Positions 1 to 42,168 are shown, counted from the first letter of the stretch. The stretch: 42,168 bases of DNA from Nitrosarchaeum sp. (GCA_023265135.1 JAHFUM010000001.1:48406-90573); one strand, 5' to 3'. Notes: generated by a model not told the origin, from the letters alone. Translations and numbers: made by a program.

Positions 1-139
1 GTTTAGGTTCTGGTGTTGGTTTAGGTTCTGGTGTTGGTTTAGGTTCTGGTGTTGGTTTAGGTTCTGGTGTTGGTTTAGGTTCTGGTGTTGGTTTAGGTTC
101 TGGTGTTGGTTTAGGTTCTGGTGTTGGTTTAGGTTCTGG
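1..139. repeat. 18-bp tandem repeat inside ftsY
   Basis: Seven exact copies of GTTTAGGTTCTGGTGTTG (1-126) are followed by a 13-bp partial copy (127-139). On the minus strand, in the ftsY frame, each unit encodes Glu-Pro-Lys-Pro-Thr-Pro. The array continues past the window edge. An 18-bp period keeps the frame, so copy number can change without breaking the gene. Confidence 0.97.
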
Positions 140-1072
140 AGAAAATTCTTTAATAGCAATTCCAGATAATGAACCAAATACAGTTTCTAGAAAAGTTTCT
201 TTATCAAAAGGTTTTAGATCTTGATATTCTTGTCCGACACCAACATAAAGTACAGGAGTAGATGTAATTTTTACAATAGATAGTGCTGCTCCACCACGTG
301 CATCAGCATCACTTTTTGTTAGAATTGAACCATTGAATTTTACGTGTTCAAAAAATTCTCGAGCTTGATTAACAGTGTCATTTCCAGCTAAAGAATCACC
401 TACAAAAATTTTGAAATCAGGGTTTACTACTTTGGAGATTTTAGCAATTTGCTCCATAAGGTTTTTACTAGTTTGCATTCTACCGGCAGTGTCAATTAAT
501 ACACAATCCATTTTGTGTGATTTTGCATAGAGAACTGCATCTCTAGCAACTGCTGCAGGATCAGAATTATAGTTTTGAGCAACTAATTTCAGATTCAAAC
601 GATTTGTATGTTCGCGTAGTTGTTCGATAGCACCTGCCCTAAAGGTATCTGCTGCAGCCACAACTACAGAGTATTTTGCTTGCTGTAACATATGAGCCAT
701 TTTAGCAAGAGATGTAGTTTTTCCAGTTCCATTAATTCCTACAAAGAGTATTAGAAAGGGCTGGCCTGTTTTCTTTTTTTCATTAATTTTTTCAAAAAGA
801 TCAACTTTACCCGCAGCGTCAAACAATGCAGAAATGCTAGAAATTAAGCTGTCCTTAACAAATTTTTCGATTTCATTTTTAGCCACTTTTGAGCCAATCA
901 GGTGATTTTTTAAATCAAATTTTATTGAATCTATTACTTCGCTAGCTACATCAGATTCAAGAAGAGAAAGCTCCAATTCAAAAAGTATTTCTTCTATGTC
1001 TTTTTCGTTAAGTTCTTTTTCACCTAGACTTTTCGCTGCATTTGAAAATGCATTACGAAGTTTTTCAAACAT
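1..1072 (-). CDS. ftsY: Signal recognition particle receptor FtsY (C-terminus cut by window edge)
   Basis: FtsY is the GTPase docking protein that receives SRP-ribosome complexes at the membrane. Translation from the ATG at 1072 gives an N domain (about 1-90) and an NG GTPase domain: G1 loop [10 protein letters not shown] (112-121), DTFRAGA (142-148), DTAGRMQ (194-200) and the [10 protein letters not shown] segment (252-261). The GTPase domain appears to end near residue 301. It is followed by a short linker and, from about residue 312, a perfect EPKPTP hexapeptide repeat that runs off the window, so the true C-terminus is unseen. The start lies 5 bp after the prefoldin alpha stop, which suggests co-transcription. 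The family is certain; the repeat tail is the unusual part. Confidence 0.95.
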
Positions 1073-1076
1073 TATT

Positions 1077-1502
1077 TTATCCAGACATATTCGGAGATGT
1101 TTCCTGCATGAGTTGATTCATTTGGTCTTTACCTTGTTCTAATCTTGCCATGGCTTCTTGTTTTTTGGCAGAGGTATCTTGTATCGCAACTTCAATTTCC
1201 TTAATTCGTGCCTCAAGATAGTTTATAGCAGAATCATATTGTTTTTCTACAGCAATTCCTGCACCTATATTCAAAATAAGTTTGTCTTTAGATGAAATTT
1301 TTGTTTGTACATAAGTTCCCATTCCAATTGGCACCAAAGTATCAGAATTGGGTTTTTGGTGAAGGAATTTTATAGATTCAATTGCCGATATGGCTTCTCT
1401 TAAGACACTAAGAAGTGTTGCCTCACGTTGTGATAAATCAGTAAAGTAAGTTTCAAGCATTTGCATTTGTTGCATTAATTGTTGTGCATATTCTTCACTC
1501 AT
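1077..1502 (-). CDS. pfdA: Prefoldin alpha subunit
   Basis: This is the alpha subunit of the archaeal prefoldin hexamer (two alpha, four beta), a cytosolic holdase that passes unfolded proteins to the thermosome. The 141-residue length fits the family. Residues about 1-45 and 95-135 are rich in heptad-like Leu, Met and Gln and would form the two coiled-coil arms. The middle segment, with [13 protein letters not shown] (about 57-69) and [12 protein letters not shown] (75-86), matches the beta-hairpin body of alpha-class prefoldins. It lies directly upstream of ftsY, a common archaeal pairing. A TATA-like box 25-35 bp upstream suggests a leaderless mRNA. Confidence 0.95.
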
Positions 1503-1525
1503 TTACATCAAGCCACCTTGAGATG

Positions 1526-1536
1526 GTTATAAATTC
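1526..1536 (-). promoter_or_regulatory. TATA box for pfdA-ftsY
   Basis: The minus strand reads GAATTTATAACC, centred about 28 bp upstream of the prefoldin ATG at 1502. This is the archaeal TATA spacing for a transcript starting at or next to the start codon. Confidence 0.5.
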
Positions 1537-1624
1537 ATTCATGAAATTATAACTAGAAACCAGTAGTGAAAGCAGAGATAAGCTCAAAACATCATTAGAT
1601 GGTTTTTAATATTCATCAGATATG

Positions 1625-1686
1625 CTAAAAAAATTAATTTAATAAGAAAAAATAGAATAAAATAAAAAAATAAAGAATATAAAAAT
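1625..1686 (-). terminator. T-rich terminator after superoxide dismutase
   Basis: Just past the SOD stop codon the minus strand has several runs of four to seven T separated by single other bases, with no stable hairpin. This is the usual look of an archaeal intrinsic terminator. Confidence 0.55.
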
Positions 1687-2307
1687 TTATTTTACTTTGG
1701 AGAATCTGTTTTCTACTTCATCCCAATTAATTACATTCCACCAAGATGAAATATAGTCAGGTCTTCTGTTTTGATATTTCAGATAATATGCATGTTCCCA
1801 AACATCACAACCCAATAACGGTACCAATCCTTCAGTTCGTGGACTAGTTTGATTTGGCATAGACTTGTACTCAACCTTCCTAGAAGAAGGATTGTATACT
1901 AACCATCCCCAACCACTACCTTGGATTACTGCAGAGTTGGATGAAAATTTCTCTTTGAAGTCAGAAAAGCTTCCAAAGGAATTATTTATTGCGTCTGCAA
2001 TTGTTCCTCCAGGTATTCCTCCTCCATTAGGTTTCATGTTGTCCCAAAACAGCTTGTGATTATCAAATCCACCACCATTGAAATTAATGGCACTTCTTTG
2101 TCCTTCTGGTACTTGATTAAGATTAGACAAAATATCTATTATGTCTTTAGCCTGTATTTCGGATGGACAATTTTCTAGTGCTGCATTAAGTTTGTCTGTG
2201 TACGTTTGATGATGTTTTGTGTGATGAATCTCCATTGTTCTTGCGTCAATGTGAGGTTCTAATGCATCATAAGCATAGGGCATTTTTGGAAGTGTATATT
2301 TTCCCAT
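1687..2307 (-). CDS. sod: Superoxide dismutase, Fe/Mn family (Mn-type fingerprint)
   Basis: This enzyme dismutates superoxide to O2 and H2O2. The 206-residue protein aligns throughout with Fe/Mn SODs. The four metal ligands are visible as H28 (MEIHHTKHHQTY), H84 (DNHKLFW), and D168 and H172 (DVWEHAYY). The second-sphere positions look Mn-type: Gly at 80 in NFNGGGF where Fe enzymes carry Gln, and Gln at 153 in PNQTSP. By analogy with E. coli SodA this favours manganese or cambialistic use; metal choice cannot be settled by sequence. There is no signal peptide, so it is cytosolic. The gene is divergent from the downstream subtilase with a 77-bp shared promoter region. A defence role is expected in an aerobic ammonia oxidiser. 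Confidence 0.96.
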   Translation of the reverse strand: MGKYTLPKMPYAYDALEPHIDARTMEIHHTKHHQTYTDKLNAALENCPSEIQAKDIIDILSNLNQVPEGQRSAINFNGGGFDNHKLFWDNMKPNGGGIPGGTIADAINNSFGSFSDFKEKFSSNSAVIQGSGWGWLVYNPSSRKVEYKSMPNQTSPRTEGLVPLLGCDVWEHAYYLKYQNRRPDYISSWWNVINWDEVENRFSKVK

Positions 2308-2384
2308 GTAATTAGTTAAAAATTTATTCCATTTATTGCTTTACAAGCCAATTGGTTTTTACTTGCTAAAAAGATCGTAAAAAT
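2308..2384. promoter_or_regulatory. Divergent promoter region, sod / subtilase
   Basis: This AT-rich 77-bp spacer separates two divergent start codons. On the minus strand AGCAATAAATGG (about 2330-2341) lies at TATA distance from the SOD ATG. On the plus strand no clear TATA box stands out. Confidence 0.35.
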
Positions 2385-4436
2385 ATGAAATTATTGATAG
2401 TTTTTGCGTGTATTGTATCTTTTTCAGCATGTTTGATTATTTCACAGTTCTATGAATCAAATGATTTTGTCCACACATATCTTGATAGAAGTGTCTCCTT
2501 TATTGGAGGGGATATTCCAAAACTGGAAGGAATTGATGGCAGAGGGATCAAAGTTGCAGTAATTGATACGGGAGTAGATTTTAATCATCCAGATCTTTTT
2601 GGGTGGGGGCCAAACGGAAAGGTAGTTGGAGGATATAATTTTATTCAAGAAGGGAAACCTCCACTAGATACGAATGGACATGGAACACAGGTTGCTGGAG
2701 TAATTGCTGCGGATGGACAATTGAAAGGAGTAGCTCCAAAAGCAAAAATTTTAGCATACAAAGTTTCAGAGAATGGCGAAGCAGTATCATCAGATTTAAT
2801 CATAAAAGCAATAGACAAAGCAATTGAGGACGGTGCAGATATAATCAATATCAGTCTAGGAATAAACAAAACAAATACCAGTATTGAACATGCTGTAGAC
2901 AGAGCACTTGCAAAAGGAATCTTTGTTGTAACTGCTGCTGGGAATGATGGTCCGATGCCTCAAACAATTGGCAGCCCAGGAAGAGATTATGAAGCAATTA
3001 CAGTAGGTGCGACATATAATAATTTAACATCAAGTCTAGTTGCAACATTAGAAGTTAATAAAAAACCATATACTGTAATTCCCATGGTAGGATCTTCTAA
3101 ATTAAATGAGCCAATTATTGGCAAAATAATTTTTGGTGGGTATGGAAAAGAAAAAGATCTTAAAGATATCAACGTAACAAACGCAATCCTTCTTGTAGAA
3201 AGAGGAAGTGATGTCAAAGGAGACCTTCTTTATTTTTCCATCAAGGAAAAAAATGCAGCAAATAGAGGGGCAAAAGCTTTGATAGTTTATAATAACGAAC
3301 CAGGAATTTTTTTAGGCGAATTAATACATGAATTTGTTGAACCTAACTATAAACCACAAATTCCAGTAGTTTCAATAGATAGAAAAGATGGATTAGAAAT
3401 CAAAGATCTACTGCAAGAAAATAACAATGCAATATTGAATCTTTTTTACAATCCAGATTTTGTTGCACATTTTAGTTCAAGAGGACCGGTATCACCATTT
3501 TATATAAAACCAGACATTGTAGCTCCTGGTGTATTTATCAATACAACACAAATCAATGGAGGATATAATTTTACTAGCGGTACAAGCTTTGCAGCACCTC
3601 ATGTTAGTGGAGCAGCAGCATTATTAATTGAAAAATATCCAAACATGCATAATCATGAAATTAAGTCATTACTAATGACAACCGCTGAACCCGTTTCTGA
3701 TGCATACGGTCAAAAATTTTTATTGCATGATTCAGGCTCAGGTAGATTAAATATTGCAAAGGCTTTCCATGCAAAATTAATCATAACACCACCAAATTTT
3801 GTGATTAACATATCTTCCGATAACCCAACAGCTCAAAAACAATTAGAATTAAAGCTTCTAAATGGCACTCTGGAAAAGTTAGAGGTTGGATTTGAAGGAC
3901 CAGAATTCATAAAATTTGGACATATTTTAGAAGGAAATAACTTGATTGTTAAAATTAAAATTCTTGGACAAAATTATGGAGATCATGAAGGAAAAATAAT
4001 CATAAATCATGATGAAATAAAATATGTAGTTCCTTTGTTAATACATTACACTGAAGGATCAATTTCTGTAAATCAAAAAGATGGAAACCTTAACTTTGTA
4101 ATTTATCATCCTGAACAGTGGAATTTTGCAAAAATTTCAATAATAAACAGTAAGGATGGCAGTACAAAAATAGTTACAACTACACCTGAAAGAAACACAT
4201 CGATAAGAATTAATGAAAATGGTATCTACTGGATCGATGCAAAAATCCAAGTAAATGGAAAAACATTTGAGGCATACAATACTATTGAAATGCATTCAAT
4301 AAACGAAAATATTCAAAATGAATTTGAATCATGGAATATTCCAGAAAAACAAATAGTAATAGTTTTAGGAATTGTTACAATTGTGGGAATTGTCGGGATG
4401 ATATCAATAAGAAAAACAATCACTCGTTCAGTTTAG
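2385..4436 (+). CDS. Membrane-anchored subtilisin-like serine protease (S8)
   Basis: This is an extracytoplasmic subtilase of 683 residues. A hydrophobic N-terminal signal or anchor (about 1-20) is followed by the catalytic domain with Asp61 (VAVIDTGVD), His99 (DTNGHGTQVAGV), the oxyanion Asn187 (TAAGNDG) and the nucleophile Ser401 (SGTSFAAPHVSGAAALL). A PA-type insertion of about 150 residues (about 215-355) separates His from Ser, as in large surface subtilases. There is no obvious long propeptide. After the protease domain come about 200 residues of beta-rich sequence and a single C-terminal helix (about 656-675) followed by basic residues, so the protease should face outward. Its last 17 bp overlap the convergent PEPCK gene. 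The substrate is unknown. Confidence 0.93.
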   Translation: MKLLIVFACIVSFSACLIISQFYESNDFVHTYLDRSVSFIGGDIPKLEGIDGRGIKVAVIDTGVDFNHPDLFGWGPNGKVVGGYNFIQEGKPPLDTNGHGTQVAGVIAADGQLKGVAPKAKILAYKVSENGEAVSSDLIIKAIDKAIEDGADIINISLGINKTNTSIEHAVDRALAKGIFVVTAAGNDGPMPQTIGSPGRDYEAITVGATYNNLTSSLVATLEVNKKPYTVIPMVGSSKLNEPIIGKIIFGGYGKEKDLKDINVTNAILLVERGSDVKGDLLYFSIKEKNAANRGAKALIVYNNEPGIFLGELIHEFVEPNYKPQIPVVSIDRKDGLEIKDLLQENNNAILNLFYNPDFVAHFSSRGPVSPFYIKPDIVAPGVFINTTQINGGYNFTSGTSFAAPHVSGAAALLIEKYPNMHNHEIKSLLMTTAEPVSDAYGQKFLLHDSGSGRLNIAKAFHAKLIITPPNFVINISSDNPTAQKQLELKLLNGTLEKLEVGFEGPEFIKFGHILEGNNLIVKIKILGQNYGDHEGKIIINHDEIKYVVPLLIHYTEGSISVNQKDGNLNFVIYHPEQWNFAKISIINSKDGSTKIVTTTPERNTSIRINENGIYWIDAKIQVNGKTFEAYNTIEMHSINENIQNEFESWNIPEKQIVIVLGIVTIVGIVGMISIRKTITRSV

Positions 4437-5934
4437 GACCAGCATTAATTATTTCAAGAGCAACATTTTGAAATTTTTTAAAATTATCAACAAACATTTT
4501 AGCTAATTTTTTTGCAGAAAGTTCGTACAAGTCTTTATCTGACCAAGTATTCTTAGGATCAAGAATTTCAGATGGAACTTCTGGAACATTAGTTGGAATA
4601 TCCAGATTGAATAAATCATCATGTCTATACTTTTCAATGTCAAGCGCACCAGTAAGAGCAGCAGTTACCATTGCCCTACTATATTTTATCTTGATTCTTG
4701 AACCAATACCATATGGTCCACCTGACCACCCTGTATTAACAAGGTAAACAACTGTATTGTGTTTATTGATTTTTTCTCCAAGAAGTTTTGCATAGACAGA
4801 TGCAGGTCTAGGCATAAATGGTGCTCCAAAACATTCCGAAAATACAGATTTTGGTTCTTTAATTCCTCTTTCAGTTCCAGCTAATTTACTAGTATAACCT
4901 GACATGAAATGATACATGGCGCCTTCTTTTGTCAATCGAGATATAGGTGGTAAAACACCCAATGCATCTGCAGTTAGAAATATGATTATTTTTGGATGGC
5001 CTCCTACACTAGGAATTACTGCACCAGGGATGTAATCCAGAGGATATGCTACACGTGTATTTTCAGTTAATCTGTTATCATCATAGTCAGGAATATTGTC
5101 ATTTAGAACAACATTTTCTAATACAGCCCCTGATTTTATCGCATTCCAGATTTCAGGCTCTGCATCTTGACGAAGATTGATACATTTTGCATAACATCCT
5201 CCTTCAAAATTGAATGTTCCATCATCAGACCATCCATGTTCATCGTCACCAATTAATCTCCTATTAGGATCAGCTGAAAGAGTAGTTTTTCCAGTACCAG
5301 ATAATCCAAAAAACAGAGCAGTATCGCCATTTTTTCCAATATTTGCAGAACAGTGCATTGGGAATATACCACGTTCAGGTAAGAGAAAATTCATTACTCC
5401 AAACATGGATTTTTTCATCTCACCTGCATACTGAGTTCCTCCAATCAAAACAATTTTTCTAGACAGATCAATTAATATGAAAATATTTGATGCAGTACCA
5501 TCAACTTTAGGAATTGCTTCAAAATCATTAATACATATTACAGTAAATTCAGGATCATGATTTTCTAATTCTTCTTTTGATGGTCTTATGAACAGTTGTC
5601 TTGCAAAGAGACTTTGCCAAACACGATCATTGATTACTCTAATAGATAACCGATTTTTTTTATCTGCGCCTACAAACCCATCAAATACAAAAAGATCTTT
5701 TCCATCTACAAAATGTTTCATTTTTTCAAGAATTTTTTCAAATTTGTCATTTGGGAATTGGTGATTAATTTTTCCCCAATCAATAGTGTTGCAGGTTTTA
5801 TCATCATATACAATAAATCGGTCATCAGGAGATCTCCCAGTATATTTACCAGTATTTACAGAAAGAGAACCAGTAGAATTTATCACCCCCTCTTTTCGTT
5901 CTACTGCAGTTTTTACTAATTCATCTACGCTCAA
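4420..5934 (-). CDS. pckA: Phosphoenolpyruvate carboxykinase (ATP)
   Basis: The enzyme converts oxaloacetate and ATP to PEP, CO2 and ADP, the first step of gluconeogenesis. That is needed in an autotroph whose carbon fixation feeds acetyl-CoA and succinyl-CoA. Visible motifs are YTGRSP (31-36), GTQYAGEMKKS (166-176), the kinase P-loop GLSGTGKTTL (210-219) and the metal site IGDDEHGW (228-235). The P-loop and the match to bacterial-type enzymes identify the ATP-dependent, not GTP-dependent, class. The only standard start is the TTG at 5934, giving 504 residues. The frame stays open to a TGA at 6040-6042, and the extra codons resemble the family N-terminus (for example NPTKVYRNLSVDEL), so translation may begin upstream, perhaps at the CTG at 6024. 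Confidence 0.94.
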   Translation of the reverse strand: MSVDELVKTAVERKEGVINSTGSLSVNTGKYTGRSPDDRFIVYDDKTCNTIDWGKINHQFPNDKFEKILEKMKHFVDGKDLFVFDGFVGADKKNRLSIRVINDRVWQSLFARQLFIRPSKEELENHDPEFTVICINDFEAIPKVDGTASNIFILIDLSRKIVLIGGTQYAGEMKKSMFGVMNFLLPERGIFPMHCSANIGKNGDTALFFGLSGTGKTTLSADPNRRLIGDDEHGWSDDGTFNFEGGCYAKCINLRQDAEPEIWNAIKSGAVLENVVLNDNIPDYDDNRLTENTRVAYPLDYIPGAVIPSVGGHPKIIIFLTADALGVLPPISRLTKEGAMYHFMSGYTSKLAGTERGIKEPKSVFSECFGAPFMPRPASVYAKLLGEKINKHNTVVYLVNTGWSGGPYGIGSRIKIKYSRAMVTAALTGALDIEKYRHDDLFNLDIPTNVPEVPSEILDPKNTWSDKDLYELSAKKLAKMFVDNFKKFQNVALEIINAGPKLNE

Positions 5935-6146
5935 ATTACGATATACTTTAGTTGGATTTATTTCAAAATCTCGGATTTGTGATAAAAATTTGTTGGTTTT
6001 AACAGGACCTATTATTTTGGTCAGAGTAGGTAACCCCCATCAACAATTTTCATAATAATCCCAGGCTTAATCATGAGATATTTCGATCCGCCTTAATTTT
6101 CCTTATTATCTCTTTCCTATCATATGATTTTTTTCATCTAGGAACG

Positions 6147-6158
6147 TATTTATTTAAA
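6147..6158 (+). promoter_or_regulatory. TATA box for L32e-L19e
   Basis: TATTTATTTAAAAT lies 20-30 bp upstream of the L32e ATG (6177), which fits a leaderless ribosomal-protein transcript. Confidence 0.6.
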
Positions 6159-6176
6159 ATTTCAAGAGTCATTCTA

Positions 6177-6581
6177 ATGCCGATCAATAAAGAAAAGCTA
6201 GCTAAAAGACAAGAAGTCAAAGAACACAATCCAGACTTCATCAGACCAGAAAGTTGGCGTTATGTTAGACTTGAAACAAATTGGAGAAAACCAAAAGGAA
6301 TTGATCATCATCAAAGAAAACAAAAAAGTAGAGGTCGTCCAGGGCTTGTCAAAGTAGGTTATGGAGGACCAAAAGAAGCAAGAGGATTACATCCTTCAGG
6401 ATATACAGATAATCTAGTCTATACAATAAATGATTTGGAAAAGCTAAATCCAAAAACAGATGGAGTAAGATTTGGACATGGTGTTGGTACTAGAAAAAGA
6501 AAAGAAATTATTGTGAAAGCGATGGAAAGTAAATTCAAAGTGTTTAATGCGAGAGTGAGTGTAAGTGGTAGTAAATCTTAA
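6177..6581 (+). CDS. rpl32e: 50S ribosomal protein L32e
   Basis: This is a large-subunit protein present only in archaea and eukaryotes. The 134 residues carry the family signature: SWRYVRLETNWRKPKGID (26-43), VKVGYGGPKEARGLHPSGY (residues about 58-76) and GHGVGTRKRKEI (about 100-111). The basic N-terminal stretch fits rRNA contact. The 3' end overlaps the L19e start by 17 bp, consistent with coupled expression; the L32e-L19e order is usual in archaea. Confidence 0.96.
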   Translation: MPINKEKLAKRQEVKEHNPDFIRPESWRYVRLETNWRKPKGIDHHQRKQKSRGRPGLVKVGYGGPKEARGLHPSGYTDNLVYTINDLEKLNPKTDGVRFGHGVGTRKRKEIIVKAMESKFKVFNARVSVSGSKS

Positions 6582-7020
6582 AGCTAAAAAAAGACTGGTA
6601 GCTCGAGTTACCGGCGTTGGAATTCACAGAGTAAAATTCGATTCAGATCATCTTGAGGATGTAGCTGACGCAATCACCAGAGAAAACATTCGCAGTTTAA
6701 TTACAGCAAAAAAAATTAAAATAAAATCAATTGTGGGCACTTCAAGAGGGAGGGCACACACTAAAAAAGCCCAAAAAAACAAAAGAGGGACAACTCAGGG
6801 GTCAAAACAAGGCACAAAGGGTGCAAGAGTTGGAAAGAAAGAAGTGTACGTTGCAAAAGTTCGGGCATTAAGAAGATTGTTAAAAATTGCTAAAGATAGA
6901 AAAGAACTAACAAATCCAGAATTTTGGATACTTTACAAAAAAGTAGGCGGAAATACCGTAAGAAATAAAGCCCATCTAAGAACACTGATGGAAGAAATGA
7001 TTTCAAAGAGAAAGAGCTAG
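6565..7020 (+). CDS. rpl19e: 50S ribosomal protein L19e
   Basis: This archaeal/eukaryal large-subunit protein has 151 residues. The N-terminus LKAKKRLVARVTGVGIHRVK matches the L19e pattern, followed by a long basic helix (SRGRAHTKKAQKNKRGTTQG, about 60-79) and a charged C-terminal helix. The GTG start at 6565 overlaps L32e by 17 bp and gives the right N-terminal length. Its TAG stop shares the tetramer CTAG with the stop of the convergent MGMT gene. Confidence 0.95.
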   Translation: MVVNLKAKKRLVARVTGVGIHRVKFDSDHLEDVADAITRENIRSLITAKKIKIKSIVGTSRGRAHTKKAQKNKRGTTQGSKQGTKGARVGKKEVYVAKVRALRRLLKIAKDRKELTNPEFWILYKKVGGNTVRNKAHLRTLMEEMISKRKS

Positions 7021-7316
7021 AATCGATAGATTTTATTTTCTAAATCATAAATCTTGCCATTCTTTATTACAATTCCTTCTCTGGTCAACATATTTGATTT
7101 AATTTCTTCACCATAAGCATATCCACCAATGTTACCATCAGATCTTACTACTCTATGACATGGAATTATTACAGGATAAGGATTCTTGTTCATAATTTTT
7201 CCAATTGCTCTTTGTCCATTTTTCAAACCAACAGCTTTTGCCAATTCACCATATGTTGTTATTTTTCCTTTAGGCACTTCAAGTAATTTTTTGTAAATTT
7301 TTTTATCGAGATTCAA
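7017..7316 (-). CDS. ogt: Methylated-DNA-protein-cysteine methyltransferase (minimal)
   Basis: This suicide repair protein transfers the alkyl group from O6-alkylguanine to its own cysteine. The 99 residues comprise only the DNA-binding and active-site domain: the helix-turn-helix region (about 20-45) with TYGELAKAVG and the arginine finger R36 in NGQRAIGKIM, and the active site PCHRVV with Cys53. The N-terminal ribonuclease-like domain of Ada-C/Ogt is absent. The cysteine is kept, so this is not an alkyltransferase-like (ATL) protein, in which Trp replaces it. The gene overlaps the DTD2 stop by 4 bp, implying one mRNA. Confidence 0.92.
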   Translation of the reverse strand: MNLDKKIYKKLLEVPKGKITTYGELAKAVGLKNGQRAIGKIMNKNPYPVIIPCHRVVRSDGNIGGYAYGEEIKSNMLTREGIVIKNGKIYDLENKIYRF

Positions 7317-8089
7317 AGTTTGATTACCTCAAGATTAGTATTATTTAGAAAACCAATTAATCTTTGTTTGTTGGAACCAAGTCCTCCCCAATCTAAAAAG
7401 ACGGTTTTTGCCATCTTATTTTGCTCCAATATATGCAAAAATAAATCTTGATCAATATTGTCAAGTGCATGTTTTGGCACAACAGTTCCAAGTGCAAATT
7501 TTCCATCTAAAAGTTCTTTGGTAAATTTTTCAGGATAATGTGTACCGCCAAAACAAATAGCCACAGGAGATGGAGAAATATTTTCAGTCATGACATCATG
7601 AACTAATGCAGCAACGGAATTACACAAAGAAACATCGGTCCATTGTTTTTCTGTTGTACCAATTTCAATAAAGATGGTGGGTTTACTCAGGGCAGTTGGT
7701 CCGTGATGTGTAGCTTCAATTGTAATTTGAAAATCTGAAAACTGTGATTTATTTTTCCACAATGTTTGTAGATATTTTTTTTGGATATATGGGTGAGGAA
7801 TTGCTACCTGTCTATCTTTTCCTCCAAATTTGGCTTCTGAAAAATTACCAGTAGAATGGCAAGTAAGAGCTAAAACGCCAGATTCTGCAGCATGTTTTGA
7901 AAGAAAAATAAATCCAGCATAATCATGTTTTTCCGCTAACCAATCAGCAGAAATTGCAGGAGTCTTTATTATTAGCAAATCATAGTGTTTGCCTCGAAAA
8001 ATTTCGCCATCTTGCGTCATTTCTTTAGAAAGAAATTTTGCCATATTGTATCCCGCTGGGTCATCACGGTATGCTACAAGCAGTTCCAT
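7313..8089 (-). CDS. dtdA: D-aminoacyl-tRNA deacylase (DTD2/GEK1 type)
   Basis: The enzyme hydrolyses D-amino acids from mischarged tRNA; DTD2 is the archaeal/plant class. From the chosen start at 8089 (MELLVAYRDDPAG) the protein has 258 residues. It carries the family motifs TCHSTGNFSEAKFGG (77-91), TIEATHHGPT (123-132) and CFGGTHYPEKFT (179-190). The open frame runs 18 codons further upstream to 8143, but that extension (MLGIHCWKLIW) overlaps the divergent secE start at 8129 and does not look like the family, so it was excluded. The gene is followed by MGMT with a 4-bp overlap. Confidence 0.93.
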   Translation of the reverse strand: MELLVAYRDDPAGYNMAKFLSKEMTQDGEIFRGKHYDLLIIKTPAISADWLAEKHDYAGFIFLSKHAAESGVLALTCHSTGNFSEAKFGGKDRQVAIPHPYIQKKYLQTLWKNKSQFSDFQITIEATHHGPTALSKPTIFIEIGTTEKQWTDVSLCNSVAALVHDVMTENISPSPVAICFGGTHYPEKFTKELLDGKFALGTVVPKHALDNIDQDLFLHILEQNKMAKTVFLDWGGLGSNKQRLIGFLNNTNLEVIKL

Positions 8090-8095
8090 GAGATA

Positions 8096-8106
8096 AGAGA
8101 TATAAG
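8096..8106 (+). promoter_or_regulatory. TATA box for secE-spt5-rpl11
   Basis: AGATATAAGGA lies about 27 bp upstream of the secE ATG (8129). On the other strand AATTAATATGG (8112-8122) is at the same distance from the DTD2 start, so the 39-bp spacer probably holds two face-to-face promoters. Confidence 0.45.
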
Positions 8107-8128
8107 GACACCATATTAATTTCCAACA

Positions 8129-8302
8129 ATGAATCCCCAGCAAACTTTGAAAAATATGGCTAATACTTTAAAAATGGCTAAAAAACCAGATCGTGATGAG
8201 TATCAACAGCATCTTAGATTGGTATTAATAGGAATTGCAGGAGTAGGTTCTATTGGATTTACAATTCATTTCGTCTTTTCGGTAATTACGTTTGGTAGAT
8301 AA
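8129..8302 (+). CDS. secE: Protein translocase subunit SecE/Sec61 gamma
   Basis: This 57-residue tail-anchored subunit clamps the SecY/Sec61 translocation channel. The sequence has a charged amphipathic N-terminal helix (KMAKKPDRDEYQQHLRLV, about 15-32) and one hydrophobic helix (about 31-53, LIGIAGVGSIGFTIHFVF). The MAKKPDRDEY segment and the placement directly upstream of Spt5 are characteristic of archaeal SecE. The stop is 2 bp from the TTG start of spt5, and L11 follows, the usual archaeal secE-spt5-rpl11 order. Confidence 0.93.
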   Translation: MNPQQTLKNMANTLKMAKKPDRDEYQQHLRLVLIGIAGVGSIGFTIHFVFSVITFGR

Positions 8303-8304
8303 AA

Positions 8305-8763
8305 TTGTCAGAGGAAATTAAATCTCATCTTTTTGCAATTAGAACCACAGGAGGTCAAGAGAAAGTAGTCATGAGACTATTAGAAGCAAAAGCAAATGCC
8401 AATAAAATTAACATTCAGTCAGTATTATTAGTAGATAATTTAAAAGGATATGTTGTAATTGAGGCAATAAATCCTAGCGATGCATACATGGCAGTAGAAG
8501 GAGTCAGACATATTCGTGGTCAACTAAGAGGAGAATTAGAATTTAAAGACATTGAAGGATATTTGATAAAGAAATCTACAGTTTCACAATTAGCAGTAGA
8601 TAACATAGTTGAGATTACTGGTGGTCCATTCAAAGGAATGAAAGCCACAATCACTAGAATAGATGTAGATAAAGAAGAAGCAACGGTAGTCCTATTGGAT
8701 GCATCTTATCAATTACCAGTAACTGTAGACGCCAATTATCTAAAACTGTCAAGTGAGTCTTAG
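8305..8763 (+). CDS. spt5: Transcription elongation factor Spt5 (NusG family)
   Basis: Spt5 binds the RNA polymerase clamp and supports processive elongation and transcription-translation coupling. The 152 residues give an NGN domain (about 5-92, beginning LFAIRTTGGQEKVVMRLL) and a C-terminal KOW domain (about 98-150, DNIVEITGGPFKGMKATI). The TTG start at 8305 gives the standard N-terminus and sits 2 bp after secE. The partner Spt4 is not in this window. Confidence 0.95.
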   Translation: MSEEIKSHLFAIRTTGGQEKVVMRLLEAKANANKINIQSVLLVDNLKGYVVIEAINPSDAYMAVEGVRHIRGQLRGELEFKDIEGYLIKKSTVSQLAVDNIVEITGGPFKGMKATITRIDVDKEEATVVLLDASYQLPVTVDANYLKLSSES

Positions 8764-8797
8764 GAAGGATTAAATTTTTCGTATTAAGATGATAAAT

Positions 8798-9280
8798 ATG
8801 GTAGAAGCACAAAAAGTATCATCACTTGTAACTGGCGGAGCTGCATCTGCAGGTCCACCACTAGGTCCAGCTTTAGGTCCATTAGGAGTCAACATTATGG
8901 AGATAATCAAGGCGATTAATGAAAAAACAAAAGACTTTGAAGGAATGAAAGTCCCAGTAACAGTTTCGGTTTATCCAGATACAAAAAAATGGGAAATAGA
9001 GATAGGAATTCCTTCGGCAGCGGCATTATTGCTAAAGGAGGCAGGAATTCAGAAAGGAACAGGAACTGCTGGAACAGCATGGGTTGGTGAAATAACCATA
9101 GATTCTGTTATCAAAGTTGCAAATACAAAGCTGGAGAAATCCTATGCATCTTCATTAAAGTCTGTTGCAAAGACAATAATTGGAACATGTTCATCACTTG
9201 GAATAAAAGTTGAAGGAAAAACACCAAAAGAAATCACTGCTGAAATTAATGAAGGCAAGTGGGATACAAAACTAAAATAA
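8798..9280 (+). CDS. rpl11: 50S ribosomal protein L11
   Basis: L11 forms the base of the stalk and binds the GTPase-associated 23S rRNA region. The motif GPPLGPALGPLGVNIMEI (near residue 20) is diagnostic, and the C-terminal rRNA-binding domain includes GTAGTAWVGEITIDSV (about 88-103). The frame also has an ATG at 8789, but the ATG at 8798 (MVEAQKVSSLVTGG) gives the usual N-terminus, so it was chosen; the difference is three residues. It is third in the secE-spt5-rpl11 unit and separated from L1-L10 by a convergent Lrp gene. Confidence 0.95.
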   Translation: MVEAQKVSSLVTGGAASAGPPLGPALGPLGVNIMEIIKAINEKTKDFEGMKVPVTVSVYPDTKKWEIEIGIPSAAALLLKEAGIQKGTGTAGTAWVGEITIDSVIKVANTKLEKSYASSLKSVAKTIIGTCSSLGIKVEGKTPKEITAEINEGKWDTKLK

Positions 9281-9281
9281 G

Positions 9282-9746
9282 TTATAGAATAGAATAAACT
9301 GGATCTTTATCGGTTTTTTGCAACTCGACAAATGTCTCTGTATTTATAATTCCATCAATTTTTCCTAGTTTCTCTATAACGATTGAATGTAATGCCTCTA
9401 AATTTTTTGCATGAACTCTAACAATAATGTCAAACCTACCAGTAACTTCAGAAATAGATATGATTTCAGAAGTCTCCATCAACTTTTTATGAATATTATC
9501 TTTAAGTTTTGGATCCCTGTTAATTCCAACAGATGCCTTAACACCGATTCCTAAGAGAGCATCATCTACAACTACTGTAAATTTTTTAATTAGTTTTTTT
9601 TTCATTAATCGTTTAATCCTACTATATAGAACAGATGCATTAATTCCAAGTTTTTTTGAGAGGGCAGGTACAGAAATAGAGCCATCTTTAGTCAGTTCAA
9701 AAAGCAGTTTCATATCAAGTTCATCAAATCTCTGCAATGTGCTCAA
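9282..9746 (-). CDS. Lrp/AsnC family transcriptional regulator
   Basis: This is a DNA-binding regulator of 154 residues. An N-terminal winged helix-turn-helix (about 8-60, with DGSISVPALSKKLGINASVL) is joined to a C-terminal RAM/ligand-binding domain (about 65-140, SEIISISEVTGRFDIIVRV). Family members usually act as dimers or octamers that sense amino acids; the ligand cannot be told here. The start is TTG at 9746, with TTTATTAAAT (9760-9771) just upstream on the minus strand. It lies between L11 and L1 and points away from L1, so it is probably an independent unit; control of the ribosomal genes is possible but unshown. Confidence 0.9.
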   Translation of the reverse strand: MSTLQRFDELDMKLLFELTKDGSISVPALSKKLGINASVLYSRIKRLMKKKLIKKFTVVVDDALLGIGVKASVGINRDPKLKDNIHKKLMETSEIISISEVTGRFDIIVRVHAKNLEALHSIVIEKLGKIDGIINTETFVELQKTDKDPVYSIL

Positions 9747-9869
9747 AAATTGGCATAGTGATTTAATAAATGTAAGTTCAAAGTGAATTTTACTTTTAAA
9801 TTACAAATATTGTCTAAAAAAGTGTAAATTTTTAAAATAATACATTAATCATAATTAGAGCCTCTAAAC

Positions 9870-9880
9870 GATTTTAAGTA
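9870..9880 (+). promoter_or_regulatory. Probable TATA box for rpl1-rpl10
   Basis: GATTTTAAGTA lies 23-33 bp upstream of the preferred L1 start (9903). A second candidate, TTTTTAAAATAAT (about 9831-9843), is farther upstream and would imply a leader. Confidence 0.4.
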
Positions 9881-9902
9881 GGCTTTCTTGGAAATCTTCA
9901 TA

Positions 9903-10565
9903 ATGATTACAGAGGCAAAGCTAGCAGAAATGATTATTGAAGCCAGGTCAGCAAGTAAACAAAGGAAATTCAAACAATCAGTAGAAATGATAATTGTTTT
10001 CAAAGATATAGATGTAAAAAAAGGCTTTGCTCTTAACGAAGTGGTTCAACTTCCAAAAACTAGCTCACCTGCTACAGTATGCATTATGGCTACTGGAGAT
10101 ATGGGTCAAAAAGCAAAGGAAGCAAAAGCAGATGCAGTTGTAGGATCAGATGAATTAGATAGATTTGCATCTAATAAAAGAGCATCTAGAAAATTCATCA
10201 ACAAGTATGATTTCTTTTTAGCAGATACTCAAATCATGCCAGTCGTAGGTAAAGTTTTAGGTCAACTTTTAGGTCCAAGAGGAAAAATGCCAACTCCAGT
10301 TCCATTTAATGCTTCAATTGAATCATTTTTACAAAGATTTAGGTCATCAATCAAAGTCAGAGCAAGGTCATCATTGGCTATGTCATGCAAGATAGGAGAT
10401 GAATCAATGGAAAATTCAGATTTGGCAATTAACGCACATGCAGTATTAAGTGCAGTTGAAAAAAAATTACCGAATGGGGAAAAGAATCTAAAAAGAATAA
10501 TCATAAAAACCACAATGGGTAAACCAATTAAACAAATAGAAGAGGTCAAGAAGAAGCATGCATGA
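9903..10565 (+). CDS. rpl1: 50S ribosomal protein L1
   Basis: L1 forms the mobile stalk that releases deacylated tRNA and often binds its own mRNA as a repressor. The frame opens with a TTG at 9888, but the ATG at 9903 (MITEAKLAEMIIEARSASK) gives the normal archaeal N-terminus and a TATA box at leaderless distance. Family features are KRKFKQSVEM-like strand 1, the ADAVVGSDEL segment and the hinge motif VLGQLLGPRGKMPTPVP. The last 8 bp overlap the L10 start (ATGCATGA), showing tight coupling. Confidence 0.95.
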   Translation: MITEAKLAEMIIEARSASKQRKFKQSVEMIIVFKDIDVKKGFALNEVVQLPKTSSPATVCIMATGDMGQKAKEAKADAVVGSDELDRFASNKRASRKFINKYDFFLADTQIMPVVGKVLGQLLGPRGKMPTPVPFNASIESFLQRFRSSIKVRARSSLAMSCKIGDESMENSDLAINAHAVLSAVEKKLPNGEKNLKRIIIKTTMGKPIKQIEEVKKKHA

Positions 10566-11424
10566 GAATAGAATAACATATCCTAAAAGAAAAGCTCAGA
10601 TGTATCAACAACTACTAGAAATTCCAAAGAAATACAAAGTCATAGCTCTTGTAAAAATAAACAAAGTCAGAGCATCACAAATTCTTCCACTTAGAAAAGC
10701 ACTCAAAGGGGAGGTGGAATTTGTATGTGTAAAAGATAGAGTTGCACAAAAAGCATTAGAAAAACTGAACATTCCAGGAATTAAAGGAATTTCAGAAGAA
10801 CTTACAGGCCAATGTATTTTCATATTTACTAACATGTCACCATTTAAGCTAAATGTGTTATTGGCAAAAAATAAAATCATGATGGCAGCAAGAGGTGGAG
10901 ATATTGCAAGTGTAGACATTGTCGTACCTGCAAAAAATACAGGAATTGCCCCAGGACCAATGCTTACAGAATTCAAAGAGGCAGGAATCCCAACAAAGAT
11001 TGATCAGGGTACAATTTGGATTCAGAAAGATACTACTCCAGTAAAGAAAGGAGAAGTAATAAATGAAAAATTAGCAGCACTTCTTGGTAAACTAGACATT
11101 AAACCAGTAGAGGCAGGAATTTCACTCTATACTGCATTAGAAGAAGGCCTAAAGTATACAGCAAGTGAGATGATTGTAGATGTTGAAAAAATAAGAAATG
11201 CATTTACTCAATTTCATCAAGAAGCTATTTCACTGTCTATTGAAGCAGCATATATTACTGCAGAAAACATAAACCAAATCCTTAGTAAAGCATCTCAATC
11301 TGCACGTTCATTGTCTATCGAATCAGGATTTATGACAGATGAAACTAAAGAACAAATATTACAAAAAGCTCATAGTCAAGCCAAGACTCTTTCAGCTAAA
11401 GCAAAAGATTACACTACGTCTTAA
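10558..11424 (+). CDS. rpl10: 50S ribosomal protein L10 (P0 type)
   Basis: This is the stalk base protein that anchors L12 dimers. Residues 1-100 are the rRNA-binding domain (YPKRKAQMYQQLLEIPKKYK), followed by the archaeal/eukaryal P0 insertion (about 110-185, with KNTGIAPGPMLTEFKEAGI). The C-terminal helix carries near-repeats of about 27 residues (LSIEAAYITAENINQILSKA, then LSIESGFMTDETKEQILQKA), probably successive L12-dimer sites. The protein ends in KDYTTS and lacks the acidic tail and MGFGLFD-like end of many P0 proteins. The TAA stop shares the tetramer TTAA with the stop of the convergent membrane-protein gene. Confidence 0.94.
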   Translation: MHENRITYPKRKAQMYQQLLEIPKKYKVIALVKINKVRASQILPLRKALKGEVEFVCVKDRVAQKALEKLNIPGIKGISEELTGQCIFIFTNMSPFKLNVLLAKNKIMMAARGGDIASVDIVVPAKNTGIAPGPMLTEFKEAGIPTKIDQGTIWIQKDTTPVKKGEVINEKLAALLGKLDIKPVEAGISLYTALEEGLKYTASEMIVDVEKIRNAFTQFHQEAISLSIEAAYITAENINQILSKASQSARSLSIESGFMTDETKEQILQKAHSQAKTLSAKAKDYTTS

Positions 11425-12059
11425 TCTAAACTTCCTTTAGCTTTGGGAAGGTTCCAATTAAATTTCATTGCAATTAATCTTAAGGTAGTAGTTAGCATTA
11501 TTCCCAAAATGGTTGCAAAATATAGTTCTCCTCCAAAATACAATGTCAAGTAAAAAATAGAAATTCCGATAAAACTTGCAGAAACATAAAATTCCTTTAC
11601 AAAGACTATTGGAATTTGAGCAACGAAAACATCTCGAAGTATTCCACCGCCTACTGCAGTAAGTATTCCTCCCAACATGATTGCCAGAAAATTCAATCCA
11701 ATTAAATTATAAACAAATGTAGCACCTATTATTGCAAAAACTCCTAATCCAATCGCATCAAACTTCAGAAACAGATTCCAATGTTTTTTGAGATGGGAAT
11801 ACAAGAAAAAAATAGAGATACTAGAAAGTACTGTAATTACAACATATGCAGGATCAGAGAGAGAGTTTGGAAATTGTCCCAGCAAAACATCTCTAATTGT
11901 ACCACCAGCAACACCAGTAATTGTTGCCAGTAAGAGAATTCCAACAATATCAGATTTATGTTCAATTGCCTTGAACGCACCAGTTACTGCAAAAGCCATA
12001 GTACCAAATAAGTCTAGAATGTAAATGAAAACTTGAGAAGGAATTGAAAAATCAATCAA
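11421..12059 (-). CDS. TRIC/UPF0126 (YicG-like) membrane protein
   Basis: This is an integral membrane protein of 212 residues with about seven hydrophobic segments. It has two homologous halves, each with the glycine-rich motif of the family: TGVAGGTIRDVLLGQFP (about 49-65) and TAVGGGILRDVFVAQIP (about 137-153). Relatives form trimeric cation channels, and some have been linked to glycine uptake in bacteria, so the substrate is uncertain. The gene lies between L10 and L12, on the L12 strand, separated from L12 by a 79-bp AT-rich spacer. Confidence 0.85.
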   Translation of the reverse strand: MIDFSIPSQVFIYILDLFGTMAFAVTGAFKAIEHKSDIVGILLLATITGVAGGTIRDVLLGQFPNSLSDPAYVVITVLSSISIFFLYSHLKKHWNLFLKFDAIGLGVFAIIGATFVYNLIGLNFLAIMLGGILTAVGGGILRDVFVAQIPIVFVKEFYVSASFIGISIFYLTLYFGGELYFATILGIMLTTTLRLIAMKFNWNLPKAKGSLD

Positions 12060-12138
12060 TTAAAATAAAAAATGAATAATTGTTAATTAAGATTGATATA
12101 AATAAAAATTAAATCTAAATTGAAAAAAGAAAAGTTGT
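12060..12138 (-). terminator. T-rich spacer: L12 terminator and promoter of the TRIC-like gene
   Basis: On the minus strand, after the L12 stop, come T-runs (TTTTCTTTTTTCAA) typical of archaeal termination, then ATTTATATC (about 12094-12103), a possible TATA box for the TRIC-like gene, though farther upstream than usual. Confidence 0.4.
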
Positions 12139-12432
12139 CTAGCCAAATAGAGAAGATAAACCTTCCATTGCGGCTTCCTCGCTTTTACTGGTATCAACTG
12201 GTGCTTCTTTCTTTGCTTCACCTGCTGCGGCTGCTGGAGCTGCTACTGCTACAGTTACAGGTGCGGCTTTAATTGCTTCTTCGATGTTAACATCAGCTAA
12301 AGCTGCAACTAATGCTTTTACTTGAGCATCATTCACTGCAGCGCCAGATGCTTTAACAACTGAGCTGATGTTGGCTTCATTAACTTCTTTTTGTAGCTTG
12401 TGAAGAAGTAAAGCAGCATAAACATATTCCAT
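12139..12432 (-). CDS. rpl12: 50S ribosomal protein L12 (P1/P2 type)
   Basis: This is the stalk protein that recruits translation GTPases. The 97 residues comprise an N-terminal dimerisation domain (MEYVYAALLLHKLQKEV), an Ala-rich hinge (about 58-75), a charged stretch and a C-terminal hydrophobic tip ending GLSSLFG, a variant of the usual MGFGLFD/LGALFG end that binds elongation factors. In many archaea L12 directly follows L10; here it is inverted and separated by the TRIC-like gene, with its own strong TATA box. Confidence 0.95.
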   Translation of the reverse strand: MEYVYAALLLHKLQKEVNEANISSVVKASGAAVNDAQVKALVAALADVNIEEAIKAAPVTVAVAAPAAAAGEAKKEAPVDTSKSEEAAMEGLSSLFG

Positions 12433-12454
12433 TGTATCGAAATTTCCTTAGGCC

Positions 12455-12466
12455 ATAATATAAAAC
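12455..12466 (-). promoter_or_regulatory. TATA box for rpl12
   Basis: The minus strand reads AGTTTTATATTATGG, centred about 28 bp upstream of the L12 ATG, implying leaderless transcription. The box sits inside a small dyad (CCATA ... TATGG, about 12453-12471). Confidence 0.6.
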
Positions 12467-12500
12467 TATGGTGAAACTACGCCTGGAAAAAACAGAAAGT

Positions 12501-13010
12501 TTAGTTTAATATTTTCAGACTTCGGCAAATAGAATATAATGTTCTTTTTAGATTCTTATCCACCAGTGTATCCATTCTGTGTTTCAAAACACGTTTTGCC
12601 TCATCTCTTTCAGAACCTGGTGGCAATGACAACACGTTGTTAATTAATTCCGGAAGAGATTCACGAATCCAACCATCCAACATTGCATAAACTTTTGGAG
12701 GAATTAAATCGCATTTGTCCTTATCTAAATCAATAACTTCAGCATAGTTTTCATGTTCAACTCTGTAAACTAAAGCCAGCACAACATTATCAGGGGTAGG
12801 ATGTTCAAGAATTTCAGTGGATCTAATACCTGTTTTCCCTTGAGAGATTTTATTTTTGAGGCCAACTGGATTTACAATTACGCCGTTAATACCAACTTTT
12901 TTTCCATCAAGTCCTGTAACTACACCAAAAATGAAATCATAATAGTCTCCATTTTTTTTAGTAGAAAAAACATGGACACCTTCCCTTAATGCAGGTTTTC
13001 TTTCAAACAT
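12501..13010 (-). CDS. Conserved-looking hypothetical protein
   Basis: This soluble protein of 169 residues was not recognised. The N-terminal third looks beta-rich (GVHVFSTKKNGDYYDFIFGV, then GKKVGINGVIVNPVG); the C-terminal half is helical and charged, with no cysteines until C163. There is no signal peptide or membrane helix. ACATTAAATACAC (13029-13041, minus strand) lies at TATA distance from its ATG, so it is probably expressed. It sits between L12 and alaS, divergent from alaS, which hints at a translation-related role but does not prove one. Confidence 0.75.
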   Translation of the reverse strand: MFERKPALREGVHVFSTKKNGDYYDFIFGVVTGLDGKKVGINGVIVNPVGLKNKISQGKTGIRSTEILEHPTPDNVVLALVYRVEHENYAEVIDLDKDKCDLIPPKVYAMLDGWIRESLPELINNVLSLPPGSERDEAKRVLKHRMDTLVDKNLKRTLYSICRSLKILN

Positions 13011-13056
13011 GATTAGAATGATTAGGTAGTGTATTTAATGTGTTATTAATCGACAA

Positions 13057-13066
13057 TTCTTAATAT
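13057..13066 (+). promoter_or_regulatory. Probable TATA box for alaS-leuS
   Basis: TTCTTAATAT lies 22-31 bp before the TTG start of alaS. Confidence 0.4.
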
Positions 13067-13087
13067 CGGACTAATGGATGCTCTTCG

Positions 13088-15763
13088 TTGGATAAAAAAG
13101 AAATTCTAAAGGAATTTTCATCTGATCCAGATAGATATTACAAGGTAAAATTATTCGAAGAACAAGGATTTATTAGAAAATCATGTTTAGAATGTAAAAG
13201 ATTTTTCTGGACTTTAGATTCTGGAAGAGAGTTATGTCCAGATAATGCAGAGGATACCTATTCGTTTATTGGAGATCCGCCAACCACAAAGAGATTTGAT
13301 TACACACAGGCTTGGAAAGAGGTAGAATCATTTTTTGTAAAAAATGGGCACACATCAATTTCAAGATATCCGGTTGTGTGTAGATGGCGAGATGATCTTT
13401 ACTTTACGATTGCATCAATTGTTGATTTTCAAAGAATAATGGGTTCAAGAGTTGTTTTTGAATTTCCAGCAAATCCATTAGTCGTACCACAAACTTGTTT
13501 AAGATTTAAGGATCTAGAAAATGTTGGAGTTACAGGAAGACACTTTTCCAGCTTTTGTATGATTGGACAACACAGTATTCCAAATTCTCAAGGATATTGG
13601 AAAGATGAATGTGTAGATTTAGACTTTAGACTTGTAACGCAACAATTTGGAATAAAAAAAGAAGAAGTGGTCTTTGTTGAAGATGTATGGGCAGGAGGCG
13701 GTTCTTTTGGTCCTTCATTAGAATATTTTGTAAGAGGTTTAGAATTAGGAAATGCAGTATTTACTGAATTTCAAGGAGATCTAGGAAAACATACAACTCT
13801 TGATCAAAGAATCATCGATATGGGTGCAGGCCTTGAGAGATTTGCATGGATCACGATGGGAACTCCTACTGCGTATGATTGCTGTTTTGGGCCAATCACT
13901 GAAAAATTGTTTGAAAAGATTGGTATTGATTCTGATTCTGAAGTTTTAAGAAAATATTTTACTGAGATTGCAAAAGCATTAGAAAAATTTGAAGATCTTA
14001 ATGACGTAAGACGTCATGCAATAAAAAAAGCAGGGTTATCAGATGATAAGCTAAATCGATTAATTACACCGTTAGAGGGAATGTATCTTATTGCAGACCA
14101 TCTTAGAACATTGATATTTGCAATATCTGATGGTGCGCTTCCAAGCAATGTCGGGGGAGGATACAATTTGCGGATGATGTTAAGAAGAATTAATGGAACA
14201 ATTAACAGACTTAATTTGAAACTAAACATAGACGAATTAATTGACACTCATATCAATTATCTCAAAGACACTTATCCAGAACTTGATGCAAAGCGAGAGG
14301 ATGTCAAGACAATTCTCAAGATAGAATCTGAAAGATATGAAGAATCAAAGACTAGAATGAAAAAAATGGCAGATAAAGTCGCTCAAAAGGGTCGTCCACC
14401 TACTGTTGAAGAGCTGATCACATTATACGAGTCAGATGGAGTGACTCCAGACTACCTAAAAGAAGTGAATGCCATATCAGAGATTCCATCTACATTTTAT
14501 TCAAAATTATCTGATTTGCACCAATCTGAAAAGAAAAAGGAAATTGAAAACCTTCCACTAGATAATTTACCAGAAACTGAGATGTTATTTTACAAAGATG
14601 ATCCTATAGAATTTTCAGCCAAAGTTCTCAAAATCTTTGGAGAGTATGTAGTTTTAGACAGAACTTCATTTTACGCAAGAGGTGGAGGACAAGAACCTGA
14701 CCATGGAACCATATCAGGATTTCAAGTAATTGATGTAGACAAACATGCAGACATCATAGTACATAAACTCCAAGATGGTGTTCCAAAAGAAGGGGATATT
14801 GTTTCTTGCAAAATAGATGAAACTAGAAGAGCAAACATTACAAAAAACCACACTAGTACTCATATCATTAATGCCTCATCCCGTGAAGTTTTGGGTTCCT
14901 GGGTTTGGCAACACTCAGCATTCAAAGAAGCAGATCATGCAAGACTTGACATCACTCATCATTCATCTCTTACTGATGAACAAGTAAATCAAATCGAAAA
15001 TACTGCAAATAACATGGTAGAACAAAATTATCCTGTAACAATCCAACATTTTGATCGAGGAACAGCAGAACAAAAATATGGATTTAGAATTTATCAAGGA
15101 GGAGTTGTTCCTGTTAAATCAGTCAGAATAGTTTCAATCCAAGAAAAAGACATTGAAGCATGTGGTGGAACTCATGTAAAAAATACAGGAGAAATTCAGC
15201 TGATAAAAATTACAAAGACTAAAAGAATTCAAGATGGAGTTGTGAGAATAGAGTATGTTTCAGGACCAACTGCGTTTGAATATCTAAAGAAACAAGAAGA
15301 AGAACTAAAAAGACAAAAACAGGAAGAGGCAAATAAAGAAATTTTCGAGAAGGAAAGAGAAAAGAGAAAGCAAAAGACTCGCGAAATGATTCCAGTATTG
15401 TTGAAAAGAATTTTAGAGGGAGAATCCGGAACAATTGAAGATATACAAGTTAAAGATAAGATGTGTTTTACAGTTAGCGAACAGTATGATGAATTTTTTC
15501 ATATTAATTTTGGGAAAAAGATAGTCAATTCAGACCCAAAATCAGTATATTGTGGTATTTTTGAATCAGGTTCAACTATACATGTTGTTGTATATTGTGG
15601 AGAAGAATCAGGCAAAAAAGCAGGAGATATTTCCCAGGAATTATCAAAAGTTTTGGGGGGGGCTGGTGGAGGAGATGTAAAATTTGCTCAGGGGGGAGGA
15701 AAAGACAAATCTAAAAAAGACGAGGCAATAAACAAAGCAAAATCGATGATTTTAGGAGAATAG
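13088..15763 (+). CDS. alaS: Alanyl-tRNA synthetase
   Basis: The enzyme charges tRNA-Ala and edits mischarged Ser and Gly. The 891 residues are of the archaeal type: a Cys-containing N-terminal extension (CLECKRFFWTL), the class II catalytic core (about 60-340), the editing domain with H588 and H592 (NHTSTHII) plus C692 and H696 (ACGGTHVKNTGE), a charged coiled coil (KKQEEELKRQKQEEANK) and a glycine-rich C-terminal DHHA1 domain (GGAGGGDVKFAQGGG). The two ATG codons at 13074 and 13078 are out of frame, so TTG at 13088 is the start; it gives the known archaeal N-terminus. leuS follows after one base. The G-rich end includes runs of eight and six G (15655-15662, 15691-15696). Confidence 0.96.
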   Translation: MDKKEILKEFSSDPDRYYKVKLFEEQGFIRKSCLECKRFFWTLDSGRELCPDNAEDTYSFIGDPPTTKRFDYTQAWKEVESFFVKNGHTSISRYPVVCRWRDDLYFTIASIVDFQRIMGSRVVFEFPANPLVVPQTCLRFKDLENVGVTGRHFSSFCMIGQHSIPNSQGYWKDECVDLDFRLVTQQFGIKKEEVVFVEDVWAGGGSFGPSLEYFVRGLELGNAVFTEFQGDLGKHTTLDQRIIDMGAGLERFAWITMGTPTAYDCCFGPITEKLFEKIGIDSDSEVLRKYFTEIAKALEKFEDLNDVRRHAIKKAGLSDDKLNRLITPLEGMYLIADHLRTLIFAISDGALPSNVGGGYNLRMMLRRINGTINRLNLKLNIDELIDTHINYLKDTYPELDAKREDVKTILKIESERYEESKTRMKKMADKVAQKGRPPTVEELITLYESDGVTPDYLKEVNAISEIPSTFYSKLSDLHQSEKKKEIENLPLDNLPETEMLFYKDDPIEFSAKVLKIFGEYVVLDRTSFYARGGGQEPDHGTISGFQVIDVDKHADIIVHKLQDGVPKEGDIVSCKIDETRRANITKNHTSTHIINASSREVLGSWVWQHSAFKEADHARLDITHHSSLTDEQVNQIENTANNMVEQNYPVTIQHFDRGTAEQKYGFRIYQGGVVPVKSVRIVSIQEKDIEACGGTHVKNTGEIQLIKITKTKRIQDGVVRIEYVSGPTAFEYLKKQEEELKRQKQEEANKEIFEKEREKRKQKTREMIPVLLKRILEGESGTIEDIQVKDKMCFTVSEQYDEFFHINFGKKIVNSDPKSVYCGIFESGSTIHVVVYCGEESGKKAGDISQELSKVLGGAGGGDVKFAQGGGKDKSKKDEAINKAKSMILGE

Positions 15764-15764
15764 A

Positions 15765-18644
15765 ATGAAAATAAACTGGAAAGAAATTGAAACGAAATGG
15801 AGAGAAAAATGGAATGAAAATAAAGATTTTGAGACAGATCCAAACGACAAACCAAAAAAATTCATCACAGTAGCATATCCATATCCAAATTCACCTCAAC
15901 ACATAGGACATGGTAGAACATACACTCTGGCAGATGTTCATGCTAGGTTTTACCGAATGCAGGGATTCAATGTCTTATTTCCTATGGGATTTCATTATAC
16001 AGGAACCCCGATATTAGGAATGGCAAAAAGAGTGGAAGCAAATGACAAAGAATTGATCAATAATTTGAAAAATTTGTATGATGTTCCAGAAGAAACAATT
16101 AAAGAATTTGTTGAGCCAATTAAAATTGCAAATTACTTTCATCAGGAAATTAAAGCAGGGATGGTAGAAATGGGATATTCAATTGATTGGAGAAGAGAGT
16201 TTACTACTATTGATCCTGCTTATAGTAAGTTCATAGAATGGCAAATCAATACATTGCGGGAGAAAAATCTAATCATTCAGGGGTCTCATCCAGTAGGATG
16301 GTGTCCAAAAGATCAAAATCCAGTATCACAACATGACACACTTGGAGATGTAGAGCCAGATTTTACAGAATATATTTTGATCAAATTTAATTTTGGAGAC
16401 TATGTGATTCCAACTGCAACACTAAGACCTGAAACAATTTTTGGCGTGGTTAATCTTTGGGTAAACCCAGAGATCATTTACAAGAAGGTTACAGTGAATA
16501 ATGAAAAGTGGATTGTAAGTAAAGAATGTGCGTACAAGATGGAATTTCTAGATAAAAAAATAACATATGACGGAGAGATCAGAGGGTCAGAATTAATTGG
16601 AAAAACAGTCACAGTTCCACATAGAGGCGAGTCAATAGTGATGCTTCCAGCAAGTTTTGTCAAAAGTGAAACTGGTACAGGAATAGTAATGTCAGTTCCA
16701 GCTCATGCTCCATTTGATTATCAAGCATTGGTTGACCTAAAAAAATCAAAAATCGAGCCTGAATTATCTATTAAAGTCAATGCAATAACACCAATATCAA
16801 TTATTGAAACAGAGGGATATGGTGAAAATCCTGCAAAAGAAACAGTGGAAAAATTTGGAATTTTGAATCAAAATGATTCCAATCTAGATGATGCAACAAA
16901 GGAAGTATATGGGAAAGAATTCTATGGAGGAAAGCTCAAATCAAATACGGAGCAGTTTGCAGGAATTAAAGTAGCTTATGCCAAAGATACCATAAAAGAG
17001 TGGTTGATTAAAAACAAACATGCAGATATTTTGCTGGAATTAACAAATACGCCAGTAAAATGTCGTTGTGGATCAGAATGTGTTGTTAAAGTTCTAAACA
17101 ATCAATGGTTCTTAAATTATGGAGATAAAGATTGGAAAGAATTAGCAACAAAATGTTTTGATTCAATGAATATTTTACCACAAGAGATCAGATCAGAGTT
17201 TAACTATGTAATAGGATGGTTACGAGAAAGAGCATGTGCAAGACAACATGGATTAGGTACAAAACTTCCGTGGGACAAAGATTGGATCGTAGAGAGTTTA
17301 TCAGATTCAGTGATTTACATGGCATATTACACGATTTCAAAATTTGTTAACGATAAAACGATTGTATCTAATAGTTTAACAAAAGAGTTTTTTGATTATG
17401 TTTTTCTAGATGAAGGTGATTTAGACAAAGTTTCAGGTATTACAAAGATTTCACCAGACATAATTAACAAAATCAAAAAAGAATTTCATTATTTTTATCC
17501 TGTTGATTCAAGACATTCTGGACGAGATTTAGTACCAAATCACCTGACATTTTTTGTTTTAAATCATGTTGCCATATTTCCTCAAAGTAATTGGCCACAT
17601 GAAATTGTGGTGAATGGATCTGTTCTCATGAATGGCTCCAAAATGTCAAAGAGCATGGGGAATATCATTCCATTGAGAAAGGCAATTACAGATTATGGAG
17701 CTGACCCAATCAGATTGGCAATTATAATTTCAGCAGAGCTTTTGCAGGATGCAGATTTTAATATGGAATCAATTTCAGGCATACAAAATAAGATAGAGAC
17801 GTTATTTGAGGAATGCTCCAAGCTAAAATCAGAGAAACTAGATATACTTGAAGCAGAAGATAGATGGATTAAATCAAAAACACAGAACATGATATCTCAT
17901 GTAACTATAGCAATAGAAAAAATGAGACTGCGTGAGGCATTACATGATATTTTATTTGCATTTGAATCTGATTTAAACTGGTACATGAAACGAGTCAACG
18001 CAAAAAATAGGAAAAATATTTCAGGAATTCTTCATGAAGTTAATTCATCTCGAATTGCAATGCTTTCTCCATTTGCACCACATATTGCTGAAGAAATATG
18101 GGAAAAATTAGGTCATTTGGGAATGGTTTCAACATCTAGATGGCCAGAATTTTCTCCGAGTAATATTGATGCAACTGCTATTCAATCTGAAGAATATTTG
18201 AAATCTATAATTGATGACATTGCAAAAATTCTTAAAGTTACAAAAATTACACCACAAAAAATTACTATATACACTGCGGATTTATTCAAATCTAAAGTAT
18301 ATCATACAATTTTGGAAAAAATTGTATCAGGTCAAACAAATATGGGAATTATTATGAAAGAACTCATTTCAGATCTAGATACGCAAGAGGTTAAAAAAAA
18401 TCCAGACTTTGTACAAAAAACAATCAAAGACATATTATCAGAACCAACAGAAATTAGAAGAACTAAACTAGAATCAAAAAACTTTAATGAGAAAAATTTT
18501 CTTGTAAATGAATTAGCAGGAATCGGAAAGAGAGAATTTAACGTAGAGATACAAATTTTTTCTGAATCAGATTCAAATATCTATGATCCAAAAAACAAAG
18601 CAAAGCATGCAAGACCCTTCAAACCTGCAATACTAATTGAATAA
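15765..18644 (+). CDS. leuS: Leucyl-tRNA synthetase
   Basis: This class I synthetase of 959 residues is of the archaeal/eukaryal LeuRS type. The HIGH signature is at 46-49 (SPQHIGHGRTYT) and KMSKS at 626-630 (NGSKMSKSMGN). The CP1 editing domain lies about 170-450 (ATLRPETIFGVVNLWVNPE; GTGIVMSVPAHAPFDYQAL), and an anticodon-binding domain plus a charged C-terminal extension complete it. It begins one base after the alaS stop, so the two are almost surely co-transcribed. T-rich sequence follows the stop. Confidence 0.96.
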   Translation: MKINWKEIETKWREKWNENKDFETDPNDKPKKFITVAYPYPNSPQHIGHGRTYTLADVHARFYRMQGFNVLFPMGFHYTGTPILGMAKRVEANDKELINNLKNLYDVPEETIKEFVEPIKIANYFHQEIKAGMVEMGYSIDWRREFTTIDPAYSKFIEWQINTLREKNLIIQGSHPVGWCPKDQNPVSQHDTLGDVEPDFTEYILIKFNFGDYVIPTATLRPETIFGVVNLWVNPEIIYKKVTVNNEKWIVSKECAYKMEFLDKKITYDGEIRGSELIGKTVTVPHRGESIVMLPASFVKSETGTGIVMSVPAHAPFDYQALVDLKKSKIEPELSIKVNAITPISIIETEGYGENPAKETVEKFGILNQNDSNLDDATKEVYGKEFYGGKLKSNTEQFAGIKVAYAKDTIKEWLIKNKHADILLELTNTPVKCRCGSECVVKVLNNQWFLNYGDKDWKELATKCFDSMNILPQEIRSEFNYVIGWLRERACARQHGLGTKLPWDKDWIVESLSDSVIYMAYYTISKFVNDKTIVSNSLTKEFFDYVFLDEGDLDKVSGITKISPDIINKIKKEFHYFYPVDSRHSGRDLVPNHLTFFVLNHVAIFPQSNWPHEIVVNGSVLMNGSKMSKSMGNIIPLRKAITDYGADPIRLAIIISAELLQDADFNMESISGIQNKIETLFEECSKLKSEKLDILEAEDRWIKSKTQNMISHVTIAIEKMRLREALHDILFAFESDLNWYMKRVNAKNRKNISGILHEVNSSRIAMLSPFAPHIAEEIWEKLGHLGMVSTSRWPEFSPSNIDATAIQSEEYLKSIIDDIAKILKVTKITPQKITIYTADLFKSKVYHTILEKIVSGQTNMGIIMKELISDLDTQEVKKNPDFVQKTIKDILSEPTEIRRTKLESKNFNEKNFLVNELAGIGKREFNVEIQIFSESDSNIYDPKNKAKHARPFKPAILIE

Positions 18645-18648
18645 TTTT

Positions 18649-18867
18649 TTATTTTGAATCTTTTTTTAAGATATCAATGATTTCAGAATTGCTCTTTATC
18701 CAAGTTTTAAGATATGCATAAAATAGATTTTCCAAATCATCAACTAGACCTTCTAGTCGTGGATCTAGTCGTATATCGGTAAGTTGTTCATTAAGATGAT
18801 CCAGAATAACTTTGAGACCTTGATTGGATGTTTCAAGTTTTTTGATTGCCTCTTCAGAGTTCATCAT
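18649..18867 (-). CDS. Small helical hypothetical protein
   Basis: Seventy-two residues starting MMNSEEAIKKLETSNQGL, almost wholly helical and charged, with Leu and Ile spaced as in a short coiled coil. There is no signal or membrane segment. Function was not recognised. It ends 4 bp from the convergent leuS stop. Its start is followed upstream by the decayed nitroreductase gene. Confidence 0.6.
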   Translation of the reverse strand: MMNSEEAIKKLETSNQGLKVILDHLNEQLTDIRLDPRLEGLVDDLENLFYAYLKTWIKSNSEIIDILKKDSK

Positions 18868-18946
18868 TTCTCTAAATTGTAATGAATAATAAAGGATTTA
18901 ATTTAATATTATATCATGTGCAATTGTTCTAAAATTGAAATACACT

Positions 18947-19534
18947 TCAGAAATGATTTTCAAATACAATTTCAGATAAGGGTAATTGTCCACCTCTAGA
19001 TGAAGCAGATTTTGTTGCCTTGTCAACTATACCACCATCATGGAAATCACATGATCATTAGGTAAATGGATTAAATGAGATACTTTATCATAATCAATCC
19101 CTCCATAGAACATGAATCGTAACCCATTGATTATGCAGCCAACATTATGTCTGAGCTGCAATACCACAAGACCTCATTGCTTCATCTCTTAGAAGTTCAG
19201 ATTTGCCGTCATATGATTTTATCATAGATAAAACTAGTGCTCTTCGAGGTTCGTCAGAAATATTTATCCAGTATCTTTCAGGATTTTAAATCGACGCACA
19301 AAATAATTACTAAAGAAGATTCAGAAACTTGTTTTTGACCATATGATAATTTAGATAATTTATCTTTAAGATCTTGTTTTGTAACTATTACAAATCTCCA
19401 GTTTTGAATATTATAAGATGTGAGTGAAAGAATTGTAAATTCTAATAGTTTTGTGATTTCATTTTGTGTCATTTTATGATTTTTATCAAAACTTTTGATG
19501 GAACGTCTACTGAAAGAGCATCAAATGTATCCAT
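18947..19534 (-). pseudogene. Nitroreductase-family pseudogene (multiple frameshifts, one nonsense codon)
   Basis: Conceptual translation with frame corrections gives one colinear nitroreductase of about 195 residues: MDTFDALS, then RRSIKSFDKNHKMTQNEITK, SYNIQNWRFVIVTKQDL, PERYWINISDEPRRALVLSM, AMRSCGIAAQT, SMGYDSCSMEG, DYDKVSHLIHLPNDHV and SSRGGQLPLSEIVFENHF before a TGA. The RRSIKSF start and SYNIQNWR flavin-site motif mark the family. Lesions are visible near 19511, 19282, 19147, 19097 and 19030 (frameshifts) and at 19131-19133 (TAA, probably from CAA). Around 19282 a few residues are also missing. The gene cannot make a full protein and is the only clearly decayed gene in the housekeeping part of the window. 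Confidence 0.85.
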
Positions 19535-19654
19535 GATTGTTTGTAAATATCATCCAAATTTAATGTAAATTAAGTATTGAATTTAATTGGCTGTAGGCAT
19601 ATTTCCATTTTGGATCTAAACCCTAGAAAAATTAGCTCCAGTCATAAATGCAGA

Positions 19655-19666
19655 TAGTATATTATT
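19655..19666 (+). promoter_or_regulatory. TATA box for the geranylgeranyl-reductase-like gene
   Basis: TAGTATATTATTA lies 24-35 bp upstream of the ATG at 19690. Confidence 0.5.
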
Positions 19667-19689
19667 AGGTCAAACAGGGTTGATGATAA

Positions 19690-20700
19690 ATGAAGATTGC
19701 AGTTTGTGGGATAGGGGTTGCTGGAAGTTATCTAGTATCAAGATTGAAGGATTTTCATGAGGTAATAGGATTTGAACGAATGACTGAAGAGAAACATGAT
19801 TCAATTTGTGCATGGGGAACATGCAAACTCAAAATGATAGAGTTATGCAAAAAATCAGGTGTTGATTTTAATAATTATGTTATTCATGATGGAAAAAATT
19901 TGCATATTGAAATGAACAATAAAGAGAAATTCGATATCAGGTTACATGGGTTGTGTACTTATAACAAAATACAATTGATAAAAGATTTTGTAAGAGGATG
20001 CAAGATAAACTATGGCATAGCTCCTAAACTAGAAGAATTGGAAAAAGAATTTGATTTGATTGTTGATTGTACTGGATTTCACAGAGTTTATCTTCCAAAA
20101 TTAGAAGAAGATTTCTTTTTGCCAACTTATGAATATAAAGTAGAATACAAAGACAATGTTCCATATGATGACTTTTTAGTAAGACCTTTTGATAAAATGA
20201 CCGGTTATTTTTGGTATTTCCCATTAGGTGGAAAGTTTGCACATATTGGTGCAGGAGATTACAAGAAAAATCATGTAAAAGCTACAGATGAATTCTTAGA
20301 AAAGTATGGAGGCACAGTAGTAAAAACAGTGGGAAGACCAATCAGATTGGCAACTCCTAACATGTGTAAACCATTTTTCAAAGGAAAAGTAGTTGGAGTA
20401 GGTGAATCAATTGGAACGGTATATCCTCTGTTAGGAGAGGGAATAATTCCAAGTATGGAATGTGTGGATATTTTTGTAAAGAATTTAGGAAATAATAATG
20501 CATATGAGAAAGAAGTTTTAGAACATTTCAAGATTTATGGTAAAGTGTTCAACTTTGTTAGAAACAAGATGAAAAATAAATTTAGTTTGATAAAACAAAT
20601 TGCAGAAGTATTATCAATTTTTAGATATATGAAAAAGAATGAAGCCCGATTTGGAATGGAAATTCATATGAGAGATCTTATGAAAGTAGCCAAGGCCTAA
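19690..20700 (+). CDS. Geranylgeranyl reductase-like FAD oxidoreductase
   Basis: A flavoprotein of 336 residues with an N-terminal Rossmann dinucleotide site CGIGVAGSYL (GxGxxG, 7-12), a following acidic residue (E29 in GFERM), the substrate-domain segment YFWYFPLGGKFAHIGAGDY and the second FAD motif GKVVGVGESIGTVYPLLGEG. These match the geranylgeranyl reductase family, which saturates isoprenoid chains of archaeal lipids or quinones. It is shorter than typical digeranylgeranylglycerophospholipid reductases (about 400 residues), and the exact substrate is unknown. No signal peptide. Its TAA overlaps the stop of the convergent YkgJ-like gene by 4 bp. Confidence 0.82.
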   Translation: MKIAVCGIGVAGSYLVSRLKDFHEVIGFERMTEEKHDSICAWGTCKLKMIELCKKSGVDFNNYVIHDGKNLHIEMNNKEKFDIRLHGLCTYNKIQLIKDFVRGCKINYGIAPKLEELEKEFDLIVDCTGFHRVYLPKLEEDFFLPTYEYKVEYKDNVPYDDFLVRPFDKMTGYFWYFPLGGKFAHIGAGDYKKNHVKATDEFLEKYGGTVVKTVGRPIRLATPNMCKPFFKGKVVGVGESIGTVYPLLGEGIIPSMECVDIFVKNLGNNNAYEKEVLEHFKIYGKVFNFVRNKMKNKFSLIKQIAEVLSIFRYMKKNEARFGMEIHMRDLMKVAKA

Positions 20701-21401
20701 CCAAAACTCACAGAACCAAAATTTTCTCTCATTGTTCGACTTGATGACATATTATAATCATAAATTATTTTGGAATAATCTTTCAATTCTTGTTTCATTA
20801 ATTGTAAATCATCGGAGAGGTAAAAGCCAGGACAGTCACCTGTGAACTGATATGTTGCATGTACACGTGCCATGCCTTTTTCATTTTCAAGCCATGTAGA
20901 AAAGGGGTACAAATAGCACACTCCAGGACGATCAGGATGCATTTTACATCCACCATTTTCATCTAAGAATCTGCATGAAATATGAGTTCCATCTTCTTGT
21001 TCAGTTTCATCTGTCTTTCTTTTAAGATTAATTGTAGTCATTGTAGTTATTTGTCCAGAAGGAGCAACATCTTGCCAGGTTGTTGTGATTGTTTCATTTT
21101 TGATAAAATCAGAAGGTCTTTTGTACTTCAATCCTCTTCCAATAGTAATTAGATCGTCTGAAGTCAGGGGTAATCTACCTTGCCTGTCACAACAATTATG
21201 ACAATCGGGCCAAAAACATTTCCATAAAATATATTTCTTTTCTGATATAAGATATGGAATATGAAAAATGACATCTTTTACTTTTAATGGATAATCTGAG
21301 ACTCTAGTTATTTTTCCTAGCATAAATTTTCGTAAAATAGGATCAACATCCCAATCCTTTTGCAATATATTCAGTGATTCTTCAATTTCTTTTTGTGACA
21401 A
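20697..21401 (-). CDS. YkgJ-family cysteine-cluster protein
   Basis: A soluble protein of 234 residues with two Cys clusters: C62, C67, C70 and C71 (KCFWPDCHNCC) and C143, C152 and C162 (SCRFLDENGGCKMHPDRPGVC), plus a later Cys in GDCPGFYL. This pattern is the YkgJ/PF03692 zinc- or iron-chelating domain, often suggested to bind an Fe-S cluster; no biochemical role is established. The start is a TTG at 21401. A perfect 9-bp dyad lies between it and the divergent 21437 gene. Confidence 0.85.
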   Translation of the reverse strand: MSQKEIEESLNILQKDWDVDPILRKFMLGKITRVSDYPLKVKDVIFHIPYLISEKKYILWKCFWPDCHNCCDRQGRLPLTSDDLITIGRGLKYKRPSDFIKNETITTTWQDVAPSGQITTMTTINLKRKTDETEQEDGTHISCRFLDENGGCKMHPDRPGVCYLYPFSTWLENEKGMARVHATYQFTGDCPGFYLSDDLQLMKQELKDYSKIIYDYNMSSSRTMRENFGSVSFG

Positions 21402-21411
21402 CTATTAAGTT

Positions 21412-21434
21412 ATAACATCTTTTGCAGATGTTAT
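21412..21434. promoter_or_regulatory. 9-bp perfect dyad in a divergent promoter
   Basis: ATAACATCT and its exact reverse complement AGATGTTAT are separated by five bases (TTTGC). The dyad sits between the TTG start of the YkgJ-like gene and the ATG at 21437 of the unknown gene. It could be an operator controlling both. Confidence 0.5.
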
Positions 21435-21436
21435 TA

Positions 21437-21757
21437 ATGTTGAGTGAAAAAGGCAAGTATGCATCAGCCACTGAAAATAGACGATTTGTTTGGGCTGAAA
21501 TTGTATGGCCTTTAATTTTAGAAATTAATGATGTAGCATTTTCATTAAAACAATATCAAAAAAAACGTGACCAAGTGTGTGAAAAAGAGAATGTGAAGGT
21601 AACAGTCACATCACGTGGGTTAGTATCCTTGATGCAAAAAGGAATCTTGTTAAAAGAAGAAGATATTTACTCGATTCATTTTAGATTGATTCCATACATG
21701 AGATTAAAAGCAAATTGTGATTATGCAACAGCTATTCATGAAGTTAAGTTCAAGTGA
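21437..21757 (+). CDS. Hypothetical protein, about 106 residues
   Basis: The open frame begins with a TTG at 21422 and has ATGs at 21428 and 21437. The last is preferred because the first two lie inside the dyad and too close to the AT-rich promoter element (GTTATAAC, about 21409-21416). The protein (MLSEKGKYASATENRRFVWA...) is soluble, mixed alpha/beta, with two Cys and many basic residues. No family was recognised. It lies between the YkgJ-like gene and the tRNA. Confidence 0.6.
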   Translation: MLSEKGKYASATENRRFVWAEIVWPLILEINDVAFSLKQYQKKRDQVCEKENVKVTVTSRGLVSLMQKGILLKEEDIYSIHFRLIPYMRLKANCDYATAIHEVKFK

Positions 21758-21768
21758 TTTCAGCAAAT

Positions 21769-21779
21769 GATTATATTCT
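21769..21779 (+). promoter_or_regulatory. TATA box for tRNA-Gln
   Basis: GATTATATTCT lies about 25-35 bp before the tRNA 5' end. Confidence 0.5.
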
Positions 21780-21802
21780 AAAACATTAGAATTTGTTTTG
21801 GT

Positions 21803-21910
21803 AGCCCGATAGTCTAGCGGTCAAATAAAAAAATTTTAGATCAAGGATTCTGCCCTCTGGATCTCAAGAGTGGATAGGCGGAGACGGCAGTTCGAATCTG
21901 CCTCGGGCTA
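21803..21910 (+). tRNA. tRNA-Gln (CTG) with two introns
   Basis: Folding by eye gives acceptor AGCCCGA (21803-21809) with TCGGGCT (21903-21909) and discriminator A (21910). The D stem is GTCT/GGAT, the anticodon stem CTGCC/GGCGG, and the T arm GGCAG-TTCGAAT-CTGCC. A 20-nt insert at 21825-21844 splits the D loop: exon GGTC pairs with intron GATC, an inner TAAAA/TTTTA helix follows, and three-base bulges contain the cuts, so cleavage leaves AGCGGTCAA-GGAT. A second, 15-nt insert at 21861-21875 lies at the canonical 37/38 site, leaving loop CTCTGGA with anticodon CTG (21857-21859). The A1-U72 pair fits archaeal tRNA-Gln. The mature length would be 73 nt. Confidence 0.9.
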
Positions 21911-21922
21911 CTTGAAAAATTA

Positions 21923-22522
21923 CTATCTAGATGCTTGTGCTATTCTTTCTAATTCGTGTTTTTTCTTTACAGATGGAGCGTTTGGATCATTGGAAGCTGC
22001 CAAAATAAGCTGTTCTGCCATATGTTCCTCAATCGGTTTAGGATTAGAATATGTTGCATCTCTTATAGAATCAGCAATGAATTTCAATGCCATGTCTACT
22101 CTTCGAATTGGAGCTACATCAACAGATACATGGTACACAGTACCACCATATACAATTCTAGTTGTATCTTCATTAGGTGCAGAAAATTCGATTGCTCTAA
22201 CTAAAATCTCTACTGGGTTTTTACCAGTCTTTAATGCGATAATATCAAATGCTACTTTAACAGTGTTAAGTACTTTGGTTTTCTTACCAGTCATTCTTCC
22301 GGTGTTTTTTGCATATTTTTTACCAAAATGCATTACTTTGTTACATAATCTTTCAACTATGTTTACATCAGCTTTGTTGAATCTTTTTAGTGCTGAACGA
22401 CCAAATGTATATGGTAAAATTTGTTTTCTTAAGGAAATTGCTGTTTTTAATCCAGGATCTTTAATTTCAATATCTGACATATCCCATTTCCTAAACAATA
22501 GTAGATTCTTTGTTTCTGCCAA
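21923..22522 (-). CDS. rps7: 30S ribosomal protein S7
   Basis: S7 nucleates the 3' domain of 16S rRNA and lines the E site. The 199 residues include the S7 signature near 60-100 (CNKVMHFGKKYAKNTGRMTG; KVLNTVKVAFDIIALKTGKN) and the loop NPVEILVRAIEFSAPNEDT. It is longer than bacterial S7 at the N-terminus, as in archaea. It is the last gene of the L30e-NusA-S12-S7 unit and starts 2 bp after the S12 stop. Its end is 12 bp from the convergent tRNA-Gln. Confidence 0.96.
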   Translation of the reverse strand: MAETKNLLLFRKWDMSDIEIKDPGLKTAISLRKQILPYTFGRSALKRFNKADVNIVERLCNKVMHFGKKYAKNTGRMTGKKTKVLNTVKVAFDIIALKTGKNPVEILVRAIEFSAPNEDTTRIVYGGTVYHVSVDVAPIRRVDMALKFIADSIRDATYSNPKPIEEHMAEQLILAASNDPNAPSVKKKHELERIAQASR

Positions 22523-22524
22523 CT

Positions 22525-22962
22525 TTATCTCCTTGGTTTTTCTTTCTTTCCAGTTACTAACTCGTTAAGAGATGTGCCATTTACTTTAAAAACTTTGAAT
22601 CTAACTCCAGGAATATCTCCCATTGCACCACCTTGTGTTGCTCCCATTCCTTGAATATGTACCTCATCATGCTCATCGATAAAATTCATTGCACCGTCTC
22701 GTGGTAAGAAGGCTGTAACAGTTTTACCATTTTTTATTAATTGTACTCTAACACATTTTCTAACAGCGGAGTTTGGTTGTTTTGCTGCAATACCAACTTT
22801 TTCTAAAACAATTCCTCTTCCTTGAGGTGCACCACCAAGAGGATCTGCTTTTTTATCAATACCAAGTTTTCGTCTCTTGTAAGTAGAGATAGCCCAACGT
22901 TGTCGTTTTCTTTTTGCGACTAAAACTCTTCCAGCAAATAAGCCAAGTGGTGATTTAGTCAT
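22525..22962 (-). CDS. rps12: 30S ribosomal protein S12
   Basis: S12 belongs to the decoding centre. The 145 residues include [20 protein letters not shown] and the invariant [19 protein letters not shown], followed by [19 protein letters not shown]. The gene begins 3 bp after the NusA stop and precedes S7, the conserved archaeal/bacterial str order. Confidence 0.97.
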
Positions 22963-22965
22963 AAC

Positions 22966-23433
22966 TTACATCTCCAGTGTTGCTTTTTCAGGACTGTTAA
23001 TGAGAACACTCGTAATATCAAAATATCGTTTTGCAAGCAATCTTGCTTTCTCAGCATTTCTACCTTCTCTTCCCACAACAATACCTTTCTTTCTTGGGTC
23101 TACCATGACTATTGCTTGTTTAGAACCATCTGTACGTGTATTTATTTTTACTTCAGAAACTAGTTTTGAGTTCAGTAGATTTGTCAAAAATTTGGCAGGA
23201 TCCTCGTCAAATTCAACCAGTTCAACATTTTTCTTTACAATATTTTGTAATGATTTAATATGAATTCCACCTTTTCCAATAGCCAGGCCCATTTTACCTG
23301 TATTTACTACAAAAATTACACGATCTTGTTTTTCATCTTCGACACAATCTCTAGCAGTTGCACCTGTAACATTTTGAAAGAGAGACATCATCCGCATTTG
23401 ATCAGTAGTAAGTTTAATTGATTGTGTCATCAT
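22966..23433 (-). CDS. nusA: NusA-like KH-domain transcription factor
   Basis: The archaeal NusA homologue consists of the two KH RNA-binding domains only. The 155 residues show two GxxG loops: GLAIGKGGIHIKSL (about 49-62) and GIVVGREGRNAEKARLL (about 117-133). It lacks the bacterial N-terminal RNAP-binding and S1 domains, as is normal for archaea. The ATGATG start allows either of two adjacent Met codons. It lies between L30e and S12, its conserved place. Confidence 0.93.
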   Translation of the reverse strand: MMTQSIKLTTDQMRMMSLFQNVTGATARDCVEDEKQDRVIFVVNTGKMGLAIGKGGIHIKSLQNIVKKNVELVEFDEDPAKFLTNLLNSKLVSEVKINTRTDGSKQAIVMVDPRKKGIVVGREGRNAEKARLLAKRYFDITSVLINSPEKATLEM

Positions 23434-23494
23434 TATTCCTTTTTACAACGAAACAAAATGAGTGTCATTTAAACTTTCATTTAATATGATTTGA

Positions 23495-23818
23495 TTATTC
23501 ATTTTTTTCCTCAGACTCTGTGTCCTTAAGAATTGATTTGATGTTTGCATCACTTAAAGAAGTAAATGAAATTGTTGAAATTCTGAATTGTAAGCCGCAT
23601 AATCTTCCTAATGCAACAGATGTTCCTTGAAAGTTCACTAATGGTATATTTTCTTTTTTTGCGTTTGATTCAATTTTTACAAACATTTCTTTTTGTACTG
23701 ATTGAGACAATACAATTAACTTCGAGTCTTTCATCGAGTTCAATACTTGTTTAGTACCCATTGTAATTTTATCCTCTTTTATTGCGTCCTTCAATATTTT
23801 TTCTAGTATCTTACTCAT
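23495..23818 (-). CDS. rpl30e: 50S ribosomal protein L30e
   Basis: This L7Ae-fold RNA-binding ribosomal protein has 107 residues from the ATG at 23818 (MSKILEKILKDAIKEDKITM). The frame opens 18 bp earlier, but the first six codons do not fit the family. Features are GTKQVLNSMKDSKLIVLSQS and the loop NFQGTSVALGRLCGLQF, the family's kink-turn recognition region. It starts the L30e-nusA-S12-S7 group and has its own TATA-like box. Confidence 0.93.
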   Translation of the reverse strand: MSKILEKILKDAIKEDKITMGTKQVLNSMKDSKLIVLSQSVQKEMFVKIESNAKKENIPLVNFQGTSVALGRLCGLQFRISTISFTSLSDANIKSILKDTESEEKNE

Positions 23819-23845
23819 GTGTGTCCTTATTGACAATTCTCTCTA

Positions 23846-23856
23846 CAGGGCTTTAT
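23846..23856 (-). promoter_or_regulatory. TATA box for rpl30e-nusA-rps12-rps7
   Basis: The minus strand reads AACCTATAAAGCC about 28-38 bp upstream of the L30e ATG. This lets the ribosomal unit be transcribed separately from the secreted-protein genes ahead of it. Confidence 0.5.
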
Positions 23857-23899
23857 AGGTTTATTGAAATTTTACCCATAAAAAAAGTCAAAAACTCAC

Positions 23900-25357
23900 T
23901 TAATTCTGAAATCCAAAGAGAGAACCTAATGATGAAAAAGCTGAAGATATTTCTTCAAAAAAATTAAAAGACTTTTCTGTTTGAGGTTTTGAATAATTTT
24001 CAATTTGAGATATTTTTTCAGATGAAATATCTTCAGATAATGAATTCTGTTCTACAGGCATTATTTTGTTTTCAACATGTAATTCAGATAATACAAATTT
24101 GAGATTTTGTCTTGCGGTATTATAATTAGGATTTTTTTGAATAGCTTCAGCATAAAGAGAAATGGATTCATCATATTTTCCCATATTTGCAAGTGCATTT
24201 GCCTTGTTATTAATTGCAGGAATGAAATTGGGATCAATTTCAAGAGCTTGATTATAATAGAAAATAGATTCTGAAAAGTGCCCTAGTTTTCCAAGGGCAG
24301 AGCCTTTGTTAGTTATGATCTCAACATTATTTGGATCATTGATCAGTGATTGATCAAAAAAAATCAAAGCCTGATCAAAATTACATAGTCGATATAATGC
24401 AGGACCCATACCATCATAGTAAGTGATGGTATCAACAAATTTACTCTGATCACATTCTAAATTGATCTGATTAAGTAATTCACCTAACTTTATATCTTCA
24501 ACAGAAAGATTATCATATTTTTTAATTTGAGTGTCATTATCTGTAGGTTTTGAATTTTGTTCATTTGTGATTTCGTTTGATTTGGCATTAGAATCACTTT
24601 TTTTTTCTGCGGAGTTTGATTTGTCATTGTTTTTAATTATTGATTCATCTTTAACGTCTGTTTTAGTATTTGATTTTGTATTAAAATCAAAGGTAGTTAT
24701 TTTTTCAGTTTCACCATAATGTGCTTTTACCGAATAAGTTCCATCTGTTTTAAAATTAACCCCAGATTTTACAAGAAAATTTGTAGAAAATTCTAGATTA
24801 GAATCAATTTGTCCAAAGTAAAATCCTGTTGGAGTTCCAAATGGATCATAGATGCCAATTAAAACATTTGGAGAATCAACTGTAGAAACAGCACCTGTAA
24901 TTACGATAAAATCATTATCATGATACTGATTCTTGTCAGTTTTTACTGAGATAATTTTGGGTTTTATAGATTCAGAAATAATGACTTCGGATTCAGTATT
25001 ATTACCAGATATAGTGAAAAATTCATTCTGAGTGTTATTCTTATAGTTTAGTTTTACAGTATACTTTCCGGATTTATCATAGAATGGAGAATCTAATAAA
25101 AATATTTTTGAGAAAGTTCCATTGGAATCAATTATAATGTTATTTGCGGATAAAATTTTCCCATCTGGATCAAAAAGACTCAATGAAATTATTGGCATAT
25201 GAAAATCCAAAAGAGTCCCTGAAATAATCAGAGAATCACCAGTATTATATTCAAGTTTATTAAATTCTATCAAAATTGAATCTGCGAAGCTTTGAGGTAT
25301 GATAAATGGAAGTAAGATCATAAATGTCAGCAATATTCCAATTTTGTATCTAAACAC
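23900..25357 (-). CDS. Secreted Ig-like/TPR protein
   Basis: An exported protein of 485 residues starting at a GTG. The signal peptide (about 1-25, ending SFADS) is followed by two Ig-like repeats (about 27-116 and 135-225) of the kind seen in the PEFG-CTERM proteins of this window: NKLEYNTGDSLIISGTLL and KNQYHDNDFIVITGAV. Next comes a Lys/Asp/Asn/Ser-rich linker (about 226-285) and at least three TPR motifs (about 310-425; ALYRLCNFDQALIFFDQSL, ALGKLGHFSESIFYYNQALE, ALANMGKYDESISLYAEAI). No PEFG tail is present; it ends in a Phe/Ser-rich helix. TPRs suggest protein scaffolding on the outer face. It lies unexpectedly inside the rpo/ribosomal cluster. Confidence 0.85.
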   Translation of the reverse strand: MFRYKIGILLTFMILLPFIIPQSFADSILIEFNKLEYNTGDSLIISGTLLDFHMPIISLSLFDPDGKILSANNIIIDSNGTFSKIFLLDSPFYDKSGKYTVKLNYKNNTQNEFFTISGNNTESEVIISESIKPKIISVKTDKNQYHDNDFIVITGAVSTVDSPNVLIGIYDPFGTPTGFYFGQIDSNLEFSTNFLVKSGVNFKTDGTYSVKAHYGETEKITTFDFNTKSNTKTDVKDESIIKNNDKSNSAEKKSDSNAKSNEITNEQNSKPTDNDTQIKKYDNLSVEDIKLGELLNQINLECDQSKFVDTITYYDGMGPALYRLCNFDQALIFFDQSLINDPNNVEIITNKGSALGKLGHFSESIFYYNQALEIDPNFIPAINNKANALANMGKYDESISLYAEAIQKNPNYNTARQNLKFVLSELHVENKIMPVEQNSLSEDISSEKISQIENYSKPQTEKSFNFFEEISSAFSSLGSLFGFQN

Positions 25358-25411
25358 ACGGCTAAAATCACAATTTTGTATTTATGAGTTATGTAGAAAT
25401 TGTATTTTTGC

Positions 25412-26593
25412 TCATTTAACAAAAATTGATCTGGATAAAGAGTGAGATAAAGGAGATGTGTTAACTAATGAATTCCAAACATAGGTTTCAATAGTATATG
25501 TTCCAGATTTTGTGGGGATCCATGATTGAGAGACATCTAAATTTTTATTTTCAGATATCTCACCTTGCATCCAAGAAACAGATATCACAGAATTTGTTTC
25601 ATCTTTTACTTGAAAGAGATAAACAAATTTCTGTTTAAAATTCTGTTGATTTAATATTACTCCAACGATTTGTATTTGATCATTAGTTGAAAATGATGTT
25701 AATGAATTACCAGAAGAGTTGGAAAAAGTAATTGGTAAACTTTGCAGTCTTTGCAATATAGGAATGGAAGAATCCACATTTGCAAATGTTTTGATTTCAA
25801 GATTATCAGATGTGGTATATGGTTTTGGGAGAGTATAATCATTATATTTTGCATAAATTGTATCTCCGGGTAGGACGAATAGACGATTTCCACTTGAAGA
25901 TAGATTTTGGGTAAAAGTAATACTAGCAACAAATTCACCAGAGTTTTGAGATGTTTCAATTGCATCAACTTCAATGCCAGATACATCAGAATTAGAAGAA
26001 ATTTGAATTGGTAGATGATCCAAAGATTCAGGATTAAGATTAAGATCTGAATCGGTTACACGAATTAATGCAGTTTTATCTGATAGATAATTTTCTTCAG
26101 AAAATTGAATTTTTCCGATATTCCATTGAATTGGGACTGATTTAGTCAGTACAACTCCATCTGCAAATTCAAATGAAATGGTGATTGCAGAATCTCGATC
26201 TACTTCCAAAAATCCATTTGTTGGACCATTTCCAGTAGTTCTAGGAGTTGTATCGATATTACCATCACCATCAACATCATGAGAAAATCCTGTAAGAATT
26301 ATTTCAGCGGTAAATATTCCAGAATTAACATCAGTTTCTGTAAATCTATACGGAGCAAGAGAGTGTTCACTTGTAGAAATTTTAATTTGATGATCTTCAT
26401 CTTTGCCTATTGAATCAATCAAATGTGCATCTGTATTCCAGCTAGGTGCATTGATAATCATTCGAACTTTGTCTGTCCATGAATATACTGATTTGTCAGT
26501 GAAAATTGGAGAGTATGGATTATTATAATCTGGGATTTGTTCAGCAAATACTGGAGACAAAAATATTAGAAAAATCAAAGGAATTAGTAGCAC
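25412..26593 (-). CDS. Secreted beta-rich protein of unknown function
   Basis: An exported protein of 393 residues from a GTG start. The signal peptide (LIPLIFLIFLSPVFAEQ) is followed by beta-sandwich-like repeats. Residues about 100-150 contain an acidic, calcium-loop-like stretch DVDGDGNIDTT. Later domains share short Ig-like patterns (SDKTALIRVTDSDLNLNPES; IPTKSGTYTIETYVW), the second resembling the GTYT-strand of the PEFG proteins. There is no C-terminal membrane helix. It is followed after 54 bp by the Ig-like/TPR gene, so the two may work together at the cell surface. Function not known. Confidence 0.8.
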   Translation of the reverse strand: MLLIPLIFLIFLSPVFAEQIPDYNNPYSPIFTDKSVYSWTDKVRMIINAPSWNTDAHLIDSIGKDEDHQIKISTSEHSLAPYRFTETDVNSGIFTAEIILTGFSHDVDGDGNIDTTPRTTGNGPTNGFLEVDRDSAITISFEFADGVVLTKSVPIQWNIGKIQFSEENYLSDKTALIRVTDSDLNLNPESLDHLPIQISSNSDVSGIEVDAIETSQNSGEFVASITFTQNLSSSGNRLFVLPGDTIYAKYNDYTLPKPYTTSDNLEIKTFANVDSSIPILQRLQSLPITFSNSSGNSLTSFSTNDQIQIVGVILNQQNFKQKFVYLFQVKDETNSVISVSWMQGEISENKNLDVSQSWIPTKSGTYTIETYVWNSLVNTSPLSHSLSRSIFVK

Positions 26594-26648
26594 GATTATA
26601 AATTATTAGAGTTGGAATTTAATGTTTGAGAAATAACAGTGATTTTTG

Positions 26649-26888
26649 TTAGGATTCTTCATCAGGTAGTGAAACTGCTAGAATGTTATCACCGCGTAAA
26701 AGAATTTTTCCCAGTTTTGTTGTTTTATTATCTGAAATATCTTCAGCATCATCTAATGTCAGATTCATATGAATATCAAAATCTTGAAGATTTCCTCTAA
26801 CAGTTTTGTTGTTTCTTAACCGTAATAAAATAATTTTATTTTTGTTATTGCTCATTAAAGTAGAAATTTCGTCGCCCATCTGCATCAC
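26649..26888 (-). CDS. LSm/Sm-like RNA-binding protein
   Basis: A small Sm-fold protein of 79 residues. The Sm1 motif is NNKTVRGNLQDFDIHMNLTL with the following DDAE, and the Sm2 motif is LGKILLRGDNILAVSL with the RG-D-N uridine-pocket residues. Archaeal LSm proteins form heptamer or hexamer rings on U-rich RNA. It begins 24 bp after the rpoA stop and is likely co-transcribed. Three Met codons near the start leave a few residues of uncertainty. Confidence 0.92.
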   Translation of the reverse strand: MMQMGDEISTLMSNNKNKIILLRLRNNKTVRGNLQDFDIHMNLTLDDAEDISDNKTTKLGKILLRGDNILAVSLPDEES

Positions 26889-26912
26889 ATTATAGTGTTT
26901 TATTGATCACAT

Positions 26913-29900
26913 TCATTTCTTTTTACTTACTTGCATGTAGAGGTCTACAGTTCCACTTCCAATCGGAATCATACTTCCAACAATAACATTTTCAGTAATA
27001 CCTTTGAGTTGTTCAACTTCGCCAGCTAGTGCAGCATGTGCAATAGTTGGAACAGTAATTTCAAATGCAGCTCTTGCAAGAACACTGTCTTTGGTTCCAG
27101 CAATTCCATGTCTACCAATTTGTTGCATGTATCCTCTAGAACACATTAAATCAGATACCAACATAATATACCTATTATCAACTTCTAGACCTTGATCTTC
27201 CAGAGTACTGTTTAGCTCATTAATCAAAGCATTTCTAGATGCTTCAATTCCCAATGTACCTGCAATTTCAAATACATTATTTGTTCTAACATTTTTCTTA
27301 TCAATTCCTGAAACTTCAAGCACTTTAGCTATGTTAGAACCAGTTGTTTGAATTACCCACTCGTCATCTTTTTGAACTAAGGTTACACGTTCAATATCTG
27401 GAACCCCCTTAACGGTAGTATTGAGTACTTTGTTTCTAATTGCAATTACAGTTGGAGCATCAGATTCTTCAACTAATTTCAATGTGATTAAATCACCAGT
27501 AGTTTCAATTTTGAATTTTTTATTTGATTGTAATGCTGTTTCTACCTCACCAACAGTGCATCCTCTTTCTTTGAGTCTATTTGCGCTCAGAATTAATTTA
27601 ATCTGGGAAGTATAATCAGTTTCACTGTCAGAAATTAATGCACTTACTTTGGTTTGTAAAATATTTCTTGCAACATCTATAGCTTTTTCTCTAGATTTTT
27701 TTGATTCGTTATCAAGATAAATATCCATAGTAGGAGTAACGGGTTTTTTTCTTGCATCAACAAGTTCAATTAATCTTGGAAGACCTAAGGTAACGTTTCT
27801 TTCTGCAATTCCTGCAAAGTGAAATGTTCTTAATGTCATCTGAGTACCAGGTTCCCCAATTGACTGTGCAGTGATAATTCCTACTGCTTGACCAGGTTCA
27901 ACTTTAGCTTTATTATATAATGATAATCCTTTCTTACAAACAATTTCTGCCCCTTCTTTACTTAATTTGGAATCTAACAATCCATCAGATACAAGTTGTT
28001 TTAATCTTGGATTGAAGGTCTTTGTATATTTTTTCGATAAGTCTAAAATCTCTTCTTTAGTTGCTTTTTTACCAGAATCAATAATTGTCTGAGATTCAAT
28101 TAATCTATTAACATTGAATGCTTCACCATGATCACTTTTCGCTACATCTATTCCATCTTCACCATAAAGGAATTGAATGATGTGACCATGTGGATCTCTT
28201 ACTGTTCCATCGTACTCTAATCTGATATGTTCCAAGGCATTGATCAATCTACGCTGCATGTATCCACTTTGTTGTGTTCTAACTGCAGTATCTACTAGTC
28301 CTTCTCTTCCTCCCATTGCATGGAAAAAGAATTCAAGTGCTGACAAACCTTCTCGATAATTTGATTTTACAAATCCGTGAGCATCTGGGTTATTGTCATG
28401 TTCTTGATAATGAGGTAATGCACGATTATTGTAACCATCATGTAGTCTATTTCCACGCCTTGATTGTTGTCCCAACGCACCAGCCATTTGACCAATGTTA
28501 AGTGAAGATCCTCTTGCTCCAGTTGTAGCCATGATTCTTCCAGCATTACTTTGATCAAGTGACTGATCTGCAGTCATTCCAGCTTTATCTCTTGCTTTTC
28601 CTAACTCATTAACAATATATGCCTCTAATGCTTCTTCAGGTCTCATTCCTCTAGTTAGTTTTAGAGTTCCTTTTTCATATTGAGAAGTTAGATCAGCTAT
28701 GATGCCATATGTTTCTTGAATATCATCTAGAATCTGTTGTTTTTCTTTTTCTGGGACTTCAAGGTCAGCATAACCATAGCTAAAACCATAATGAGTGATG
28801 TATTGTTTTACCATAATCAAAATAGAGTTTAAGAAATTCTTTGCTTTTGTATTACCGTAGTCTTTTGCAATTCTATGCAATACACTTTCTGGTTCTTCAG
28901 CACCTATAGATGATTTATCAATTACGCCACTGATTAGTTCACCGTTTTTAATTACAACATCTTTTTGAGCGCCCTTAGTTCCTTTAGACCACTTTGATGT
29001 AATTACATAATTGAAGTCTTTTGGCAAGAATAATGAGAATAGTTGTTTACCAGTATATGCAGGCCCATCTTTAGTTTTTGTTGCAGGCTTTGGAAGTTTA
29101 TCAGTAAATCCACCAAGCATTGCATAATTGTAAAATTCTTGTGGTGTTAAAGTTGTGTCATCTTTTGTTAAAAGATATGCTCCAGTAACAAAATCTCTTA
29201 ATGCACCAATTATTGGACCACCATATCTTGGAGAGATCAATTGATCTTGGACTCTCATCAATAGAATTGCTTCTGCCCTTGCTTCTTCACTTTGAGGGAC
29301 ATGAAGATTCATTTCATCCCCATCAAAGTCTGCATTATAAGGAGGGCATACAGATGGGTGTAATCTGAAAGTCTTTCCTGGAAGTACTCTAACATAATGA
29401 GCCATGATTGACATTTGGTGAAGAGAGGGTTGTCTGTTAAACATAACAATATCACCATTTGCAAGATGCCTCTCTACAAGATATCCGATTTCTAATGTTT
29501 CAGCTATTGTCGAACGATCTTCAACAAAATCCAGCCTGATTTTAACACCATCGGGTCTAACGATATAATTTACACCGGGAAATTTGTTTGGACCATTAAT
29601 TACAAGTTTTCTCATTCTTTCAATGTTCCATTCAGTGACAATTTCAGGGATTGTAAGTTTCATTGCAACCTGTTCAGGAACACCGACTTCAGACAAATCT
29701 AAGTTTGGATCAGGAGAAATTACAGTTCTGCTTGAAAAATCGACTCTTTTTCCAGACAGTGATCCTCTAAATCTTCCTTCTTTTCCTTTGAGTCTTTGAG
29801 TTAATGTTTTTAGTGGACGTCCTGAACGATGATGAGCTTGTGGAATTCCAGAAACTTCATTATCAAAATACGTAGTTGTATGATATTGTAATAGATCTAC

Positions 29901-30704
29901 CAAATCTTGAACAATTAACGGTGGAGTTCCAGCTTCTTTACTTTCTTTTAGTCTTTGGTTAACTCGAATAATATCTACCATTTTGTGTGTTAGATCATCT
30001 TCAGATCTAATTCCAGTTTCAAGAATAATAGATGGTCTAACGGTTACTGGTGGAACAGGTAAAGCTTGTAGAATGAACCATTCAGGTCTTGCAGTAACAG
30101 GATCATAGGCTAAAAGATTTAGATCATCATCAACAATTTGAGAAAATCTTTCTCTAATTGTTATTGGGAGTAATCTGTGTTCACCTATCTCTGTTTTTTC
30201 AACAAAGATAGTTGGTTTTGTAAAGATTAGTTCGTACTGAGTTTTACCGCAATGAGGACATTCTTTTGCTTTTTTTGCTTTTTCAATAATTTGTTCTGGG
30301 ATACGTTTCTCAGAAATTACAGTGTATGCTGCGTGTTTTTCTTTAATCTTTCGAAATTCATCCAAATCTTCTTGTGGAACTTTGAGTCTTGCACAGGATC
30401 TACAAGTAGATTGTAATAGTTTGTAAATATTATCAATAAATGCAATATGTAAAACAGGCTCTGCAAGTTCAATATGACCAAAGTGTCCAGGACATCTTGC
30501 TGCGGTGTTTCCGCATGTAAGACATTTTTGTCCAGGCTCAAGTGTGCCTAGTCTTCCATCCATGAGACCTCCTTGAACAGGCATTCCATCTTCATCATAT
30601 GTTTCAGGGGCAGTAATTTCTGCAACAGAGTATTTTCGAATTTCAGTCGGAGACCAAACTGAAAATCTTATTGCGTCAATTGATTTGATTGCTTGAATTG
30701 ACAT
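26913..30704 (-). CDS. rpoA: DNA-directed RNA polymerase subunit A (unsplit A'+A'')
   Basis: The largest polymerase subunit, 1263 residues in a single chain. N-terminal zinc sites are C61, C64, C71 and H74, and C101/C104 with C149/C152. The catalytic NADFDGDEMN lies at 457-466, the bridge/funnel region at 720-820, and the trigger-loop segment QAVGIITAQSIGEPGTQMTL at about 939-958. Most archaea split this protein into A' and A'' near residue 880; here the frame is continuous, a recognised feature of Thaumarchaeota. Its ATG overlaps the rpoB stop by one base (TAATG), with a GGAGAA ribosome site just upstream. Confidence 0.97.
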   Translation of the reverse strand: MSIQAIKSIDAIRFSVWSPTEIRKYSVAEITAPETYDEDGMPVQGGLMDGRLGTLEPGQKCLTCGNTAARCPGHFGHIELAEPVLHIAFIDNIYKLLQSTCRSCARLKVPQEDLDEFRKIKEKHAAYTVISEKRIPEQIIEKAKKAKECPHCGKTQYELIFTKPTIFVEKTEIGEHRLLPITIRERFSQIVDDDLNLLAYDPVTARPEWFILQALPVPPVTVRPSIILETGIRSEDDLTHKMVDIIRVNQRLKESKEAGTPPLIVQDLVDLLQYHTTTYFDNEVSGIPQAHHRSGRPLKTLTQRLKGKEGRFRGSLSGKRVDFSSRTVISPDPNLDLSEVGVPEQVAMKLTIPEIVTEWNIERMRKLVINGPNKFPGVNYIVRPDGVKIRLDFVEDRSTIAETLEIGYLVERHLANGDIVMFNRQPSLHQMSIMAHYVRVLPGKTFRLHPSVCPPYNADFDGDEMNLHVPQSEEARAEAILLMRVQDQLISPRYGGPIIGALRDFVTGAYLLTKDDTTLTPQEFYNYAMLGGFTDKLPKPATKTKDGPAYTGKQLFSLFLPKDFNYVITSKWSKGTKGAQKDVVIKNGELISGVIDKSSIGAEEPESVLHRIAKDYGNTKAKNFLNSILIMVKQYITHYGFSYGYADLEVPEKEKQQILDDIQETYGIIADLTSQYEKGTLKLTRGMRPEEALEAYIVNELGKARDKAGMTADQSLDQSNAGRIMATTGARGSSLNIGQMAGALGQQSRRGNRLHDGYNNRALPHYQEHDNNPDAHGFVKSNYREGLSALEFFFHAMGGREGLVDTAVRTQQSGYMQRRLINALEHIRLEYDGTVRDPHGHIIQFLYGEDGIDVAKSDHGEAFNVNRLIESQTIIDSGKKATKEEILDLSKKYTKTFNPRLKQLVSDGLLDSKLSKEGAEIVCKKGLSLYNKAKVEPGQAVGIITAQSIGEPGTQMTLRTFHFAGIAERNVTLGLPRLIELVDARKKPVTPTMDIYLDNESKKSREKAIDVARNILQTKVSALISDSETDYTSQIKLILSANRLKERGCTVGEVETALQSNKKFKIETTGDLITLKLVEESDAPTVIAIRNKVLNTTVKGVPDIERVTLVQKDDEWVIQTTGSNIAKVLEVSGIDKKNVRTNNVFEIAGTLGIEASRNALINELNSTLEDQGLEVDNRYIMLVSDLMCSRGYMQQIGRHGIAGTKDSVLARAAFEITVPTIAHAALAGEVEQLKGITENVIVGSMIPIGSGTVDLYMQVSKKK

Positions 30705-33700
30705 TATACTTTCTCCTTTATGAGTAATCTAGGAGCCACATTCAAACTTTGCATTTCTTGTAATAAAAGTTTGAAGGCATATGCAACAGATACTGATGAA
30801 ACTTTAGCTTTGTCACCACAAACTCGGCACACGTATTTTCTTTGTTTAACATCATGATATGCAACTAATCCACATCTTTCACAAACAAAAATATCTGCTT
30901 TATCAGATTCATCAAGCAATCTATCTTTAAGAATCATTGATGCACCATATGCTATCAAACAATCTCTCTCCATTTCACCAAATCTCAAACCTCCACCTCT
31001 TGCTCTTCCTTCAGTTGGTTGCTTGGTTAACATCTGAACTTGTCCACGAGCTCTTGCATGAATCTTGTCCGCAACCATGTGATGTAATTTTTGATAGTAA
31101 ACAACTCCAATGAAAACTTCTACTGGAAACGATTTACCAGTTCTTCCATCATACATTATTTCTTTACCTGAATATTTGAATCCAGCAGCATCCATTACAG
31201 GTTTGACTTCTTCCATTTTTTCTCCAACAAAAGCAGAACCATCAAATTGACTTCCTCTTAATGCCGCAGCTTTACCACAAATCGATTCCATAAACATTCC
31301 AACAGTCATTCTTGAAGGGAACGCGTGTGGATTAATCAATACGTCGGGAGAAATTCCATCTGCAGTATAGGGTAAATCTTCAGCCTTTGCTAAAATCCCC
31401 AGTACTCCCTTTTGTCCATGTCTAGAAGCAAATTTATCGCCAATTTCAGGAATTCTCATGTCTCTTACCCTTATCTTGTACATCTTTCCACCTTCATTTG
31501 ATTGTGTCATAACAACGGTGTCAACAACACCAGTTTCAGATGGTCTCACTCCAATTGAAGTATCTCTTCTGTAAGGACCTGATGATTCAAATTCTCTATA
31601 TTCTTCCATAAATCTTGGAGGACTAGTTTTTCCAATTAAGATGTCTCCACCGTGGACTGGAGATTCAGACGCAACAACGCCGTCTTCTTCTAATAATCTG
31701 TAAGCTTTTTCTCCTTTGTATCCTCGTATATTATCTTCAGCGTTTGGAATTTCAAAAGTATCACGCATTCCACCTGGGTATTGCTTTGCTTCAGCATCAT
31801 AAATTCTAAAGAAGAAAGTTCGTCCTAAACCTCTGTCAACAGATGCTTTACTTAGTACAATAGCATCTTCAATATTATAACCATCAAATGGCAATACTGC
31901 GACAACACAATTTTGGCCAGCTGGTCTGTCTTCTAATCCCAATAATTTCATGGCTTTTGTATTAACAATAGGTGTCTGTGGATACAACATTAGATGTTGT
32001 CTCACATAAGTACTGGTATTCATCATAGGGGTTGAAAATCCTAAACTTTGTTTTGCCATTGCAGATTCATAGGTATTTCTTGGAGATTGATTATGTTCTG
32101 GATACGGAATTATGGATGCACCTGCACCTAAAATTGCAGGAGGGAATACTTCGAGATGAGTATGTTTCTTTGCATCTTTTTCATCTAATGTAATGTAACA
32201 ATTTTCTTCTTCATTTGCATCAATCATTTCCAATACTCCCATACGCAATAAATCAGTCCATGAAAGTAATTTCTTGGAAATTTTATCTAAAAGATCTTGT
32301 GTCAGTAATGGCTTGTTATCTTTAATTATAATTAACGGACGCAAAACACGTCCTGCGTTACAATTAACATAAAGTCTTTTTGTCGAACCTTCGATTTCTG
32401 ATTTATGAAATGAAATTCCAACGTGAGGATGAATCTTCGAATTTCTTCTCAGTTCTCTAAGAGATTCCGCTAGTTGTGCACCGTCTTTGTAATATCCAAT
32501 CAATCTACCATCAACAAATATTCTAGCACCATCTTTTTTTACATCTTCTTTTGCATCGAAGAAATGAATTGTTCCAAGATCATAGAGTTTTTCAACAATT
32601 TCTTCTGACGGCACATTTACAGAAATAATTCCAGAAAGTGCAAGATTTTTCACAAGACCACAGTTGGAGCCCTCAGGTGTTTCACTTGGACATATTCTTC
32701 CAAAATGAGTAGCATGTAAATCTCTTGCCTCAAAGTTTGGTTGAGTTCTACTTAGAGGAGATTGGATTCTTCTAAGATGGCTGATAGTTGAAAGATAGTT
32801 TGTTCTGTCAAGTAATTGTGTTACACCGACTCTTCCTCTACCCCAATTTCCTGTTGCAATAGCATTGTTTAATTTGTCAGTGATGATTCCAGGGCGTATT
32901 GCTGCAGCAACTGCATTGATACCTCTTTTTTGACCAGATCTTTCTAATTGATATTTCATATCTCGTACCAAATTTCTAAAAGCAGTTCTGAAAAGATCAG
33001 CTAACATCTGCCCTGCAAATTTAATTACTTTATTTCCATAATGATCTTTATCATCAGGAGAGATCCAACCCAGTTTAAGCTCCAGTAATTTACATGCAGC
33101 TTCACCTAGAAACTGAGCCTTTTCTTTTCTATTCTCAGGATGTTTACCCAAGTGTGGCAATAATCCCCAATCCAAAAGTGTCTCTGCACGCTTAATTTGG
33201 AATTCTTCTAACATTCCAGGTGCGATTCTTTTACTTATGTAAACAATCGCATCTTTTGCAGTAGGCACATCACCTGCTTTTTCAAATGAACCTTCTAATT
33301 CATTCTGAATTTCATCTACAAGTGATACTGCTGCAGCAATTTCTCTATCAGACTCTAATCCAAGTGCTCTTGTCAAAGTAACAACTGGAATATCAACAGG
33401 AGAGCCGGGAATACGTGCTACAATCAAACCATCATTTTTCATAACCAGTTCTAGTTTTGCACGATAACCTACAATAGAAGAATAAACTTTAGCTTTAAAA
33501 ACAGTGTTTCCACCAATACTCTCTTTATCAACAATTATTTTGTTGTATGAAAGATCCTCTAATCCTACAATAACTCTTTCAGATCCATTTATGATAAAAT
33601 AACCACCAGGATCATTTGGATCCTCGCCATGCTCAACAAGTTTTTGAGTTGAAAAATTATGTAAAATACAAGCATTGGATTTTGCCATTACTGGTACATC

Positions 33701-34051
33701 ACCAATATGGACAAATCTAGATTCTAAAATTTTGCCATCTTCTACAACGCTTGCCTCCATCATAACTGGAGCAGAGTAAGAAACATTTCTGAGTCTGGCT
33801 TCAGCTGGAGTAATATGAGTAATAGAACCATCAAGTTCCATCATTCTAGGTTGTTGAAGTTTGACTTTACCTAATTGAATTTTGTATGGATATTCTGCAT
33901 TTTCAATTTCAATTTGTCCTACCTCATTGATAATACTTTGAAGACCCCTTTCTAGAAATTCATCAAAGGAGTTAAGATGTTGACGTGCAATTCCTTCACG
34001 TTTTAAGATATCCTGAATTACTGGCCAGCGTTTAACTGAAGGATCTGCCAT
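30704..34051 (-). CDS. rpoB: DNA-directed RNA polymerase subunit B (unsplit)
   Basis: The second-largest polymerase subunit, 1115 residues, not split into B' and B''. Conserved blocks include RICPSETPEGSNCGLVKNLA, the DGYNIEDAIVLSKAS hybrid-binding region, KFASRHGQKGVLGIL and the C-terminal zinc ribbon with C1057, C1060, C1075 and C1078. The gene follows rpoH without a gap and overlaps rpoA by one base, so the three are translated from one mRNA. Confidence 0.97.
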   Translation of the reverse strand: MADPSVKRWPVIQDILKREGIARQHLNSFDEFLERGLQSIINEVGQIEIENAEYPYKIQLGKVKLQQPRMMELDGSITHITPAEARLRNVSYSAPVMMEASVVEDGKILESRFVHIGDVPVMAKSNACILHNFSTQKLVEHGEDPNDPGGYFIINGSERVIVGLEDLSYNKIIVDKESIGGNTVFKAKVYSSIVGYRAKLELVMKNDGLIVARIPGSPVDIPVVTLTRALGLESDREIAAAVSLVDEIQNELEGSFEKAGDVPTAKDAIVYISKRIAPGMLEEFQIKRAETLLDWGLLPHLGKHPENRKEKAQFLGEAACKLLELKLGWISPDDKDHYGNKVIKFAGQMLADLFRTAFRNLVRDMKYQLERSGQKRGINAVAAAIRPGIITDKLNNAIATGNWGRGRVGVTQLLDRTNYLSTISHLRRIQSPLSRTQPNFEARDLHATHFGRICPSETPEGSNCGLVKNLALSGIISVNVPSEEIVEKLYDLGTIHFFDAKEDVKKDGARIFVDGRLIGYYKDGAQLAESLRELRRNSKIHPHVGISFHKSEIEGSTKRLYVNCNAGRVLRPLIIIKDNKPLLTQDLLDKISKKLLSWTDLLRMGVLEMIDANEEENCYITLDEKDAKKHTHLEVFPPAILGAGASIIPYPEHNQSPRNTYESAMAKQSLGFSTPMMNTSTYVRQHLMLYPQTPIVNTKAMKLLGLEDRPAGQNCVVAVLPFDGYNIEDAIVLSKASVDRGLGRTFFFRIYDAEAKQYPGGMRDTFEIPNAEDNIRGYKGEKAYRLLEEDGVVASESPVHGGDILIGKTSPPRFMEEYREFESSGPYRRDTSIGVRPSETGVVDTVVMTQSNEGGKMYKIRVRDMRIPEIGDKFASRHGQKGVLGILAKAEDLPYTADGISPDVLINPHAFPSRMTVGMFMESICGKAAALRGSQFDGSAFVGEKMEEVKPVMDAAGFKYSGKEIMYDGRTGKSFPVEVFIGVVYYQKLHHMVADKIHARARGQVQMLTKQPTEGRARGGGLRFGEMERDCLIAYGASMILKDRLLDESDKADIFVCERCGLVAYHDVKQRKYVCRVCGDKAKVSSVSVAYAFKLLLQEMQSLNVAPRLLIKEKV

Positions 34052-34303
34052 CTAAACTTCCACCACGTATCGATAGTAAAGACTCTCACCCGCAGTTGGA
34101 CTTTTTCTTGTGATTTTTATCATATCGCCCGGTTTAACTCCTAGTCCCAATATTGCAGGATCGTTTACAAAAATTAATGGTAATTCAGTAGGTTTGCAAT
34201 TGTATTTTTTTAAAACTTCCTCAGCTTCTTGTTTAGAAATAATTTCATGTTTTGGTACATAGATGTGATCAGGTACAAGAACTTGATTTTTCTTAGTTGC
34301 CAT
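34052..34303 (-). CDS. rpoH: DNA-directed RNA polymerase subunit H (Rpb5)
   Basis: The archaeal Rpb5 core of 83 residues. The family end is clear: LPLIFVNDPAILGLGVKPGD followed by MIKITRKSPTAGESLYYRYV. It starts the rpoH-rpoB-rpoA unit. Unlike most genes here it has a leader and a strong ribosome site: GGAGGT (34311-34316 on the minus strand) ends 7 bases before the ATG. Confidence 0.95.
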   Translation of the reverse strand: MATKKNQVLVPDHIYVPKHEIISKQEAEEVLKKYNCKPTELPLIFVNDPAILGLGVKPGDMIKITRKSPTAGESLYYRYVVEV

Positions 34304-34310
34304 TTACAAA

Positions 34311-34316
34311 ACCTCC
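34311..34316 (-). promoter_or_regulatory. Shine-Dalgarno site of rpoH
   Basis: GGAGGT on the minus strand with a 7-base spacer to the ATG at 34303. It stands out because most first genes in this window look leaderless. Confidence 0.65.
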
Positions 34317-34378
34317 ATGACGTACATTAGATGTAACAGAAAATAATACACACAAACTGTCAAAAACTCACGCTCAGG

Positions 34379-34390
34379 TTAATATATATC
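34379..34390 (-). promoter_or_regulatory. TATA box for the rpoH-rpoB-rpoA cluster
   Basis: The minus strand reads AGATATATATTAAC. At about 80 bp upstream of the rpoH ATG it implies a leader of roughly 50 nt, matching the presence of a ribosome site. Confidence 0.55.
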
Positions 34391-34451
34391 TAATCTGAAA
34401 TTCGGCAAAAATCAGTCTTTTTTCTTTTTAGTCAACTATATTTTTCATAAC

Positions 34452-34461
34452 CTTAAATAGG
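34452..34461 (+). promoter_or_regulatory. TATA-like box for PEFG gene A
   Basis: CTTAAATAGG lies about 20-28 bp upstream of the ATG at 34480 and only 7-16 bp from the TTG at 34468, which favours initiation at 34480. Confidence 0.4.
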
Positions 34462-34467
34462 ATAAAT

Positions 34468-35298
34468 TTGAGCGTAAAAATGATGAATACTCATCTATCG
34501 GTGTTTACCTTATCTGCAATTTTTATTGCAAGTATTGTAATAGCACCAGCATTTGGACAAACAGCGGAGTCAATCGTTGTTACTACAGACAAACCATCTT
34601 ATGAAGAGGGCAATACAATCTTAGTAACGGGAGAAGTTAGAGAACTTCTTTCAGATTTTCCTGTCAGTCTCAAAGTAATAGCACCTAATGGCAACATAGT
34701 AAAAATTGCACAAATTACTGTTGGTTTAGACAAAAAATTCAGTTCTGAACTAGTAGCAGGTGGACCACTTATGAGATCAGGAGGAACATATACGGTTGAA
34801 GTACTCTATGGAACTGAATCTCGTACGTCTCAAACCACATTTACATTTGCGGGTTCAACAGGAACACCAAGTAAAGGATCAACAATCGCAGTTACAGGTA
34901 CTGACTTTATGGTCAACTACAAGATAACTGGTGGTAAGCTTGTTAGCATTACTCCTGATGTAGAAGCACACTCTCTGATTATAGCAATAACTGCAGATCA
35001 GGATGGTTCACTTGTCATTACGTTACCAAGATCTTTGATTGATGCAAAGATGGGTGATCAGGATGATACATTCTTTGTCTTAGTAGACGGGGAAGAAGTT
35101 AACTTTGAGGAAACAACAACATCTACAGATAGAACACTGACAATACAATTCCCCGCAGGTGCTGAGCAAATCGAGATAATTGGTACCTTCGTAGTCCCAG
35201 AATTCGGTACAATCGCAGTTATGATTCTAGCAGTGGCAATTATATCAATAATTGCAGTATCTGCAAAATCAAGACTAAGCATTATGCCAAGATACTAA
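34468..35298 (+). CDS. PEFG-CTERM surface protein, copy A
   Basis: A secreted protein of 276 residues (from TTG 34468; starting at ATG 34480 would remove four). Signal peptide to about residue 30 (ending PAFGQ), an Ig-like domain (KPSYEEGNTILVTGEVRELL ... GGTYTVEVLYG), then a second beta-rich domain (NYKITGGKLVSITPDVEAHS; DGSLVITLPRSLIDAK; FFVLVDGEEV). The C-terminus is the PEFG-CTERM signal: PEFG (244-247), a hydrophobic helix and a basic end (SAKSRLSIMPRY). Such tails are thought to be recognised by thaumarchaeal archaeosortases. It is divergent from rpoH. Role unknown; probably cell-surface. Confidence 0.9.
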   Translation: MSVKMMNTHLSVFTLSAIFIASIVIAPAFGQTAESIVVTTDKPSYEEGNTILVTGEVRELLSDFPVSLKVIAPNGNIVKIAQITVGLDKKFSSELVAGGPLMRSGGTYTVEVLYGTESRTSQTTFTFAGSTGTPSKGSTIAVTGTDFMVNYKITGGKLVSITPDVEAHSLIIAITADQDGSLVITLPRSLIDAKMGDQDDTFFVLVDGEEVNFEETTTSTDRTLTIQFPAGAEQIEIIGTFVVPEFGTIAVMILAVAIISIIAVSAKSRLSIMPRY

Positions 35299-35312
35299 AT
35301 TCATCTTTTTTC
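35206..35312 (+). repeat. PEFG 3'-end repeat, copy A
   Basis: The 107 bp from GGTACAATCGCAGTT to just past the stop codon are identical to 36122-36228 in copy B. The part up to 35303 is also identical in copy C. Confidence 0.95.
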
Positions 35313-35320
35313 TCTTTTTA
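35301..35320 (+). terminator. T-rich terminator of PEFG gene A
   Basis: TCATCTTTTTTCTCTTTTTA follows the stop codon directly, with no hairpin. Confidence 0.5.
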
Positions 35321-35321
35321 A

Positions 35322-35336
35322 AAATATATATAAATA
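35322..35336 (+). promoter_or_regulatory. TATA box for PEFG gene B
   Basis: AAATATATATAAATA ends 24 bp before the ATG at 35360. The sequence TTTGCAAATTAGAATG that follows is shared with copies C and D. Confidence 0.55.
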
Positions 35337-35347
35337 CCAAGAACCGT

Positions 35348-36214
35348 TTGCAAATTAGAATGGGTTTTAAACGTTCAACAACATCAATGATGCTTGCCCT
35401 AATGGCAATATCAATAATTTCAATTACTTCAATACAGCAGAATGCTTTTGCTCAAAGTACTGGAATGTCAATTTCAGCTACAGCCTCAGAAGGTTCAGAT
35501 ACTATATCAGTTAGTGGACATACAAGATCACAAATTACAGACATGACATTTACAGTGATGTCTCCAAGTCTAAATGTAGTCAGTATTGATCAAGTAACAC
35601 CTGATGCAAATGGTGATTTTGCCACAGTATTCAAAGTAAATTCAATGTGGAAAGAAAGTGGATTTTATACAATTAAGGCAGAACAAAGTCCACATGGAAG
35701 TTCATTGTATAAAGCATCACTTCGTGTAGAAGTAATCAATGGTAGAACTTCAGAAACAGATGTAACTGAATCTACTTTAGAAACCGGATTTCTTGAGCCA
35801 AAAACTACAGTAAAAACAGGTTTAGTAATTAAAGAAGCAAATTCCATGGCAGGATCTAAAACAATTGCAATAATTGGAACTACAGACAGCATTAGTACTA
35901 TTACAATAAAGGTATTAGCACCAAATGGTAATGTTGTTACTGCAGATCAATTTGCACCGGTTCTGGATCAAAATGGTCATTTTCTTAAAGACATTACAAC
36001 TGGAGGTCCATTATGGAATCAAGATGGGCAATATACAATTGTAGCTCAACAAGGTAATGATCCTAAATACAAGTATTCTATTGAAGTCGGAATAAAAGAT
36101 GGTGTTGTAATTCCAGAATTTGGTACAATCGCAGTTATGATTCTAGCAGTGGCAATTATATCAATAATTGCAGTATCTGCAAAATCAAGACTAAGCATTA
36201 TGCCAAGATACTAA
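35348..36214 (+). CDS. PEFG-CTERM surface protein, copy B
   Basis: A secreted protein of 288 residues from TTG 35348 (MQIRMGFKRSTT); an internal ATG at 35360 is an equally plausible start. The TTG aligns with the only downstream start available to copy D. Signal peptide to about residue 36 (NAFAQS). Two Ig-like domains, about 38-130 and 160-250, share the pattern ...PNGNVVTADQFAP... / GGPLWNQDGQYTIVAQQGND with copies A, C and D, but the second beta domain of A and C is replaced. PEFG is at 256-259, followed by a helix and tail identical to the other copies. The 3' DNA is identical to C over 115 bp. Confidence 0.88.
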   Translation: MQIRMGFKRSTTSMMLALMAISIISITSIQQNAFAQSTGMSISATASEGSDTISVSGHTRSQITDMTFTVMSPSLNVVSIDQVTPDANGDFATVFKVNSMWKESGFYTIKAEQSPHGSSLYKASLRVEVINGRTSETDVTESTLETGFLEPKTTVKTGLVIKEANSMAGSKTIAIIGTTDSISTITIKVLAPNGNVVTADQFAPVLDQNGHFLKDITTGGPLWNQDGQYTIVAQQGNDPKYKYSIEVGIKDGVVIPEFGTIAVMILAVAIISIIAVSAKSRLSIMPRY

Positions 36215-36228
36215 ATTCATCTTTTTTC
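36105..36228 (+). repeat. PEFG 3'-end repeat, copy B
   Basis: 36105-36219 is identical to 41434-41548 (115 bp, copy C); 36122-36228 is identical to 35206-35312 (107 bp, copy A). It covers the PEFG signal, membrane helix, stop codon and the first untranslated bases. Confidence 0.95.
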
Positions 36229-36235
36229 ATTTTTT
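36216..36235 (+). terminator. T-rich terminator of PEFG gene B
   Basis: Two T-runs (CTTTTTTCATTTTTT) follow the stop codon and abut the left 39-bp inverted repeat. Confidence 0.5.
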
Positions 36236-36274
36236 AAGATTCTGTGTAATCTATGAGGCTTGATGTGAGATCTT
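36236..36274. repeat. 39-bp inverted repeat, left copy
   Basis: Begins AAGATTCTGTGTAATC and ends TGTGAGATCTT; exact reverse complement of 40609-40647. Similarity continues inward to about 36300 with changes (TGTTTATTG, CGAGACC). Each copy has AAGAT/ATCTT at its own ends. Confidence 0.93.
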
Positions 36275-36304
36275 TTCCGTGTTTATTGTCGAGACCTGAG
36301 CATA

Positions 36305-36688
36305 TCACTTCTGAATCATACTAGACAGCACATTTTGTGGCATCATTTTTGAAATGATATATTGGACAGAAATAGGTTTTTTGTGTATTGAATAGACTCC
36401 CTGACTCTTAAGGAATTGTATTTGAAATTCTTCCAATTCAAGTGCGGACACAATTACCACTTTTCTAATCTCAGATGGTCTGTTAATTTTTAGGTCTGCA
36501 ATAAATTCAAAGCCAGTATAGTAAGGCATTCCCAGATCCAGCAAAATCACATCGTAATTATTTTTTAATACCAATTCCAGCCCATTTTTACCGTCAGTTG
36601 TGCTCTCAAATTCATGGTCTGACATGGATAAGATATCTGAAAAGATTGAACTGATTTGAGGACAGTCTTCAATGTGAAGAATCTTCAT
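36305..36688 (-). CDS. Stand-alone receiver-domain response regulator
   Basis: A CheY-like single domain of 127 residues from the ATG at 36688 (MKILHIEDCPQISSIFSDIL). The frame extends 25 codons upstream, but those codons do not resemble the family. The phosphoacceptor is D51 (DVILLDLGMP), with the acidic pair E7/D8 and the conserved Lys of the HKKPIS motif near the C-terminus. The T/S position is in VVIVSALE. There is no output domain, so it must act by protein contact or in a phosphorelay. No histidine kinase is nearby. It is the first gene inside the left inverted repeat. Confidence 0.9.
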   Translation of the reverse strand: MKILHIEDCPQISSIFSDILSMSDHEFESTTDGKNGLELVLKNNYDVILLDLGMPYYTGFEFIADLKINRPSEIRKVVIVSALELEEFQIQFLKSQGVYSIHKKPISVQYIISKMMPQNVLSSMIQK

Positions 36689-36937
36689 AAGGTATGAACC
36701 ACACAAAGTAGTATAAAATAATGTTTGTTCAAATGCACACACATACCTTGTAACATTAATCAATCAGGCATATGACTAGGTTCTAAACTTTAGAGCCTAA
36801 GATTCTCATGTCCCGATCCTTGATAGAGAGAATATGTCTCATGAATTTAACAGTACCAAGGAAAGAAAGACTTTTAGTTCACCAATAAAAATAAAAAAAA
36901 GAAGGATTGGTTAGTTGATTCTTTAATTCATAAAGAA

Positions 36938-37078
36938 TTACTTGATCTTGAAGAAGGTAACCTTCTGATCAAAGCATTGTGGTGCTTTGTCAACTACGGT
37001 ACAATCGGTTCCAGTAGGCGTGTCTTGACAGACATAGGTTACTTCTTTGTTTTTACATGAACAGTTATCTGACTCCAT
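36938..37078 (-). CDS. 46-residue Cys-rich protein
   Basis: A short gene with ATG at 37078 and a strong ribosome site GGAGGTG about eight bases upstream. The protein begins MESDNCSCKNKEVTYVCQDT and contains five Cys (6, 8, 17, 26, 35). The spacing C-x-C ... C ... C ... C might bind a metal or form disulphides. No signal peptide. Not recognised. The strong ribosome site and clean length argue it is real. It lies between the response regulator and the Fic gene, all on the minus strand. Confidence 0.65.
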   Translation of the reverse strand: MESDNCSCKNKEVTYVCQDTPTGTDCTVVDKAPQCFDQKVTFFKIK

Positions 37079-37165
37079 ATTTCATTCCACCTCCTATGAC
37101 TGCAAAATAGGCAATCACTGAAATACAGTTGTTATTTGATTTGTTTGAATGTAGAATCATCATTT

Positions 37166-38326
37166 TTAACCTCTTAAACTATCTTCAATCTCTTTTGCAT
37201 GGAATACTTTACTTCTGAAATACATTTTGACTTCTTCTAATATTCCAACTTCTACTAATGTCTGAACTGCATTTTTTGCAGAAGGATAGGTAAGATGGAG
37301 ACATTGTTGAGCACGTGGAACTGTCATGTATGGGTTTTCAAATAAATAATCGAGTAAGAGTATAGCACTACCACTTGCACGTTTTGTCATGAGTTTTTCT
37401 TTGTATTTCTTTTGTAAATCTATCAACATATGAATATTTTTTATTGTTAGATCTGCTTGTTCCATCATAGCTTGTAAGAAAAACTTTATCCATTCTCTCC
37501 ATTTACTTTTTTGACTGATTGCTAATAATCCATTGTAATATTCTTTAATGTTTTTTTCAAAATATGCACTAAGATAAAGCAGGGGTTGTGGAAGTATGTC
37601 TTTTTCTGCTAATAGTAATGAAATTAAAACTCTACCAATTCTTCCATTACCATCAGCAAAAGGATGTATGGCTTCAAACTGATAATGCAATATTGCACAT
37701 TGAATTAGTACAGGCATATCTTCGGGAGGATTAGTGAAAAAACTTCCCAAGTTTTCTAATAATTCATCTAAATATTCTGGTGGTGGCGGTGTATATACTG
37801 CATTTTTTGCAGATTCTCCATACGGGACAATCCAATTTTGAATTTTTCTAAATTCACCAGTCTTTTTATCGTATCCTCGTACACCTAACATCAATGTTTT
37901 ATGTGCTCGTTTTATCATTTCTAGAGTGATCTTTTCTTTATTTGATTTTATAAGATCTAGATTATCTTGAAGTGTGTGCATGTAATTAATAACTTCATGA
38001 AGTCTTAGTCGATCTGATTCCTGTTCTCCAATATTTCCTATCGCTTCATATTGAAGAACATCTTGCATTGATGCCAACGTACCTTCTATTTTTGAACTAA
38101 TTACTGCCTCACGTCTTAGATATGGTCTGATGAGTGTGTTTGGATTTGTTAAAAGTTCTCCTATCCCCTTCAATTCTCCTACTTTCACCTCTGTTTTTGC
38201 TAGTAAGTTAATTAGTTCATGATCATAGTAAAATTGAGGCGGAAGGAATTTGGGCACAAAAGCAGATACGCCTTCATCACTGATCAAAATTCTACCATTT
38301 GGTTTCGTAAATTGCTCTGCTTTCAT
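37166..38326 (-). CDS. Fic-family protein (AMPylase-like)
   Basis: Fic proteins transfer AMP, or another nucleotide-derived group, to target hydroxyls. The 386 residues include an N-terminal Fic_N-like region with the inhibitory motif SSKIEG (77-82; S/TxxxE[G/N], class II), and the catalytic HPFADGNGRIGR (221-232), matching HxFx[D/E]GNGRxxR fully. A flap with Tyr/Pro-rich sequence lies near 178-185 (VYTPPPPEYL) and a winged-helix-like C-terminal domain at about 315-380 (MTVPRAQQCLHLTYPSAKNA). Target unknown. Such genes often travel on mobile DNA; here it sits inside the inverted-repeat island. Confidence 0.93.
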   Translation of the reverse strand: MKAEQFTKPNGRILISDEGVSAFVPKFLPPQFYYDHELINLLAKTEVKVGELKGIGELLTNPNTLIRPYLRREAVISSKIEGTLASMQDVLQYEAIGNIGEQESDRLRLHEVINYMHTLQDNLDLIKSNKEKITLEMIKRAHKTLMLGVRGYDKKTGEFRKIQNWIVPYGESAKNAVYTPPPPEYLDELLENLGSFFTNPPEDMPVLIQCAILHYQFEAIHPFADGNGRIGRVLISLLLAEKDILPQPLLYLSAYFEKNIKEYYNGLLAISQKSKWREWIKFFLQAMMEQADLTIKNIHMLIDLQKKYKEKLMTKRASGSAILLLDYLFENPYMTVPRAQQCLHLTYPSAKNAVQTLVEVGILEEVKMYFRSKVFHAKEIEDSLRG

Positions 38327-38489
38327 TTTTTGATCACCAGATCGTTAAACGGAACATTAACTAACAGTGGTTTAATTAAAGATAAACACATATTACTTTA
38401 ATAAACGTGAGTATTACTTATAAAGATTATTGTTATTTTATAGGGGAGTAGTAGTAATATGAGGGGTACCGTACTATACAGGTACTCGT

Positions 38490-38627
38490 TCAGGTTTTCT
38501 TTAGTTCTTCTTCAAGCGCTGTATTTAGTAGATCAGTTACAGTTATACCACGTTTTATTGCGGTAATCTTTGCTTTTTTCCAAATATCTTCATCTATCTT
38601 AATTGATGTAACTAATTTTTTCCCCAT
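38490..38627 (-). CDS. Ribbon-helix-helix (CopG/Arc-type) protein
   Basis: A 45-residue protein, MGKKLVTSIKIDEDIWKKAK at the N-terminus, with a beta strand (KLVTSIKID), helix A (EDIWKKAKITAIKRG) and helix B (TDLLNTALEEEL). This is the RHH fold of small DNA-binding repressors and antitoxins. It starts 76 bp from the divergent transposase gene; that spacer contains a 16-bp palindrome that overlaps the transposase start. It probably binds there and represses the transposase, itself, or both. Confidence 0.82.
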   Translation of the reverse strand: MGKKLVTSIKIDEDIWKKAKITAIKRGITVTDLLNTALEEELKKT

Positions 38628-38644
38628 TCAGATTATCTTTATTA

Positions 38645-38705
38645 TTAGTAGTATTTAATATTTTTAGTATAAACTAATATACTACTACAATACTACTAGT
38701 AGTAT
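38645..38705. promoter_or_regulatory. TACTACTA operator-like cluster with 16-bp palindrome
   Basis: The spacer between the RHH gene and the transposase contains TTAGTAGTAT (38645 on), ATACTACTACA (38679 on) and the perfect palindrome ATACTACTAGTAGTAT (38690-38705), which covers the transposase ATG. Another GAGTAGTAGTAATAT is at about 38444-38458, just past the RHH stop. Multiple half sites fit RHH repressors. Confidence 0.55.
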
Positions 38706-39822
38706 GGAAATTAACTCTCGTGAAATCAAAGGAAAACAAATAACTGAAAAAAACAATCAGATCAAAAGAATTGATTCAAATCATTACAAGGTAAAATCAC
38801 AATCAAGCAATAATGAATACGATGTTATCTCCACCGAATCAGGATTTTTTTGTTCTTGTCTTGATCATCAATTTAGAAAAGTCTGTTGTAAACACATTCA
38901 CGCAGTAGAGATCAGTTTAGAGATTAGAAAGAAAGTAGAACAACAAATTACAATTAATCCAATAGAAAATAATAATTGTAAATTCTGCAATTCAAACAAT
39001 ATCATCAAAAAAGGAATTAGAAAAAACACAAACTATTCCATTCAGGTTTTCTTATGCAAAGACTGTGACAAGAAATTCTCTATCAATCTAGGATTTGAAA
39101 AGATGAAAGCAAGTCCTCAAATTATTACTTCTGCAATGCAGTTGTATTTTACAGGTGAATCACTAAGAAATACACAAAAATTCTTGGAATTACAAAGTAT
39201 TAAAATTACTCACAAAACTGTCTGGAATTGGATTAAAAAATATACAAATCTAATGGAAAAATACCTAGAACAGATCACTCCTCAAGTTTCGGACAAATGG
39301 AGAACTGATGAACTCTATTTGAAAATAAAAGGAAATAGAAAATATCTTTATGCAATGATGGATGATGAGACTAGATTTTGGATAGCAAAACAGGTATCAG
39401 ACAGCAAGTACACAGAAGATGTAAGACCGCTATTTAGAAAGAGTATAGAGGTAACAGGAAAGAAGCCAAAAATACTCATTTCTGAGGGGGCTAGAAATTT
39501 CATGCAAGCCCACAAAAAAGAATGGTACTCAAATTACAAAAATGAGAAGGTTACACATATCAGACATATCCATTTCAAGGGTGATAAAAATAACAATAAA
39601 ATGGAACGCCTGAACGGTGAGATGAGAGACAGAGAAAAGACAATGCGTTCTCTGAAAAAAGATGATTCTCCAATAATAACATGTATGCAGATTCATCATA
39701 ATTACATTAGAACCCATATGGCATTAAACAATGATACTCCAGCAGATAGGGCAGGAATCAAGATCAATGGTAATAACAAATGGATAACCTTAATTCAAAA
39801 CGCAACAAAAGCAAATAATTGA
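38704..39822 (+). CDS. IS6/IS240-like transposase with N-terminal SWIM zinc finger
   Basis: A 372-residue DDE-type transposase. N-terminal SWIM finger C50-x-C52 ... C62-x-H64, then a zinc ribbon with C92, C95, C118 and C121 (CKFC ... CKDC), a helix-turn-helix region (about 145-180), and the catalytic core: D202 (RTDELYLKIKG), the second position in ILISEGARNF where Glu261 stands in place of the expected Asp, and E301 (NNKMERLNGE). The C-terminal HHNYIRTHMALNNDTPADRA is typical. The missing second Asp suggests lost or altered activity. The stop overlaps the start of the next membrane-protein gene (TTGA). No clear terminal inverted repeats were found. Confidence 0.88.
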   Translation: MEINSREIKGKQITEKNNQIKRIDSNHYKVKSQSSNNEYDVISTESGFFCSCLDHQFRKVCCKHIHAVEISLEIRKKVEQQITINPIENNNCKFCNSNNIIKKGIRKNTNYSIQVFLCKDCDKKFSINLGFEKMKASPQIITSAMQLYFTGESLRNTQKFLELQSIKITHKTVWNWIKKYTNLMEKYLEQITPQVSDKWRTDELYLKIKGNRKYLYAMMDDETRFWIAKQVSDSKYTEDVRPLFRKSIEVTGKKPKILISEGARNFMQAHKKEWYSNYKNEKVTHIRHIHFKGDKNNNKMERLNGEMRDREKTMRSLKKDDSPIITCMQIHHNYIRTHMALNNDTPADRAGIKINGNNKWITLIQNATKANN

Positions 39823-40184
39823 ACATTGTAGATGAACTAAGTGTATGGTTGATCTGGTGGCTCATTGAAATATTGATTTTAGTATTAGTTCTAATTAGAA
39901 ATAATTTGATGGGAAAACAAGATAGAAAACGATATGTTTTAGACAAATGGGAAAAGCACGCAGTAATTGTTATGATGATAACAATAATCTTAATCGGAAT
40001 TACAAGTATGATAAATGATGATAAATGGCGTAACATGACATCTATCTTTTATGCTGTTTTATTTTTTACAGGTGGTCTTTGGATTAGCAGAAAATTCAAC
40101 GATGATACAAATACAAAATTAGAGATTATTGATGATCGATTAAAAAGAATACAAGAACGACTTGATGGATTATATAAAAAATGA
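39819..40184 (+). CDS. Small two-helix membrane protein
   Basis: A 121-residue protein from a TTG that overlaps the transposase stop. Three hydrophobic stretches (about 8-27, 48-65 and 74-90), with a basic segment between the first two (MGKQDRKRYVLDKWEK) and a charged coiled-coil-like C-terminus (TKLEIIDDRLKRIQERLDGL). Not recognised. The overlap implies coupling to the transposase gene or chance insertion. Confidence 0.65.
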   Translation: MNIVDELSVWLIWWLIEILILVLVLIRNNLMGKQDRKRYVLDKWEKHAVIVMMITIILIGITSMINDDKWRNMTSIFYAVLFFTGGLWISRKFNDDTNTKLEIIDDRLKRIQERLDGLYKK

Positions 40185-40205
40185 TGAAATATGTGGTCGT
40201 TTCTG

Positions 40206-40256
40206 GTTAATGGAAATAATAAGTGAATAACCTTAATTCAGAGTGTAAGACAAAGT
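40206..40256 (+). pseudogene. Remnant of a transposase 3' end
   Basis: Reading GTTAATGGAAATAATAAG onward gives V-N-G-N-N-K, a stop, then ITLIQS, matching the end of the transposase (INGNNKWITLIQNATKA; DNA 39763-39815). Fourteen bases (ATAACCTTAATTCA) are identical. TGA replaces the Trp codon. Nothing upstream of it is recognisable as transposase. Confidence 0.7.
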
Positions 40257-40262
40257 GATTCT

Positions 40263-40550
40263 ATGCTATTATCTATAATATCATTAATTGCCATTGCATT
40301 AGGAACTGGTTTTCTAGGAAAAGCCACTATTGTATCAAAAAAAGATGCTATTGAATTAGGAGTATCACGTATAGCCGGAGATACAGATGAGGAAAATCTA
40401 AAACTTCCAGCGGTTCAATTCTTTCTAAAACAGAGTCACTTAGCACGGATTGGATTGGCAATAGTTGTATTAGGGATCTTATTACAGGTTGTTTTATTGG
40501 TATTTCCTGCCATTGAATTAACTCTAGATACTTTTTTACAGATTGTTTAA
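40263..40550 (+). CDS. Small membrane protein
   Basis: A 95-residue protein with an N-terminal hydrophobic helix (LLSIISLIAIALGTGFLG), a polar middle (KKDAIELGVSRIAGDTDEEN) and a second helix (IGLAIVVLGILLQVVLLVF). No family recognised. Its start lies 54 bp past the transposase-remnant match, almost the same offset as the other membrane gene has from the intact transposase. Confidence 0.6.
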   Translation: MLLSIISLIAIALGTGFLGKATIVSKKDAIELGVSRIAGDTDEENLKLPAVQFFLKQSHLARIGLAIVVLGILLQVVLLVFPAIELTLDTFLQIV

Positions 40551-40608
40551 GATTCAACAGAGATTTAACAAGTTCAAAAAACTCTGGGTCTCGCAAGTAA
40601 ACAAAGAG

Positions 40609-40647
40609 AAGATCTCACATCAAGCCTCATAGATTACACAGAATCTT
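40609..40647. repeat. 39-bp inverted repeat, right copy
   Basis: Begins AAGATCTCACATCAAG and ends CACAGAATCTT; exact reverse complement of 36236-36274. It ends immediately before the TATA region of PEFG gene C. Weaker similarity continues inward to about 40585. Confidence 0.93.
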
Positions 40648-40666
40648 TTTTAAATATACATAAATA
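40648..40666 (+). promoter_or_regulatory. TATA box for PEFG gene C
   Basis: TTTAAATATACATAAATA ends 25 bp before the ATG at 40692, adjoining the right inverted repeat. The sequence TTTGCAAATAAGATG follows, related to the leader of copy B. Confidence 0.5.
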
Positions 40667-40691
40667 GAGACGGGTTCAATTTGCAAATAAG

Positions 40692-41543
40692 ATGAATAAC
40701 CGTACGTCGTTCGCGCTATTAGCCGTTTTGACTGCAGTCGGTACTTTAACCATGTCATCAGCATATGCTCAGGCATGTGTGGGTTGTGAAGAAGTAGATG
40801 CTGGAAAAAAAGCAGCAGATCAGATGTTGCTTATGGATATTCCAGTGTCTGTTTGGACAGATAAAACAACCTATGACCATAATGACAAAATTATAGTACA
40901 CGGTAAAGTAGCAAACGTTTCTGGATTTCCAGTAACACTTACTGTTGTGAATCCATTAAATTCCGTCATTACAATTGCTCAAGTAGAGGTTGACAATAGC
41001 GGTAATTTTGGAACAACTTTCAACACAGAAGGTGGATTATGGAAACATAATGGTACATACACCATTAAAGCCAACTATGGAACCACTCAAAAAAGTAATA
41101 AAGTGATTGTTGAGCTAACCGGTGAATTTTTAACGAGCTCAGGCAATTGTGCATCTTCAGAGATACACCTAGAGGGCGATTATTGTGTACCATATAGTAT
41201 TACAGGAGGAATGGTAAAGGATGCAAGCATAAGTAATAACGATAAATCCATTATCGTTAGAATTAGTGCAAATGAAGATGGAACACTCACATTAAATCCA
41301 GACGAATCAATTCTCAAAGGTATCTTCATGGTACTTGTGGATGGACAAGAATGGAATGATGTGAAAATTAGTGGTAATGAAGTTACAGTAATGTTCCCAG
41401 CAGGCACTGAAAAGATTCAAGTAATAGGTACTTTTGTAATTCCAGAATTTGGTACAATCGCAGTTATGATTCTAGCAGTGGCAATTATATCAATAATTGC
41501 AGTATCTGCAAAATCAAGACTAAGCATTATGCCAAGATACTAA
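40692..41543 (+). CDS. PEFG-CTERM surface protein, copy C
   Basis: A secreted protein of 283 residues from ATG 40692; the upstream TTG that copy B could use is followed here by an in-frame TGA. Signal peptide to about residue 26 (SSAYAQ), then a Cys pair (ACVGCEE), an Ig-like domain (KTTYDHNDKIIVHGKVANVS ... NGTYTIKANYG), a beta domain with another Cys pair (SGNCASSEIHLEGDYCVPYS; MVLVDGQEW), PEFG (251-254) and the shared helix and tail. The extra Cys residues, absent from A and B, may form disulphides outside the cell. Confidence 0.9.
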   Translation: MNNRTSFALLAVLTAVGTLTMSSAYAQACVGCEEVDAGKKAADQMLLMDIPVSVWTDKTTYDHNDKIIVHGKVANVSGFPVTLTVVNPLNSVITIAQVEVDNSGNFGTTFNTEGGLWKHNGTYTIKANYGTTQKSNKVIVELTGEFLTSSGNCASSEIHLEGDYCVPYSITGGMVKDASISNNDKSIIVRISANEDGTLTLNPDESILKGIFMVLVDGQEWNDVKISGNEVTVMFPAGTEKIQVIGTFVIPEFGTIAVMILAVAIISIIAVSAKSRLSIMPRY

Positions 41544-41548
41544 ATTCA
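41434..41548 (+). repeat. PEFG 3'-end repeat, copy C
   Basis: The 115 bp are identical to 36105-36219 in copy B and include the end of the gene and five bases past the stop. Confidence 0.95.
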
Positions 41549-41572
41549 CAACTTTTTTCATTTTTTCATTTT
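41546..41572 (+). terminator. T-rich terminator of PEFG gene C
   Basis: Three T-runs (CTTTTTTCATTTTTTCATTTT) follow the stop codon with no hairpin. Confidence 0.5.
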
Positions 41573-41614
41573 AAGATAGTAAAGGAAATATAGAATCATA
41601 CGATAGTGAATTTT

Positions 41615-42168
41615 GTGCAAATTAGAATTGTTTCTGGAGTTTTAATTTTGTTAATTGTTTTTACTTTACCAGCTTTTGCAGAATCTTTGATTTCTGTCAA
41701 AACAGATGCGAATTCCTACAAAGAAGGAGAAACAATTGTAATTTCAGGTAAAGTGAGTACGGTCATAGTAGGCACCCCAGTAACGACACAAATTTTTAGC
41801 CAAGGTAATTTAATACATATTGCACAGATCACTGTAGCAGAAGACGGTAGTTATTCACATACAGTAATTGCAGAAGGTCCATTATGGTCTAAAGCAGGAG
41901 AATATATCATTAAAGCATCATTTGGAGAAGGAAACATTGCAGAAACTCAATTTAATTTTTCACCAAAAACAGACATATCTGCAATGAGTACATTTGAAGT
42001 AGATGCAGGTAGCCAAGGTACATTTGATGTGAAATATTCCATTGAAGGCGGAACTGTAAAAAATATGTTGATAGATAAGGATATTTTTGCGTTAAAAGTT
42101 GTAATCGAATCTACAGATGATGGATCTATTTCATTAGAGATTCCGAAAGAAGTGCTTGATGCAAAAAA
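41615..42168 (+). CDS. PEFG-type surface protein, copy D (3' end outside window)
   Basis: An open frame from GTG 41615 (another GTG at 41606) running off the window, 184 codons seen. MQIRIVSGVLILLIVFTLPA is a signal peptide (cleavage after AFA). The Ig-like domain is KTDANSYKEGETIVISGKVS ... GPLWSKAGEYIIKASFG, and the second domain begins DVKYSIEGGTVKNMLIDKD ... DGSISLEIPKEVLDAK, close to copy A. No PEFG tail is visible because the gene is cut. The first 13 bases after the start T (TGCAAATTAGAAT) equal those of copy B. Confidence 0.85.
   Translation, partial: MQIRIVSGVLILLIVFTLPAFAESLISVKTDANSYKEGETIVISGKVSTVIVGTPVTTQIFSQGNLIHIAQITVAEDGSYSHTVIAEGPLWSKAGEYIIKASFGEGNIAETQFNFSPKTDISAMSTFEVDAGSQGTFDVKYSIEGGTVKNMLIDKDIFALKVVIESTDDGSISLEIPKEVLDAK

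Follow-up and report, generated by a model that had tools for sequence, protein, structure and literature searches.

An IS6-like transposon island between PEFG-CTERM genes of Nitrosarchaeum and the probable insertion of its family at a fixed distance upstream of archaeal core promoters

Introduction

Until now, insertion at a set position beside promoters has been known from some bacterial and yeast elements. Ty3 is targeted through TFIIIB, which contains TBP, and most IS6-like elements are regarded as having little target preference. The bacterial TnGBS and ISLre2 elements and part of the ISKra4 family have Mutator-like DDE transposases and insert 15-17 bp upstream of the -35 sequence of sigma-A promoters, and only a possible AT-rich preference is given for archaeal ISH6 (PMC3942029). 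In the available sections of the IS6 reviews, 8-bp duplications and one passenger-bearing member are described and a promoter target is not mentioned (PMC7986276, PMC6807381). For Thaumarchaeota, the available part of a mobile-element survey counts insertion sequences, does not analyse their targets and does not use the word "promoter" (PMC6563490). In the open-licence papers that we searched, we found no description of IS6 elements in Thaumarchaeota or of archaeal transposons that target TATA boxes.

Here we describe an island in a stretch of Nitrosarchaeum sp. DNA of 42,168 nucleotides (GCA_023265135.1, JAHFUM010000001.1:48406-90573), the whole of which is called the window below. Very probably, the island is an IS6-like DDE transposon with passenger genes, whose family targets a fixed distance upstream of archaeal core promoters. 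Promoter targeting is a known kind of behaviour, and its archaeal, IS6-like, array-forming version appears to be undescribed in the open-licence literature searched.

Results

Ends of the element and its target duplication

A sequence-only reading of the window had noted exact 39-bp inverted repeats around an island lying between the terminator of gene B and the TATA box of gene C, and had proposed either a mobile unit or an invertible segment. The repeats are as described: 36236-36274 and 40609-40647 are perfect reverse complements, and the inverted match continues to 61 bp at 90% identity (36236-36296 and 40587-40647). A chance origin of the 61-bp repeat was rejected, because the longest other inverted pair across the 12-kb region has 29 bp, at 76%. 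The limits 36236-40647 that had been given to the island are not the ends of the element, however. Comparison with genus mates placed each junction 2 bases further in, and the element proper covers 36238-40645 (4408 bp), with the outermost AA/TT of the 39-bp repeats being bases of the target duplication, outside the element. The suspicion that the flanking T-tracts hide a target-site duplication proved right, as identical copies of the 8-bp TTTTTTAA were found there on both sides of the element (Table 1). The element starts with GATTCTGTGTAATC, and its junctions read ...CATTTTTTAA / GATTCTGTGTAATC ... GATTACACAGAATC / TTTTTTAAATATACATAAATAG, compared with ...CATTTTTTAAATATACATAAATAG in the empty sites of genus mates. 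The placement between the terminator of gene B and the TATA box of gene C also stood, and it is the position that the target rule of the transposon family predicts.

Table 1. Coordinates of the element, its genes and its surroundings in the window.
Feature	Position	Strand	Evidence
Upstream gene B, PEFG-CTERM protein	35348..36214	+	TIGR04296
A-B site CTTTTTAA	35314..35321	.	Empty in window; comparison with relatives
Left target duplication TTTTTTAA	36230..36237	.	Single copy in empty sites of G016, G004, G007, G014
Left terminal inverted repeat (GATTCTGTGTAATCTATGAGG...)	36238..36296	+	Inverted-repeat comparison
Receiver-only response regulator (passenger)	36305..36763	-	PF00072 Response_reg, E=6.7e-14
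Cys-rich 46-aa ORF (passenger)	36938..37078	-	ORF call; no Pfam family
Fic/DOC protein, SoFic-like (passenger)	37166..38326	-	PF02661 and PF13784 (Fic_N) above cut-off
Small RHH protein (passenger)	38490..38627	-	Weak CopG/RHH, antitoxin-like matches
IS6-like DDE transposase	38704..39822	+	PF13610 E=3.2e-13; NF033587 108 bits vs cut-off 125
121-aa membrane-protein ORF (passenger)	39819..40184	+	ORF; no significant family
Transposase 3' tail remnant	40209..40253	+	78% identical to 39766-39810
95-aa membrane-protein ORF (passenger)	40263..40550	+	ORF; no family
Right terminal inverted repeat	40587..40645	-	Inverted-repeat comparison
Right target duplication TTTTTTAA	40646..40653	.	Same as 36230-36237
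TATA octamer CATAAATA of gene C	40659..40666	+	6/8 matches to TTTAWATA, preferred offset
Target gene C, PEFG-CTERM protein	40692..41543	+	TIGR04296

Occupied and empty PEFG sites in relatives

An empty site joining gene B directly to gene C, for which the sequence-only reading had suggested a search among relatives, is present in genus mates G016, G004, G008, G007 and G014. A further nine genus mates (G001, G002, G005, G007, G009, G012, G014, G015 and G017) have an element or scar with the same ends at the A-B or B-C site, positioned on the identical base, in states that range from 4-kb elements with a transposase down to scars of 24-35 bp. The A-B site holds related elements in G002, G015 and G017 and remnants in G001, G007 and G014, and three species of another genus (L178, L179 and L235) have related elements at the same PEFG sites. 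Eleven of the 14 exact matches to the terminal motif in 18 genomes fall within the PEFG array, which goes against the possibility, raised in the same reading, that the 39-bp sequence is widespread between genes as an ordinary element. A 21-bp motif of T-tract and TATA is nearly restricted to the A-B and B-C sites in these 18 genomes.

Long inverted repeats with surface-protein genes on both sides would also suit an invertible segment controlling a surface gene. We consider this extremely improbable: no invertase or site-specific recombinase gene lies between the repeats, the promoter of gene C lies outside them, and the target duplication, the empty sites and the unrelated contents of the elements in relatives show transposition. 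Between the two options first proposed, the 8-bp duplication, the empty sites and the same-base elements elsewhere uphold the mobile unit. The invertible segment is not supported, as species differ in having or lacking whole units with duplicated targets. Judged from these sequence comparisons, the island is a transposon and not an invertible segment.

The elements at A-B are flanked by CTTTTTAA and those at B-C by TTTTTTAA, in each case the local sequence. Because each duplication matches its own site, the two sites received separate insertions, and movement of an element between A-B and B-C by gene conversion was rejected on the same ground. In G002, two elements lie in tandem at A-B, with CTTTTTAA before, between and after them (three copies). 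Occupied and empty sites are mixed in an rpoB tree, where G012 is occupied and its sister G004 empty, and where the B-C site is occupied in G001 and empty in G007 and G014. These patterns bear on whether a single insertion at an ancestral PEFG site was inherited by the genus, its interiors being replaced and the empty sites arising by precise loss. Such a history would agree with the same base and the same duplication in all occupied species, and with the 354 bp that the A-B elements of G015 and G017 have in common at 93.5%. It is very unlikely, however, since the interiors are unrelated except for ends and transposase tails, the G002 elements are stacked, decay elsewhere leaves 24-35 bp scars while the empty sites are scar-free, and insertions at radA and other promoters obey the same rule. 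Within the preferred reading, in which the family transposes into promoter regions, a few A-B or B-C insertions might have been inherited and then lost in sister species instead of having been gained independently.

Transposase and passenger genes

The window transposase has a DDE_Tnp_IS240 domain (PF13610, above cut-off), preceded by N-terminal SWIM-like and C4 zinc motifs, and its best match is the curated IS6 equivalog NF033587. Because its score of 108.3 bits is under the cut-off of 125, we call the transposase IS6-like and do not file it as an IS6 member. The profile searches found the IS240/IS6, IS481 and IS3 families and gave no match to a Mutator-like transposase domain. The family resembles IS6 elements such as IS26 and IS257 in its DDE_Tnp_IS240 domain, and may also resemble them in its 8-bp duplication and its ends (GGTTCTGT in IS6, GATTCTGT here), as far as these are given in the available sections of PMC7986276 and PMC6807381. 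It is unlike them in its transposase of about 370 aa, with zinc motifs at the N-terminus and a score below the NCBIfam IS6 cut-off, in its passengers and size (about 1.9-6.2 kb) and in its promoter target. IS6 ends start with GG and have G at position 7; the relatives have GGTTCTG and the window copy GATTCTG. An 8-bp duplication is present in all called elements, where it was required by the calling, and the empty sites confirm it independently for the window copy. At 4408 bp with passengers, and 1.9-6.2 kb in relatives, the elements exceed the 0.8-0.9 kb of single-gene IS6 elements.

The contents described in the sequence-only reading (receiver, Cys-rich protein, Fic, RHH, transposase, transposase remnant and two membrane proteins) were recovered by profile searches and ORF calls, and its altered transposase was located at the second catalytic Asp, which is Glu at residue 261 (E261) and Asp in 10 of the 10 aligned homologues that cover the position. 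A search of the same genome for a second transposase of the window kind found none. Because of E261 and the lack of another such transposase in its own genome, the window copy is probably inactive or stalled, unable to transpose by itself; its ends are well preserved despite the E261 transposase.

Passengers of other elements include HicA with a HicB-like partner (G002) and a TauE/SafE transporter (G015), and the G012 and G015 elements also carry ORFs without family assignment. Several array elements consist of ends and one passenger (e.g. TauE/SafE) without a transposase, as mobile insertion cassettes and MITE-like carriers do, but several differ from these in keeping a transposase 3' tail. 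Such tails persist without the rest of the gene in the window (40209-40253), in the B-C elements of G012 and G015 and in L047 (at about 2440), often directly after a short left end. The Fic protein matches NF046030 below the cut-off. Three relatives of the receiver gene (36302-36754) with 81-84% DNA identity lie on contigs C11 and C14 of the same genome, which suggests that the element captured a host gene.

Genes A, B and C all encode the PEFG-CTERM sorting domain TIGR04296. Their last 180 nt, including the terminator (35140-35319, 36056-36235 and 41385-41564), are 79-86% alike and the remainder differs, a pattern that suggests gene conversion ending at the insertion site. Between the RHH and Fic genes, a GGTACCGTAC...GGTACTCG motif at 38463-38488 resembles the radA leader; across elements in general, motifs of this kind show no enrichment. 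The GTACGGTA motif, which follows the TATA boxes of radA and gene X and is also present inside the window element, was considered as a part of the mechanism and rejected, as it is not enriched in elements (8 in 190 kb of elements compared with 17 in 394 kb of flanks).

Spacing between insertions and TATA boxes

Elements with a window-type transposase were collected across the family, and 55 were called in a first set; many of the surveyed genomes are metagenome-assembled. Ends were called from the IS6-like terminal motif and an exact 8-bp duplication, without use of TATA information, and TATA boxes were predicted with the simple consensus TTTAWATA at a threshold of at least 6 of 8 matches. Clear element ends were not found in G027 (L120).

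In the first set, 17 of 61 unique flanks have a TATA octamer 5 nt beyond the duplication. Other offsets average 1.7 flanks, with 3 and 6 flanks at offsets 4 and 6, respectively. Among 5000 rotations of the first set, the mean at offset 5 was 2.1 and the maximum 8, and the maximum at any offset was 10. The same analysis was applied to a held-out set of 19 elements belonging to other families within the order and class, where 9 of 34 previously unseen unique flanks have a TATA octamer at offset 5, compared with 0.86 expected, and none of 5000 rotations reached 9. Over all sets, the octamer lies exactly 5 nt beyond the duplication in 42 of 73 elements, and the other 31 have no octamer with at least 6 of 8 matches at this offset. 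Some of these occupy inner positions in arrays or have a weaker TATA box, and others, such as L185, L200 and L208, may reflect miscalled ends or true exceptions.

Across the 73 elements, the duplicated 8-mers vary widely and have no common sequence. In the fitting elements, the duplication mostly ends in a purine, and A/T-rich bases follow it. The BRE consensus is RNWAAW, and this pattern suits a BRE directly before the TATA box. The TATA octamer of gene C also starts at offset 5, and its BRE position is made up of the 5 nt in between and the final base of the duplication. The start codon of the next gene is mostly 34-48 nt beyond the duplication, as expected for archaeal genes that are leaderless or have short leaders.

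Because the insertions are intergenic and leave genes intact, it could be argued that elements insert at random and that only those in harmless gaps upstream of promoters survive selection. Such selection would tolerate a range of positions, but the TATA peak is a single base wide (17 flanks against 3 and 6 at its neighbours) and recurs in other families, and the same base is reused at A-B, B-C and radA. We consider selection after random insertion very improbable as the source of the spacing, and favour targeting by the elements themselves.

Recurrent targets and tandem arrays

Genes hit repeatedly are radA (11 loci of the first set), a gene for a conserved 128-aa protein, PEFG genes, a P1/L12 ribosomal gene and an SSB gene; among those hit once are genes for a TFB, a phosphoesterase, an aquaporin and a threonine synthase-like protein. 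The TFB target is a TFIIB zinc-ribbon gene at L159 (G047:C18, 2905-3081). The 128-aa protein is conserved in Thaumarchaeota and has no Pfam family; its gene, the second recurrent target, has an ...GTACGGTAAGG leader like that of radA. Loci at this GTACGGTAAGG gene are L106, L213, L218, L220 and L177, with remnants in the genus at L056, L057, L062, L066 and L105. Decayed transposase tails in the genus also adjoin radA or the GTACGGTAAGG gene.

In 20 flanks, the end of another element was scored as directly adjoining, usually across a common duplication; one of these (L229) is a weak match. Upstream of radA in G193, four copies of TCGAAACA lie between successive IS6-like elements; this locus (L192, G193:C1:1775000-1794500) has three full intervals of 2338, 4457 and 2487 bp and a further end in the row. 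Terminal inverted repeat matches out of 24 are higher in the promoter-proximal member than in its outer neighbour in three arrays (23 compared with 19, 21 with 17, and 23 with 19), and a fourth is a near tie. Because the TATA-side members have the better preserved ends, the three clear arrays suggest that new elements enter beside the promoter and push older ones outward. The transposase faces the promoter in 25 cases and has the opposite orientation in 19.

Discussion

The sequence of the locus shows that the element moved into the gene C promoter region by transposition, with a duplication of 8 bp. Statistics on related elements show that its family inserts so that the duplication, whatever its sequence, ends 5 nt upstream of a TATA octamer, which puts the insertion point at the upstream border of BRE/TATA. 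Since the core promoter stays intact and the duplication restores the target site, another element can land beside the first. Repeated landing of this kind builds the tandem arrays seen at hotspots such as radA and PEFG genes, with the youngest member probably next to the TATA box, judging from few arrays.

The likeliest means would be promoter recognition by the transposase complex, which may dock on bound TBP/TFB or read the TATA/BRE DNA directly, two routes between which the data do not distinguish. The preference for few promoters fits either promoter occupancy or extra sequence features. Tentatively, and with slightly less than even confidence, we propose that the complex docks on TBP-TFB at the BRE/TATA and integrates at its upstream edge, as a counterpart of Ty3 and TFIIIB, and that hotspots such as radA are promoters that were occupied when the elements transposed. 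Ty3 and other Pol III-targeting retrotransposons resemble the family in position-specific insertion beside a promoter, as described in the available part of PMC5911963; Ty3 is a eukaryotic retroelement, however, and contact with TBP/TFB is a proposal for the archaeal element.

TnGBS, ISLre2 and ISKra4 elements are alike in using DDE transposases, in inserting at a fixed distance upstream of a host promoter that is left intact, and in having nearly symmetric ends and both orientations. They differ from the present family, which has an IS6-like transposase, archaeal TATA/BRE promoters as targets, a 5-nt spacing and recurrent tandem arrays. Thaumarchaeal casposons also have inverted ends, target duplications and reported tandem insertions, but their integrase is Cas1-like and their targets are often protein-coding genes, ef-2 among them, according to the available part of PMC6563490.

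The family is widespread in ammonia-oxidising archaea and seems to recognise archaeal core promoters to the exact base. It brings passengers (toxin-antitoxin-like pairs, regulators and transporters) beside housekeeping and surface-protein genes without disrupting them, and its elements pile up as arrays at few promoters. In organisms for which few genetic tools exist, the insertions naturally mark where promoters lie, and the system lets one ask whether TBP/TFB guide a DDE transposase. Possibly, a promoter-addressed insertion tool for archaea could also be developed from it.
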